DNA of 38,422 bases from Azovibrio restrictus (lineage in GTDB: Bacteria; Bacteroidota; Bacteroidia; Chitinophagales; Chitinophagaceae). Below are positions 1-38,422 of the stretch, one piece after another; position 1 is the stretch's first letter, and each line of letters starts with the position of its first letter. The DNA lies in assembly GCA_029255605.1 (NCBI GenBank), contig JANLJF010000042.1, forward strand, positions 34,692-73,113. Reading direction: 5' to 3'. The position numbers and the translations under genes are program-made. The notes below the pieces were generated by a model that was not told the DNA's origin, searched no databases, and worked only from the letters and a program-made list of their open reading frames with translations.

Positions 1-1
1 C

Positions 2-55
2 ATAACCCTGGAAGCAGAAAACATAAAAAACACTCAAAAGCTCCTGCTGCAATAA
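2..55 (+). CDS. Possible 3' end of an upstream gene (partial)
   Basis: Reading frame 2 is open from the window edge to a TAA at 53-55 and would end in ...NTQKLLLQ. A strong hairpin terminator follows 28 bases later, which is what one expects after a plus-strand gene. Only 17 residues are visible, so no function can be given. Frame 1 is also open to a TAG at 70-72, so the choice of frame rests on residue composition and on the terminator distance. It could equally be non-coding. Confidence 0.35.
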   Translation: MTLEAENIKNTQKLLLQ

Positions 56-82
56 TTCAGCAATGCGTTTAGGCAAAAAACA

Positions 83-112
83 AAAAGCGCCCTTCTTCCG
101 AAGGGCGCTTTT
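83..112. terminator. Intrinsic terminator, probably bidirectional
   Basis: A perfect 13-bp stem (83-95 with 100-112) encloses the loop TTCC. T-rich sequence flanks it on both strands. It lies 20 bases past the stop of the minus-strand glycosyltransferase and 28 bases past the possible plus-strand gene tail, so it can serve both. Confidence 0.85.
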
Positions 113-131
113 ATTATATCAATGTGTTGGA

Positions 132-878
132 TTATTTATTGCGGTACAGCTTGCTTTTCAGCAAGCCTTTGCGGTGCAGCCAGTGCACCAGCGATACGCG
201 CAGCACACCACGCCCGTACTTCATGCTACGTGCCAGGTTGATGCTCGATGCTTCGTCGAAATACTTGGTGGGGCATGTTATCTCGCCTATCTCGTAGCCA
301 TTCATAAATATCTGCGATATCATTTCATTATCGAAAACAAAATCGTCACTGTTGTGTGTAAAGTCGATAGAACGTATTACCTCGGCGGAAAAGGCACGGT
401 AACCCGTGTGATATTCGCTGAGCTTTTGCCCCAGCATAATGTTTTGAAACAGGGTGAGGAAACGGTTGGCTATGTATTTATACATCGGCATACCGCCCTT
501 CAGCGCACCCTTTCCTAATATGCGCGAACCAAATGATACCGGGTACACATCATAAGCTATCACCGATGCCATGGCATGTATCAGTTTGGGCGTATACTGA
601 TAGTCGGGGTGCAGCATGATAACAATGTCTGCGCCTATCTCTAATGCCTTTCTGTAGCAGCTTTTCTGGTTGCCGCCATATCCTTTATTCACCTCGTGAC
701 GGATGATGTGACGAATACCCAGCTTTGCACCTACTTCCACCGTATTATCGGGGCTATGGTCATCTACCAGCACCACATCATCTACTATGTCGAAAGGTAT
801 TTCACTGTATGTTCGTTCTATAGTAAGGGCAGCCTTATAGGCCGGCAATACCACTACAATTTTTTTACCGTTCAGCAT
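132..878 (-). CDS. Family 2 glycosyltransferase (DPM1-like)
   Basis: This 248-residue protein is a GT-A fold family 2 glycosyltransferase. It opens with KIVVVLPAYKAALTIERTY, the usual nucleotide-sugar binding start, followed by VVLVDDHSPDNT (DD motif) and VNKGYGGNQKSC, which resembles dolichol-phosphate mannosyltransferase-type enzymes. HPDYQY is in the place of the metal-binding DxD-like motif. There is no C-terminal membrane segment, so it is probably a soluble or peripheral enzyme that moves a sugar onto a lipid carrier or a glycan; donor and acceptor cannot be told from sequence. It starts at an ATG ten bases after an exact TACTTTTG promoter box. It ends 20 bases before a terminator and so appears monocistronic. 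Confidence 0.93.
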   Translation of the reverse strand: MLNGKKIVVVLPAYKAALTIERTYSEIPFDIVDDVVLVDDHSPDNTVEVGAKLGIRHIIRHEVNKGYGGNQKSCYRKALEIGADIVIMLHPDYQYTPKLIHAMASVIAYDVYPVSFGSRILGKGALKGGMPMYKYIANRFLTLFQNIMLGQKLSEYHTGYRAFSAEVIRSIDFTHNSDDFVFDNEMISQIFMNGYEIGEITCPTKYFDEASSINLARSMKYGRGVLRVSLVHWLHRKGLLKSKLYRNK

Positions 879-888
879 ATATTATGGG

Positions 889-916
889 CAAAAGTAAAAC
901 TCAATCATCAAAAGTA
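889..916 (-). promoter_or_regulatory. Tandem -7 boxes upstream of the glycosyltransferase
   Basis: Read on the minus strand, TACTTTTG occurs twice, at 896-889 and 916-909, exactly 20 bases apart. Both match the Bacteroidota -7 consensus TAnnTTTG. The proximal copy ends 10 bases before the ATG at 878. The TTTG of the distal copy could also help position polymerase, but its spacing to the proximal box (12 bases) is short for a -33 element. Confidence 0.6.
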
Positions 917-925
917 AAATCAAAC

Positions 926-1408
926 TTAGTTGGCCACTTTGTATTCACCACTTTCCGGCTGCATCCCGGTTACTATCAGGTTACTGGTGGCTTTGCCCAG
1001 CAAGCGCTGCTCCATATCATACACTCGGCATTCTACATGTATTATTTTCTTGCCGGCACGTATCACTTCTGCCGTGGCCGTAAGGCGTTCGCCCCGTTTG
1101 ATGGCATACAGGAAATCTACGTTCAGGTTGAGTGATGTGTAATGATTAGCCGTATCCAGGCTTACTACAGCCCAGCCTATCACTTCATCCATCACCAGCG
1201 CCATCATGCCACCATGTATATTGCCATAGGGGTTTGTCATTTCAGGCTTTACATTCAGCGATATGGTCGCTTTGCCTTTTTCAATATGGTCTAAAGTAAA
1301 CTGCAGCCAGTTGCCCGCTGCAGAGCGCGATTCTGTTACCAGCCTGCCTTCAAATTTATCTTTGATAAACTGCAGGATGCTTCCCGGCTTTATTTCTTTG
1401 TCGCTCAT
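926..1408 (-). CDS. PaaI-type hotdog-fold thioesterase
   Basis: The protein has 160 residues and the hotdog thioesterase signature NPYGNIHGGMMALVMDE, with the HGG loop and the acidic residue in the following helix, as in PaaI/YbgC-like acyl-CoA thioesterases. It probably hydrolyses a CoA thioester in the cytoplasm, working as a dimer or tetramer; the substrate is unknown. The frame is open another 50 codons upstream, to 1558, but that extension has no family resemblance. The start MSDKEIKPGS at 1408 has an AAGGA about 12 bases upstream, and a promoter box lies about 105 bases upstream. The gene ends 47 bases before the glycosyltransferase ATG, on the same strand. Confidence 0.9.
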   Translation of the reverse strand: MSDKEIKPGSILQFIKDKFEGRLVTESRSAAGNWLQFTLDHIEKGKATISLNVKPEMTNPYGNIHGGMMALVMDEVIGWAVVSLDTANHYTSLNLNVDFLYAIKRGERLTATAEVIRAGKKIIHVECRVYDMEQRLLGKATSNLIVTGMQPESGEYKVAN

Positions 1409-1513
1409 GTTGTCTGCTTTTCCTTCGTCTTTCTGTTTCTGCAGATTTCTACTATCTGCTTTGGGGAGCCTGGTTTGCGGGCAGCAATACCCATACAGCC
1501 CGAAATCAGGCAG

Positions 1514-1545
1514 CAAAGGTACGTTTAATATACCCACAACAACAA
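1514..1545 (-). promoter_or_regulatory. Promoter of the thioesterase gene
   Basis: On the minus strand TACCTTTG (1521-1514) matches TAnnTTTG exactly. A TTGTTGTTG run (1545-1537) puts a TTG 18 or 21 bases upstream, within the Bacteroidota -33 spacing. The predicted transcript would have a leader of about 100 bases, which argues against the longer reading frame starting at 1558. Confidence 0.6.
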
Positions 1546-1572
1546 CGGGGACAGGCATATGCCCGTCCCCGT
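1545..1572. terminator. Hairpin after the GEVED/PKD protein gene
   Basis: ACGGGGAC (1545-1552) pairs with GTCCCCGT (1565-1572), and the palindrome GGCATATGCC lies inside. The structure begins 23 bases past the stop of the minus-strand gene ending at 1595. It lacks a strong T-run, so it may be a weak terminator or an mRNA 3' end stabiliser. Confidence 0.45.
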
Positions 1573-1594
1573 CCCGTTTCAGCCCCTAACATTC

Positions 1595-4500
1595 TTACCG
1601 GCTGATGGTAAACGGTTTCGTTGCAAAACCGTCTTGGCTGCCAATTCGCATCATATAGGTTCCGGCAGGTATATTACTAATGTCTATGGTTTGTTTATGG
1701 CCGACCAAACCTTGTTTGCTATATACCACACTGCCTACTGCATTCATAATAACTACTTGTGTTATGTCTGCACCAGCTTCTACCGTTATACTACTACTGG
1801 CAGGGTTAGGATACAGGATAATATTCTTTTCCGCTTCACTAACATTGCTGACACCAACAGGAACATACTGATAAATGGTATCTGAACCACAATCGTTGAA
1901 CAATATGAGTTTCACCATATACAGGTCATCATTGGCATAGGTATGCTGTGGCGATAAAGATGAAGTATTGGTAGTGCCATCGCCAAACATCCATATAAAG
2001 CTTTTCACATCACTGGCACCTGCGGCCTCGAAGGAATATACCCTGCCGGCACGGGTATAAGATATACCGGTAGCCCTGGGTAATGGGTCTAATTGTACCA
2101 CTACCGTATCGCTGCGCAGGCAATACCTGTCTACTTCCACCCAATATGTACCCGGCCTGTCCTTCACACTGATAGCCTGTGTGGCTTCACCGGTGCTCCA
2201 GTTATATTTGCCACCGGCATGGCCAGCATCCAGTATGATATTCAACCCTTCGCACGATTTGATATCAGGACCCAGGTTCACGGTTGGTGCAGGGCCCACA
2301 TAGGCATTGATGGCAACAGGATAGCTTTCACAGCCCGCAAATCCTTTACGGTAAAATATGGTACCGTTAAACATGCGATCGGCATTAGTGCCGCCAAACT
2401 GGCTGCACAAGCCCGTACCTGTTTGTATGGTCATATCGGGGTTACTATAGGATGCATTGCCATTGTCATAGGCCGCGTCATAATTGATATAGATACCATA
2501 GGTTACGCCCGATGATAATATCAATGGAGCATTTACTGAGAAACCGGTAAGCGTAGTGGTTGATGCCGCATTTACAGTAGCGGTGCCTAATAAGGTCCAT
2601 GCACCGGCATTCGTTTCATTACCGGCAAATGTACCTACGCGGTAGTACACATTCACGGTTTGAGAACCCGTGCTATTGAACAGTGCTTCAAAGCTATCTA
2701 CGGTAAGATTTATATTGGGTATGATGTTGAACATAGCACCGCCGCCACAGCCATTCACCCCGGAGGTAAGAGTGGTTAACGAGCCGCGGTTGGGTGTTGC
2801 ATCCTGCGATGTAACGTAATATAAAGCATCGCTGGTCATATTCGGGATGCGCATTGTATCGCCGGTGTACACTAGATTTTGATAGGCATCATCTGCATAC
2901 CATTTATGCTGCAATGTATCGCCATATACATATAGCAACCCTTCTTCGCCTATACACACAGAGTCGATACGTGTACGCGGCGATGCGGGTGCCGGCAGCA
3001 AGGTAAAATGTACATTTACGGAAGAGTCGTTAAAGCGGTTCTGGTCGTTCGGCAAAAACACTTGCGACCTTAAAGTATAGCTGCCGGCCACGTGCAGGTT
3101 ATAAGTAACCAGTGCGACCGTATCGGTTGTGAACGGAGCCAGTGTATTGGTATAATTCAATGATACGGAACCAGGCAATGGGCCTGATAAATCGGTAGTA
3201 ATGTCAAAACCGGTATGCGGATTGGTACCATTGTTATATATCACTGCCTTTACCGGTATGGGCTTATACGGGCAGTACGTAGCCCCTTCGGCCGGTTCTA
3301 ATATCGTCACTAACCTGATGTCATCATTAGGTGCGGGTATAATATTTACAACATAATCTTCCGTTTCGCCCGATGCGATGTTGGAACAGGCATTACCGGC
3401 ATTGTTGGTCGCCGTAGTTGCTGTGCTGCGTATCCTTAAGCCTGTAAGGCCCGTCAATGCCGTTGGTGGCACGCGGAATACAATATCGGCTTCAGTTCCG
3501 GATGTATTGATGCGCACCCATTCTGTATTCTCGAATGTACCATTTTGATTGGCGTCTATCCATAATGAGCCTAATGCACTGGCACCATATTTCACCTTCA
3601 TCCTGTACAGTCCGCCCGCCTGCAATGTAGCTGTAGTGCTGCCGGTTGGCGGATACTGCGTATATGAGCCTGTTGCCGTACCGGGTGATCCATTGTTCAG
3701 TGTGGTTTCTAATATTTTTACGCTATCAATAGATACGGACGTATTGCCACCCAACGCATTTTTACAATAACATACATAAAAACTATTGATGCCGATGCTT
3801 ACCGCCGGTGTGGTGGCCGACAGGCCAGATGCCGCACAGGTTACGATACACCGGAACTCCGTTGGTGCCGTAATGGCGGTAGTCAGTGTCGGCGCAGTAG
3901 CACCGGCTACATTGGTAAATGTACCACCTGATGCAGGACGCGATTGCCATTGATAGGTAATCAGGTAAGCAATACTTTGTCCCGTTACAGACATGGTAAA
4001 ATTACTACCCGCACATACGGTTGCAGGTGCTGTAATGGTACCTGCCGTGGGTGTACCTGTGCAGGGTGGTGGCGGATCGAATTGGTAGCCATTGCCATTA
4101 CCCGGCCATGCCGGCGATGTGGCGGTAGATGTAAAAGAACCGTTAATAGCATTGATAAAATGGTTAGCCCCGCCTACCGCATCTTCTATACCTATCGACC
4201 GGTTGACCGAGGGTGTTGCCGTGGCTACTCCATACAGCAACTCTATACGGCCGGGATTGGTGGATGCCGGGCCATATAGTTTAATCATAAAGTTGATTGT
4301 ATTCGTAGCACTGGCCGTAAAGCCGTTACCGGTAGCACTGCGCCATTCAAAGGCATATACACCTGTGCCGGCTGCACCATGCACCATACGGCCTATACCT
4401 GCACCTGTCCAGTTGCCGCTGCCATCTGCAAACCATGCAGCAATGGTGGCATTAGGGGCAGTGGTGGTAAACAAGTTGCCCGCTGCGCGCCCCTGGGCTG

Positions 4501-4819
4501 CTGTGGTAGCCATACGGTTGCCCATACCTATCCAGCCATTGGTACAGAAGGTGACCTGTGTATATGGTACTCCGTCATACGTAAAGGTAAATGGGAGTGT
4601 CACCAGTACGGCGCCATCATCTGCATTATTGCTCATGCCAGTACTAAGCTGCGCATTAGCGTTGATGACCGTACCACCCGATATCTGGGTATACGTTTGC
4701 CCGGTAAGCACCGCTCGGTTGTACAATGTGATCTGTGCGTGTGAGATCTGTTGTAGGGCCAGTAGGGTTATGATAAGACTTAATACCCTTGCCCATCGCT
4801 GCATAAAATTCCTTTTCAT
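1595..4819 (-). CDS. Large secreted T9SS cargo protein with GEVED and PKD domains
   Basis: This 1074-residue protein begins with a signal peptide (residues 1-29, ending ISHA-Q). An N-terminal beta-rich region and an Ig-like stretch follow. A GEVED-type domain spans about 400-492 (SLWIDANQNGTFE, then GETEDYVVNI). A CARDB-like segment follows at about 495-600, and a PKD domain at about 926-976 (WMFGDGTTNTSS, then QHTY). The last ~75 residues form a type-A T9SS sorting domain (ILYPNPASSSITVE, then GTYMMRIGS). It should be exported by Sec and then by T9SS to the surface or medium. No catalytic domain is recognisable, so adhesion or matrix roles are plausible but unproven. The frame extends upstream to a TTG at 4915, but that codon lies in the promoter box; the ATG at 4819 gives the signal peptide. 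Confidence 0.93.
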   Translation of the reverse strand: MKRNFMQRWARVLSLIITLLALQQISHAQITLYNRAVLTGQTYTQISGGTVINANAQLSTGMSNNADDGAVLVTLPFTFTYDGVPYTQVTFCTNGWIGMGNRMATTAAQGRAAGNLFTTTAPNATIAAWFADGSGNWTGAGIGRMVHGAAGTGVYAFEWRSATGNGFTASATNTINFMIKLYGPASTNPGRIELLYGVATATPSVNRSIGIEDAVGGANHFINAINGSFTSTATSPAWPGNGNGYQFDPPPPCTGTPTAGTITAPATVCAGSNFTMSVTGQSIAYLITYQWQSRPASGGTFTNVAGATAPTLTTAITAPTEFRCIVTCAASGLSATTPAVSIGINSFYVCYCKNALGGNTSVSIDSVKILETTLNNGSPGTATGSYTQYPPTGSTTATLQAGGLYRMKVKYGASALGSLWIDANQNGTFENTEWVRINTSGTEADIVFRVPPTALTGLTGLRIRSTATTATNNAGNACSNIASGETEDYVVNIIPAPNDDIRLVTILEPAEGATYCPYKPIPVKAVIYNNGTNPHTGFDITTDLSGPLPGSVSLNYTNTLAPFTTDTVALVTYNLHVAGSYTLRSQVFLPNDQNRFNDSSVNVHFTLLPAPASPRTRIDSVCIGEEGLLYVYGDTLQHKWYADDAYQNLVYTGDTMRIPNMTSDALYYVTSQDATPNRGSLTTLTSGVNGCGGGAMFNIIPNINLTVDSFEALFNSTGSQTVNVYYRVGTFAGNETNAGAWTLLGTATVNAASTTTLTGFSVNAPLILSSGVTYGIYINYDAAYDNGNASYSNPDMTIQTGTGLCSQFGGTNADRMFNGTIFYRKGFAGCESYPVAINAYVGPAPTVNLGPDIKSCEGLNIILDAGHAGGKYNWSTGEATQAISVKDRPGTYWVEVDRYCLRSDTVVVQLDPLPRATGISYTRAGRVYSFEAAGASDVKSFIWMFGDGTTNTSSLSPQHTYANDDLYMVKLILFNDCGSDTIYQYVPVGVSNVSEAEKNIILYPNPASSSITVEAGADITQVVIMNAVGSVVYSKQGLVGHKQTIDISNIPAGTYMMRIGSQDGFATKPFTISR

Positions 4820-4912
4820 GATAAAATCCTTTTTATGGTGATGAAATAAGCACCGGTGAGTAAACAAAAGGAGGGGGTTTGGCAAGCTATAGTTAAAGTA
4901 ACGATAGCAATA

Positions 4913-4946
4913 CAAAGGTACGATACCTGCGCTATCACATTATCAA
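4913..4946 (-). promoter_or_regulatory. Promoter of the GEVED/PKD protein gene
   Basis: On the minus strand TACCTTTG (4920-4913) is an exact -7 box, with TTG (4946-4944) 23 bases upstream. It predicts a leader of about 87 bases before the ATG at 4819 and overlaps the TTG that would begin the longer reading frame. Confidence 0.6.
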
Positions 4947-4968
4947 TAATGCAGTTATGTTTAATCAA

Positions 4969-4988
4969 CTTTTAATTGGAGTTAAAAG
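4969..4988. repeat. Inverted repeat in the oxyR divergent region
   Basis: CTTTTAA (4969-4975) and TTAAAAG (4982-4988) form a perfect 7-bp dyad around TTGGAG. It lies between the divergent promoters of the GEVED/PKD gene and oxyR. It may be an operator for either gene; nothing more can be said from sequence. Confidence 0.35.
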
Positions 4989-5042
4989 CAAGATTAAAAA
5001 GTATCGCTGCGGGACTATATCAGAAAGATTTGCTAAAAATGG

Positions 5043-5103
5043 TATAGGCTTGAATATCAGCACCTATAAAAATGTTCTATATCAATTTTATATTTTAGTT
5101 TTG
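5043..5103 (+). promoter_or_regulatory. oxyR promoter with an upstream dyad
   Basis: TAGTTTTG (5096-5103) matches TAnnTTTG exactly and lies 20 bases before the oxyR ATG. No good TTG is found at -33. The perfect dyad TATAGG (5043-5048)/CCTATA (5063-5068), with a 14-base spacer, is upstream. A LysR-type autoregulator often binds such a dyad, so autoregulation is plausible. Confidence 0.55.
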
Positions 5104-5123
5104 TATTCTAATCCGCACCAATT

Positions 5124-6080
5124 ATGACCATCACACAATTAGAATATGTAGTTGCGGTAGCCACTTACAAAAGCTTCGTAGCTGCGGCAGAAAAATGCTT
5201 TGTTACCCAACCCACGCTTAGCATGCAAATACAAAAACTGGAAGAAGAGCTTGGCATCAAGCTGTTCGACCGTAATAAGCACCCGATAGCTATCACGGCT
5301 ATGGGCGAGGCTATTGTAGAGCAGGCAAAAGTGGTATTGGCAGAATGTGATAAGATACAGGAACTGATACAAAATCAGCAGAATAATGTAGCCGGCACAT
5401 TCAAATTTGCAGTGATACCTACCATTGCACCCTATATATTACCCGGCCTGCTGGAGTCTTATGCCAAACAATTTCCGGATGTAACGCTGCAGGTAAAAGA
5501 AATGGAAACCAAACAGATCGTTACTGCACTGCGTAATAACGAACTGGATGCTGCATTGGTAAGCACACCGCTGGAAGAAACAGGCATCAAGGAATATCCC
5601 CTGTTTTATGAGCCGTTTGTAGCGTATTTTTCAGAGGAAGAAAAAGCACTTAAAAAACGTACTGTTTCCCCTGCCGATATAGCACTGGAACGTATATGGC
5701 TGCTAAATGAAGGCCACTGCATGCGCAACCAGGTACTGGACCTTTGCAGCGACCAGATACAGCGCCTGCAGGCAAGCCGCCCTTACCGCTACGAGTCGAG
5801 CAACGTAGAAACACTGCGTAAAATGGTGGATAAGAATAAAGGCCTTACCGTTTTACCAGAGCTGGCAACCTTCGAGTTTTCCGAAGACCAGTCCGACCGT
5901 ATCCGTTATTTTGACGACCCGGAGCCTGTACGTGAGATAGGCATCATCACCAACGACCATTTTGTAAAACTATCGGTACTGCAAACGCTGATGGACGAGA
6001 TAGTGAACATGGTGCCGGAAAAAATGCGTGTGCAGAAAAAGAACCGTAAGGTGCTGCGCATACAGTCGGCTAAACTGTAG
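5124..6080 (+). CDS. oxyR: Hydrogen peroxide-sensing LysR-type regulator OxyR
   Basis: This 318-residue LysR-family protein has an N-terminal winged helix-turn-helix (residues 1-60, with VAAAEKCFVTQPTLSMQIQ) and a substrate-domain fold after residue 90. The motif GHCMRNQVLDLC carries Cys199 and Cys208, the same positions and nine-residue spacing as the redox pair of E. coli OxyR, which forms a disulfide on oxidation by peroxide. It should therefore activate peroxide defence genes. None of the usual targets (katG, ahpCF, dps) lies in this window. The gene is divergent from the GEVED/PKD gene, and its 3' end overlaps the convergent methyltransferase gene by 11 bases. Confidence 0.93.
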   Translation: MTITQLEYVVAVATYKSFVAAAEKCFVTQPTLSMQIQKLEEELGIKLFDRNKHPIAITAMGEAIVEQAKVVLAECDKIQELIQNQQNNVAGTFKFAVIPTIAPYILPGLLESYAKQFPDVTLQVKEMETKQIVTALRNNELDAALVSTPLEETGIKEYPLFYEPFVAYFSEEEKALKKRTVSPADIALERIWLLNEGHCMRNQVLDLCSDQIQRLQASRPYRYESSNVETLRKMVDKNKGLTVLPELATFEFSEDQSDRIRYFDDPEPVREIGIITNDHFVKLSVLQTLMDEIVNMVPEKMRVQKKNRKVLRIQSAKL

Positions 6081-6723
6081 CGATAATGATCCTGTTGATG
6101 CCGTGATTAATGACCCGGTTGCCGGGCAATACCGCGCTTATAGCTGCTATAGCTGTACGCCATTCTTTATCATTATTCACCATATAGTTGATAACAATAT
6201 GGCCGCCGGGGTTCACGCTCCGGCGGCATTGTGTTAGGAATGTTTCGGTTGTTACGAAAGCCGGTACTACCCTACTTTTGAAGATATCGGCTATCACCAG
6301 GTCATACTTCATATCGTTATGTGCCATGTGGCTTTGCGCATCTGCACATACAGGCCACACCCGCTTCACTTCATCGCCCGGCAGGTGCTCTATGCACCAT
6401 TTCAGTATCAGGTCATCGTGTTCTACTAATGTATACGAAGGATGATAGCCTTTTGCCGCCAGTATATGCACCGCACTACCCAGGCCCGTACCTAATACCA
6501 GCACATTTTTTACATCCTTCAGGTCTTGTTTCAGGGCCTCGAAGGCCACCAGCATCGGCCGGTAGCGGCGCCCATCAGAGTACAGTGCATCCTGTGTGGC
6601 CAACTGATACTGCCCGCGGTACAGGAACAGTTCCAGCAACGGGTTTTCATTACTACTTGTACTTTCCAGCCTTAGTGGATACAAGTAGCTCATTAAACGC
6701 TTATAAAAGGGGATCTGTGGCAA
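6070..6723 (-). CDS. Spermidine synthase-like SAM-dependent methyltransferase
   Basis: The 217-residue protein has a class I Rossmann methyltransferase core. Motif I is VLVLGTGLGSAVHILA, the acidic residue of motif II is in TLVEHDD, and YDLVIADIF marks the end of strand 4. The arrangement is that of the spermidine synthase-like superfamily. The N-terminal half is short, and the aminopropyl-transfer residues cannot be confirmed, so polyamine synthesis should not be assumed. It starts three bases after the stop of the M48 protease gene, so the two are very likely co-transcribed and translationally linked. Its last 11 bases overlap the end of oxyR on the other strand. Confidence 0.85.
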   Translation of the reverse strand: MPQIPFYKRLMSYLYPLRLESTSSNENPLLELFLYRGQYQLATQDALYSDGRRYRPMLVAFEALKQDLKDVKNVLVLGTGLGSAVHILAAKGYHPSYTLVEHDDLILKWCIEHLPGDEVKRVWPVCADAQSHMAHNDMKYDLVIADIFKSRVVPAFVTTETFLTQCRRSVNPGGHIVINYMVNNDKEWRTAIAAISAVLPGNRVINHGINRIIIATV

Positions 6724-6725
6724 GC

Positions 6726-7532
6726 TTATCTGGGTTTGTAATATTGCATAGCACGAGGCAGCCAGCCTTTGATGTCTGATACACGACGGCTATCTGCAGG
6801 GTGGGTGCTTAATAGTTCCATAGGTTTTTGTCCGCTTTGTGCAGCCATACGGCTCCAGAAGCTTACCGCTTCATTCGGATCGTACCCTGCAAGTGCCATA
6901 AAGTACAACCCCATTTCATCGGCCTCTGTTTCCTGCGAACGGGAATAGGCCAGCAGCCCTCCTTGTGCACTTATGCCATATATGGAGTTGAAAAGATTTT
7001 GTGTTTGTGCCGGCTTGCTCGATAACGCTGCAGATAATGCCTCACCACCAAACTGTGCTACCAGTCCCTGGCTCATGCGCTCGTTGCCATGCCTTGCTAT
7101 GGCGTGTGCTATTTCGTGCCCCATTACAACTGCCAGGCCTGTTTCGGTTTGCGTTACCGGCAATATACCGGTATATACTACTACTTTACCACCGGGCATA
7201 CACCACGCATTCACCTGGTTATTATTTACAAGGTTAAATTCCCACTGATAACCACTTACCAAGCTTTGCTGGCCTTTCATTTTCAGGTATTCATTTACAG
7301 CAGCAGCCATACGGTTGCCTATGCGTTTCACCATATCTGCATTAGCATTTGTTCCCGTAACAGCAGGATTACTGGCAAGGAAAGATGTATACTGAGTGGT
7401 ACCCAACTGCCTCATTTCACTCTCATTTACAAGGTTCAGCGATTTTCGCCCGGTTACCGGGTTGGTAAAGCAGGCAGCAGTTAGTACAGATAATGATGCG
7501 GCAAATAATGCAATCGATACAAATCGTTTCAT
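6726..7532 (-). CDS. M48-family metalloprotease, lipoprotein
   Basis: This 268-residue protein is an M48-type peptidase of the short, periplasmic, BepA/LoiP-like class. A lipoprotein signal precedes the lipobox LTAAC (Cys21). The zinc site HEIAH is at residues 139-143, and the third-ligand region ETEADEMGLYFMALAGYDP starts at about 201. There are no membrane spans beyond the signal. A role in outer-membrane protein quality control is likely by family. The minus-strand upstream sequence holds only a one-mismatch -7 box (TATCATTG, 7559-7552). The downstream methyltransferase follows after two bases. Confidence 0.93.
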   Translation of the reverse strand: MKRFVSIALFAASLSVLTAACFTNPVTGRKSLNLVNESEMRQLGTTQYTSFLASNPAVTGTNANADMVKRIGNRMAAAVNEYLKMKGQQSLVSGYQWEFNLVNNNQVNAWCMPGGKVVVYTGILPVTQTETGLAVVMGHEIAHAIARHGNERMSQGLVAQFGGEALSAALSSKPAQTQNLFNSIYGISAQGGLLAYSRSQETEADEMGLYFMALAGYDPNEAVSFWSRMAAQSGQKPMELLSTHPADSRRVSDIKGWLPRAMQYYKPR

Positions 7533-7597
7533 ACCCCTAAGTGTTTTTTTACAATGATAGGGACAAGTTTTGTACCATGAAAGAAGTTGGATATTAA

Positions 7598-8239
7598 TTA
7601 ATCATCGCGGCGGCGGAAACGGCGCTTTCTGAAAAGCGGCACTTTGCTTTCATTGCCCGTCAGCAGGCGGCTGATGTTCTTATAATGCGTCAGCACTACC
7701 AGGCAGGCAGTGGCTATGGCAAATATCCGGTAGCTCAGTTCCGGCTCCCTGAAAATAAATAGTATCAACAAAGGGAAGGCTACGCTGGCGCTGATGGAGC
7801 TCAGCGATACATAACGTGTAAGGTATAACATGCCTATAAACACGCCCACCAGGCTAACGGCAGCTAATGGCTGAATAGCCAGTATCATGCCGAACAAGGT
7901 AGCGATACCTTTACCACCCTTAAAATCAGCCCATATGGGGAATATATGTCCCAGCACAGCAGCCAGGCCCAGGAATACCTGCAGGTTAACAATTGCTTCG
8001 CTGCTCCAGCTGAAAGCAGACAGAAGGGATAATTTTACAGCAATAAAACCCTTCATCATATCCACAAACATCACTACAGAGCCTGCTTTTGAACCCAATA
8101 TCCTGAAAGTATTAGTTGCACCTGCGTTACCACTACCATGCTCACGAATATCTATACCATATACTTTTTTACTTACCCATACCGCCGTTGGGATGGAACC
8201 GATGAGGTAAGCCAGTATTACCAGTATTGCTATGCCCAT
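7598..8239 (-). CDS. plsY: Glycerol-3-phosphate acyltransferase PlsY
   Basis: PlsY transfers the acyl group from acyl-phosphate to glycerol-3-phosphate, the first step of phospholipid synthesis in the inner membrane. The 213-residue protein shows the three conserved loops: GSIPTAVW near the N-terminus (14-21), HGSGNAGATN (34-43), and GHIFPIWADFKGGKGIAT (97-114). Several hydrophobic membrane segments separate them, and the tail is strongly basic (KRRFRRR). Length is typical. It is transcribed alone from an exact promoter (8265-8295) and ends 65 bases before the M48 gene start. Confidence 0.97.
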   Translation of the reverse strand: MGIAILVILAYLIGSIPTAVWVSKKVYGIDIREHGSGNAGATNTFRILGSKAGSVVMFVDMMKGFIAVKLSLLSAFSWSSEAIVNLQVFLGLAAVLGHIFPIWADFKGGKGIATLFGMILAIQPLAAVSLVGVFIGMLYLTRYVSLSSISASVAFPLLILFIFREPELSYRIFAIATACLVVLTHYKNISRLLTGNESKVPLFRKRRFRRRDD

Positions 8240-8264
8240 TCTTATTATTTCCGGTTGAAGATGA

Positions 8265-8295
8265 CAAATATATAGTTTACTCTCTGCAAATCCAA
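8265..8295 (-). promoter_or_regulatory. plsY promoter
   Basis: On the minus strand TATATTTG (8272-8265) is an exact -7 box, with TTG (8295-8293) 20 bases upstream. The box ends 25 bases before the plsY ATG at 8239. Confidence 0.7.
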
Positions 8296-8370
8296 TTAGT
8301 TAGAACTGTTGCTATTCATTAACCGTTGATTATAAGCAACAGCGCACTTTTTTAAGATAACTATAACATT

Positions 8371-9183
8371 TTATCTTTCAAATAGCAGTATGATCCAGTT
8401 ATTCAGCGTTTCAGTCTTTTTATAAACAAATCCTGCCACAGCTGCTGCATCTCTAATCATCGGCTCATCCTCCTGCAATAGCCCGCTCATCAGTATCTCG
8501 CCACCGGGCTTCAATAGTTGGTACATCTGCCCCATATATTCCAGCAATATATGGCGATTGATATTGGCCAGGACTATATCATAAGTACCCTGCAAATCAT
8601 CTATGGGTTCAAGCGATATGGTGATGTGCTTCGTGCTATTTCGTTGTAGATTTTCTATGGCATTGTCGTAAGACCATTGGTCATTATCGATGCCCAGCAC
8701 TTCTGCTGCCCCCAGCTTTTCGGCCAATATGGCCAATATGCCGGTACCTGTACCAAAGTCAAATACTTTCTTGCCATTAAAATCCAGCAGGCTCATTTCC
8801 TTCATCACCAGGCGGGTGGTGGCATGGTGCCCGGTACCGAATGACATCTTGGGTGTGATGACGATTTCATAGGGTGTATTTACAGGTATCTTATGAAAAT
8901 CGGCCCTTACGGTACAAAAGCCTTCTACTATCACCGGTTGAAAATTGCGCTCCCACTCGGCATTCCAGTTTTGCTGCGCTATACTGCCCACCTCGTATGA
9001 AACACCATACTTGTTCGCTATCTCTTCTACCATCTCTGTTTCATACGCATCTGCCGTCATATAAGCTTCCAGGCTGCTTTCTTTTTCTTCAAAGCCATCA
9101 AAACCTAATGCCGCCAGCTCGGCTATTAATATGTCTTTCAACTCTGCATTCTCGGTGTGAAACGTGATCTTATCGTATGTCAT
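8371..9183 (-). CDS. prmA: Ribosomal protein L11 methyltransferase PrmA
   Basis: PrmA methylates lysines and the N-terminus of ribosomal protein L11 with S-adenosylmethionine. The 270-residue protein has an N-terminal ferredoxin-like L11-recognition domain, then the family motif PKMSFGTGHHATTRL. The SAM-binding core KVFDFGTGTGILAILAEKLGA follows, then YDIVLANINRHILL and the late motif LKPGGEILMSGLL. The frame extends ten codons further to a TTG at 9213, but a TATTTTTG box (9198-9191) lies in that extension, so the ATG at 9183 is taken. The 131-base gap to plsY contains nothing recognisable. Confidence 0.96.
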   Translation of the reverse strand: MTYDKITFHTENAELKDILIAELAALGFDGFEEKESSLEAYMTADAYETEMVEEIANKYGVSYEVGSIAQQNWNAEWERNFQPVIVEGFCTVRADFHKIPVNTPYEIVITPKMSFGTGHHATTRLVMKEMSLLDFNGKKVFDFGTGTGILAILAEKLGAAEVLGIDNDQWSYDNAIENLQRNSTKHITISLEPIDDLQGTYDIVLANINRHILLEYMGQMYQLLKPGGEILMSGLLQEDEPMIRDAAAVAGFVYKKTETLNNWIILLFER

Positions 9184-9190
9184 TGGCCTG

Positions 9191-9198
9191 CAAAAATA
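9191..9198 (-). promoter_or_regulatory. prmA -7 box, nearly leaderless
   Basis: TATTTTTG on the minus strand is an exact TAnnTTTG match ending only 7 bases before the prmA ATG. The transcript would therefore start within a few bases of the start codon. No TTG is found at the standard -33 distance. Confidence 0.55.
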
Positions 9199-9230
9199 GC
9201 TAACTTGGCTCAATAGTATCCTAAAACAAA

Positions 9231-9252
9231 TATCCCCGCTGTTGCGGGGATA
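9231..9252 (-). terminator. Terminator of the OmpA/PD40 gene
   Basis: TATCCCCGC (9231-9239) and GCGGGGATA (9244-9252) form a perfect 9-bp stem with a 4-base loop. On the minus strand it is followed by a T-rich run. It lies 36 bases past the stop at 9288. Confidence 0.85.
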
Positions 9253-9287
9253 TAATAAATAAAATACTTGTTATGGTTCGGCAGGGG

Positions 9288-11468
9288 TTATTTTACCCTG
9301 CTGCCTGGTTTTCCTACTTCAGATTCAGGATCAGCCTCGCTGTCTTCGTTCATGCTCTCATCCTGTATCAGGTTTTTAGACTGTTCGTCCATATTACCAG
9401 GTTTAGCACTGTTGTACAGTATGCGGCGTGTAGGCACATCCGTTACGATACGGAATTCTGTACGACGGTTCAGCTGGCGGCCTGTTGGGTTATCTTTACC
9501 ATTATTTGCTGTATTAGAAGCAGCTGGCATAGATTCACCGAAACCTTTAGCTATCATACGGCTTTGTTCGATGCCCGCACCTACCAGGTAATCTATCACT
9601 GCTTGTGCACGACGCTCAGAAAGTGCTTTGTTGTATGCATCTGTACCTTTCGAATCGGTGAAAGCATAAACCTCTACAGTAAATGAAGGGTTATCTTTCA
9701 GGAAAGATGACAGAGAATCCAGAGAAGCTACAGACTCAGGACGCAGCGTTGCTTTGTCATAGTCGTAGTACACATTGCTTACTGCGAAGGTATATACCGG
9801 AGTTATTTCATCCATATATATAGTAACGCTTACAGTATCATCCGGATCAGTACGTTTTACATCCATTGTATTTACAGAAGCACGTGTAGAAGCAAAACCT
9901 TGTTTATCGCCTGTGAAAACATAAGACTTACCACGTCCGATGTTGAAGCCGAAATTACCGTCTGCAGAGTTGAATGTTTTCAGGTCACCTGTTTGGTCTA
10001 CCATTTTCACCACCACTTCAGTCATCGGCTGTTGCGATTTACGGTCGATAACTTTACCCAGTACTACCAGCTTAGGCTCGTACTGTATACGCCAGATGTC
10101 ATCGCAACATGTAGGGTTTTTCAGTGCTATAGAACCTACACGGTTTGATACTACATAAGCATCCGGTTTACCAAGAGGGTCTTTTACAAAATACAGCTCA
10201 TCTGCCGCAGAGTTGATTGGGTAACCCAGGTTCGTCAGGTTAGTATAACGAGAAGGACCGCCATCAGCTGAGTAGATATCGAAACCACCCATAGTAGCCC
10301 AACCGTTAGATGCAAAGTATAATTTATTGATGCGGCTATCGTAGTAAGGCGTTTGCTCGTCTTTTTCTGTATTGATTTGCTTACCTGCGTTTTGCGGACG
10401 GCGGTAAGTATTGTTGCGGGGATCGATAACTGAATACCAGATATCATAACCGCCACGGCTTTGCAAAGAACGGTTTGAAGAGAAGAACAGTACCTCTTTT
10501 TTGCCCACTTTAGCGCAATAAGGTTGCGTGTTAGAACCACCTTCGTTTATACCTTCACCCAGTAGTTCCGGCTCACCCCATTTAGCTTTCTCAAATTTTG
10601 AAACGTATATTTTACAGATCACTTTCAGAGAATCTTCTTCAGCACATTTTGTGAAGTAGAACCTATCACCACCCGGGCTATAGCTACCGTTACCAACGTG
10701 TGCTTTATTGGTATTAAAACCACCATCCCTGAATTCCAGAGGCCATTGGAAAGAATCAACACGGTCTACATAAGCTTGCTTATGAGACACCATGAAGCGC
10801 GACATATATTCATCACGGTCTTTTTTATTGATCTCTACAGGATTGTTCTGACGCATAGTAGAGAACAGCAACGCACTGTCGCCCAAAGGCAATGGCGCAG
10901 ACTCTGTATAGGCACTGTTTACGTTAGGCCCTGCGTTCAGGATGGTTACAGCTTCCGGATTCTTAATAGAATTCATAGCCATATTAGCGCCTTCAATTTC
11001 ACGCTGTGCCTGTTTCTTCAGTTTCTTGAAGGTTTTAGGGTTATCAGCAATGAATTTGTTGAAAGCTGCGATAGCGTCGTCATAACGGCCCTGCTGTTTC
11101 AGCATGATACCGCTTTTGAATATCGCTTCAGGATACAGCTTTGAAGACATAGCATACACTTCTGCATAATAGTTTGCAGCCGGAGCGTAGTCACGTGTCA
11201 TCCAGTAACACTCAGCAAGCTGATACGTAAGGTACGGATTACGCTCGTCCTCCTGTTTCAGTTGTTGATAATATTCAATGGCGTTGAAGTAACTACCTTC
11301 TTTGAAGAGGCCATCAGCCCAACGTAATTTTTTATAGTAAGGAAGCTTCGATACCGGATCGTTAGCCTTGTTTCTGTACTTTTCTTTACGTTGCTGCTGT
11401 GCATTAGCATCAAATTGAATAGTAACTAGAACCGTTGCAAGGATGAGGAGCAGCCAATTTTTTCTCAT
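9288..11468 (-). CDS. OmpA-family protein with TPR and PD40 repeats (PorE-like)
   Basis: This 726-residue envelope protein has four parts after its signal peptide (1-24, ending ANA-Q). TPR-like helices (about 45-165) come first. A WD40-like PD40 beta-propeller (about 190-435) follows, with FYFTKCAEEDS, VLFFSSNRSLQSRGGYDIW and LYFASNGWATMGGFDIYS repeats. Next is a carboxypeptidase-regulatory-like beta domain (about 458-535). The C-terminal OmpA domain contains YYDYDKATLRPES, FTDSKGTDAYNKALSERRA and RRTEFRIV, with the Asp and Arg that hold peptidoglycan. The architecture is that of PorE-like proteins, which pair with PorP/SprF and tether outer-membrane T9SS components to the cell wall. The partner gene is 114 bases upstream on the same strand. 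Confidence 0.92.
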   Translation of the reverse strand: MRKNWLLLILATVLVTIQFDANAQQQRKEKYRNKANDPVSKLPYYKKLRWADGLFKEGSYFNAIEYYQQLKQEDERNPYLTYQLAECYWMTRDYAPAANYYAEVYAMSSKLYPEAIFKSGIMLKQQGRYDDAIAAFNKFIADNPKTFKKLKKQAQREIEGANMAMNSIKNPEAVTILNAGPNVNSAYTESAPLPLGDSALLFSTMRQNNPVEINKKDRDEYMSRFMVSHKQAYVDRVDSFQWPLEFRDGGFNTNKAHVGNGSYSPGGDRFYFTKCAEEDSLKVICKIYVSKFEKAKWGEPELLGEGINEGGSNTQPYCAKVGKKEVLFFSSNRSLQSRGGYDIWYSVIDPRNNTYRRPQNAGKQINTEKDEQTPYYDSRINKLYFASNGWATMGGFDIYSADGGPSRYTNLTNLGYPINSAADELYFVKDPLGKPDAYVVSNRVGSIALKNPTCCDDIWRIQYEPKLVVLGKVIDRKSQQPMTEVVVKMVDQTGDLKTFNSADGNFGFNIGRGKSYVFTGDKQGFASTRASVNTMDVKRTDPDDTVSVTIYMDEITPVYTFAVSNVYYDYDKATLRPESVASLDSLSSFLKDNPSFTVEVYAFTDSKGTDAYNKALSERRAQAVIDYLVGAGIEQSRMIAKGFGESMPAASNTANNGKDNPTGRQLNRRTEFRIVTDVPTRRILYNSAKPGNMDEQSKNLIQDESMNEDSEADPESEVGKPGSRVK

Positions 11469-11474
11469 GTTAGC

Positions 11475-11494
11475 GAGCGTTGTTGAGCGTTGTT
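11475..11494. repeat. Two tandem 10-bp copies in the OmpA gene leader
   Basis: GAGCGTTGTT occurs twice, back to back, starting 7 bases upstream of the OmpA/PD40 start codon at 11468. On the transcript it reads AACAACGCTC twice. A one-mismatch -7 box (TACTTTTA, 11510-11503) lies just upstream, so the repeats would be in the 5' leader. Confidence 0.6.
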
Positions 11495-11523
11495 AATGGG
11501 TATAAAAGTATAAATTGCTTTAA

Positions 11524-11567
11524 AAAAAAGAAAGGGCTTTAAAAAATTTTTTTGCCCTTTCTTTTTT
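11524..11567 (-). terminator. Terminator between porP-like and OmpA genes
   Basis: The GAAAGGGC arm (11530-11537) pairs with GCCCTTTC (11554-11561). The pairing extends through the A and T runs outside and through AAAAAA/TTTTTT inside, and a T-run follows on the minus strand. It lies 16 bases past the PorP/SprF stop, so the OmpA gene is probably expressed from its own promoter or by read-through. Confidence 0.85.
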
Positions 11568-11582
11568 GTTATGTTTTCCTTA

Positions 11583-12623
11583 TTAGAAGCGCGAGCAAGG
11601 ATAGATCAGCTTACGTGCAAAATCAATCGGGTCGGGCGCTGTGTAGATCAGTGAAATTTCAAAACCACCATTACCGTTCGATGCCGTTTTCAGGTTGGAT
11701 GTGTTGTAGTCGTAGCTAACACCCACACGCAGGCCTTTAAATTCTAAACCGGCATTGATCATTACAGCATCGCTGTTGCGGTAGTAGCCACCCAGGAATA
11801 CCGCTGTAGTGAAGTTGCGGAACTCGGGGTTACCTACTATCAGGTGAAATTCGTTACCTGCTACTACTTCTGTAGCGGTAGACTGTGTTTGGTACAGGAA
11901 TGCAGGACGCAGGCTGAAAGTTTCGCTCAGGTAAGCTATAGCACCTACTTGTGCCGTATAGCGCATACCCAGGCCTACTTCGCTATTGCGTTTTTTCAGC
12001 AGCGACTCCTGTGGTTGGTTCAGGTTGTTGGCACCAACACCCAGGGTATAGCCAAAATTAGAACCTATACTGTGTGCCCATGCGATACCCGCGTTGATGG
12101 TAGCATAAGACACTTTATTATTATTGCCTTCGCCAGATGTACCGGGCTCAAAGCTGCCATTGTTAAATTCGTTAGGAAAGTACAGTTTCGTCAGGTCGAT
12201 GCTCTTTTGCGTGTATCCACCCTGGAAGCCTACCGAAAGCACTTTATCCTGGTTACTGCCCAGGAATTTGTGATAGGCTACTGAAGCCAGTGCCGACAGG
12301 TTAGACAGGTTGCCATCACCAGCACGGTCGTTATACAGCTGTATACCACCAGCCAGGTAATCGTCTATCGTCAGGTCGCTAACAATCGGAGCGTCTACAG
12401 ATACTGCATATGTTTTGAACGGCGATGTTACACTCCTCCATTGGTCACGGTAGATAGCTGTAGCACGCCACTGTCCGCTGAAGTTGCCGGTAAAGGCCGG
12501 GTTTATCACCAACGGTGCACCTTTGAACTGCGTAAAGTGAATGTCTTGCGCCTTAGCGGTTTGTACAGTAAGTGCTAACGCAGCTAAGAGGCTTACTCGG
12601 CTGATTGTATTTTTCATCGTCAT
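11583..12623 (-). CDS. PorP/SprF-family type IX secretion membrane protein
   Basis: The protein has 346 residues. A signal peptide ends at AKAQ, followed directly by the PorP/SprF family opening DIHFTQFKGAPLVINPAFTGNFSGQWRATAIYRDQW. The rest is a predicted outer-membrane beta-barrel of alternating aromatic strands, ending in Phe as barrels usually do. Family members are T9SS accessory barrels that bind PorE-like OmpA proteins and help attach certain cargo. Multiple paralogues per genome are usual, so this need not be the core porP. Two ATGs lie two codons apart (12623 and 12617). The first is better placed relative to an AAGG at about 11 bases. Confidence 0.93.
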   Translation of the reverse strand: MTMKNTISRVSLLAALALTVQTAKAQDIHFTQFKGAPLVINPAFTGNFSGQWRATAIYRDQWRSVTSPFKTYAVSVDAPIVSDLTIDDYLAGGIQLYNDRAGDGNLSNLSALASVAYHKFLGSNQDKVLSVGFQGGYTQKSIDLTKLYFPNEFNNGSFEPGTSGEGNNNKVSYATINAGIAWAHSIGSNFGYTLGVGANNLNQPQESLLKKRNSEVGLGMRYTAQVGAIAYLSETFSLRPAFLYQTQSTATEVVAGNEFHLIVGNPEFRNFTTAVFLGGYYRNSDAVMINAGLEFKGLRVGVSYDYNTSNLKTASNGNGGFEISLIYTAPDPIDFARKLIYPCSRF

Positions 12624-13016
12624 GATATTGTTAACCTTAATTATTGTTTTCTTTTTGTTTTTGAGGCGATTTTAACCTTTTGTTACACAATTCATTTTTC
12701 GCACAACGGTTCAAAATACGCAAATATTTCAAAGTTGCAATGCCCATCTCTATTATTTTTTAATCCGTACTACGCTCAAAAATATCTGTACTATCCGTCA
12801 ATACTCACTTTGGGCTATGCATGTATTGTTTAGACGGGAAATAAAATGGCAGGGTTGGTTTTTATAACCGGTTCTTTTTTAAACCCTTCAAATAATGAAA
12901 TAAACCCATGCTTTTACCGGCCATTCCGCAGCAAAAACATAACAGAAACTTCCCTTCCGTTTCCTCGCCTCTTACTTTGATGTATTAAATTGTACTTTTG
13001 CCGCCTATTGCCAACT
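12624..13016. promoter_or_regulatory. Divergent promoter region of PorP/SprF gene and ftsK
   Basis: No gene is seen in this 393-base stretch. On the plus strand TACTTTTG (12993-13000) is an exact -7 box 16 bases before the ftsK ATG. On the minus strand TATTTTTG (12784-12777) is an exact box that would give the PorP/SprF transcript a leader of about 150 bases. Neither has a well-spaced TTG. The octamer palindrome AACCGGTT is at 12866-12873. Confidence 0.55.
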
Positions 13017-15599
13017 ATGGCCAAAAATTCAACTAAAGACACTAAAAAGGCTCCCAAACAACAGGAAACGCCCATTGCACCGCAGGTTATTATAGACCGT
13101 CGTAAGCAATGGAGGCTGGGCTTGGGCATATTTTGCCTGCTTTCAGGCATTTTCATCACTATTTCCATCATCAGCTACTTCTTCAACTGGACGGTTGATT
13201 ACAGTAATGTAGACGGGCTCACCTTCAAAACGCTGCTTTCCGGTCAGGTAACGGCCCAGAACTGGGGCGGGCGCCTGGGTGCAGCGCTATCGCACGCGCT
13301 GGTATGGAAAGGTGTCGGCATCGCATCGCTGGTAATAGGCCTCTGGGTAGGCTCTATCGGCCTCAACCTGATATATGGCAAACGGGTAGTGCCTGTAATG
13401 CGCTACCTGCGCTGGTTATCGCTGCTGTTATTATTAGTGGCGCCTATCCTTGCTTACCTGATGCCGAATGCGGAATTTCCCTACGGCGGCGCATTGGGCA
13501 ACGAGGCCATCAGCTATATGAATGGCTTTTTCGGTTATGGCGGCACGGGTATGATACTGCTGGCCGCTACCTGCTTTGTAGCATTTGTAGTATTTGCACT
13601 GGATATTTCTCCCTTGCTGCGTCGCGCTAAGCGCACAGCACAGGCCGTTGCCAACCTGATGCCTACCCCTGTAAAGGTGAATGCGCAGGAAGATGCAACC
13701 GAAGAAAATGATGAAGAAACACCTGCCGAAGCACCTGTTTTAAAAACAGTAAAAACAGAAGGTGGCGACTTTATAAAACCCATATTGGTAGACGAAGAAA
13801 CAGGCGAGGTGCACGATTGGAATATGTCGTTGGTAGATAAGGGCGCACCGCATGCCAATGTGCTGAACACCACACCTGAGCCTGCTTTAGCGCTGCCCGA
13901 AGAAGAAGAGCTTTATGAAGAAGAAATAGAAGAGGAAGAAGAAGAGCCCGTTGCGGAAATGGAACTGGAAGTGCCGGAAGCTCCCAAAAAATCAAAACTG
14001 CCGGAAACACCGGAACTGGATATAGAAATCATTCAACAGGAGGAAGAGCCTGCTGTGATAGCGCATGGTGGCCACATCAGCCTGGAAGATGATGAACGGT
14101 ATGCACCCGAACTGGACCTGCCCAGCTACAAATTCCCCACGCTCGACCTGCTGGAAGACCGCAGCCAGGAAACCATTACGCTGGATAAAGAAGAACTGGA
14201 AAAAAACAAGAACCAGATCATCCAGACCCTGCGCAGCTTTAGTATAGAAATTACCCGCATCAGCGCCACGGTAGGCCCTACCGTTACGCTGTATGAAATA
14301 GTGCCTGCCGAAGGGGTGCGCATCTCTAAAATACGCAACCTGGAAGATGATATTGCTCTGAGCCTTGCAGCCCTCGGCATCCGTATCATAGCGCCTATTC
14401 CGGGCCGTGGAACGATAGGTATCGAGGTGCCCAATACCAATAAGCAGATCGTTTCGATGCGCAGCATCCTTTCCAGCGAAAAGTTTGCAAAATCGAACAT
14501 GAGCCTGCCCATAGCTTTGGGTAAAAAGATAGATAACGAGAACTATATAGTAGATCTCGCCACTATGCCCCACTTGCTGATGGCGGGTGCTACCGGCCAG
14601 GGTAAATCGGTTGGTATCAATGCCATCCTCGTATCGCTGTTATATAAAAAACACCCATCGCAACTGAAGTTTGTGATGATAGACCCTAAGAAGGTTGAGC
14701 TATCTATCTATCGCACTATCGAAAAGCACTTCCTGGCAAAGTTGCCCAATGAGGAAGAGGCTATCATTACCGATACCAAGAAAGTGATATACACCCTCAA
14801 TGCCCTGTGTATTGAGATGGACAACCGCTACGAACTGCTGAAAGAAGCAGGCGCGCGAAACATAAAAGAGTACAACGAAAAGTTCATCAACCGCAAGCTG
14901 AACCCGCAGCGCGGCCACAAATACCTGCCTTTCATAGTGCTGGTGATAGATGAGTTTGCCGACCTGATAATGACGGCGGGCAAAGAGGTAGAAATGCCGA
15001 TAGCGCGCCTGGCGCAGCTGGCACGTGCCATAGGCATCCACCTGATAATAGCCACACAGCGCCCGTCGGTGAATGTGATTACAGGTACCATCAAGGCCAA
15101 CTTCCCGGGCCGTATTGCCTTTAAGGTATCGGCCAAGGTCGATTCGCGCACCATCCTCGATGCCGGCGGTGCCGAGCAGCTGATAGGCCGCGGCGATATG
15201 CTGGTATCGCATGGCAGCGAACTGCTGCGCCTGCAGTGTGCCTTTGTAGATACGCCGGAGGTAGAACGCATTGTAGATTTCATTGGCAGCCAGCGCGGCT
15301 ACCCTTCTGCTTTCGAGCTGCCTGAATATGAGGGCGAAGAAGGCTATAATGATAAGATAGTAGACCTTACCAACCGCGATAAACTATTTGAAGACTGCGC
15401 CAAAACCGTGGTGCAAACCCAAAGCGGCAGCACTTCTATGCTGCAGCGCCGCTACAACCTGGGCTACAACCGCGCCGGCCGCATTATGGACCAGCTGGAA
15501 GCTGCAGGCATTGTGGGCCCCAGCATGGGCAGCAAGCCGCGCGATGTGTTATTTAAAACCGAAGCCGAGTTGGAACAATTTTTAAGTACACTCTATTAA
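13017..15599 (+). CDS. ftsK: DNA translocase FtsK/SpoIIIE
   Basis: FtsK pumps chromosome ends away from the closing septum and helps resolve dimers. The 860-residue protein has four hydrophobic segments in its first ~190 residues and then an acidic, Glu-rich linker (about 220-360). The motor follows, with Walker A GATGQGKSVG (from residue 524) and Walker B VLVIDEFAD (Asp645). ATQRPSVNVITGTIKANFPGRIAF follows as in the family, and a C-terminal winged-helix gamma domain (MLQRRYNLGYNRAGRIMDQLE) ends the protein. The open frame begins at a TTG at 12990. That codon overlaps the -7 box TACTTTTG (12993-13000), so the ATG at 13017 (MAKNSTKD) is used. lolA follows 60 bases later. Confidence 0.97.
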   Translation: MAKNSTKDTKKAPKQQETPIAPQVIIDRRKQWRLGLGIFCLLSGIFITISIISYFFNWTVDYSNVDGLTFKTLLSGQVTAQNWGGRLGAALSHALVWKGVGIASLVIGLWVGSIGLNLIYGKRVVPVMRYLRWLSLLLLLVAPILAYLMPNAEFPYGGALGNEAISYMNGFFGYGGTGMILLAATCFVAFVVFALDISPLLRRAKRTAQAVANLMPTPVKVNAQEDATEENDEETPAEAPVLKTVKTEGGDFIKPILVDEETGEVHDWNMSLVDKGAPHANVLNTTPEPALALPEEEELYEEEIEEEEEEPVAEMELEVPEAPKKSKLPETPELDIEIIQQEEEPAVIAHGGHISLEDDERYAPELDLPSYKFPTLDLLEDRSQETITLDKEELEKNKNQIIQTLRSFSIEITRISATVGPTVTLYEIVPAEGVRISKIRNLEDDIALSLAALGIRIIAPIPGRGTIGIEVPNTNKQIVSMRSILSSEKFAKSNMSLPIALGKKIDNENYIVDLATMPHLLMAGATGQGKSVGINAILVSLLYKKHPSQLKFVMIDPKKVELSIYRTIEKHFLAKLPNEEEAIITDTKKVIYTLNALCIEMDNRYELLKEAGARNIKEYNEKFINRKLNPQRGHKYLPFIVLVIDEFADLIMTAGKEVEMPIARLAQLARAIGIHLIIATQRPSVNVITGTIKANFPGRIAFKVSAKVDSRTILDAGGAEQLIGRGDMLVSHGSELLRLQCAFVDTPEVERIVDFIGSQRGYPSAFELPEYEGEEGYNDKIVDLTNRDKLFEDCAKTVVQTQSGSTSMLQRRYNLGYNRAGRIMDQLEAAGIVGPSMGSKPRDVLFKTEAELEQFLSTLY

Positions 15600-15659
15600 A
15601 CCTGTCAACATATTATTTGTCTAAAGGTTATCCATCATTAAAATTTCTAACAAGAGAAG

Positions 15660-16307
15660 ATGAAAAAATTACTGGGTTTAAGTTTAGTGGCCGTTATGGC
15701 ATTGGTACAACCAGCTGCGGCACAAACAGATGCCAAAGCCAAAAGCATACTGGAAGCAGTAAGCAAGAAAGTGAACGGGCTGAAATCGCTGAAGGCCAAC
15801 TTTGCGCTGCACCTGAACGGTGGCGGCGGCAAGGTGAAGGAAACAAAGAAGGGCACCTTCTTCATGAAAGGGCCTAAATACCGTGTAGAACTGGCAGGCC
15901 AGCAAATCATTTGCGACAATAAAACGGTGTGGACGTATATGAAAGAGACCAACGAGGTGCAGGTGAGCAATTACAACCCTAACGAGCAAACCATTTCTCC
16001 GGCCAAACTGTTTACCAATTTTTACGATAAGGAGTACAACTATAAATATGCAGGCACCCGCACCGTAGCCGGCAAAAGCTGCAACATTATAGAAATGACG
16101 CCTACCAACAAAAGCAAACAATTCAGCAAGGTAGAACTGGCGATAGACAAGAGCAACACCATAGTGGGTGGCAATATATGGGAGAAGAACGGCAACAAGT
16201 ACCAGTACGATGTAAGCGGCTTTACGCCCAATGCACCGGTGGCCGATGCCCTCTTTACCTTCGATGCTAAGAAATACCCCGGTGTAGAGGTGGTAGACCT
16301 TCGATAA
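15660..16307 (+). CDS. lolA: Outer-membrane lipoprotein carrier LolA
   Basis: LolA ferries lipoproteins across the periplasm to the outer membrane. The 215-residue protein has a signal peptide (1-21, ending AAAQ) and the LolA-type beta fold: LKSLKANFALHL, GTFFMKGPKYRVEL, DNKTVWTYMKETNEVQVSNY, and FDAKKYPGVEVVDLR at the end. It directly follows ftsK, an order also common elsewhere in bacteria, and is probably read from the same transcript. A good terminator lies 25 bases past its stop. Confidence 0.93.
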   Translation: MKKLLGLSLVAVMALVQPAAAQTDAKAKSILEAVSKKVNGLKSLKANFALHLNGGGGKVKETKKGTFFMKGPKYRVELAGQQIICDNKTVWTYMKETNEVQVSNYNPNEQTISPAKLFTNFYDKEYNYKYAGTRTVAGKSCNIIEMTPTNKSKQFSKVELAIDKSNTIVGGNIWEKNGNKYQYDVSGFTPNAPVADALFTFDAKKYPGVEVVDLR

Positions 16308-16332
16308 GATACAAAAGCACATGTAAATATTA

Positions 16333-16354
16333 AAGGCGGGACATATCCCGCCTT
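16333..16354 (+). terminator. Terminator of ftsK-lolA
   Basis: AAGGCGGGA (16333-16341) and TCCCGCCTT (16346-16354) form a perfect 9-bp stem with loop CATA, followed by A and a run of eight T on the plus strand. Confidence 0.92.
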
Positions 16355-16373
16355 ATTTTTTTGCTTGTTAGTG

Positions 16374-16598
16374 CTATAGCTTATGTGCGTAATTATCGCG
16401 CACATGCTGGTTGATGTAGGTAGTGAGCCCCCTGCCCTTTTCAGCCAGCCGCTTCATTTGTTCCACCTGCTCCCTGCCCGGCGCGGTATGGTCATACACA
16501 TACACCCCGCCATCTGTAAACATGACGGTGATAGAATGTTCACCTATCTCATAGGCTTTGACACCTGCTTTTCGGGATATGTTTTTGTAGGGGCGCAT
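16374..16598 (-). CDS. Small KTSC-like protein
   Basis: This 74-residue protein has the pattern of a KTSC-like domain: SITVMFTDGGVYVYD (two beta strands with the F..G..Y.Y core), then a helix (REQVEQMKRLAEKGRGL), then TYINQHVRDNYA. The family has no settled function. It starts at an ATG; no clear TAnnTTTG box is seen in the 84 bases between it and the PHP-ATPase gene. It lies downstream of that gene on the same strand, so it could be read from the same transcript. Composition is like the core genome rather than like the PHP-ATPase. Confidence 0.75.
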   Translation of the reverse strand: MRPYKNISRKAGVKAYEIGEHSITVMFTDGGVYVYDHTAPGREQVEQMKRLAEKGRGLTTYINQHVRDNYAHKL

Positions 16599-16682
16599 GG
16601 GTTATACTTATACTAATCTACGCTTGTGTAAGAACTTAATAAAACAAACGCAGTGCTCCATCCGATGTTTACCTCGACCTCG

Positions 16683-19472
16683 TTATCTATCGCTTACTTT
16701 GTATCTCATGGATCTCATTTCAAAAGCTTCAGGCCCCCCTTCCATAATATTGCAAATTGATTTTTTTATACTATTATCTTCAATGCATCCTGCTTGTTTT
16801 GCTTCTATATGCTTAGTTTCTGAATCCATAACGATTATATGTTCACTGTCACCATTAACGGGAATATTAGCATTATGCGTCACGCAAATTATTTGACGAC
16901 ACTCTTTTGTCTTTCTTAATTGTTCAACAACTAAATCATAAATTAAATTATTATCGAGATCATCTTCAGGTTGGTCTAATATAAGTGGCGTAGTACCTTG
17001 ACATAATATTAAAGTCAATATCGCTGCAGTTTTTTGACCTGCCGATGCATTTGACAATTCTTTCCACTGATTTGATGAGGTTTTGTATTCGAGCTTGATT
17101 TTATCCTCAGGAAAAAGAATACCAAAACAGTCTATTTGTTCAGAACTTAAACCTAGTATTCTAGAATTAAATTTCGCGTAGAACTGAGTACTAGTACCGT
17201 TGAAAACATTTTGGATTGCTGTTACAATTTTATCGTTATTACTCTCTACACTTTCTCCAGTTATACTCCACGTTTTTACTAAAGTATCTATATCTGCATC
17301 GAAAACACCATAGTCAATATTTATATTTTGCCGTAGTTGATCTTCCAAATTATCAATATCTCTACACATCTCAACTTTTGCTCTGACATTAACATCCTTT
17401 AATAGTTCATTTAAAAACTTCTTCCTGCGTTCTGTGATTGAAATTCTTTTATCAATATACTGTTGCCTTAAAGATTGTTTTTCTTCTTGTTTTTTCACAA
17501 TTACTTGCTCGGTTTCTGAAATCGTAAATAATTCATCTTGCATATTTCTTAATTGCGAAATATCATCTTCTACTTGTTCAATTTCGAATGCCCCCGATTC
17601 CGACAACTCTTGTTTTTTCCTTTCGAATTCTTTTTCACAATTCAAAAATTCTATTTTCCAGTCGCTATCTTGAATTTCACTATTAAATTCTTTTGAAATT
17701 TGCAGATATTCACTTTTTAATTTTTGTAGTGAGCTCTTAACTTTTGCCACCTTTTCATTAGCCGCTTCTATCATTTTTGATAACTTGGCTTTGTGATCTT
17801 CACTAATATCATCGATGTTTATTTCAACCGATACAGCCTTTTCAAGTTCCGTAAAAACTTCACTTTTCTCTTCAATGTGTATAACTAACCCATTTAGAAC
17901 TTTAGAGTCTTTTTGATATACATCTATATTATGAAGCTCTGTTTCGATTCCACTAGCTTTATATCTATCTATTCTTCCACTTATATCGACTATTTGTGCA
18001 TTAACAATACCCTTATTTTCGACTAGTAATTTTAAAGTTCGCAATTCAGCAGATTTTTCTAAATATTGTCGTTCGATTAAACCTAAATCTTTCTTTAAAA
18101 TTGCTATTTCTGAATTCGAATCATCAATACGATCTCGTAAAGAATTTAGGTTTGTAGCTATTTCGTAAATTTGTTTTTGAGAGAAAATATCAAAGTTAAA
18201 AAAGCTTATTGTGTCCTCTTGAAGCTCTTCTTCAAAACCTTGCGCGTTTATTTTGAGTATTTTTACGTCTTTAGAGTTTTGCAACTGTTGCATCCTAAGA
18301 ATATACTCTTCTCCTTTTCTGGTGATATAAATTTCTATTTTACAGTTATTCTTTAATACACCTTGATTAGATGAATCTTTTAGCTTAAAAAAATTCTTGA
18401 ATTCATTAATAACAGTCGGCAATGAAGCAAGCTCATTCTCCTTTGAAAATACCCCACGTATAAAATGAAGTATAGATGATTTCCCACTTCCCCTTCCACC
18501 GATAATTGTATTCATTTGAGGACCAAATTCTATAGTCAAAGGGGTACTATTTGATCTAGATATTTCTGTACCCATAATTACTATTTTATTGAACCATACA
18601 TCGGGCTTTGTATATGGCTTTCCTTTGCAAACAAAATCATTTTTTATCCTGAACTTGGGAAGTAATAATGCATGTCTTAGACTCTCCAAACTAGGTGTTT
18701 TATCCATCTTAATCCAACTATATCTTCTCCCAATACCCCACAAACCATGCTTTGAATCTTTTTCAGCATGTGGGTTATCAGAAAAAGTTAAAATTGCTTT
18801 CCCATACTTAATAGCCTGAACGACTACTGAACGCCAATCTTTTAGTCGATCTTCCTTAATAGTGTATTGCGCGGGAGATACTGCTTCTTTATTATAGTAT
18901 TTATTTATTTTTTCTAGCGCATATGTTTTGTTGTAGCTATTGTTATCAACTAACAATTCCTCGTGTACTACTTGTACGCCTAGAAACAGGTTTTTATTAA
19001 ATATTTGATCTCTAAGGGTATTTGCAACTTGGCAAAGTCCATTGTATTCATCAATATGTGCTGGTATACACAACGCTCCTTTCTTAATCGCTAATTCCAT
19101 CACTTCTTCGACACTTAAGCTTGAATGGGCGTCTTGCTCGCCAAATTTTCTTCGTTCAATTCCTGTTAATGTGATAAAATCTTCAACCTCTTGAGTTGTA
19201 ATATGCATATCGAACAACACCAACAAATGCACTTTAGAATCACTACAGGTAATTTCTACACCAGGAAAGACAAAAATTTTTTTTATCGCAGCTACTTCTT
19301 TTATTCTATCTATCCATTCAGCAGTATTATGATCTGTGACTGCCACACAATTTAATCCCTTTCGTTCCGCTTCTTCTATCCACTGTTCCGGTGTTACAGT
19401 GGTATCCTTAAAACATTTACTTGCAGGAGTATGTAGATGCAAATCGCATTTAAACCATCTTGTTCCAACCAT
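16683..19472 (-). CDS. PHP-domain phosphoesterase fused to an SMC/RecF-like ATPase (Ppl/TrlF-like)
   Basis: The protein has 929 residues. The N-terminal PHP domain (1-~260) carries FKCDLHLHTP (His12, His14), VAVTDHN (Asp47, His48), GVEITCSD (Glu73), His82, IPAH (His139) and SDNPH (Asp232, His235), a full set of metal ligands for a phosphoesterase or nuclease. The ATPase follows: Walker A GGRGSGKSS (325-333), a long coiled-coil-rich middle (~440-690), signature NASAGQK (808-814), Walker B PLILDQPEDDLDN and switch histidine THNANIPVNGD (His866). This is the architecture of the TrlF-family AAA-like ATPases and of the single-gene anti-phage candidate Ppl. Activity on nucleic acid is inferred. The gene is far AT-richer than its neighbours. 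The frame reaches a TTG at 19553, but the ATG at 19472 follows its promoter. Confidence 0.92.
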   Translation of the reverse strand: MVGTRWFKCDLHLHTPASKCFKDTTVTPEQWIEEAERKGLNCVAVTDHNTAEWIDRIKEVAAIKKIFVFPGVEITCSDSKVHLLVLFDMHITTQEVEDFITLTGIERRKFGEQDAHSSLSVEEVMELAIKKGALCIPAHIDEYNGLCQVANTLRDQIFNKNLFLGVQVVHEELLVDNNSYNKTYALEKINKYYNKEAVSPAQYTIKEDRLKDWRSVVVQAIKYGKAILTFSDNPHAEKDSKHGLWGIGRRYSWIKMDKTPSLESLRHALLLPKFRIKNDFVCKGKPYTKPDVWFNKIVIMGTEISRSNSTPLTIEFGPQMNTIIGGRGSGKSSILHFIRGVFSKENELASLPTVINEFKNFFKLKDSSNQGVLKNNCKIEIYITRKGEEYILRMQQLQNSKDVKILKINAQGFEEELQEDTISFFNFDIFSQKQIYEIATNLNSLRDRIDDSNSEIAILKKDLGLIERQYLEKSAELRTLKLLVENKGIVNAQIVDISGRIDRYKASGIETELHNIDVYQKDSKVLNGLVIHIEEKSEVFTELEKAVSVEINIDDISEDHKAKLSKMIEAANEKVAKVKSSLQKLKSEYLQISKEFNSEIQDSDWKIEFLNCEKEFERKKQELSESGAFEIEQVEDDISQLRNMQDELFTISETEQVIVKKQEEKQSLRQQYIDKRISITERRKKFLNELLKDVNVRAKVEMCRDIDNLEDQLRQNINIDYGVFDADIDTLVKTWSITGESVESNNDKIVTAIQNVFNGTSTQFYAKFNSRILGLSSEQIDCFGILFPEDKIKLEYKTSSNQWKELSNASAGQKTAAILTLILCQGTTPLILDQPEDDLDNNLIYDLVVEQLRKTKECRQIICVTHNANIPVNGDSEHIIVMDSETKHIEAKQAGCIEDNSIKKSICNIMEGGPEAFEMRSMRYKVSDR

Positions 19473-19490
19473 ATTGAAATTATTTATTCG

Positions 19491-19520
19491 TAAACATATA
19501 GATTTTAGGCTATTAATCAA
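19491..19520 (-). promoter_or_regulatory. Promoter of the PHP-ATPase gene
   Basis: On the minus strand TTG (19520-19518) is followed after 19 bases by TATGTTTA (19498-19491), a one-mismatch -7 box. It ends 18 bases before the ATG at 19472. It lies downstream of the terminator at 19570-19596, so the gene is insulated from the upstream small gene. Confidence 0.55.
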
Positions 19521-19569
19521 CCGTGAAAAACACCGGTATTTCCTCAAAATCAATGAAGTATAAATAAAA

Positions 19570-19596
19570 AAAGAACCCGCTGCTTGCAGGTTCTTT
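19570..19596 (-). terminator. Terminator of the upstream KTSC-like gene
   Basis: AAAGAAC (19570-19576) pairs with GTTCTTT (19590-19596), and CTGC/GCAG pairs inside. On the minus strand a run of eight T follows. It separates the small gene at 19626-19856 from the PHP-ATPase. Confidence 0.85.
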
Positions 19597-19625
19597 CAAA
19601 CATCTAAGGGTCAGGAAAAACGTTT

Positions 19626-19856
19626 TTAATTGGCGGAGACCTTCGAGTAGCGGAAGCCCGCGGGCAGTATCACCCTTTGCAGGTAGTCTTCCTTACGTTC
19701 GGCAGCCATCAGGGCCGTATAGAGGCTATCGTGCACACCATAGTATTCATAAGTTCCATCGTTGTGTATTACCAGGCGCAGCGTCTTTTGTTCGTCATCA
19801 TACCACACATCCTGTACAGATGCACGGCTATCATTCGTCAGTTTCATACCACCCAT
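19626..19856 (-). CDS. Small KTSC-domain-like protein
   Basis: The 76-residue protein contains VQDVWYDDEQKTLRLVIHND, GTYEYYGVHDSLYTALMAAE and DYLQRVILPAGFRYSKV. These match the KTSC layout of two beta strands with a G.YeY.gV turn, a helix and a final strand. No function is established for the family. The frame is open to 19955, but that part is Gly/Cys-rich and lies in a strongly strand-skewed tract, so it is probably leader. ATGs at 19856 and 19847 (MKLTND) are both possible. It has its own terminator. Confidence 0.7.
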   Translation of the reverse strand: MGGMKLTNDSRASVQDVWYDDEQKTLRLVIHNDGTYEYYGVHDSLYTALMAAERKEDYLQRVILPAGFRYSKVSAN

Positions 19857-20175
19857 ATATAAAAACTTGTGCCAACCCCACATTCCACAAACACATGAAA
19901 ACAAACAACATACAACCCCACCTCCACCCCAACCTTCCACAAAACAGGAAAACACATCATATACTAACCCCTACCTCATTAAGAAATCCATCAACGAACC
20001 ACCGCCCGGCACAACAGTAGCAACCCAGCCCCATCGGCAACCACGACGAACTTTTTCATGGAGCGCAGCGGAATAATTACGCAGTAATTAATTCGTCGGC
20101 TCCTTTTTTGGTTCTTTTTTGGAGAAGCCAAAAAGAACAGACTCGCGCTAAGCAAAAAAGAACAAACTTTATAAA
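19857..20175. other. Gene-free tract: strand-skewed DNA and a probable dispersed repeat
   Basis: No gene is seen in these 319 bases. From about 19861 to 20050 the plus strand is built largely of A and C with few G and T. The minus strand therefore has a G-rich run at 19938-19916 (five or more GG/GGGG groups), a possible quadruplex. From about 20044 to 20165 there is a set of nested inverted repeats with the look of a dispersed intergenic element (listed separately). Confidence 0.6.
20044..20165. repeat. Probable dispersed palindromic repeat element
   Basis: The inverted pairs are CGACGAA (20044-20050) with TTCGTCG (20092-20098); GGAGC (20060-20064) with GCTCC (20099-20103), which crosses the first pair; and ATTAC/GTAAT around GCA near 20076-20088. 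GTTCTTTTTTGG (20111-20122) pairs with CCAAAAAGAAC (20128-20138), with one bulge. The same GTTCTTTTTT also pairs perfectly with AAAAAAGAAC at 20154-20163. Similar elements recur in Bacteroidota intergenic regions from memory; copy number in this genome is unknown. Confidence 0.5.
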
Positions 20176-20601
20176 ATGGAACTCCTTCTATTCCTCATCA
20201 TCTGCCTCAGCATCCTTATAGGCATCCCGTTATTCATTAGCTGGCTGTTCCGGCAAGCAGGCGTCCGCACCTATGCCCACTTCCCCATTGCGTTAAAATG
20301 GGTATTCTATGTGCTTTGGGCATATTATAGCCTGATAGGCATAGCCAACGCCATATCGCTTAGCCAAACAGATGCACTCCTTTCCCATAAACACATGTTT
20401 TATGATATGCCCGGCATCAGTTGGTCGCTTATCCTGCTGTTCTTCCCGCTGCATGTCATGCTCGTAAAATTCATCCGCAATAAAGAAAATCCCTTCATCG
20501 TGCTCCTGGCTATACTCAGCCTCATCGCCTGCTGGGCACAGTTTCTCCATGCCACCTTCTACGAGCTCTTCCGCGATGTATCTATGAAGATAGGCGGTTA
20601 G
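20176..20601 (+). CDS. Small integral membrane protein, unknown function
   Basis: This 141-residue protein is not recognised. Four hydrophobic segments are visible: LLLFLIICLSILIGIPLFISWLF is the first (written in part), followed by segments at about 40-62, 80-97 and 106-122. The C-terminus is short and polar. The start is an ATG directly after the repeat element, with no classical promoter box in between. There is no partner gene close on the same strand except the T9SS protein 332 bases downstream, which has its own promoter candidate. Confidence 0.7.
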   Translation: MELLLFLIICLSILIGIPLFISWLFRQAGVRTYAHFPIALKWVFYVLWAYYSLIGIANAISLSQTDALLSHKHMFYDMPGISWSLILLFFPLHVMLVKFIRNKENPFIVLLAILSLIACWAQFLHATFYELFRDVSMKIGG

Positions 20602-20933
20602 CAAAAACACTAAAATAACGTATATTTGTAGTAATAAAAGGAGATAAGAACTATCTCTTGCCTGGAAATTGTTGCAAAAACCGAAAACCGCATTTTCACA
20701 ACAAAACACAACAAAACACAACAAAAGAAAACTACAAAACCGGAACAAACCGGAACAATTTAGACTGTAAGGCATTCAGCATCAATACACAAAGCGTAAA
20801 CATACCCGTGTTTTCACCGGAGTGTTTAATATATAAGTGAAACATTATCAATGTCGGAAAATATTTATACGAAAAAGTATATAATTCGTATACCATTTTC
20901 ATACATTGCATTACACTTAAAAATTCACCATAT
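20602..20933 (+). promoter_or_regulatory. Long structured leader of the T9SS protein gene
   Basis: TATATTTG (20621-20628) is an exact -7 box. After it come a 6-bp hairpin (GAGATA/TATCTC, 20641-20657), three perfect 10-bp tandem repeats (CACAACAAAA, 20697-20726), two CCGGAACAA copies at the same 10-bp period (20740-20758), and the 8-bp dyad TATACGAA/TTCGTATA (20866-20873 and 20885-20892). A 28-codon reading frame (20851-20937) overlaps the gene's ATG as ATGA. Confidence 0.5.
20697..20726. repeat. Three perfect 10-bp tandem repeats
   Basis: The unit CACAACAAAA occurs three times without mismatch, followed 13 bases later by two copies of CCGGAACAA, also at 10-bp spacing. One turn of B-DNA is about 10.5 bp, so bound proteins would be on one face of the helix. 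Confidence 0.8.
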
Positions 20934-22604
20934 ATGAAAAGCAATGCCACGTTACCAACCGTCAAAAGGCAGCTCCTTTTTACGCTGCTCTCCCTTCTGA
21001 TGCTCAGTTTCACCACACAGGCACAAACATTCTGGACCCCCGTCTCAAACGAAGACAGTTACCCCATAGCCGGCAGCCCGGATATAGGTACTACCACACA
21101 TACATCCTGCTACTCTCTTTCTAACATGGGCTTTTACGGCAGCTCTGAAGACCTGGTCGTTTCCGGGTGGGATGATGCCGGCACACCATCGGGTGTGGCA
21201 TGGCGGCGCCTGGTTACCGGCTCGTTTGGCTCAGTCATCATCGCACAGGGTATCATCCCTTACAATAATGTGCAAGATCTGGAAGTAGGCATATTGCAAT
21301 CCGGTGCAGGCTGGGAAATATATGTAGCCTACTATCTTGGCGGCACCGGCCACATGCTGGATGTATATGACTGGAACCCCGGTGGTGTTACTTTGCTGTA
21401 TTCTATCCCATTATCCGCCACACCGGTTTATGGCCGTATCAGTATGGACTGCCATAAGCTGTATGGATTGGCGCTGGCATGGGAAGATAACGGCATTCAT
21501 AGCATGACAGGCCTTTCGGGCAGCCCTACTACTACCTATGGTGGCGATGTGCTGCTGAATGGTACTAACGGCTATTCGGTGCCCGATGTTGCCTTTACCC
21601 ATACAGGCTCAGGCCTGAATGTGCACTATGTATATCTTAACCAGGCAGGTGGCTACCTTGAAGAATCTTACTACGATTATTTTGCGCTGATGTCTGCACC
21701 TTCCGGCTCCACTATATTGCAGATGGTGGAAGACCAGAATTTCCTTTCCAATGAAAGGAGGTATGCGTATCCTAACATGGATGCACCCGACCACTACAAT
21801 AAAGACAATTGGGCGTACACGTATACGGTAGATAACCAAAACATATCTGTTCGCCTGGTAGATTACTTCAGCAGTATATTCCCCGTTACCAGGGTCGTGA
21901 ACGACAATTCGATTTTACCAAGCGCACCTATCAATAGTAGTAATAACATGTCACCTTTTCTCAGCTACGATCATCATATGACCAGTACCGCCTCTATAAA
22001 CGTAGGCTGGTATTCAACGCAGATGAACCCTATGACTGGTATGGCGGCATCGTACGTGCACCTGCAAATGGACCAATATGGTACCGGCCTGGTAGCCATG
22101 CCTCCTGATTATCATGCCATACCTAATAATCGGGGCAATGCATCCAATACACCTGTATTGTCTTTCAGCAAACAGAATGAGATGTGCCATTATCTGTATA
22201 CCGTGTTCCCTGAAATGGGCTATCAGATGCAGCACAAGTATCACCCATGGAGCACTTCACCCTTCAAAAGCACAGAAACTGCTGCCGTCAATACAGAATG
22301 TGAGCATGATGCAAGGATAGAAGAATTAAGAAGAGCTAAAGCATCTGTAAAGCTGGCAGCATATCCCAACCCGTTTACAGACAGGGTATCGCTGGCTATA
22401 CCTGCTGAATTGCAGACAGAGGAAGCCAATGTGCGCATAGTAGATGTAATGGGCAAACAAGTGGGTAGTTATAACGGTATACTATTGCAAGCCAATAACT
22501 ACCTGGCAGATTTATCCCAAACGCTGCCTCCCGGCAACTACCTGCTAACTGTTGACGCCGGCAATACATGCCATGAAACTATTAAAGTGACAAAATCCAA
22601 ATAG
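20934..22604 (+). CDS. Secreted T9SS cargo protein, function unknown
   Basis: This 556-residue protein has a long positively charged signal peptide (1-31, ending TTQAQ). A repetitive beta-rich body follows, with motifs such as LVVSGWDDAG, WEIYVAYYLGG and LNVHYVYLNQAGG that suggest a propeller-like fold. The C-terminal sorting domain (from about 475) has AAYPNPFTDRVSLAIP and ends NYLLTVDAGNTCHETIKV. Sec export and T9SS secretion are expected. No enzyme motif is seen. It is preceded by a long structured leader and followed by a bidirectional terminator, so it is probably monocistronic. Confidence 0.92.
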   Translation: MKSNATLPTVKRQLLFTLLSLLMLSFTTQAQTFWTPVSNEDSYPIAGSPDIGTTTHTSCYSLSNMGFYGSSEDLVVSGWDDAGTPSGVAWRRLVTGSFGSVIIAQGIIPYNNVQDLEVGILQSGAGWEIYVAYYLGGTGHMLDVYDWNPGGVTLLYSIPLSATPVYGRISMDCHKLYGLALAWEDNGIHSMTGLSGSPTTTYGGDVLLNGTNGYSVPDVAFTHTGSGLNVHYVYLNQAGGYLEESYYDYFALMSAPSGSTILQMVEDQNFLSNERRYAYPNMDAPDHYNKDNWAYTYTVDNQNISVRLVDYFSSIFPVTRVVNDNSILPSAPINSSNNMSPFLSYDHHMTSTASINVGWYSTQMNPMTGMAASYVHLQMDQYGTGLVAMPPDYHAIPNNRGNASNTPVLSFSKQNEMCHYLYTVFPEMGYQMQHKYHPWSTSPFKSTETAAVNTECEHDARIEELRRAKASVKLAAYPNPFTDRVSLAIPAELQTEEANVRIVDVMGKQVGSYNGILLQANNYLADLSQTLPPGNYLLTVDAGNTCHETIKVTKSK

Positions 22605-22629
22605 CTTCCGCATAAGTAAAGTATAAAAC

Positions 22630-22657
22630 AAAGCGGCTACATACCTGTAGCCGCTTT
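22630..22657. terminator. Bidirectional terminator between convergent genes
   Basis: AAAGCGGCTAC (22630-22640) and GTAGCCGCTTT (22647-22657) form a perfect 11-bp stem with a 6-base loop and T-rich tails on both strands. It lies between the T9SS gene stop (22604) and the fabD stop (22675). Confidence 0.92.
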
Positions 22658-22674
22658 TACATATTATATCGCGA

Positions 22675-23556
22675 TTAGTTGATACCCTCTGTAGCAGCCT
22701 CTTTATGTATCTTCTTCACCAAGCCCTGCAGTACATTACCCGGTCCTACCTCTGTAAAGCGGGTAGCGCCATTCTCCACCATCTTCTGCACCGTTTGTGT
22801 CCAGCGCACGGGGGCCGTTAGCTGGGCTACCAGGTTCTGCTTAATATCCGCAGGGGTGATGTATGGATGGGCATCTACGTTTTGGTACACAGGGCAGGTA
22901 GGGTTGGCAAAGTTGGTCGCCATAATAGCGCTTTCCAGTTCTTCCCTTGCAGGCTCCATCAGTGGCGAATGGAAAGCACCACCCACCTGCAGCACCAGGG
23001 CACGCTTGGCACCCGCAGCCTTCATCAGCTCGCAGGCTTTGTTCACGCCCTCTATGCTGCCGCTGATAACCAGCTGGCCGTGGCAGTTATAGTTGGCAGC
23101 TACCACCACCTCATCGGTAATGCCGGCGCATATCTCCTCTACCTTGGCATCTTCCAGGCCCAGTATCGCCGCCATCGTAGATGGGTTGATCTCGCAGGCA
23201 CGCTGCATAGCTGCTGCACGCTTGGCTACCAGGCGCAGGCCATCTTCAAAGCTCAGCACCTTATTAGCCACCAGTGCCGAAAACTCGCCCAGCGAGTGGC
23301 CCGCCACCATATCAGGCTTCAGGTCTGGCGTGGTGAGGAACAGTATGGTAGAATGCAGGAATATAGCAGGTTGGGTTACTTTGGTTTGCTTCAGGTCTTC
23401 ATCGCTACCGCTAAACATGATATCGGTAATGCGGAAACCTAATATTTCGTTGGCTTGCTCAAAGTATTCTTTAGCCAATGTATTTGTCTCGTACAGGTTC
23501 TTGCCCATACCTGAGAATTGTGCGCCCTGCCCAGGAAATACAAATGCATGCTTCAT
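22675..23556 (-). CDS. fabD: Malonyl-CoA:ACP transacylase FabD
   Basis: FabD loads malonyl groups onto acyl carrier protein for fatty-acid elongation. The 293-residue protein begins KHAFVFPGQGAQFSGMG. It has the catalytic serine in GHSLGEF (Ser88), the CoA-carboxylate arginine in AKRAAAMQ (Arg113), and the catalytic histidine in GGAFHSPLM (His196). Length is normal. The frame extends three codons to a TTG at 23565; the ATG at 23556 fits the family start. Only a one-mismatch -7 box (TACTTTCG, 23589-23582) is found upstream. No other fab genes are beside it. Confidence 0.97.
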   Translation of the reverse strand: MKHAFVFPGQGAQFSGMGKNLYETNTLAKEYFEQANEILGFRITDIMFSGSDEDLKQTKVTQPAIFLHSTILFLTTPDLKPDMVAGHSLGEFSALVANKVLSFEDGLRLVAKRAAAMQRACEINPSTMAAILGLEDAKVEEICAGITDEVVVAANYNCHGQLVISGSIEGVNKACELMKAAGAKRALVLQVGGAFHSPLMEPAREELESAIMATNFANPTCPVYQNVDAHPYITPADIKQNLVAQLTAPVRWTQTVQKMVENGATRFTEVGPGNVLQGLVKKIHKEAATEGIN

Positions 23557-23641
23557 AAACTTCAAAGTTGAATTGAGAGCGCGAAAGTAATAAATAACGG
23601 CTTATAAATATCGGTCATACCTATATCAGTCTTTCCATTCG

Positions 23642-23669
23642 TTGGCATATTATTTTACAGCTACTTTTG
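23642..23669 (+). promoter_or_regulatory. ytxJ promoter, leaderless
   Basis: TTG (23642-23644) and TACTTTTG (23662-23669) are separated by 17 bases, an exact Bacteroidota promoter. The box ends only 4 bases before the ATG at 23674, so transcription should begin at or within the start codon. Confidence 0.7.
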
Positions 23670-23673
23670 CATC

Positions 23674-24003
23674 ATGAATTGGATAGCACTTACAGAGGAA
23701 GCACAACTGGATAGCATTGCAGAAGAAAGTAAGAACCAACCGGTTGTGATATTTAAACATAGTACCCGCTGCAATATCAGCGATATGATAAAGACCCGGT
23801 TGGAGCGCAGTGAAGAACCATCTCACATTAAATTTTACTACCTCGACCTGATACGCTTCCGCAATATTTCGAACAAGATAGCAGAGGTATTCGCGGTGCA
23901 TCACGAATCACCCCAGGTGTTGTTGATAAAAGATGGCGACTGTGTATATGATGAAAGCCACAACGGCATCTATATGGAAGACATTGTGGAGCAGGCGGCG
24001 TAA
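23674..24003 (+). CDS. ytxJ: YtxJ-family monothiol bacilliredoxin-like protein
   Basis: The 109-residue thioredoxin-fold protein has IFKHSTRCNISDM with a single Cys33 and SPQVLLIKDG carrying the cis-proline, as in YtxJ. YtxJ proteins are placed in bacillithiol-linked thiol redox control, where they reduce mixed disulfides on cytoplasmic proteins. In this protein the usual HSTRCPIS reads HSTRCNIS. The bacillithiol genes are not in this window, so use of that thiol is inferred from the family. It is divergent from fabD and convergent with the MATE gene. Confidence 0.88.
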   Translation: MNWIALTEEAQLDSIAEESKNQPVVIFKHSTRCNISDMIKTRLERSEEPSHIKFYYLDLIRFRNISNKIAEVFAVHHESPQVLLIKDGDCVYDESHNGIYMEDIVEQAA

Positions 24004-24012
24004 GCGGGAGGG

Positions 24013-24078
24013 TAATAAGTCAATAAGGTAAAACGACAATATGGTAATAGCAGATAGCTACACGCTATCAACTTATTA
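24013..24078. repeat. Nested inverted repeats between ytxJ and the MATE gene
   Basis: TAATAAGT (24013-24020) and ACTTATTA (24071-24078) are perfect inverted copies. Inside, GATAGC (24053-24058) and GCTATC (24064-24069) make a tight hairpin with loop TACAC. The structure fills the gap between the two convergent stops and may end both transcripts, although it has no long T-run. Confidence 0.5.
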
Positions 24079-24095
24079 ACCTATTTCCCAATTAA

Positions 24096-25427
24096 CTAAA
24101 TCCGCTTTCCCTTCCATTTACCGCTTTTCAGGTAGATGAAGGAGATGACGAATAACGACGTCCAGTAAACGAACTCGGAACCCCATGCCCAGGCCAGCGG
24201 CATGCGGTAGTTTTCAATAACAATGTAGCAGTATACCAGGTAGGAAAGCACACAGGTTATTTCTATGGCCAGGTTCACTACCGTATTACCCGTACCCACC
24301 ACGCCATTGAACATGACTGTGGAAAGCGCCATAATAAGGGTGGCTATCACTATTACCCGCAGGCTGGGTGTGGCCAGCGCCACCAGCCCCGGTTCATCGC
24401 GGTACAGCGACAGGAAGGTACCGGAGAAAGTGAGGAGTAGAACGCATACTATCAGCGTGTAGATGAAACTAAGCCTGCATATCTTCCATATCACCGGCAC
24501 TACCTCTCGTGCTTTGCCTTGTCCTATCACATTGCTTACCATCATATTGCAGGTAGATGCCAGCGCCCATGTACCAATGCTCACAATGCCAAACACACTG
24601 CGCAGTATCTGCGATGCGGCCAGCTCTCTTTCGCCAAGATGTTCCACCAGTATAAAGAACACCTGCCAGCCACCTATACTAAAGAGAAACTGCACAATGA
24701 GTGGCGCTGCTACTTTCAAGGAGCGTTGGGATAATTCTGAATCGAAACGGAAATAAGATAAGACAGGGTATTGCCTGTAAAGCTTCTTAAAGTAAAAGAT
24801 GCTGTACATGACCACACAATAAACAAACTCAGACACGATAGACGCTAATGCGGCCCCCATGAGCCCCATGACAGGAAAGCCACCTTTGCCAAAAATGAAC
24901 AGGTAATCGAACAGGATATTGGTAGCAGTACTGGCTAATGAGCCATATATCAGGAACCGCGACTTGCCGATGGATATATAAAAGGCATTGGCCAGTTGTG
25001 TCAGCATCAGGAAAGGAAGGCCCCATACCCGTAAGTATAGATAGTTAATACTAAGATAGGTATGGTTTTCATTGTGCAGCCCCAGCCCGAATATCAGCGG
25101 TGCCACCCACAGGGATAGCAACATGAGCGTGAATGCACAACCTACCGATAGCATCACACCGTTGGTAAACGTATTGGTAAGTGCCTTACTATCGCCCTCG
25201 CCTGCCCTGCGCGCCAGTTGCACCTGTATGCCACTGGCAAGGCCATAGCCTATCATAGACAGGGTGAGATAAAAGATACCCGTAATACCATTTACAGCCA
25301 GCTCGCGCTCACCCAGGCGGCCCAGGAAAGCCGTATTGGTCAAAAAGCTTATTTGCGGTATCAGCAAGGCCAGCGAAATAGGTGCTGCCAGCTTCAGGAT
25401 ACCTTTATTAGTTATAGCTACTTTCAC
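24096..25427 (-). CDS. MATE-family efflux transporter
   Basis: This 443-residue inner-membrane protein has about twelve hydrophobic segments in two halves. Typical MATE features are the opening KLAAPISLALLIPQISFLTNTAFLGRLGERELA, the loop YGLASGIQVQLARRAGEGD, and NVIGQGKAREV in the second half. It should export organic cations or drugs using a Na+ or H+ gradient; the substrate is unknown. The start is a GTG at 25427 (KVAITNKG follows); the next in-frame ATG lies deep in the first domain. A one-mismatch -7 box (TGCATTTG, 25455-25448) lies upstream. Confidence 0.93.
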   Translation of the reverse strand: MKVAITNKGILKLAAPISLALLIPQISFLTNTAFLGRLGERELAVNGITGIFYLTLSMIGYGLASGIQVQLARRAGEGDSKALTNTFTNGVMLSVGCAFTLMLLSLWVAPLIFGLGLHNENHTYLSINYLYLRVWGLPFLMLTQLANAFYISIGKSRFLIYGSLASTATNILFDYLFIFGKGGFPVMGLMGAALASIVSEFVYCVVMYSIFYFKKLYRQYPVLSYFRFDSELSQRSLKVAAPLIVQFLFSIGGWQVFFILVEHLGERELAASQILRSVFGIVSIGTWALASTCNMMVSNVIGQGKAREVVPVIWKICRLSFIYTLIVCVLLLTFSGTFLSLYRDEPGLVALATPSLRVIVIATLIMALSTVMFNGVVGTGNTVVNLAIEITCVLSYLVYCYIVIENYRMPLAWAWGSEFVYWTSLFVISFIYLKSGKWKGKRI

Positions 25428-25571
25428 AATCGGTAAATTCAGCAGGGCAAATGCATTAAGATATTACAACCTATAACAAGCCCCGCAAGCTTTTCATACT
25501 ATCCCAGCTCATATGCCATACAAGCATAATGGTGGAAGTGTCGCAAATTTATTCTATAATTGTGTGCTTTT

Positions 25572-26414
25572 ATGTCGGAGGTAACAAATACTAGTTTAAA
25601 CCACCAGGTTTACCGGGTGCACAATGGCGATAGCCTGGTGTCGCAGATAGCCCGTGTAATACTGGTGCTGACACCACGCAGTATTACCACAGCGGGTTTT
25701 AGTGAAAGGGGCGATTTGCTGATGATCAGCCATAATGATTATAAGAAAAGCCTGCCGCCATGGATACTCGACTTCTTCGAGCATGAATTTCTGAATGAAA
25801 CACTTTTAGGCGCACCGCATAAGGTGATAGCTGCTTTTGTAGCTACCGATAAGACCATGCTGGTGCCCGAAATATTATTTAAGGAACAGGAAGCAGATAA
25901 GTGGATACGCCAGTTGCACTTTATAGAGCGCAACGAGGTAATGTCTACCTATCACCTGCGCGAAGACAAAGCGCACTACCTGTATGCATGGCCTGCCGCC
26001 ATCAAAAGCCTGATAGGCCGTTATTTTACCAAAGCTAGGGTATTACCCTTCGCTTCTTACCAGTTTTATAAGCCATTCAGGTCTGAATGTTCACTGCAAT
26101 GCAGCATTACCGGCGAACAGGTATATGCTACGCTGTATAAAAACCGTACACTGTACTGGCACCAGGTATTCAACTACCAGACGGCAGAAGACATTGCTTA
26201 CCACTTTAAGCACCTGTGCAAGCAGCATAATATAAACGAAAGCGAGCTATCGCTGCAATGCACACCTGCTAATAAAAGCCTGGCAGGCATCGTGACAGAA
26301 CTGACCCAATACTTTCCTGAACTGAAGGATGGCAGCGGCAACGTGCCATCGAACGACAGGAACTGGACGGGGACGATCTATTTGTTACAACAACTATACG
26401 CATGCGCATTGTAG
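25572..26414 (+). CDS. DUF3822-family protein
   Basis: The 280-residue protein belongs to the DUF3822 family, recognised by overall sequence and by its place just upstream of rsmD and coaD, a Bacteroidota arrangement. Visible landmarks are HLREDKAHYLYAWP and ALYKNRTLYWHQVFNYQTAEDIAYHF (in part). The fold resembles the actin/ASKHA type by family annotation; the role is unknown. The frame begins at a TTG at 25560 that overlaps a one-mismatch -7 box (TATAATTG, 25555-25562). The ATG at 25572, nine bases after the box, is used. Its end overlaps rsmD by 13 bases. Confidence 0.88.
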   Translation: MSEVTNTSLNHQVYRVHNGDSLVSQIARVILVLTPRSITTAGFSERGDLLMISHNDYKKSLPPWILDFFEHEFLNETLLGAPHKVIAAFVATDKTMLVPEILFKEQEADKWIRQLHFIERNEVMSTYHLREDKAHYLYAWPAAIKSLIGRYFTKARVLPFASYQFYKPFRSECSLQCSITGEQVYATLYKNRTLYWHQVFNYQTAEDIAYHFKHLCKQHNINESELSLQCTPANKSLAGIVTELTQYFPELKDGSGNVPSNDRNWTGTIYLLQQLYACAL

Positions 26415-26947
26415 GTGGCATTTTCAGCGGACGCAGATTTAACCCACCCACTACCACACCGGCAAGGCCCACCACAGATCTGGCGAAGGAAGGATTGTTT
26501 AACATACTGGCAAACCTGATAGCCCTGGAAGATGCAAAAACCTGCGAGCTATTTGCAGGCACAGGCAATATCACTTACGAACTGGCATCGCGCGGAGCAG
26601 CTGACATGACGGTAGTAGAGCGCGACATGGGCAATATCAGCTTTATAAAAAAGACAGCGAAGGAACTAGGCATTGAAGACAAATTGCAAATCATTCGCGG
26701 CGATGTTTTCAAATTCATGAAACAGAGCACGGAGCAATATGACTTTATATTTGCCGATGCCCCTTACGACCTGGTGAATATAGACGACGTGCCCATGCTG
26801 GTATTTGAAAAGAATATGCTGGCACCGGAAGGTATATTTGTGCATGAACATACGACCAGGAACGATTACCAGAAGCACCCTAATTTTTTACGCATGAAAA
26901 ATTACGGCACTACGATATTTACATTCTTCCATCATCCCAATAAATAA
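26402..26947 (+). CDS. rsmD: 16S rRNA (guanine-N2) methyltransferase RsmD
   Basis: RsmD methylates G966 of 16S rRNA. The 181-residue protein has RIVGGIFSGRRF, RPTTDLAKEGLFNIL, motif I ELFAGTGNITYELASRGA, VERD and the catalytic-loop motif. That last motif reads DAPY (119-122) where the family normally has DPPF or DPPY, a change worth checking. Translation probably couples to the upstream gene through a 13-base overlap; coaD follows three bases after its stop, making a tight three-gene operon. Confidence 0.93.
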   Translation: MRIVGGIFSGRRFNPPTTTPARPTTDLAKEGLFNILANLIALEDAKTCELFAGTGNITYELASRGAADMTVVERDMGNISFIKKTAKELGIEDKLQIIRGDVFKFMKQSTEQYDFIFADAPYDLVNIDDVPMLVFEKNMLAPEGIFVHEHTTRNDYQKHPNFLRMKNYGTTIFTFFHHPNK

Positions 26948-26950
26948 GCT

Positions 26951-27409
26951 ATGCAACGCGTTTGTTTATTCCCCGGCACATTCGATCCCATTACACTTGG
27001 CCATGTAGATGTTATCAAACGTTCGGTTTCTTTGTTTGATAAACTGATAATTGCCATCGGGGTCAATTCTCAGAAGACACCTATGTTTACCGTAGAGCAG
27101 CGCATAGCCTGGATGAAAGAAATATTTAAAGATTACCCGCAGATAAGTGTTACCAGCTATTCGGGCCTTACCATTCATTACTGTAAAGAAGTAGGCGCAC
27201 AATATATGATGCGCGGCATACGCTATATAGCCGACTTTGAATATGAGAAAGCCATAGCTGATATGAACCGGATGCTGGCACCGGAAATAGAAACCATATT
27301 CCTGACCTGTGCGCCGGAATATTCTACTATCTCGTCGACCATTGTGCGCGATGTGATACGTAATAATGGAGACGTGAGCAAGATAATTCCTGCAGAAGTG
27401 AAGTTTTAG
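26951..27409 (+). CDS. coaD: Phosphopantetheine adenylyltransferase CoaD
   Basis: CoaD makes dephospho-CoA from 4'-phosphopantetheine and ATP, the penultimate step of CoA synthesis. The 152-residue protein has the nucleotidyltransferase motif PGTFDPITLGHVDVI (Thr10, His18), MRGIRYIADFEYE, and the ATP-binding ISSTIVRD near residue 130. Length is typical. It is the last gene of the DUF3822-rsmD-coaD operon. Its stop overlaps the stop of the convergent DUF1232 gene by four bases. Confidence 0.97.
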   Translation: MQRVCLFPGTFDPITLGHVDVIKRSVSLFDKLIIAIGVNSQKTPMFTVEQRIAWMKEIFKDYPQISVTSYSGLTIHYCKEVGAQYMMRGIRYIADFEYEKAIADMNRMLAPEIETIFLTCAPEYSTISSTIVRDVIRNNGDVSKIIPAEVKF

Positions 27410-27714
27410 TAGTCCCCTTTCCGTTCCATAACCTTGGCGCGTATATAGCGCTGGGTTTCTTTTTGCAATCTTTTGAAAACGAGGAAAATAATAAAGCCGT
27501 CATCAAGCCAGCCTAAAAAGGGTATCCAGTCGAAATCAAACGGGAGGATAACATAGAGTAAACCCATGATTATCACAAATGTGGTATAGAAAGATAATTT
27601 ATACCTGCCTCTCCATACATCTTTCAACATAGCCCACAGGGTCTTCCTGTTTTTCACCAGTTGAAACCCATGCTGTATGTGTGCTGCTTTTCGTAATGGG
27701 GTAACTCTCGACAT
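27406..27714 (-). CDS. DUF1232 (YkvA-like) membrane protein
   Basis: The 102-residue protein has the DUF1232 core YVILPFDFDWIPFLGWLDDGFIIFLV, preceded by one hydrophobic segment (given here in two parts: YTTFVIIMGLL and then the core's start). The family is small membrane proteins of unknown function. The frame starts at an ATG at 27747, but an exact -7 box (TAATTTTG, 27743-27736) is inside that extension. ATG codons at 27717 and 27714 follow AGGAG; 27714 has the better spacing (6 bases). Confidence 0.85.
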   Translation of the reverse strand: MSRVTPLRKAAHIQHGFQLVKNRKTLWAMLKDVWRGRYKLSFYTTFVIIMGLLYVILPFDFDWIPFLGWLDDGFIIFLVFKRLQKETQRYIRAKVMERKGDY

Positions 27715-27735
27715 CATCCGCTCCTGCTTTTGATA

Positions 27736-27743
27736 CAAAATTA
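27736..27743 (-). promoter_or_regulatory. -7 box of the DUF1232 gene
   Basis: TAATTTTG on the minus strand is an exact TAnnTTTG match. It overlaps the start of the longest reading frame and so moves the likely start to 27717/27714. Confidence 0.5.
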
Positions 27744-27801
27744 CCATGCAGACCGTTGGTGAGGTGTTAAGGTAAGGTTTAGGTTACGTTAAAAAAAGAA
27801 A

Positions 27802-27824
27802 CCCCTCCTGCGATGAAGGAGGGG
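27802..27824 (-). terminator. Terminator of the internal-repeat T9SS gene
   Basis: CCCCTCCT (27802-27809) pairs with AGGAGGGG (27817-27824). On the minus strand the sequence TTTCTTTTTTT follows. It begins 30 bases past the stop at 27854. Confidence 0.9.
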
Positions 27825-27853
27825 CGCTTGATTGATGGATATGACTACTACGC

Positions 27854-29143
27854 TTATTTGATGATCATACGTTGCTGCATATTACCATTATCTGTGCTGA
27901 TATTGATGATGTACATACCCGCCTGCAGTGTATTAGATGGCAGTTGCACGGTGTGCAGACCTACATTATTGTCTAATGCTGTAGTATATGCTACCCTGCC
28001 TGCCATATCGTACACAGCCAGTTTAGCATTGGTATTTGCAGTTTCAAAATTGTAAACGATAGTTGTTTGCTGTGAAGCAGCAGCAGGATTAGGATATACA
28101 GACACGGTAGCTGTAGCCTTCCCTTCTGCATTGCGGATGCTGGTAGATTGCATTATCTCTTTAGAGAAGATAATCTTACCCAAACCACCGCTAAGACCGC
28201 TTTCAAAGCCTGTGAATATCATTTTCCAGATAGTTTCATCCACAGCTTTTACAAAGTAAACCAGTGAATCCCTTACAACACCACTGTTTGATTTCCAATC
28301 GCTACCGATAGTATTGATGGCAGTAGCATAAGCATGTGCATTGAAGTTGTTGTAAGTAGTTTTGTTAGGCAGGTTGCCCACCTCTGCTACTGTTACACCC
28401 CTGTTTTGCAGCACACCTGTTACTGTGTAAGGCATAACCACACCAGGACCGGCAGGAATAAAAGATACATATTGTGTAAAGGTCAGGTCCCAATCGGCAG
28501 CTAAAGGCTCACGATTCAGCACTGCATCGTTTTCAATTGAATAGTACACGAAGTTTTTACCGGCATAATCAGATTTTTTGATGGCTGCTGTTTGTTCGTT
28601 AGAGCCATCAAGGTTTGCATATGTGAAAGTGAACGTGCCGCTTTTCAGGTGCTTCATCCACAGTTTTTTGTACATACCGTTACCTAACTTGATGATATAT
28701 AAAGAGTCACCCGTTATATAGTGCGTTGTAGGGTCGTAAACACCCCAATCCACGTCGTTTGAGTTACCCGGGTCGATGTAGTTACCCATAGCACCCAAAG
28801 CCCATGAAGTATCGGAATTGTGACGTGGTGCCCATGTGCTCAGCCCTGTTGTATCTATGGATGACCATGCAGAAGTATCATCTTTAGGATAGTTCCACAG
28901 GGTAACACCTAATGAACCCATGTGGCTGAAGTTGGTATTCACAAATACAGGAGAAGTGATGTCTTTCAGGTTGAAAGCTAAATCCCAGTTAGCACGTGGC
29001 TCTGTTCCCTTCTCATCGTTGGCAAGGCTATACCAAACCTGGTTTGCATAACCGGCACCCAGGGTAACGGTATCATTCACTACCTGTGCCTTTGCAGTTA
29101 CCGCCGACGCCAGCATTAATGTTGCAAGTAATTGTTTTTTCAT
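27854..29143 (-). CDS. Secreted T9SS protein with an internal repeat, HmuY-like
   Basis: The 429-residue protein has a signal peptide (1-19, AKA-Q) and a T9SS type-A sorting domain at the end (VSVYPNPAAASQQ, then LQAGMYIINIS). The body holds two related segments: VWYSLANDEKGTEPRANWDL (36-55) and VYYSIENDAVLNREPLAADW (199-218), each running on into DLxF. With SLYIIKLGNGMYKKLWMKHL these recall HmuY-type beta proteins, some of which bind haem. This assignment is tentative, because no haem ligand can be identified. The start at 29143 gives the signal peptide; the frame extends 14 codons further. No clear promoter box was found. Confidence 0.85.
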   Translation of the reverse strand: MKKQLLATLMLASAVTAKAQVVNDTVTLGAGYANQVWYSLANDEKGTEPRANWDLAFNLKDITSPVFVNTNFSHMGSLGVTLWNYPKDDTSAWSSIDTTGLSTWAPRHNSDTSWALGAMGNYIDPGNSNDVDWGVYDPTTHYITGDSLYIIKLGNGMYKKLWMKHLKSGTFTFTYANLDGSNEQTAAIKKSDYAGKNFVYYSIENDAVLNREPLAADWDLTFTQYVSFIPAGPGVVMPYTVTGVLQNRGVTVAEVGNLPNKTTYNNFNAHAYATAINTIGSDWKSNSGVVRDSLVYFVKAVDETIWKMIFTGFESGLSGGLGKIIFSKEIMQSTSIRNAEGKATATVSVYPNPAAASQQTTIVYNFETANTNAKLAVYDMAGRVAYTTALDNNVGLHTVQLPSNTLQAGMYIINISTDNGNMQQRMIIK

Positions 29144-29418
29144 TTGTTTTATATTAAGAATAATAAGTTGTTCAGTAAAAACCAATAAAGTGTGTCCATA
29201 TCACATATGCATGCAATGTTTCGCAAGTAATAACTTGGGTTATTGGTGATTGATGAGTTTAATGCTTGCTAATGTAACCGTAGCTATGGTGGTACAAGTG
29301 GTAATTGTGACGCAAAGATAGCGGCGCAAAAAAACATTCTGCTTTCACTTTTGGGAAAAGGACAGTGAAAATCGGGAAACAGAACACCTTATTACAATTG
29401 CATGACAGTAAGCTTCAA

Positions 29419-30798
29419 TTATAACTGGTCATAAGCATCATCTGCATCTAAGATGTTCTTACTTGCAAGAGAGCGATGGTATATAGAGAACCTTGCGTAC
29501 TTGCGTGTCATGAAGTAGGATATAGCGCAAACGATCATCAGCGGAATAAACAAAATATAGCCACCGGTTATTTCTGCCAGCAGAAATATAGCAGTGAGGG
29601 GGGCATGCATAACACCGGCTAACACACCAGCCATAGCTGTAATAATAAAGTTAGCCGTATGCAGTTCCACAAGCCCCGACATATTAAGCAGGTAGGCAAC
29701 AAGAAAACCCACCAGGCCGCCAATAATAAGGGCCGGTGCAAAAACACCTCCATTGCCACCTGCAGCTACTGTAAGTGCGGCACTGAAAGGCTTAAAAGCA
29801 ATAAGGAGCAGGCACATAAGCACCGTAGCATATGGTGTGGAATTGTTTGTAAGAAAAGAATGCCCGGTAAGAATAGCCGTATTGCCCCGTAGCAGGTTTG
29901 TAACAAGTACGTACCCCTCACCATATAACCCGGGTAATACCAATATCAATAAACATAGCGGGATACCGGCCAGCAACCAGGTTTTCCAGCCCGGTTTATA
30001 CTTGCTGTATGTATGTTCTGTTTTTTCGACAACAAATGATGTATAGGCAGACGCAACACCGCATATAGCACCCAGCAATATATAAAAAGGGATGGCTTTT
30101 ATATCCCACCCTTGCACAGCGAAGAAGAAGAACTTATCCGTGTATAGAATTTGAGATAACACGGTAGCCGTAGCCGTAGATATCAGCAGCGGGATAAACA
30201 TCGGTGTTTTAAAATCTACCATCAACACCTCCAAAGCGAATATGATGCCCGCTATAGGGCTGTTGAATATAGCAGCTATACCGCTGGCAGTGCCACAAGC
30301 CAGCAATAGGATAGTATCCTTCGGCGACAAGCGCAGGTCGTGCGCAGTACGCGAGCCTATGGCCGCACCCGTTGACACGATTGGTGCTTCCAGGCCTACT
30401 GAGCCGCCCATAGAAACAGTGGCAGCACTGGTAAGTAAATGACCGAAAAGATGCTTTCGCGGTATAGTGCCATTACGGGTAAAAATGCTTTCTAATATAA
30501 ATCCTACGCCTCTTTTCAGGCGTCCTTTGAATATACGGTTGAGCAACAATAAGGATATGCCTATACCCACAAGTGGGAAAAATGAGCTTATCAGGTTACT
30601 ATCCAATGCCTCATTTAGTCTTTCTACATTATGTTCTGCAAACTGTACGGATATCTTTAGAATTACGGCAGCCAATGCAGATATGATGCCGACAATAAAG
30701 CTTATAAAAATCAGGAAATTGCGATGCTTGATATATTTGGTGCGCACTCTTTCGGCGTGTACGATCAGCTTCCCGATATTTCTTTTAAAATAGGCCAT
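29419..30798 (-). CDS. ClC-family chloride channel/transporter
   Basis: This 459-residue membrane protein shows the ClC fold. The gating-glutamate motif is GSVGLEAPIVSTGAAIG (Glu137, equivalent to Glu148 of E. coli ClcA). GIAAIFNSPIAGIIFALEV and GGNGGVFAPALIIGGLVG follow as in the family. Two positions differ by eye alignment. The GSGIP loop is replaced by RGVGFI (96-101), and the inner proton glutamate (Glu203 in ClcA) aligns with Val191, as in chloride channels. There is no CBS domain. The frame starts at 30825, but TACCTTTG (30815-30808) lies inside it, so the ATG at 30798 is used. Confidence 0.92.
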   Translation of the reverse strand: MAYFKRNIGKLIVHAERVRTKYIKHRNFLIFISFIVGIISALAAVILKISVQFAEHNVERLNEALDSNLISSFFPLVGIGISLLLLNRIFKGRLKRGVGFILESIFTRNGTIPRKHLFGHLLTSAATVSMGGSVGLEAPIVSTGAAIGSRTAHDLRLSPKDTILLLACGTASGIAAIFNSPIAGIIFALEVLMVDFKTPMFIPLLISTATATVLSQILYTDKFFFFAVQGWDIKAIPFYILLGAICGVASAYTSFVVEKTEHTYSKYKPGWKTWLLAGIPLCLLILVLPGLYGEGYVLVTNLLRGNTAILTGHSFLTNNSTPYATVLMCLLLIAFKPFSAALTVAAGGNGGVFAPALIIGGLVGFLVAYLLNMSGLVELHTANFIITAMAGVLAGVMHAPLTAIFLLAEITGGYILFIPLMIVCAISYFMTRKYARFSIYHRSLASKNILDADDAYDQL

Positions 30799-30807
30799 AT
30801 GTACCTG

Positions 30808-30815
30808 CAAAGGTA
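30808..30815 (-). promoter_or_regulatory. -7 box of the ClC gene, nearly leaderless
   Basis: TACCTTTG on the minus strand is an exact match and ends 9 bases before the ATG at 30798. The two-component gene pair upstream is therefore probably a separate transcript. Confidence 0.55.
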
Positions 30816-30894
30816 GATAGCGCATAGTATTTTAGAAGAAACAACAAACATATAAGGCACCGCATTATTTAAACCAAACAGAATCAACACAGTA

Positions 30895-31605
30895 TTATAG
30901 CATCTTATATTTTTGCAAAGCTTGCTGTACTAATGTTTTGTAGGTGCTGCCAATAGAAATGGGTTGATTGTTGACATAAATGGTATTGCCATCTACCTGG
31001 CTGGCATACTGCATATTTATGATGTACGATTTATGCACACGCACAAAGGCATCATAGCCTTGCAGGCTATCTTCGATATTCTTCATAGTGCTGTGAATGA
31101 CGAGATTACCGGTTTTCAGATGCAGTTTTACATAGTCTTTCAGTCCTTCTACCATCCACAGGTCGGCAAGGTTTATTTTCACCAGGCGGCCATCTGTTTT
31201 CACAAATATGTGCGCATCGTTTTGTGCAGCGCCGGCACTGGTCAGCCTTTTCAATGAGAGCACTTTATCTACTGCGATTGAAAAACGATCGAAACTAATG
31301 GGTTTCAGCAGGTAGTCCACGGCATTCAATTCATAGCTTTCAACAGCATAGGAAGAATAAGCAGTGGTGAAGATAAGCCATGGCAGCTGGCGCATCATTT
31401 TTACAAACTCGATGCCTGTTATCTCCGGCATATTGATATCGAGCAACAGCAGGTCTACCTCTTCACGACCTATGAAGGGCATAGCTTCCAGCGCATTCTT
31501 GCACGTACTTGTAAGCTGAAGCTGCGGCAGCTTCTGAATATAGCTTTCCAGTATATCGCGCGCTATGGGCTCATCGTCTACTATCAATACTCTTAATTTG
31601 TCCAT
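30895..31605 (-). CDS. LytTR-family response regulator
   Basis: The 236-residue protein has a receiver domain (1-~120). Asp10 and Asp11 bind metal, Asp56 in LLLLDINMPEITG is the phosphoacceptor, and FTTAYSSYA and the lysine of YLLKP complete the site. A LytTR DNA-binding domain (~135-236) follows, with WMVEGLKDYVKLHLKTG, STMKNIEDSL and FVRVHKSYIINM. It binds DNA as the output of the adjacent kinase. Its ATG lies 4 bases after the kinase stop, a standard LytS/LytR arrangement. The targets are unknown; the ClC gene 96 bases downstream is a candidate. Confidence 0.95.
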   Translation of the reverse strand: MDKLRVLIVDDEPIARDILESYIQKLPQLQLTSTCKNALEAMPFIGREEVDLLLLDINMPEITGIEFVKMMRQLPWLIFTTAYSSYAVESYELNAVDYLLKPISFDRFSIAVDKVLSLKRLTSAGAAQNDAHIFVKTDGRLVKINLADLWMVEGLKDYVKLHLKTGNLVIHSTMKNIEDSLQGYDAFVRVHKSYIINMQYASQVDGNTIYVNNQPISIGSTYKTLVQQALQKYKML

Positions 31606-31609
31606 TGTG

Positions 31610-32716
31610 TTATGACAACTCTATCTTTACATCTATTGCATACCTATCCTCATTTTGTTGCCGGGTAATGGTATGCCTGCCGGGATACAATATAGAAAGG
31701 CGTTTTGATAAATTAACCAACCCGATACCACCTGTAGTATCTGCCTTATCGGTCATCGGCTTGTAGGTATTCTCTGCATGAATGGTGAATACATTATTTA
31801 CAATCGCCAACCTGAAATCAACGAACAGCTTATCGGTAATAAAACGTGTGCCGTGCTTGAATACATTTTCGAGCACGGGCAGCCATAACAAGGGTGGCAG
31901 TTTATAATTGCGGTCGGCACGTATATCGAAATGCAGGCCAGATGTGTCGGTAATACGCAGTAGTTCCAGCTCTATATATGCCTGCATTACTTCTTTCTCT
32001 TTATCGAAATCTACTGTATCGGTATTGCTCTCGTATAGCATATAGCGCAGAATGGATGATAGCTTCAGCACTACATCGGGGGTGTTATCCGCCTTTTTGA
32101 GTGCAAGACCATATACATTGTTCAGCGTATTGAAAAGGAAATGCGGGTTCACCTGGCTTTTTAAAAAGTTCAATTCCGTTTCTACCTGCTCCCGGCGGGC
32201 TTCTTCAGCCAAGCGTTGTTGGCGATAGTAATCGCGTGTAAACCATGCCATAGTAAAAACCAACACCCAAAGGATATTACCTACGAAATAAGTAGTAGTG
32301 TCATCTATAATAGCTGCTAAGGTCCATTTATCACTAACAGGTGCGGATACAAAACCCATTTGCTGCACATGGTCCACATCAAAATGCCGCCCTGCTATTT
32401 TGACACCAAATGTGTAGATGACGGAAACCGTAACCGTAAGTAAAAAGATATAGAGAAAATACCAGCCGTATCGTTTCCTGGCCAGGAAACGTGGTGCAAG
32501 GAACAAAGTATTCACATATACAAGTGCCATCTGCAACAAGCATCCTACCAGTATGAACCCATAGTACCATGGCGAGTATATTATACCGTATGTATATACC
32601 TGTTCATTATTATAATTCATGTCGAGCACCAGGTATATCAATGCTACCCATAGATAAATATTGAGTGCTATACGACTGCTGAATATGCGTAGTATATGTT
32701 TGAAAATGCCTTTCAC
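31610..32716 (-). CDS. LytS-type sensor histidine kinase
   Basis: This 368-residue protein has four hydrophobic segments (about 14-32, 50-74, 84-105 and 140-160). A His_kinase domain follows, with FLKSQVNPHFLFNTLNNVY (phosphoacceptor His192), LLWLPVLENVFKHG (N box) and GGIGLVNLSKRLSILYPG (G box). It should autophosphorylate on an envelope signal and pass phosphate to the LytTR regulator that follows. The frame extends to a TTG at 32758. The GTG at 32716 (KGIFKHILRIF follows) is preferred because it gives the usual short basic lead-in, but this choice is uncertain. Confidence 0.9.
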   Translation of the reverse strand: MKGIFKHILRIFSSRIALNIYLWVALIYLVLDMNYNNEQVYTYGIIYSPWYYGFILVGCLLQMALVYVNTLFLAPRFLARKRYGWYFLYIFLLTVTVSVIYTFGVKIAGRHFDVDHVQQMGFVSAPVSDKWTLAAIIDDTTTYFVGNILWVLVFTMAWFTRDYYRQQRLAEEARREQVETELNFLKSQVNPHFLFNTLNNVYGLALKKADNTPDVVLKLSSILRYMLYESNTDTVDFDKEKEVMQAYIELELLRITDTSGLHFDIRADRNYKLPPLLWLPVLENVFKHGTRFITDKLFVDFRLAIVNNVFTIHAENTYKPMTDKADTTGGIGLVNLSKRLSILYPGRHTITRQQNEDRYAIDVKIELS

Positions 32717-32886
32717 GATACAAATAACTATATAAATAATGGCAGGTAAAAGAAGCAATAGACAAAACCCTTCCTTTCTTCGACGAAATAAACTCGTCTA
32801 AATACTACTCTTGTTCATCTAAAAAAATCTTTGCTCTGGTGCAGACTGCCTTGCTTTGTATCCATAAACGGAAAACACATACCATT

Positions 32887-34260
32887 ATGAAGAAGCTATT
32901 ACTCCCACTAATCATTGCTATCACTTATGCCGCATCTGCACATGCCCAGATAGCGCCGGTATACCAGGGCCGCTTTCAGCAGGTGCTGGATAGCGTATGC
33001 CAAAAGAACAAGATAAAAGGTATATCTGCAGCCATACTGATACCCAATGAAGGCATATGGACAGGCGTGTACGGGGAATCGCACAGCGGCGTACCTATAA
33101 CTAAAGATATGTACCTGCCTATAGGCAGCAATACCAAAACCTATGTAGCTGCCATGATGCTGAAACTACAGGAAGGCGGGCTGCTGAGCCTCGACGATAC
33201 GATAGGCAAATGGTTTCAGAACGTACCAAATGTGAACGGGCAGATAACCATACGCCAGATGCTGAACCATACCAGCGGTTTATACAGCTATACCGATACT
33301 TCAGCTTTCTTTGCAGCACTTAATAGCGATTATACCAAAGTGTGGCAGCCTGAAGAGATGCTGCCATTCATCAGCACACCTGAGTTTGCACCGGGCACTA
33401 GCTGGTCGTATTCTAATACCAATTACCTGCTGGCGGGCCTTATCATAAAGCAAATAAGAAATGAATCTTTTGCAGAGAGTGTACGTAAAATGATACTAGA
33501 CCCACAAGGCTTTTCTCACACAGCTACTTATCCTGTAGAAAAGGCAGGCATTACTATACCACATGGCTGGTCTACTGATGGCAACCCTGCCCAACTAACG
33601 GATATGATGGATGCTTATAGCTATGACAATACAGCCTTTTTAAGTATGGCTACGTCTGCCGGCGCGCTGGTTGCGAATGCCGAAGATGTGGTTAAATTCT
33701 GGGATGCATTGATGACCGGCAAGATCATCAACAGCAATTCGCTGGCAGAAATGAAAACGCTTGTAAAGCTGAATGCTAATAATGGGTACGGATTAGGCGT
33801 CATGTGGTTTCGCCCACTGAATGGCCGCACGGGCTATTCACATGGTGGTACCTGTTTCGGCTACCTGAATGAGAATTTTATAGACTCTGCTACAGGTGTA
33901 GCTATATGCATATTATCGAACCAGGATAGCGTGGATAACAACAAACTGCTAACACGTGTAGTAGCTGCCCTGCATAAAGAAACCGTAAAAATGCCACCTA
34001 CTGGCATTACCCAATTGGCATATGAAGGCATCAACATATACCCCAACCCTGCTACAGACCGCATATATGTAACCCTGCCCAACAGGAACGAAGCACAACT
34101 GGAACTGGTAGATATTACCGGCCGCATAGCCTATCACACACAACTGAAAAACGGTAGTAATGAAATAAGATTGCCTGATGTAAACAGCGGCCTCTATATA
34201 GCGCGTGTAACAAAGAGCGGCACACTGGCATACCAGCAACAAATACAGATTATTAAATAA
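32887..34260 (+). CDS. T9SS-secreted class C beta-lactamase-type serine hydrolase
   Basis: The 457-residue protein has a signal peptide (1-20, AHA-Q) and a serine beta-lactamase/DD-peptidase fold. Nucleophile motif SNTK (Ser81, Lys84) is in LPIGSNTKTYVAAMML, the YSN motif is in SWSYSNTNYLLAG (Tyr175), and the third motif is HGG (His319). A type-A T9SS sorting domain follows (NIYPNPATDRIYVTLP to the end). It should act at the cell surface or outside on a peptide, ester or peptidoglycan fragment; lactam hydrolysis is not implied. The frame begins at 32839, but the ATG at 32887 gives the signal peptide. A terminator follows. Confidence 0.93.
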   Translation: MKKLLLPLIIAITYAASAHAQIAPVYQGRFQQVLDSVCQKNKIKGISAAILIPNEGIWTGVYGESHSGVPITKDMYLPIGSNTKTYVAAMMLKLQEGGLLSLDDTIGKWFQNVPNVNGQITIRQMLNHTSGLYSYTDTSAFFAALNSDYTKVWQPEEMLPFISTPEFAPGTSWSYSNTNYLLAGLIIKQIRNESFAESVRKMILDPQGFSHTATYPVEKAGITIPHGWSTDGNPAQLTDMMDAYSYDNTAFLSMATSAGALVANAEDVVKFWDALMTGKIINSNSLAEMKTLVKLNANNGYGLGVMWFRPLNGRTGYSHGGTCFGYLNENFIDSATGVAICILSNQDSVDNNKLLTRVVAALHKETVKMPPTGITQLAYEGINIYPNPATDRIYVTLPNRNEAQLELVDITGRIAYHTQLKNGSNEIRLPDVNSGLYIARVTKSGTLAYQQQIQIIK

Positions 34261-34280
34261 CTACACTCCTGTATACACAA

Positions 34281-34306
34281 AAAGGGCAGCTCGTAAGCTG
34301 CCCTTT
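34281..34306. terminator. Bidirectional terminator
   Basis: AAAGGGCAGCT (34281-34291) and AGCTGCCCTTT (34296-34306) form a perfect 11-bp stem with loop CGTA, and T-rich ends lie on both sides. It separates the convergent serine hydrolase and NUDIX genes. Confidence 0.92.
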
Positions 34307-34310
34307 CATT

Positions 34311-34943
34311 TTACCATTTCAAGCCGGCAAGTATCAACACTTCCCGTATGGCTTCGTATGATTTATAAACGATCATTTTCATTTCTGCTGCATCTACCCA
34401 TTTTGCCTCTATTATATTTTCCTCTTTCTGCGGCACAAGGGTATCTTTTACCGAGCCTTTCATTTTATACCAGGCAGTACATTTCAGCAGGTTTTGTCCG
34501 CCTTGTGAATATACATGGTAGGTGTTGCCGATCTTTTCAGCCAGCTTCAGCTTTGTCAGCCCAGTTTCCTCGCTCACCTCGCGCAGGGCACAGGTAGCCA
34601 TATCTTCTCCCTCATCACGCTTGCCTTTTGGCAGGTCCCATTTCCCACGGCGGTATATCATCAACACTGCCCCATTTTCATTTTCCACTACCCCACCGGC
34701 AGCATCTATCGGCTCATACAGTTCATATAAAGATTGCTGCAATGAATTGGGCGAAATATCTTCTATAATGGCACCAAGTGTACCGGGTTTTTCCAGGTGC
34801 TGCAAGGCCAGCCTGAAATTGCGCGTAAAAGCACCCGTAAACTGCAGGTAACCGGTAGCCATCGCATTATCCTGCATATATGTTTTGGCATCGGTAGTGA
34901 GTACCAGGGGCTTATTATTAACGTATATTTTCTGTGTAAACAT
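34311..34943 (-). CDS. NUDIX hydrolase
   Basis: The 210-residue protein has a complete Nudix box at 107-129 (GKRDEGEDMATCALREVSEE then TGL), which binds metal and cuts nucleoside-diphosphate-linked substrates. About 80 residues precede the Nudix fold (GGVVENENGAVLMIYRRGKW marks its start); the extension is not recognised and may set the substrate. The gene is divergent from pyrE and shares a 50-base promoter region with it. It ends five bases past the terminator. Confidence 0.93.
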   Translation of the reverse strand: MFTQKIYVNNKPLVLTTDAKTYMQDNAMATGYLQFTGAFTRNFRLALQHLEKPGTLGAIIEDISPNSLQQSLYELYEPIDAAGGVVENENGAVLMIYRRGKWDLPKGKRDEGEDMATCALREVSEETGLTKLKLAEKIGNTYHVYSQGGQNLLKCTAWYKMKGSVKDTLVPQKEENIIEAKWVDAAEMKMIVYKSYEAIREVLILAGLKW

Positions 34944-34955
34944 CTCGGGCCTGTG

Positions 34956-34986
34956 TTTGTAAACTTGCTTAATTGACGTAGGTTTG
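34956..34986 (+). promoter_or_regulatory. pyrE promoter
   Basis: TTTG (34956-34959), 19 bases, TAGGTTTG (34979-34986): a textbook Bacteroidota promoter. It ends 7 bases before the pyrE ATG, so the leader is nearly absent and a conventional leader attenuator for pyrimidine control is unlikely. Confidence 0.75.
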
Positions 34987-34993
34987 AGCGGTT

Positions 34994-35623
34994 ATGAGTA
35001 CACAAAAACATTTCGCCGAAAAGCTGCTGCAAATTAAAGCATTGCAAATAAACCTGCAAAAGCCTTATGTGTGGGCGTCGGGCTGGCATTCGCCGGTATA
35101 TTGCGATAACCGCAAAGTGCTTTCGCACCCGTATGTACGCGATTTTGTAAAGAGCGAACTGGCCAATATGGTGCTGGAACATTTTCCGGATGCGGAAGTG
35201 ATAGCTGGTGTGGCTACGGCCGGCATAGCACATGGCGTGATGGCTGCAGACCTGCTGAAGCTGCCTTTTATATATGTACGCAGCAAGCCGAAAGAGCACG
35301 GCATGGGCAACCAGATAGAAGGCCATATGGAACCGGGTAAAAAAGTAGTGGTAGTAGAAGACCTGGTATCGACAGGCAAAAGCAGCCTGCAGGCAGTAGA
35401 TGCTATACGCGCTGCTGGTGGCGAAGTGATAGGCATGTGTGCCCTGTTCACCTACGGCTTTAATGCAGCTGCCGATGCATTTGAAAAAGCAGGCGTACCA
35501 TTGTACACCATCAGTAACTATAGTGCCCTGATGGAAGTGGCCGAAGAACAATCACTGATACAAAGCGAACAAAAAGCTACGCTGGAACAATGGCGTATAG
35601 ACCCTGCTACATGGGGTAAATAG
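34994..35623 (+). CDS. pyrE: Orotate phosphoribosyltransferase PyrE
   Basis: PyrE joins orotate to PRPP, giving orotidine monophosphate in pyrimidine synthesis. The 209-residue protein has the PRPP motif VVVVEDLVSTGKSS (118-131), the flexible-loop region RSKPKEHGMGNQIEG (96-110) and the start ALQINLQKPYVWASGWHSPVY. It heads a run of plus-strand genes (pyrE, UbiA, maf). A palindromic hairpin lies between its stop and UbiA. Confidence 0.97.
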   Translation: MSTQKHFAEKLLQIKALQINLQKPYVWASGWHSPVYCDNRKVLSHPYVRDFVKSELANMVLEHFPDAEVIAGVATAGIAHGVMAADLLKLPFIYVRSKPKEHGMGNQIEGHMEPGKKVVVVEDLVSTGKSSLQAVDAIRAAGGEVIGMCALFTYGFNAAADAFEKAGVPLYTISNYSALMEVAEEQSLIQSEQKATLEQWRIDPATWGK

Positions 35624-35681
35624 TTGACAGGTTGATTAGTTGATTTGACAGATTGACTAATCAACAAGTCAACCAATCAAC
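35623..35681. repeat. Long imperfect palindrome between pyrE and UbiA gene
   Basis: The arms 35623-35650 and 35654-35681 pair at 22 of 28 positions around GAT. An alternative 10-bp perfect stem pairs GTTGATTAGT (35631-35640) with ACTAATCAAC (35656-35665). There is no T-run. It overlaps the TTG at 35653 where the UbiA frame begins, which supports the ATG at 35689 as start. Confidence 0.6.
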
Positions 35682-35688
35682 ATTAAAA

Positions 35689-36639
35689 ATGTATTGGCTA
35701 AAACTCATACGCTGGCAAAACCTGCTGATCGTGTTCCTGACACAGCTATTGGCATGGGCCTGCGTCATACTGCCAATTAAAAGCTATAGTAATACGCCCC
35801 TGCTATTGAATTTCACCAATTTCATGCTGCTATCGGCTTCTACCGTACTGATAGCAGCAGCGGGTTATATCATCAACGATTATTTCGACATTAAAATAGA
35901 TGCCATCAACCGGCCCGATAAAGTGATACTGGAAAAGCAGATACCACTGCGGATGGCCATCGTGGTACACAGCTTATTTAACATTGCCGCCATATGGCTT
36001 GCTATACTTGTGGCAGGACAAGGAGGAAGGTATCGCTGGGTGCTGCTGCAGATAGGATGTACGATATTACTCTGGTTATATTCTACCAAGTTCAAAAGGC
36101 AGTTTATGACCGGCAATGTGGTGGTGGCTTTGCTTACAGGCCTTACCATCGTTACCCTGATGCTGTATGAAACAGCTATACATCATTATATGCTGTTACC
36201 TGCTTTTGTGGAAACGATGCATGGTGTAGTACCTAACCCTGCATGGGTATTGGGCATATATACCTGTTTCGCTTTTTCGCTTACGTGGATGCGCGAAATA
36301 GTGAAAGATATGGAAGACTTTAAAGGCGATGCAGAAGAAGGCTGCGTTACGATGCCCATAAAGTGGGGCCTGCTGCGCTCCGTACGCTTTACGCAAGTAT
36401 TGGGTGTATTATCTATCCTTCCTTTGCTGATAGGCAGCATCAAGCTGTTTGGCGCGGGCTGGTGGGCATTGGGTATTTACACGATACTGGCACTGGCAGT
36501 TCCTATAGCCATATGGATCGTCAAGCTGCCTAAAACAGCCACTACACAACACTACCATAACATGAGCCGCTGGCTGAAGATCATTATGGTTTCAGGTATC
36601 GGTTCATTGATCATTTATTATTTCCAGGCACATGCATAA
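35689..36639 (+). CDS. UbiA-family prenyltransferase
   Basis: This 316-residue integral membrane enzyme has the two UbiA aspartate motifs: NDYFDIKIDAINRPDK (63-78) and REIVKDMEDFKGD (about 210-222). About eight hydrophobic segments separate them. Bacteroidota members are commonly annotated as geranylgeranylglycerol-phosphate geranylgeranyltransferase-like, but the substrate cannot be assigned by sequence alone. The ATG at 35689 is chosen. Its end overlaps the maf start by 8 bases (ATGCATAA), so the two are translationally coupled. Confidence 0.93.
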   Translation: MYWLKLIRWQNLLIVFLTQLLAWACVILPIKSYSNTPLLLNFTNFMLLSASTVLIAAAGYIINDYFDIKIDAINRPDKVILEKQIPLRMAIVVHSLFNIAAIWLAILVAGQGGRYRWVLLQIGCTILLWLYSTKFKRQFMTGNVVVALLTGLTIVTLMLYETAIHHYMLLPAFVETMHGVVPNPAWVLGIYTCFAFSLTWMREIVKDMEDFKGDAEEGCVTMPIKWGLLRSVRFTQVLGVLSILPLLIGSIKLFGAGWWALGIYTILALAVPIAIWIVKLPKTATTQHYHNMSRWLKIIMVSGIGSLIIYYFQAHA

Positions 36640-37204
36640 AGTAATTCTGGCATCGCAATCGCCACGCCGCAAGCAATTGATGGAGCTGGCAGAGATAGAT
36701 TTCACCATCATCATAACCGATGTGGATGAAACCAACCCACCCGGTATGCCGGGAGCAGAAGTGCCGGTGCATCTTGCCCAAAAGAAAGCAGCCGCTATAG
36801 AACAGCAGGTGCATGATGCCATTATCATTGCAGCGGATACGGTAGTATTGCTGGACGATGAGATACTGGGCAAACCTAAAGATGAAGCAGATGCCATCAG
36901 TATACTGCAAAAGTTATCGGGCAGGGTGCACAAGGTAGTGACAGGCGTATGCATGCAGCAGGGCGATAAGCAGGTAAGCTTTTCTACCGTAACGGAAGTA
37001 CACTTCCGTAAACTGACCGATGTGCAGATACAACACTATGTAAGTAACTATAAGCCTTTTGATAAGGCAGGTGCCTATGCCATACAGGAATGGATAGGCA
37101 TGATAGGCATTGAAAAGATAGATGGCGACTATTACAATGTAATGGGCCTACCCATTGGCGAAGTAGCTATACGCCTGCGCAAAGATTTCAACCTATTACA
37201 TTAA
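36632..37204 (+). CDS. Maf-family nucleotide pyrophosphatase
   Basis: The 190-residue protein has the Maf landmarks VILASQSPRRKQLM, IIIAADTVVLLDDEILGKP, KVVTGVCM and KPFDKAGAYAIQEWIG. Family members hydrolyse dTTP, UTP or modified nucleotides to monophosphates and may act in housecleaning or cell-division arrest. It is the last gene of the pyrE-UbiA-maf group. Its last 9 bases overlap the convergent FAD oxidoreductase gene. Confidence 0.95.
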   Translation: MHKVILASQSPRRKQLMELAEIDFTIIITDVDETNPPGMPGAEVPVHLAQKKAAAIEQQVHDAIIIAADTVVLLDDEILGKPKDEADAISILQKLSGRVHKVVTGVCMQQGDKQVSFSTVTEVHFRKLTDVQIQHYVSNYKPFDKAGAYAIQEWIGMIGIEKIDGDYYNVMGLPIGEVAIRLRKDFNLLH

Positions 37205-38323
37205 AGCAGCAACCGCAGCAGCCGTTTCACTGCCCAGCGCTACACCCATTCCCCCCATGCGGAAGGCACCAAATACACGCGGTGAATATGCCTTTACAAT
37301 AGGCCGTTTAGTTTTACCAAAAGCCATGATGCCCGACCACCGCTGCGCTATGGCGAATGGCGTACCGGGCAGTATTATATCCTTCAACTTAGCTTCCAAG
37401 TCTTGTTGGATGCGCTCATTCAACGTAAGCTCTGTAGTTGTTTCTCCTTCAAAGTCGAGGTTGCGGCCACCACCCAGCAACACCCTGCCATCTATTTCGC
37501 GGAAATAATAATAGCCCTTATCAAAGTGGTACACGCCTTTGAATTTCAGTCCTTCAACCGGTTCGGTTATCAATACCTGCCCGCGGCCAGGCACTACATC
37601 TTCGCCCGATAATAGCTGTGCAGCAAAGGCATTGGTACAAATGCAAACCGCATTACACTTCAGCAACAATGACTCACCCCTTACAGGATGCGCTATTTCA
37701 ACCATTACTTCCTTGCCTTCATCTTCAAAGCGTATTACTTCGGCACCTGTCTTTATCTCAATGCCTTTGGCAATGGCGCAGTCGGCCAGTGCACGCAGCA
37801 TCTTTCCGGTGTTCAGTTCGCCTTCGCAGGTATTTTCTATTAGCGCCTGTGTATAGCATTTATTAAGCCCGAACTGCGCTATTTTATCGTTTGCCAATTG
37901 AAAGGCAGGCTTGCCCGTTACAGGTAGCAGTAGCTTGTTCAGGTAGTCTATTTTATCAAGAGCAGGTAGTTCCTGCGTGCTTATCAGTTCATAGCTACCA
38001 TTCGCTGCATAGCCTATGGTTGCATCACCCAGCCTTGCACGCAGTTTTTCAAGCCCGTTTTTGCGAAGCTCATATAAGGATATTATTTCCGTTTCATCGC
38101 TATATTGTGCATCATCCAGCAACTCTGTAAGGCTGCCCATACAGGCAAAGCCTGCATTGCGGCTACTGGCACCTGTGGGCAGCAATCCCCTTTCCAAAAC
38201 AAGGATACGCGCCGCGGAATATTTAACACTCAGTTCAATAGCTGTACTAAGGCCTACGATACCCGCACCTATCACTATATAATCGTACTGAAGAAAAGAC
38301 TGTTGTTCCCAATAGCTAAGCAT
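37196..38323 (-). CDS. FAD-dependent oxidoreductase, DAO family
   Basis: The 375-residue protein begins with a Rossmann FAD-binding segment, YDYIVIGAGIVGLSTAIEL, then VLERGLLPTGASSRNAGF as in the D-amino acid oxidase/glycine oxidase family. A second FAD contact, MGGMGVALGSETAAAV, is near the end. The substrate is probably an amine or amino acid. The frame starts at a TTG at 38338; the ATG at 38323 is preferred and follows a one-mismatch -7 box (CACATTTG). The gene is convergent with maf. Confidence 0.9.
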   Translation of the reverse strand: MLSYWEQQSFLQYDYIVIGAGIVGLSTAIELSVKYSAARILVLERGLLPTGASSRNAGFACMGSLTELLDDAQYSDETEIISLYELRKNGLEKLRARLGDATIGYAANGSYELISTQELPALDKIDYLNKLLLPVTGKPAFQLANDKIAQFGLNKCYTQALIENTCEGELNTGKMLRALADCAIAKGIEIKTGAEVIRFEDEGKEVMVEIAHPVRGESLLLKCNAVCICTNAFAAQLLSGEDVVPGRGQVLITEPVEGLKFKGVYHFDKGYYYFREIDGRVLLGGGRNLDFEGETTTELTLNERIQQDLEAKLKDIILPGTPFAIAQRWSGIMAFGKTKRPIVKAYSPRVFGAFRMGGMGVALGSETAAAVAALM

Positions 38324-38368
38324 AGCGCAAATGTGCAAATTATTAGCTGAAACCTGTAAATTGGCAGT

Positions 38369-38422
38369 ATGAAAAAACTGTTTCTGCTCCTATTACTCTT
38401 ACCGGCCATCGGCCATGCGCAG
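38369..38422 (+). CDS. Start of an exported protein (partial, cut by window end)
   Basis: An ATG at 38369 opens MKKLFLLLLLLPAIGHAQ, a complete-looking signal peptide with an AHA/HAQ-type cleavage site, running out of the window. A near-consensus -7 box (TAAATTGG, one mismatch) lies just upstream. The mature protein is unseen, so no function can be given. Confidence 0.7.
   Translation, partial: MKKLFLLLLLLPAIGHAQ

Follow-up and report, generated by a model that had tools for sequence, protein, structure and literature searches.

The window (the whole stretch of 38,422 nucleotides analysed here) carries on its minus strand a long, AT-rich gene of the TrlF family, which lies with two small border genes between lolA and a fabD-like gene. 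The features of the locus are as follows:

15660-16307, plus strand: lolA, the core gene that bounds the variable interval on the left (NCBIfam LolA1_Flavo, 221.9 bits for a cut-off of 100)
16333-16354, both strands: terminator-like hairpin between lolA and the 74-aa gene (hairpin scan)
16374-16598, minus strand: 74-aa gene, left border, weakly KTSC-like (91% identical copy in the sister genome, G157)
16600-19565, no strand: segment inserted relative to G157, 2966 bases, GC 0.327 (blastn)
16683-19472, minus strand: TrlF-family PHP-ATPase, 929 aa (NCBIfam NF045780; AlphaFold2 pLDDT 90.3)
19569-19597, minus strand: terminator-like hairpin upstream of the TrlF gene, at the right junction (19566), with a 12-pair stem and a T tail
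19626-19847, minus strand: KTSC-domain gene, right border, from its ATG (the ORF opens at 19955; Pfam KTSC, 44.6 bits for a cut-off of 25)
22675-23565, minus strand: fabD-like gene, the core gene that bounds the variable interval on the right, named by reading its translated sequence

The TrlF ORF spans 16683 to 19553 on the minus strand, which gives 956 aa from a TTG and 929 aa from the ATG at 19472; plasmid copies, as annotated, begin no more than a few residues away from the point equivalent to this ATG. The protein passes the TrlF family model NF045780 with 578.7 bits (cut-off 350), residues 3-925 of 929 being aligned to positions 2-944 of a 944-position profile. An earlier note, made from the sequence alone, had placed it with both TrlF and Ppl; the first of these assignments holds, but Ppl was rejected as a family name because its curated NCBIfam cut-off (NF042955) is not reached (373.2 bits versus 1000). 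The Spaf_1101 family (NF045781) falls short of its cut-off as well, with 238.8 versus 475 bits, and the PADLOC model of Ppl gives 314 bits. Pfam detects a PHP domain (36.8 bits for a cut-off of 26.4, residues 10-143), as well as AAA_23 (residues 312-476) and AAA_21 (residues 796-870), both above their cut-offs; a match to SMC_N stays under its own (29.8 versus 40 bits). Pfam and the AlphaFold2 model give the layout of the TrlF family, i.e., PHP, then coiled coil, then a split SMC/Rad50-type ATPase head, and the best fold matches of the model are MukB, JetABC (Wadjet), Rad50, AriA, and PHP phosphoesterases, which bears out the combination of PHP, coiled coil, and SMC-like ATPase in one protein that had been read from the letters. 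No solved Ppl or TrlF structure is named among the two sequence matches or the best 50 fold matches. The parts and motifs of the protein map to the window as follows:

18603-19472, minus strand: PHP phosphoesterase part, residues 1 to about 290 (outer limit estimated from the structural elements of the model)
18747-18782, minus strand: last PHP motif, S231-H242, in its subclade form SDNPx7H (alignment A3, 19 of 55 rows)
18477-18500, minus strand: Walker A, residues 325-332, GGRGSGKS (alignment A3)
17403-18113, minus strand: coiled-coil arms, residues 454-690 (long helices in the AlphaFold2 model)
17031-17045, minus strand: ABC/SMC signature, residues 810-814, SAGQK (S810 and G812 invariant in 55 of 55)
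16965-16988, minus strand: Walker B with E836, residues 829-836, PLILDQPE (D833-E836 invariant in 55 of 55)
16875-16877, minus strand: switch histidine H866 (invariant in 55 of 55)

We read the conservation of these motifs from alignment A3, which holds 55 sequences. The ATPase motifs (G325-S332, S810 and G812, Walker B and E836, H866) are fully or nearly invariant save for S329, which is S or T, so that the Walker A, signature, Walker B, and switch histidine described earlier as intact are indeed intact. PHP phosphoesterases have nine canonical metal ligands. The earlier claim that all of them are present holds for eight positions (H12, H14, D47, H48, E73, H82, H139, and D232), each kept in 53-55 of the 55 rows; the last motif, in 19 of the 55 rows including that of the window, reads SDNPx7H instead of the common DxH. 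Within this last motif, the column of H242 is a histidine in 50 of 55 rows; H235 was considered as the ninth ligand and rejected, as it is not conserved. The departure of the motif from DxH was counted against the defence-nuclease explanation.

As for transcription, 15 promoter-like matches were found where 14.5 were expected, a chance level that does not support the “own promoter” first attributed to the gene. Of the terminators between which the gene was said to lie, a strong terminator-like hairpin is found upstream (19597-19569), and the one downstream (16354-16333) lies beyond the 74-aa gene. As no terminator-like hairpin was found between the TrlF gene and the 74-aa gene downstream of it, both could be co-transcribed.

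In composition, the TrlF gene is foreign to its surroundings, with a GC of 0.327 versus a mean of 0.466 (sd 0.026, z = -5.4) and a GC3 of 0.245 versus 0.502 (sd 0.052, z = -4.9) for the 28 other window genes longer than 150 codons; the G+C counts per 60 bases given beforehand (16, 15, and 33) are all exact. Homology with G157, which is 96.6% identical to the window genome beside the site, ends at 16599 and starts again at 19566 (blastn). Rather than an empty site, G157 holds between these junctions other candidate defence ATPase genes, one PDC-S06-like (402 bits) and one AriA-like; on its right side, its copy of the KTSC-domain gene is 97% identical to ours. The TrlF ORF takes 2790 of the 2966 inserted bases, so that neither an integrase nor a transposase gene would fit, and the cassette thus probably arrived through recombination within the conserved flanks. 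A tRNA attachment site was considered and rejected, as searches of the window for tRNA, tmRNA, and Rfam families gave no hit at gathering score.

A close TrlF copy is missing from all 14 other genus genomes. The family model NF045780 is above its cut-off in 2 of the 15 genus genomes and in 0 of 14 control genomes; besides the window's own gene, it finds in G148 a distant one (544.4 bits, 909 aa, GC 0.33) at another site, whose best pieces are 26 and 37% identical to the window TrlF. Across the bacterial family, the TrlF query has a match in 15 of 147 genomes, the window's own included: two of them (G045 and G087) have copies 42% identical over the full length, and the remaining matches are 26-45% identical pieces or partial. 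In the tree, these two copies group with Flavobacteriaceae, apart from the window TrlF, which groups with Saprospiraceae, Paludibacteraceae, and Sphingobacteriales MAG copies (100/99 support). We are therefore far from a gene kept at this site in all close relatives with a matching codon bias, which the earlier note had given as the argument against a mobile gene. Going by the sequence, the TrlF gene appears to have been inserted recently and was most likely acquired horizontally, as had been proposed, in view of its GC and GC3, the swap at the G157 junctions, the lack of a close genus copy, and a tree that runs against kinship.

The site itself is variable in the genus, which the description of an “otherwise housekeeping window” had overlooked. 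We found lolA in 14 of the 15 genus genomes and a DNA match to the fabD-like gene in all 15, and compared 14 lolA-fabD intervals, between species, for AT-rich ORFs (at least 150 aa, GC at most 0.36). Such ORFs make up 14 of 97 inside the intervals versus 5 of 416 in the flanks (Fisher p 1.7e-7); they are present in nine intervals (the window and eight other genomes) and absent from the other five, so that the hotspot is not always occupied. A second clean swap opposes G148, with a PDC-S06 match (430 bits), to G155, with a DUF6119 gene, G152 having neither there; the intervals of G154, G156, and G159 are long or split. Across the 14 intervals, the same core genes thus flank different cargo in relatives, as expected of a hotspot flanked by core genes, although part of this cargo does not resemble defence genes. 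The window TrlF itself combines a mobile, patchy distribution with the company of other candidate defence genes.

We consider the window TrlF to be a horizontally acquired, single-gene candidate anti-phage (anti-mobile-DNA) nuclease located in a defence hotspot of the chromosome that lies between lolA and fabD, with a probability of about 0.78. Besides the findings above, the relatives on plasmids and in a phage and the homologues within type III restriction operons, both described below, speak for this reading. The unoccupied intervals, the lack of trlF mutants among the escapees in Photorhabdus, and several subclade homologues that adjoin genes of ordinary host functions (a TonB receptor, a porin, and carbamoyl-phosphate synthase) speak against it. 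Its mechanism can be sketched by analogy with Ppl of E. coli, the closest characterised relative, from which the trigger is also borrowed. With ATP bound, two TrlF chains would join at their SMC/Rad50-like heads; the heads, together with the coil, would bind DNA at ends or at other aberrant structures arising in infection and, once engaged, would allow the metal-dependent PHP domain to degrade DNA.

One possible, though not probable, alternative comes from the neighbours of the closest homologues, four of the five nearest tree rows (L103, L104, L105, and L107) being in or beside type III restriction operons. The operons of L103 and L104 hold a methyltransferase, an AAA_21 ATPase, DUF4276, TrlF, and ResIII; that of L107 holds SNF2, a methyltransferase, TrlF, and ResIII; and the TrlF of L105 adjoins a methyltransferase end 80% identical to that of L103. 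The window TrlF could then be the orphaned effector of such a system, close copies cooperating with the methyltransferase and the restriction subunit encoded in their operon, and the partnerless window copy working alone or idle. Consistent with this, neither of these two partners is matched in the genome of the window, the methyltransferase query being the one with a self-match control. However, the fifth row, L106 (Emticicia), has no large restriction-size ORF alongside, judging by layout; solo copies occur on plasmids and in a phage; and the motifs of the window TrlF are still intact. Moreover, the two other genes of TrlF's operon slot in L104 match the HEC-01A and HEC-01B models, which points to independent modules sitting inside restriction operons.

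The mobile copies raise the question of who benefits. With tblastn, TrlF relatives were found on 1137 of 72,556 plasmid records (833 typed conjugative; 206 with 80% or more of the query covered). Among 50,697 phage records, 9 carry a relative, and one such relative lies in a Peduoviridae phage. The gene could accordingly be cargo that a mobile element uses against rival plasmids or phages for its own benefit rather than for host defence, but this is unlikely for the window copy, whose insert is too short to hold genes for integration, replication, or transfer as well and is flanked by core genes of the chromosome. A host nuclease for DNA repair or chromosome maintenance, like Mre11-Rad50 or SbcCD, would agree with the Rad50, MukB, and SMC heads among the best fold matches; it is quite improbable given the absence of a close copy from the rest of the genus, the patchy presence in the bacterial family, and the foreign composition of the gene, and a housekeeping SMC-like gene is disfavoured on the same grounds. 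An assembly or binning artefact, which the 163 contigs of the window genome and the split of the G157 counterpart across two contigs might evoke, has a negligible chance, as a 73-kb contig contains the gene together with orthologous sequence to its left and right, variation at these two borders is seen in G157 too, and other genomes vary within the interval.

Beyond the nuclease reading that we prefer, one may wonder about the small border genes. The 74-aa gene scores 15 bits against KTSC (cut-off 25), and its homologues adjoin other cargo in G157, G155, and G094; the family adjoins four candidate cargos in all, namely TrlF, PDC-S06-like, DUF6119, and, at another locus (G094), an LmuB/PtuB-like pair. 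Two of the six places where it is known (G094 C2 and G147 C277, the latter contig stopping about 1.2 kb past the gene) have no adjoining AT-rich cargo, which argues against the gene being a border marker. Only tentatively, then, and with more doubt than belief, do we propose that lolA-fabD is a defence exchange site of the genus, bordered by small KTSC-like genes that help the exchange or the function of the cargo, and that the SDNPx7H TrlF is a module moving freely between type III restriction operons and solo slots.

The swap site is the new part here, the protein belonging to a known and widespread family (at least 563 confirmed stretches) with relatives on many conjugative plasmids. In the open literature, judged by title and abstract for part of the TrlF papers, we recognised no phage test of TrlF. 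The window genome and G157, nearly identical beside the site and different in cargo, offer a natural comparison; the site also points to further candidates (the 708-aa ORF of G150, DUF6119, and DUF4291), and the type III operon context makes it possible to test whether TrlF is linked to methylation-based restriction.

Several known systems can be set beside this locus. In Photorhabdus, trlF belongs to the operon of a temperature-restricted locus with trlR and trlG, and trlF mutants were not seen among the escapees from temperature restriction, according to the available part of a paper that, in that part, does not use the word phage (PMC7554251); the name of NF045780 appears to derive from this locus. 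The window TrlF differs in being a single gene and in its subclade form of the last PHP motif. Ppl, a single-gene defence of E. coli, is a PHP exonuclease with an NTPase domain, reported in the available text to digest single strands in the 3'-5' direction, its activity being released when nucleotides are depleted and by 3'-OH ends (PMC12904381). The general architecture is the same, but the best stretch of the window TrlF (residues 242-923) is mostly outside the PHP part, and since the curated cut-off of 1000 is missed, the mechanism of Ppl may not carry over; for Spaf_1101, the best stretch is residues 558-925. The Hma-embedded candidates (HEC; name as given in PMC12988326) and other guilt-by-embedding candidates resemble our case in that the type III restriction operon around the close copy L104 also contains the genes matching HEC-01A and HEC-01B, whereas TrlF itself has no HEC match at E 0.001. 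Finally, in the core defence hotspots cDHS1 and cDHS2 of Pseudomonas aeruginosa, conserved core genes likewise enclose immune systems that vary from strain to strain, as far as the available part of PMC10250203 goes; the lolA-fabD site differs from them by its flanks, by holding just one to a few cargo genes, and by a variability seen over only 14 intervals between species rather than strains.

The features considered here, in window coordinates, are as follows.

15660..16307 (+), lolA
16374..16598 (−), 74-aa gene, left border
16683–19553 (−), TrlF-family ORF; ATG at 19472, 929 residues from this ATG
19626..19847 (−), right-border gene with a KTSC match above the Pfam cut-off
about 19980–20140, repeat of ~150 bases
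20934–22604, gene for a 556-aa protein, of normal GC
22675..23565 (−), fabD-like gene

The earlier note had described a PHP-ATPase of TrlF/Ppl type. The TrlF half of this assignment stands, with 578.7 bits against an NCBIfam cut-off of 350 and almost the entire profile covered, whereas the curated Ppl cut-off is missed (373.2 vs. 1000 bits), as is that of Spaf_1101 (238.8 vs. 475 bits); the top PADLOC model is Ppl (314 bits, best stretch 247–923). In Pfam, PHP, AAA_23, and AAA_21 pass their cut-offs, which SMC_N fails to do. We class the protein as a new member of an already established family. We read motif conservation from an alignment of 55 sequences, the window protein included. The PHP metal ligands, all present according to the earlier note, are conserved at eight positions (H12, H14, D47, H48, E73, H82, H139, and D232), each in 53 to 55 of the 55 rows; the last motif, a form of DxH in most rows, takes the form SDNP-x7-H in 19/55, the window protein among them. 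In this form, the alignment identifies H242 as the conserved histidine and rules out H235. The ATPase motifs are intact as claimed (Walker A, signature, Walker B with E836, and H866), and so are Q432 and the D-loop. An AlphaFold2 model (mean pLDDT 90.3, pTM 0.78) predicts a PHP portion, a head interrupted by long helices (454–690), and a C-terminal lobe. Its top solved structures in Foldseek are the MukB, condensin, JetABC (Wadjet), and Rad50 heads, the best 50 matches also including PHP phosphoesterases (3o0f, 3e38) and the AriA-AriB complex; whole-query TM-scores in these 50 are low (0.17–0.31), as expected of one-part matches.

The gene is as AT-rich as had been noticed: the three G+C counts were reproduced exactly, and its GC (0.327) and GC3 (0.245) lie below those of all 28 other window genes longer than 150 codons (means 0.466 and 0.502; lowest 0.412 and 0.402). 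Among 15 genomes of the genus, a close copy occurs only in the window's own. The TrlF family model exceeds its cut-off in two of them, this one and G148 (544.4 bits), and in none of 14 control genomes. The distant G148 gene (L098:3431–6160 (−), 909 aa, GC 0.33) lies on a separate contig at another site, flanked by genes of higher GC, and matches the window protein in pieces only (26% and 37%). Across the family, 15/147 genomes, the window's own counted, hold any match; those of G045 and G087 are full-length at 42%, the remaining ones being of lower identity and either in pieces or partial.

In the sister genome G157, LolA is identical and the DNA matches 11001–16599 at 96.6%. Colinearity runs through to 16599, immediately beside the 74-aa gene's start codon, and returns at 19566, at a terminator-like hairpin. 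The 2966 window bases in between hold TrlF as their sole long gene. The earlier note had proposed looking for an empty site between the two small genes; in G157, TrlF is missing there and the site is filled by other ATPase genes. At the left border, these are represented by an open-ended 810-aa gene that matches PDC-S06 with 402 bits, and at the right border, on a different contig, by an open-ended 366-aa gene that matches AriA and AAA_15 models. That the two unjoined contigs meet here is inferred from synteny. The 556-aa gene is a second presence/absence gene of the lolA–fabD interval: it is unmatched at the corresponding position in G157, where about 100 bases separate the match that ends at 20770 from the one that begins at 22674. 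The ~150-base repeat has many partial copies in both genomes, with an additional diverged copy at the same place in G157, and might be a dispersed element adjoining the insertion.

We then compared the interval across 14 genomes, the window's included; lolA is present in 14 of the 15 genus genomes and was not found in G147 (84% complete), which was left out. With AT-rich ORFs defined as at least 150 aa and GC of at most 0.36, and flanks of up to 38.6 kb per genome, they make up 14/97 ORFs in intervals vs. 5/416 in flanks (odds ratio 13.9, Fisher p 1.7e-7, with a threshold picked post hoc and non-independent ORFs); without G154, G156, and G159, whose intervals are long or split, the counts are 9/40 vs. 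2/321. At least one such interval ORF occurs in 9/14 genomes. Ten of the 14 were scanned (TrlF and nine others), with one small neighbour as the tenth protein besides TrlF; the scan covers all AT-rich interval ORFs except three of G154 and one of G159, and excludes interval ORFs of normal GC as well as the five AT-rich ones from the flanks. PDC-S06 is matched in both G157 and G148. The cargo of G157 is also AriA-like, that of G153 is OLD/AriA/GajA-like and includes an OLD TOPRIM domain, and that of G152 matches DUF4291; in G154, 14.7 kb from lolA, the match is to NACHT (EruA 50.9 bits, far under the cut-off of 1000). PADLOC hits were accepted by E-value, without curated cut-offs. A 164-aa ORF of G152 gave no match when scanned. 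A 708-aa ORF of G150 (L063:4717–6843 (−), 29% GC), which adjoins lolA and for which PADLOC, Pfam, and NCBIfam all gave nothing at E 0.01, is a candidate unknown cargo.

Both flanks are common to G148 and G155 (87–92% identity), while the content has been swapped cleanly, the PDC-S06 gene in the former vs. a 75-aa gene plus DUF6119 in the latter; G152 has neither at this point. The lolA–fabD interval is therefore a cargo-exchange site. It has at least two sub-positions, one adjoining lolA (G150, G152) and one further along (G148, G153, G155). The G155 position (L062:4543–6364 (+)) holds a DUF6119/TIGR04141 “sporadically distributed” gene with its 75-aa partner.

The 74-aa border gene, whose own KTSC likeness is below cut-off, has a 91% copy in G157 and a 50% homologue adjoining the DUF6119 gene in G155, its family occupying six places in five genomes of the genus. 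At one place in G094 (C1, L241:7034–12318), the homologue stands beside two AT-rich genes, one encoding an LmuB-like ATPase (103 bits), the other weakly PtuB/HNH-like (PtuB 25 bits); two of the six places (G094 C2 and G147) have no such cargo beside them. This border-gene pattern around cargo is a lead only.

Beyond the genus, a scan of species genomes confirmed at least 563 stretches in many phyla, of which 80 loci were kept. A tree built from 29 chosen rows places the window protein with L103, L104, and L105 (100/99), then with L106 and L107, and the two copies from its own family cluster with Flavobacteriaceae; this discordance with kinship supports a horizontal transfer. In tblastn, relatives occur on 1137/72,556 plasmid records (of the 1137, 206 have at least 80% of the query covered and 833 are typed conjugative) and in 9/50,697 phage records, where no match reaches 80% coverage; in Peduoviridae phage vB_YenM_42.18, a relative of 2619 bases lies between replication-protein and portal genes.

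We mapped the neighbourhoods of the nearest relatives at 19 loci, and restriction-system genes lie beside or near TrlF at eight of them (all rows below except the last).

Gene context of TrlF relatives
L103, L104: methyltransferase, AAA_21 ATPase, DUF4276, TrlF, ResIII, in one direction
L107: SNF2, methyltransferase, TrlF, ResIII
L115, L118: methyltransferase, ResIII, TrlF, GmrSD
L105: TrlF after a methyltransferase end
L111, L114: restriction-helicase gene within 3 kb, type I-like in L114
L119: near a VapE-type gene

PADLOC names the L104 partners MTase_III, HEC-01A, HEC-01B, and REase_III. The L103 copy (L103:8001–10790 (+)), in a type III restriction operon, is interrupted towards its C terminus by an in-frame stop, a sign of gene decay or else an error of sequencing. 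Neighbours are ordinary in L108, L109, L113, L116, and L137 (one to three scanned each), a Schlafen/AlbA_2 protein coming after TrlF in L116; those of L106, L112, L117, L159, and L174 were outside the scan. The operon methyltransferase has no match in the window's genome, this query recovering itself in its own genome; nor has the restriction subunit, a query run without such a self-recovery control.

The earlier reading, a horizontally acquired candidate defence gene, is supported. To it we add evidence that cargo is exchanged at a site between lolA and fabD, and the finding that the nearest relatives occur in a restriction-operon context. According to a review (PMC12904381), Ppl is a PHP 3′-5′ single-strand exonuclease restrained by nucleotides and freed once a phage depletes them and 3′-OH ends arise; with its motifs and predicted fold, the window protein is probably an ATPase-gated DNA nuclease similar to Ppl, whose action might end in either phage DNA decay or cell arrest.
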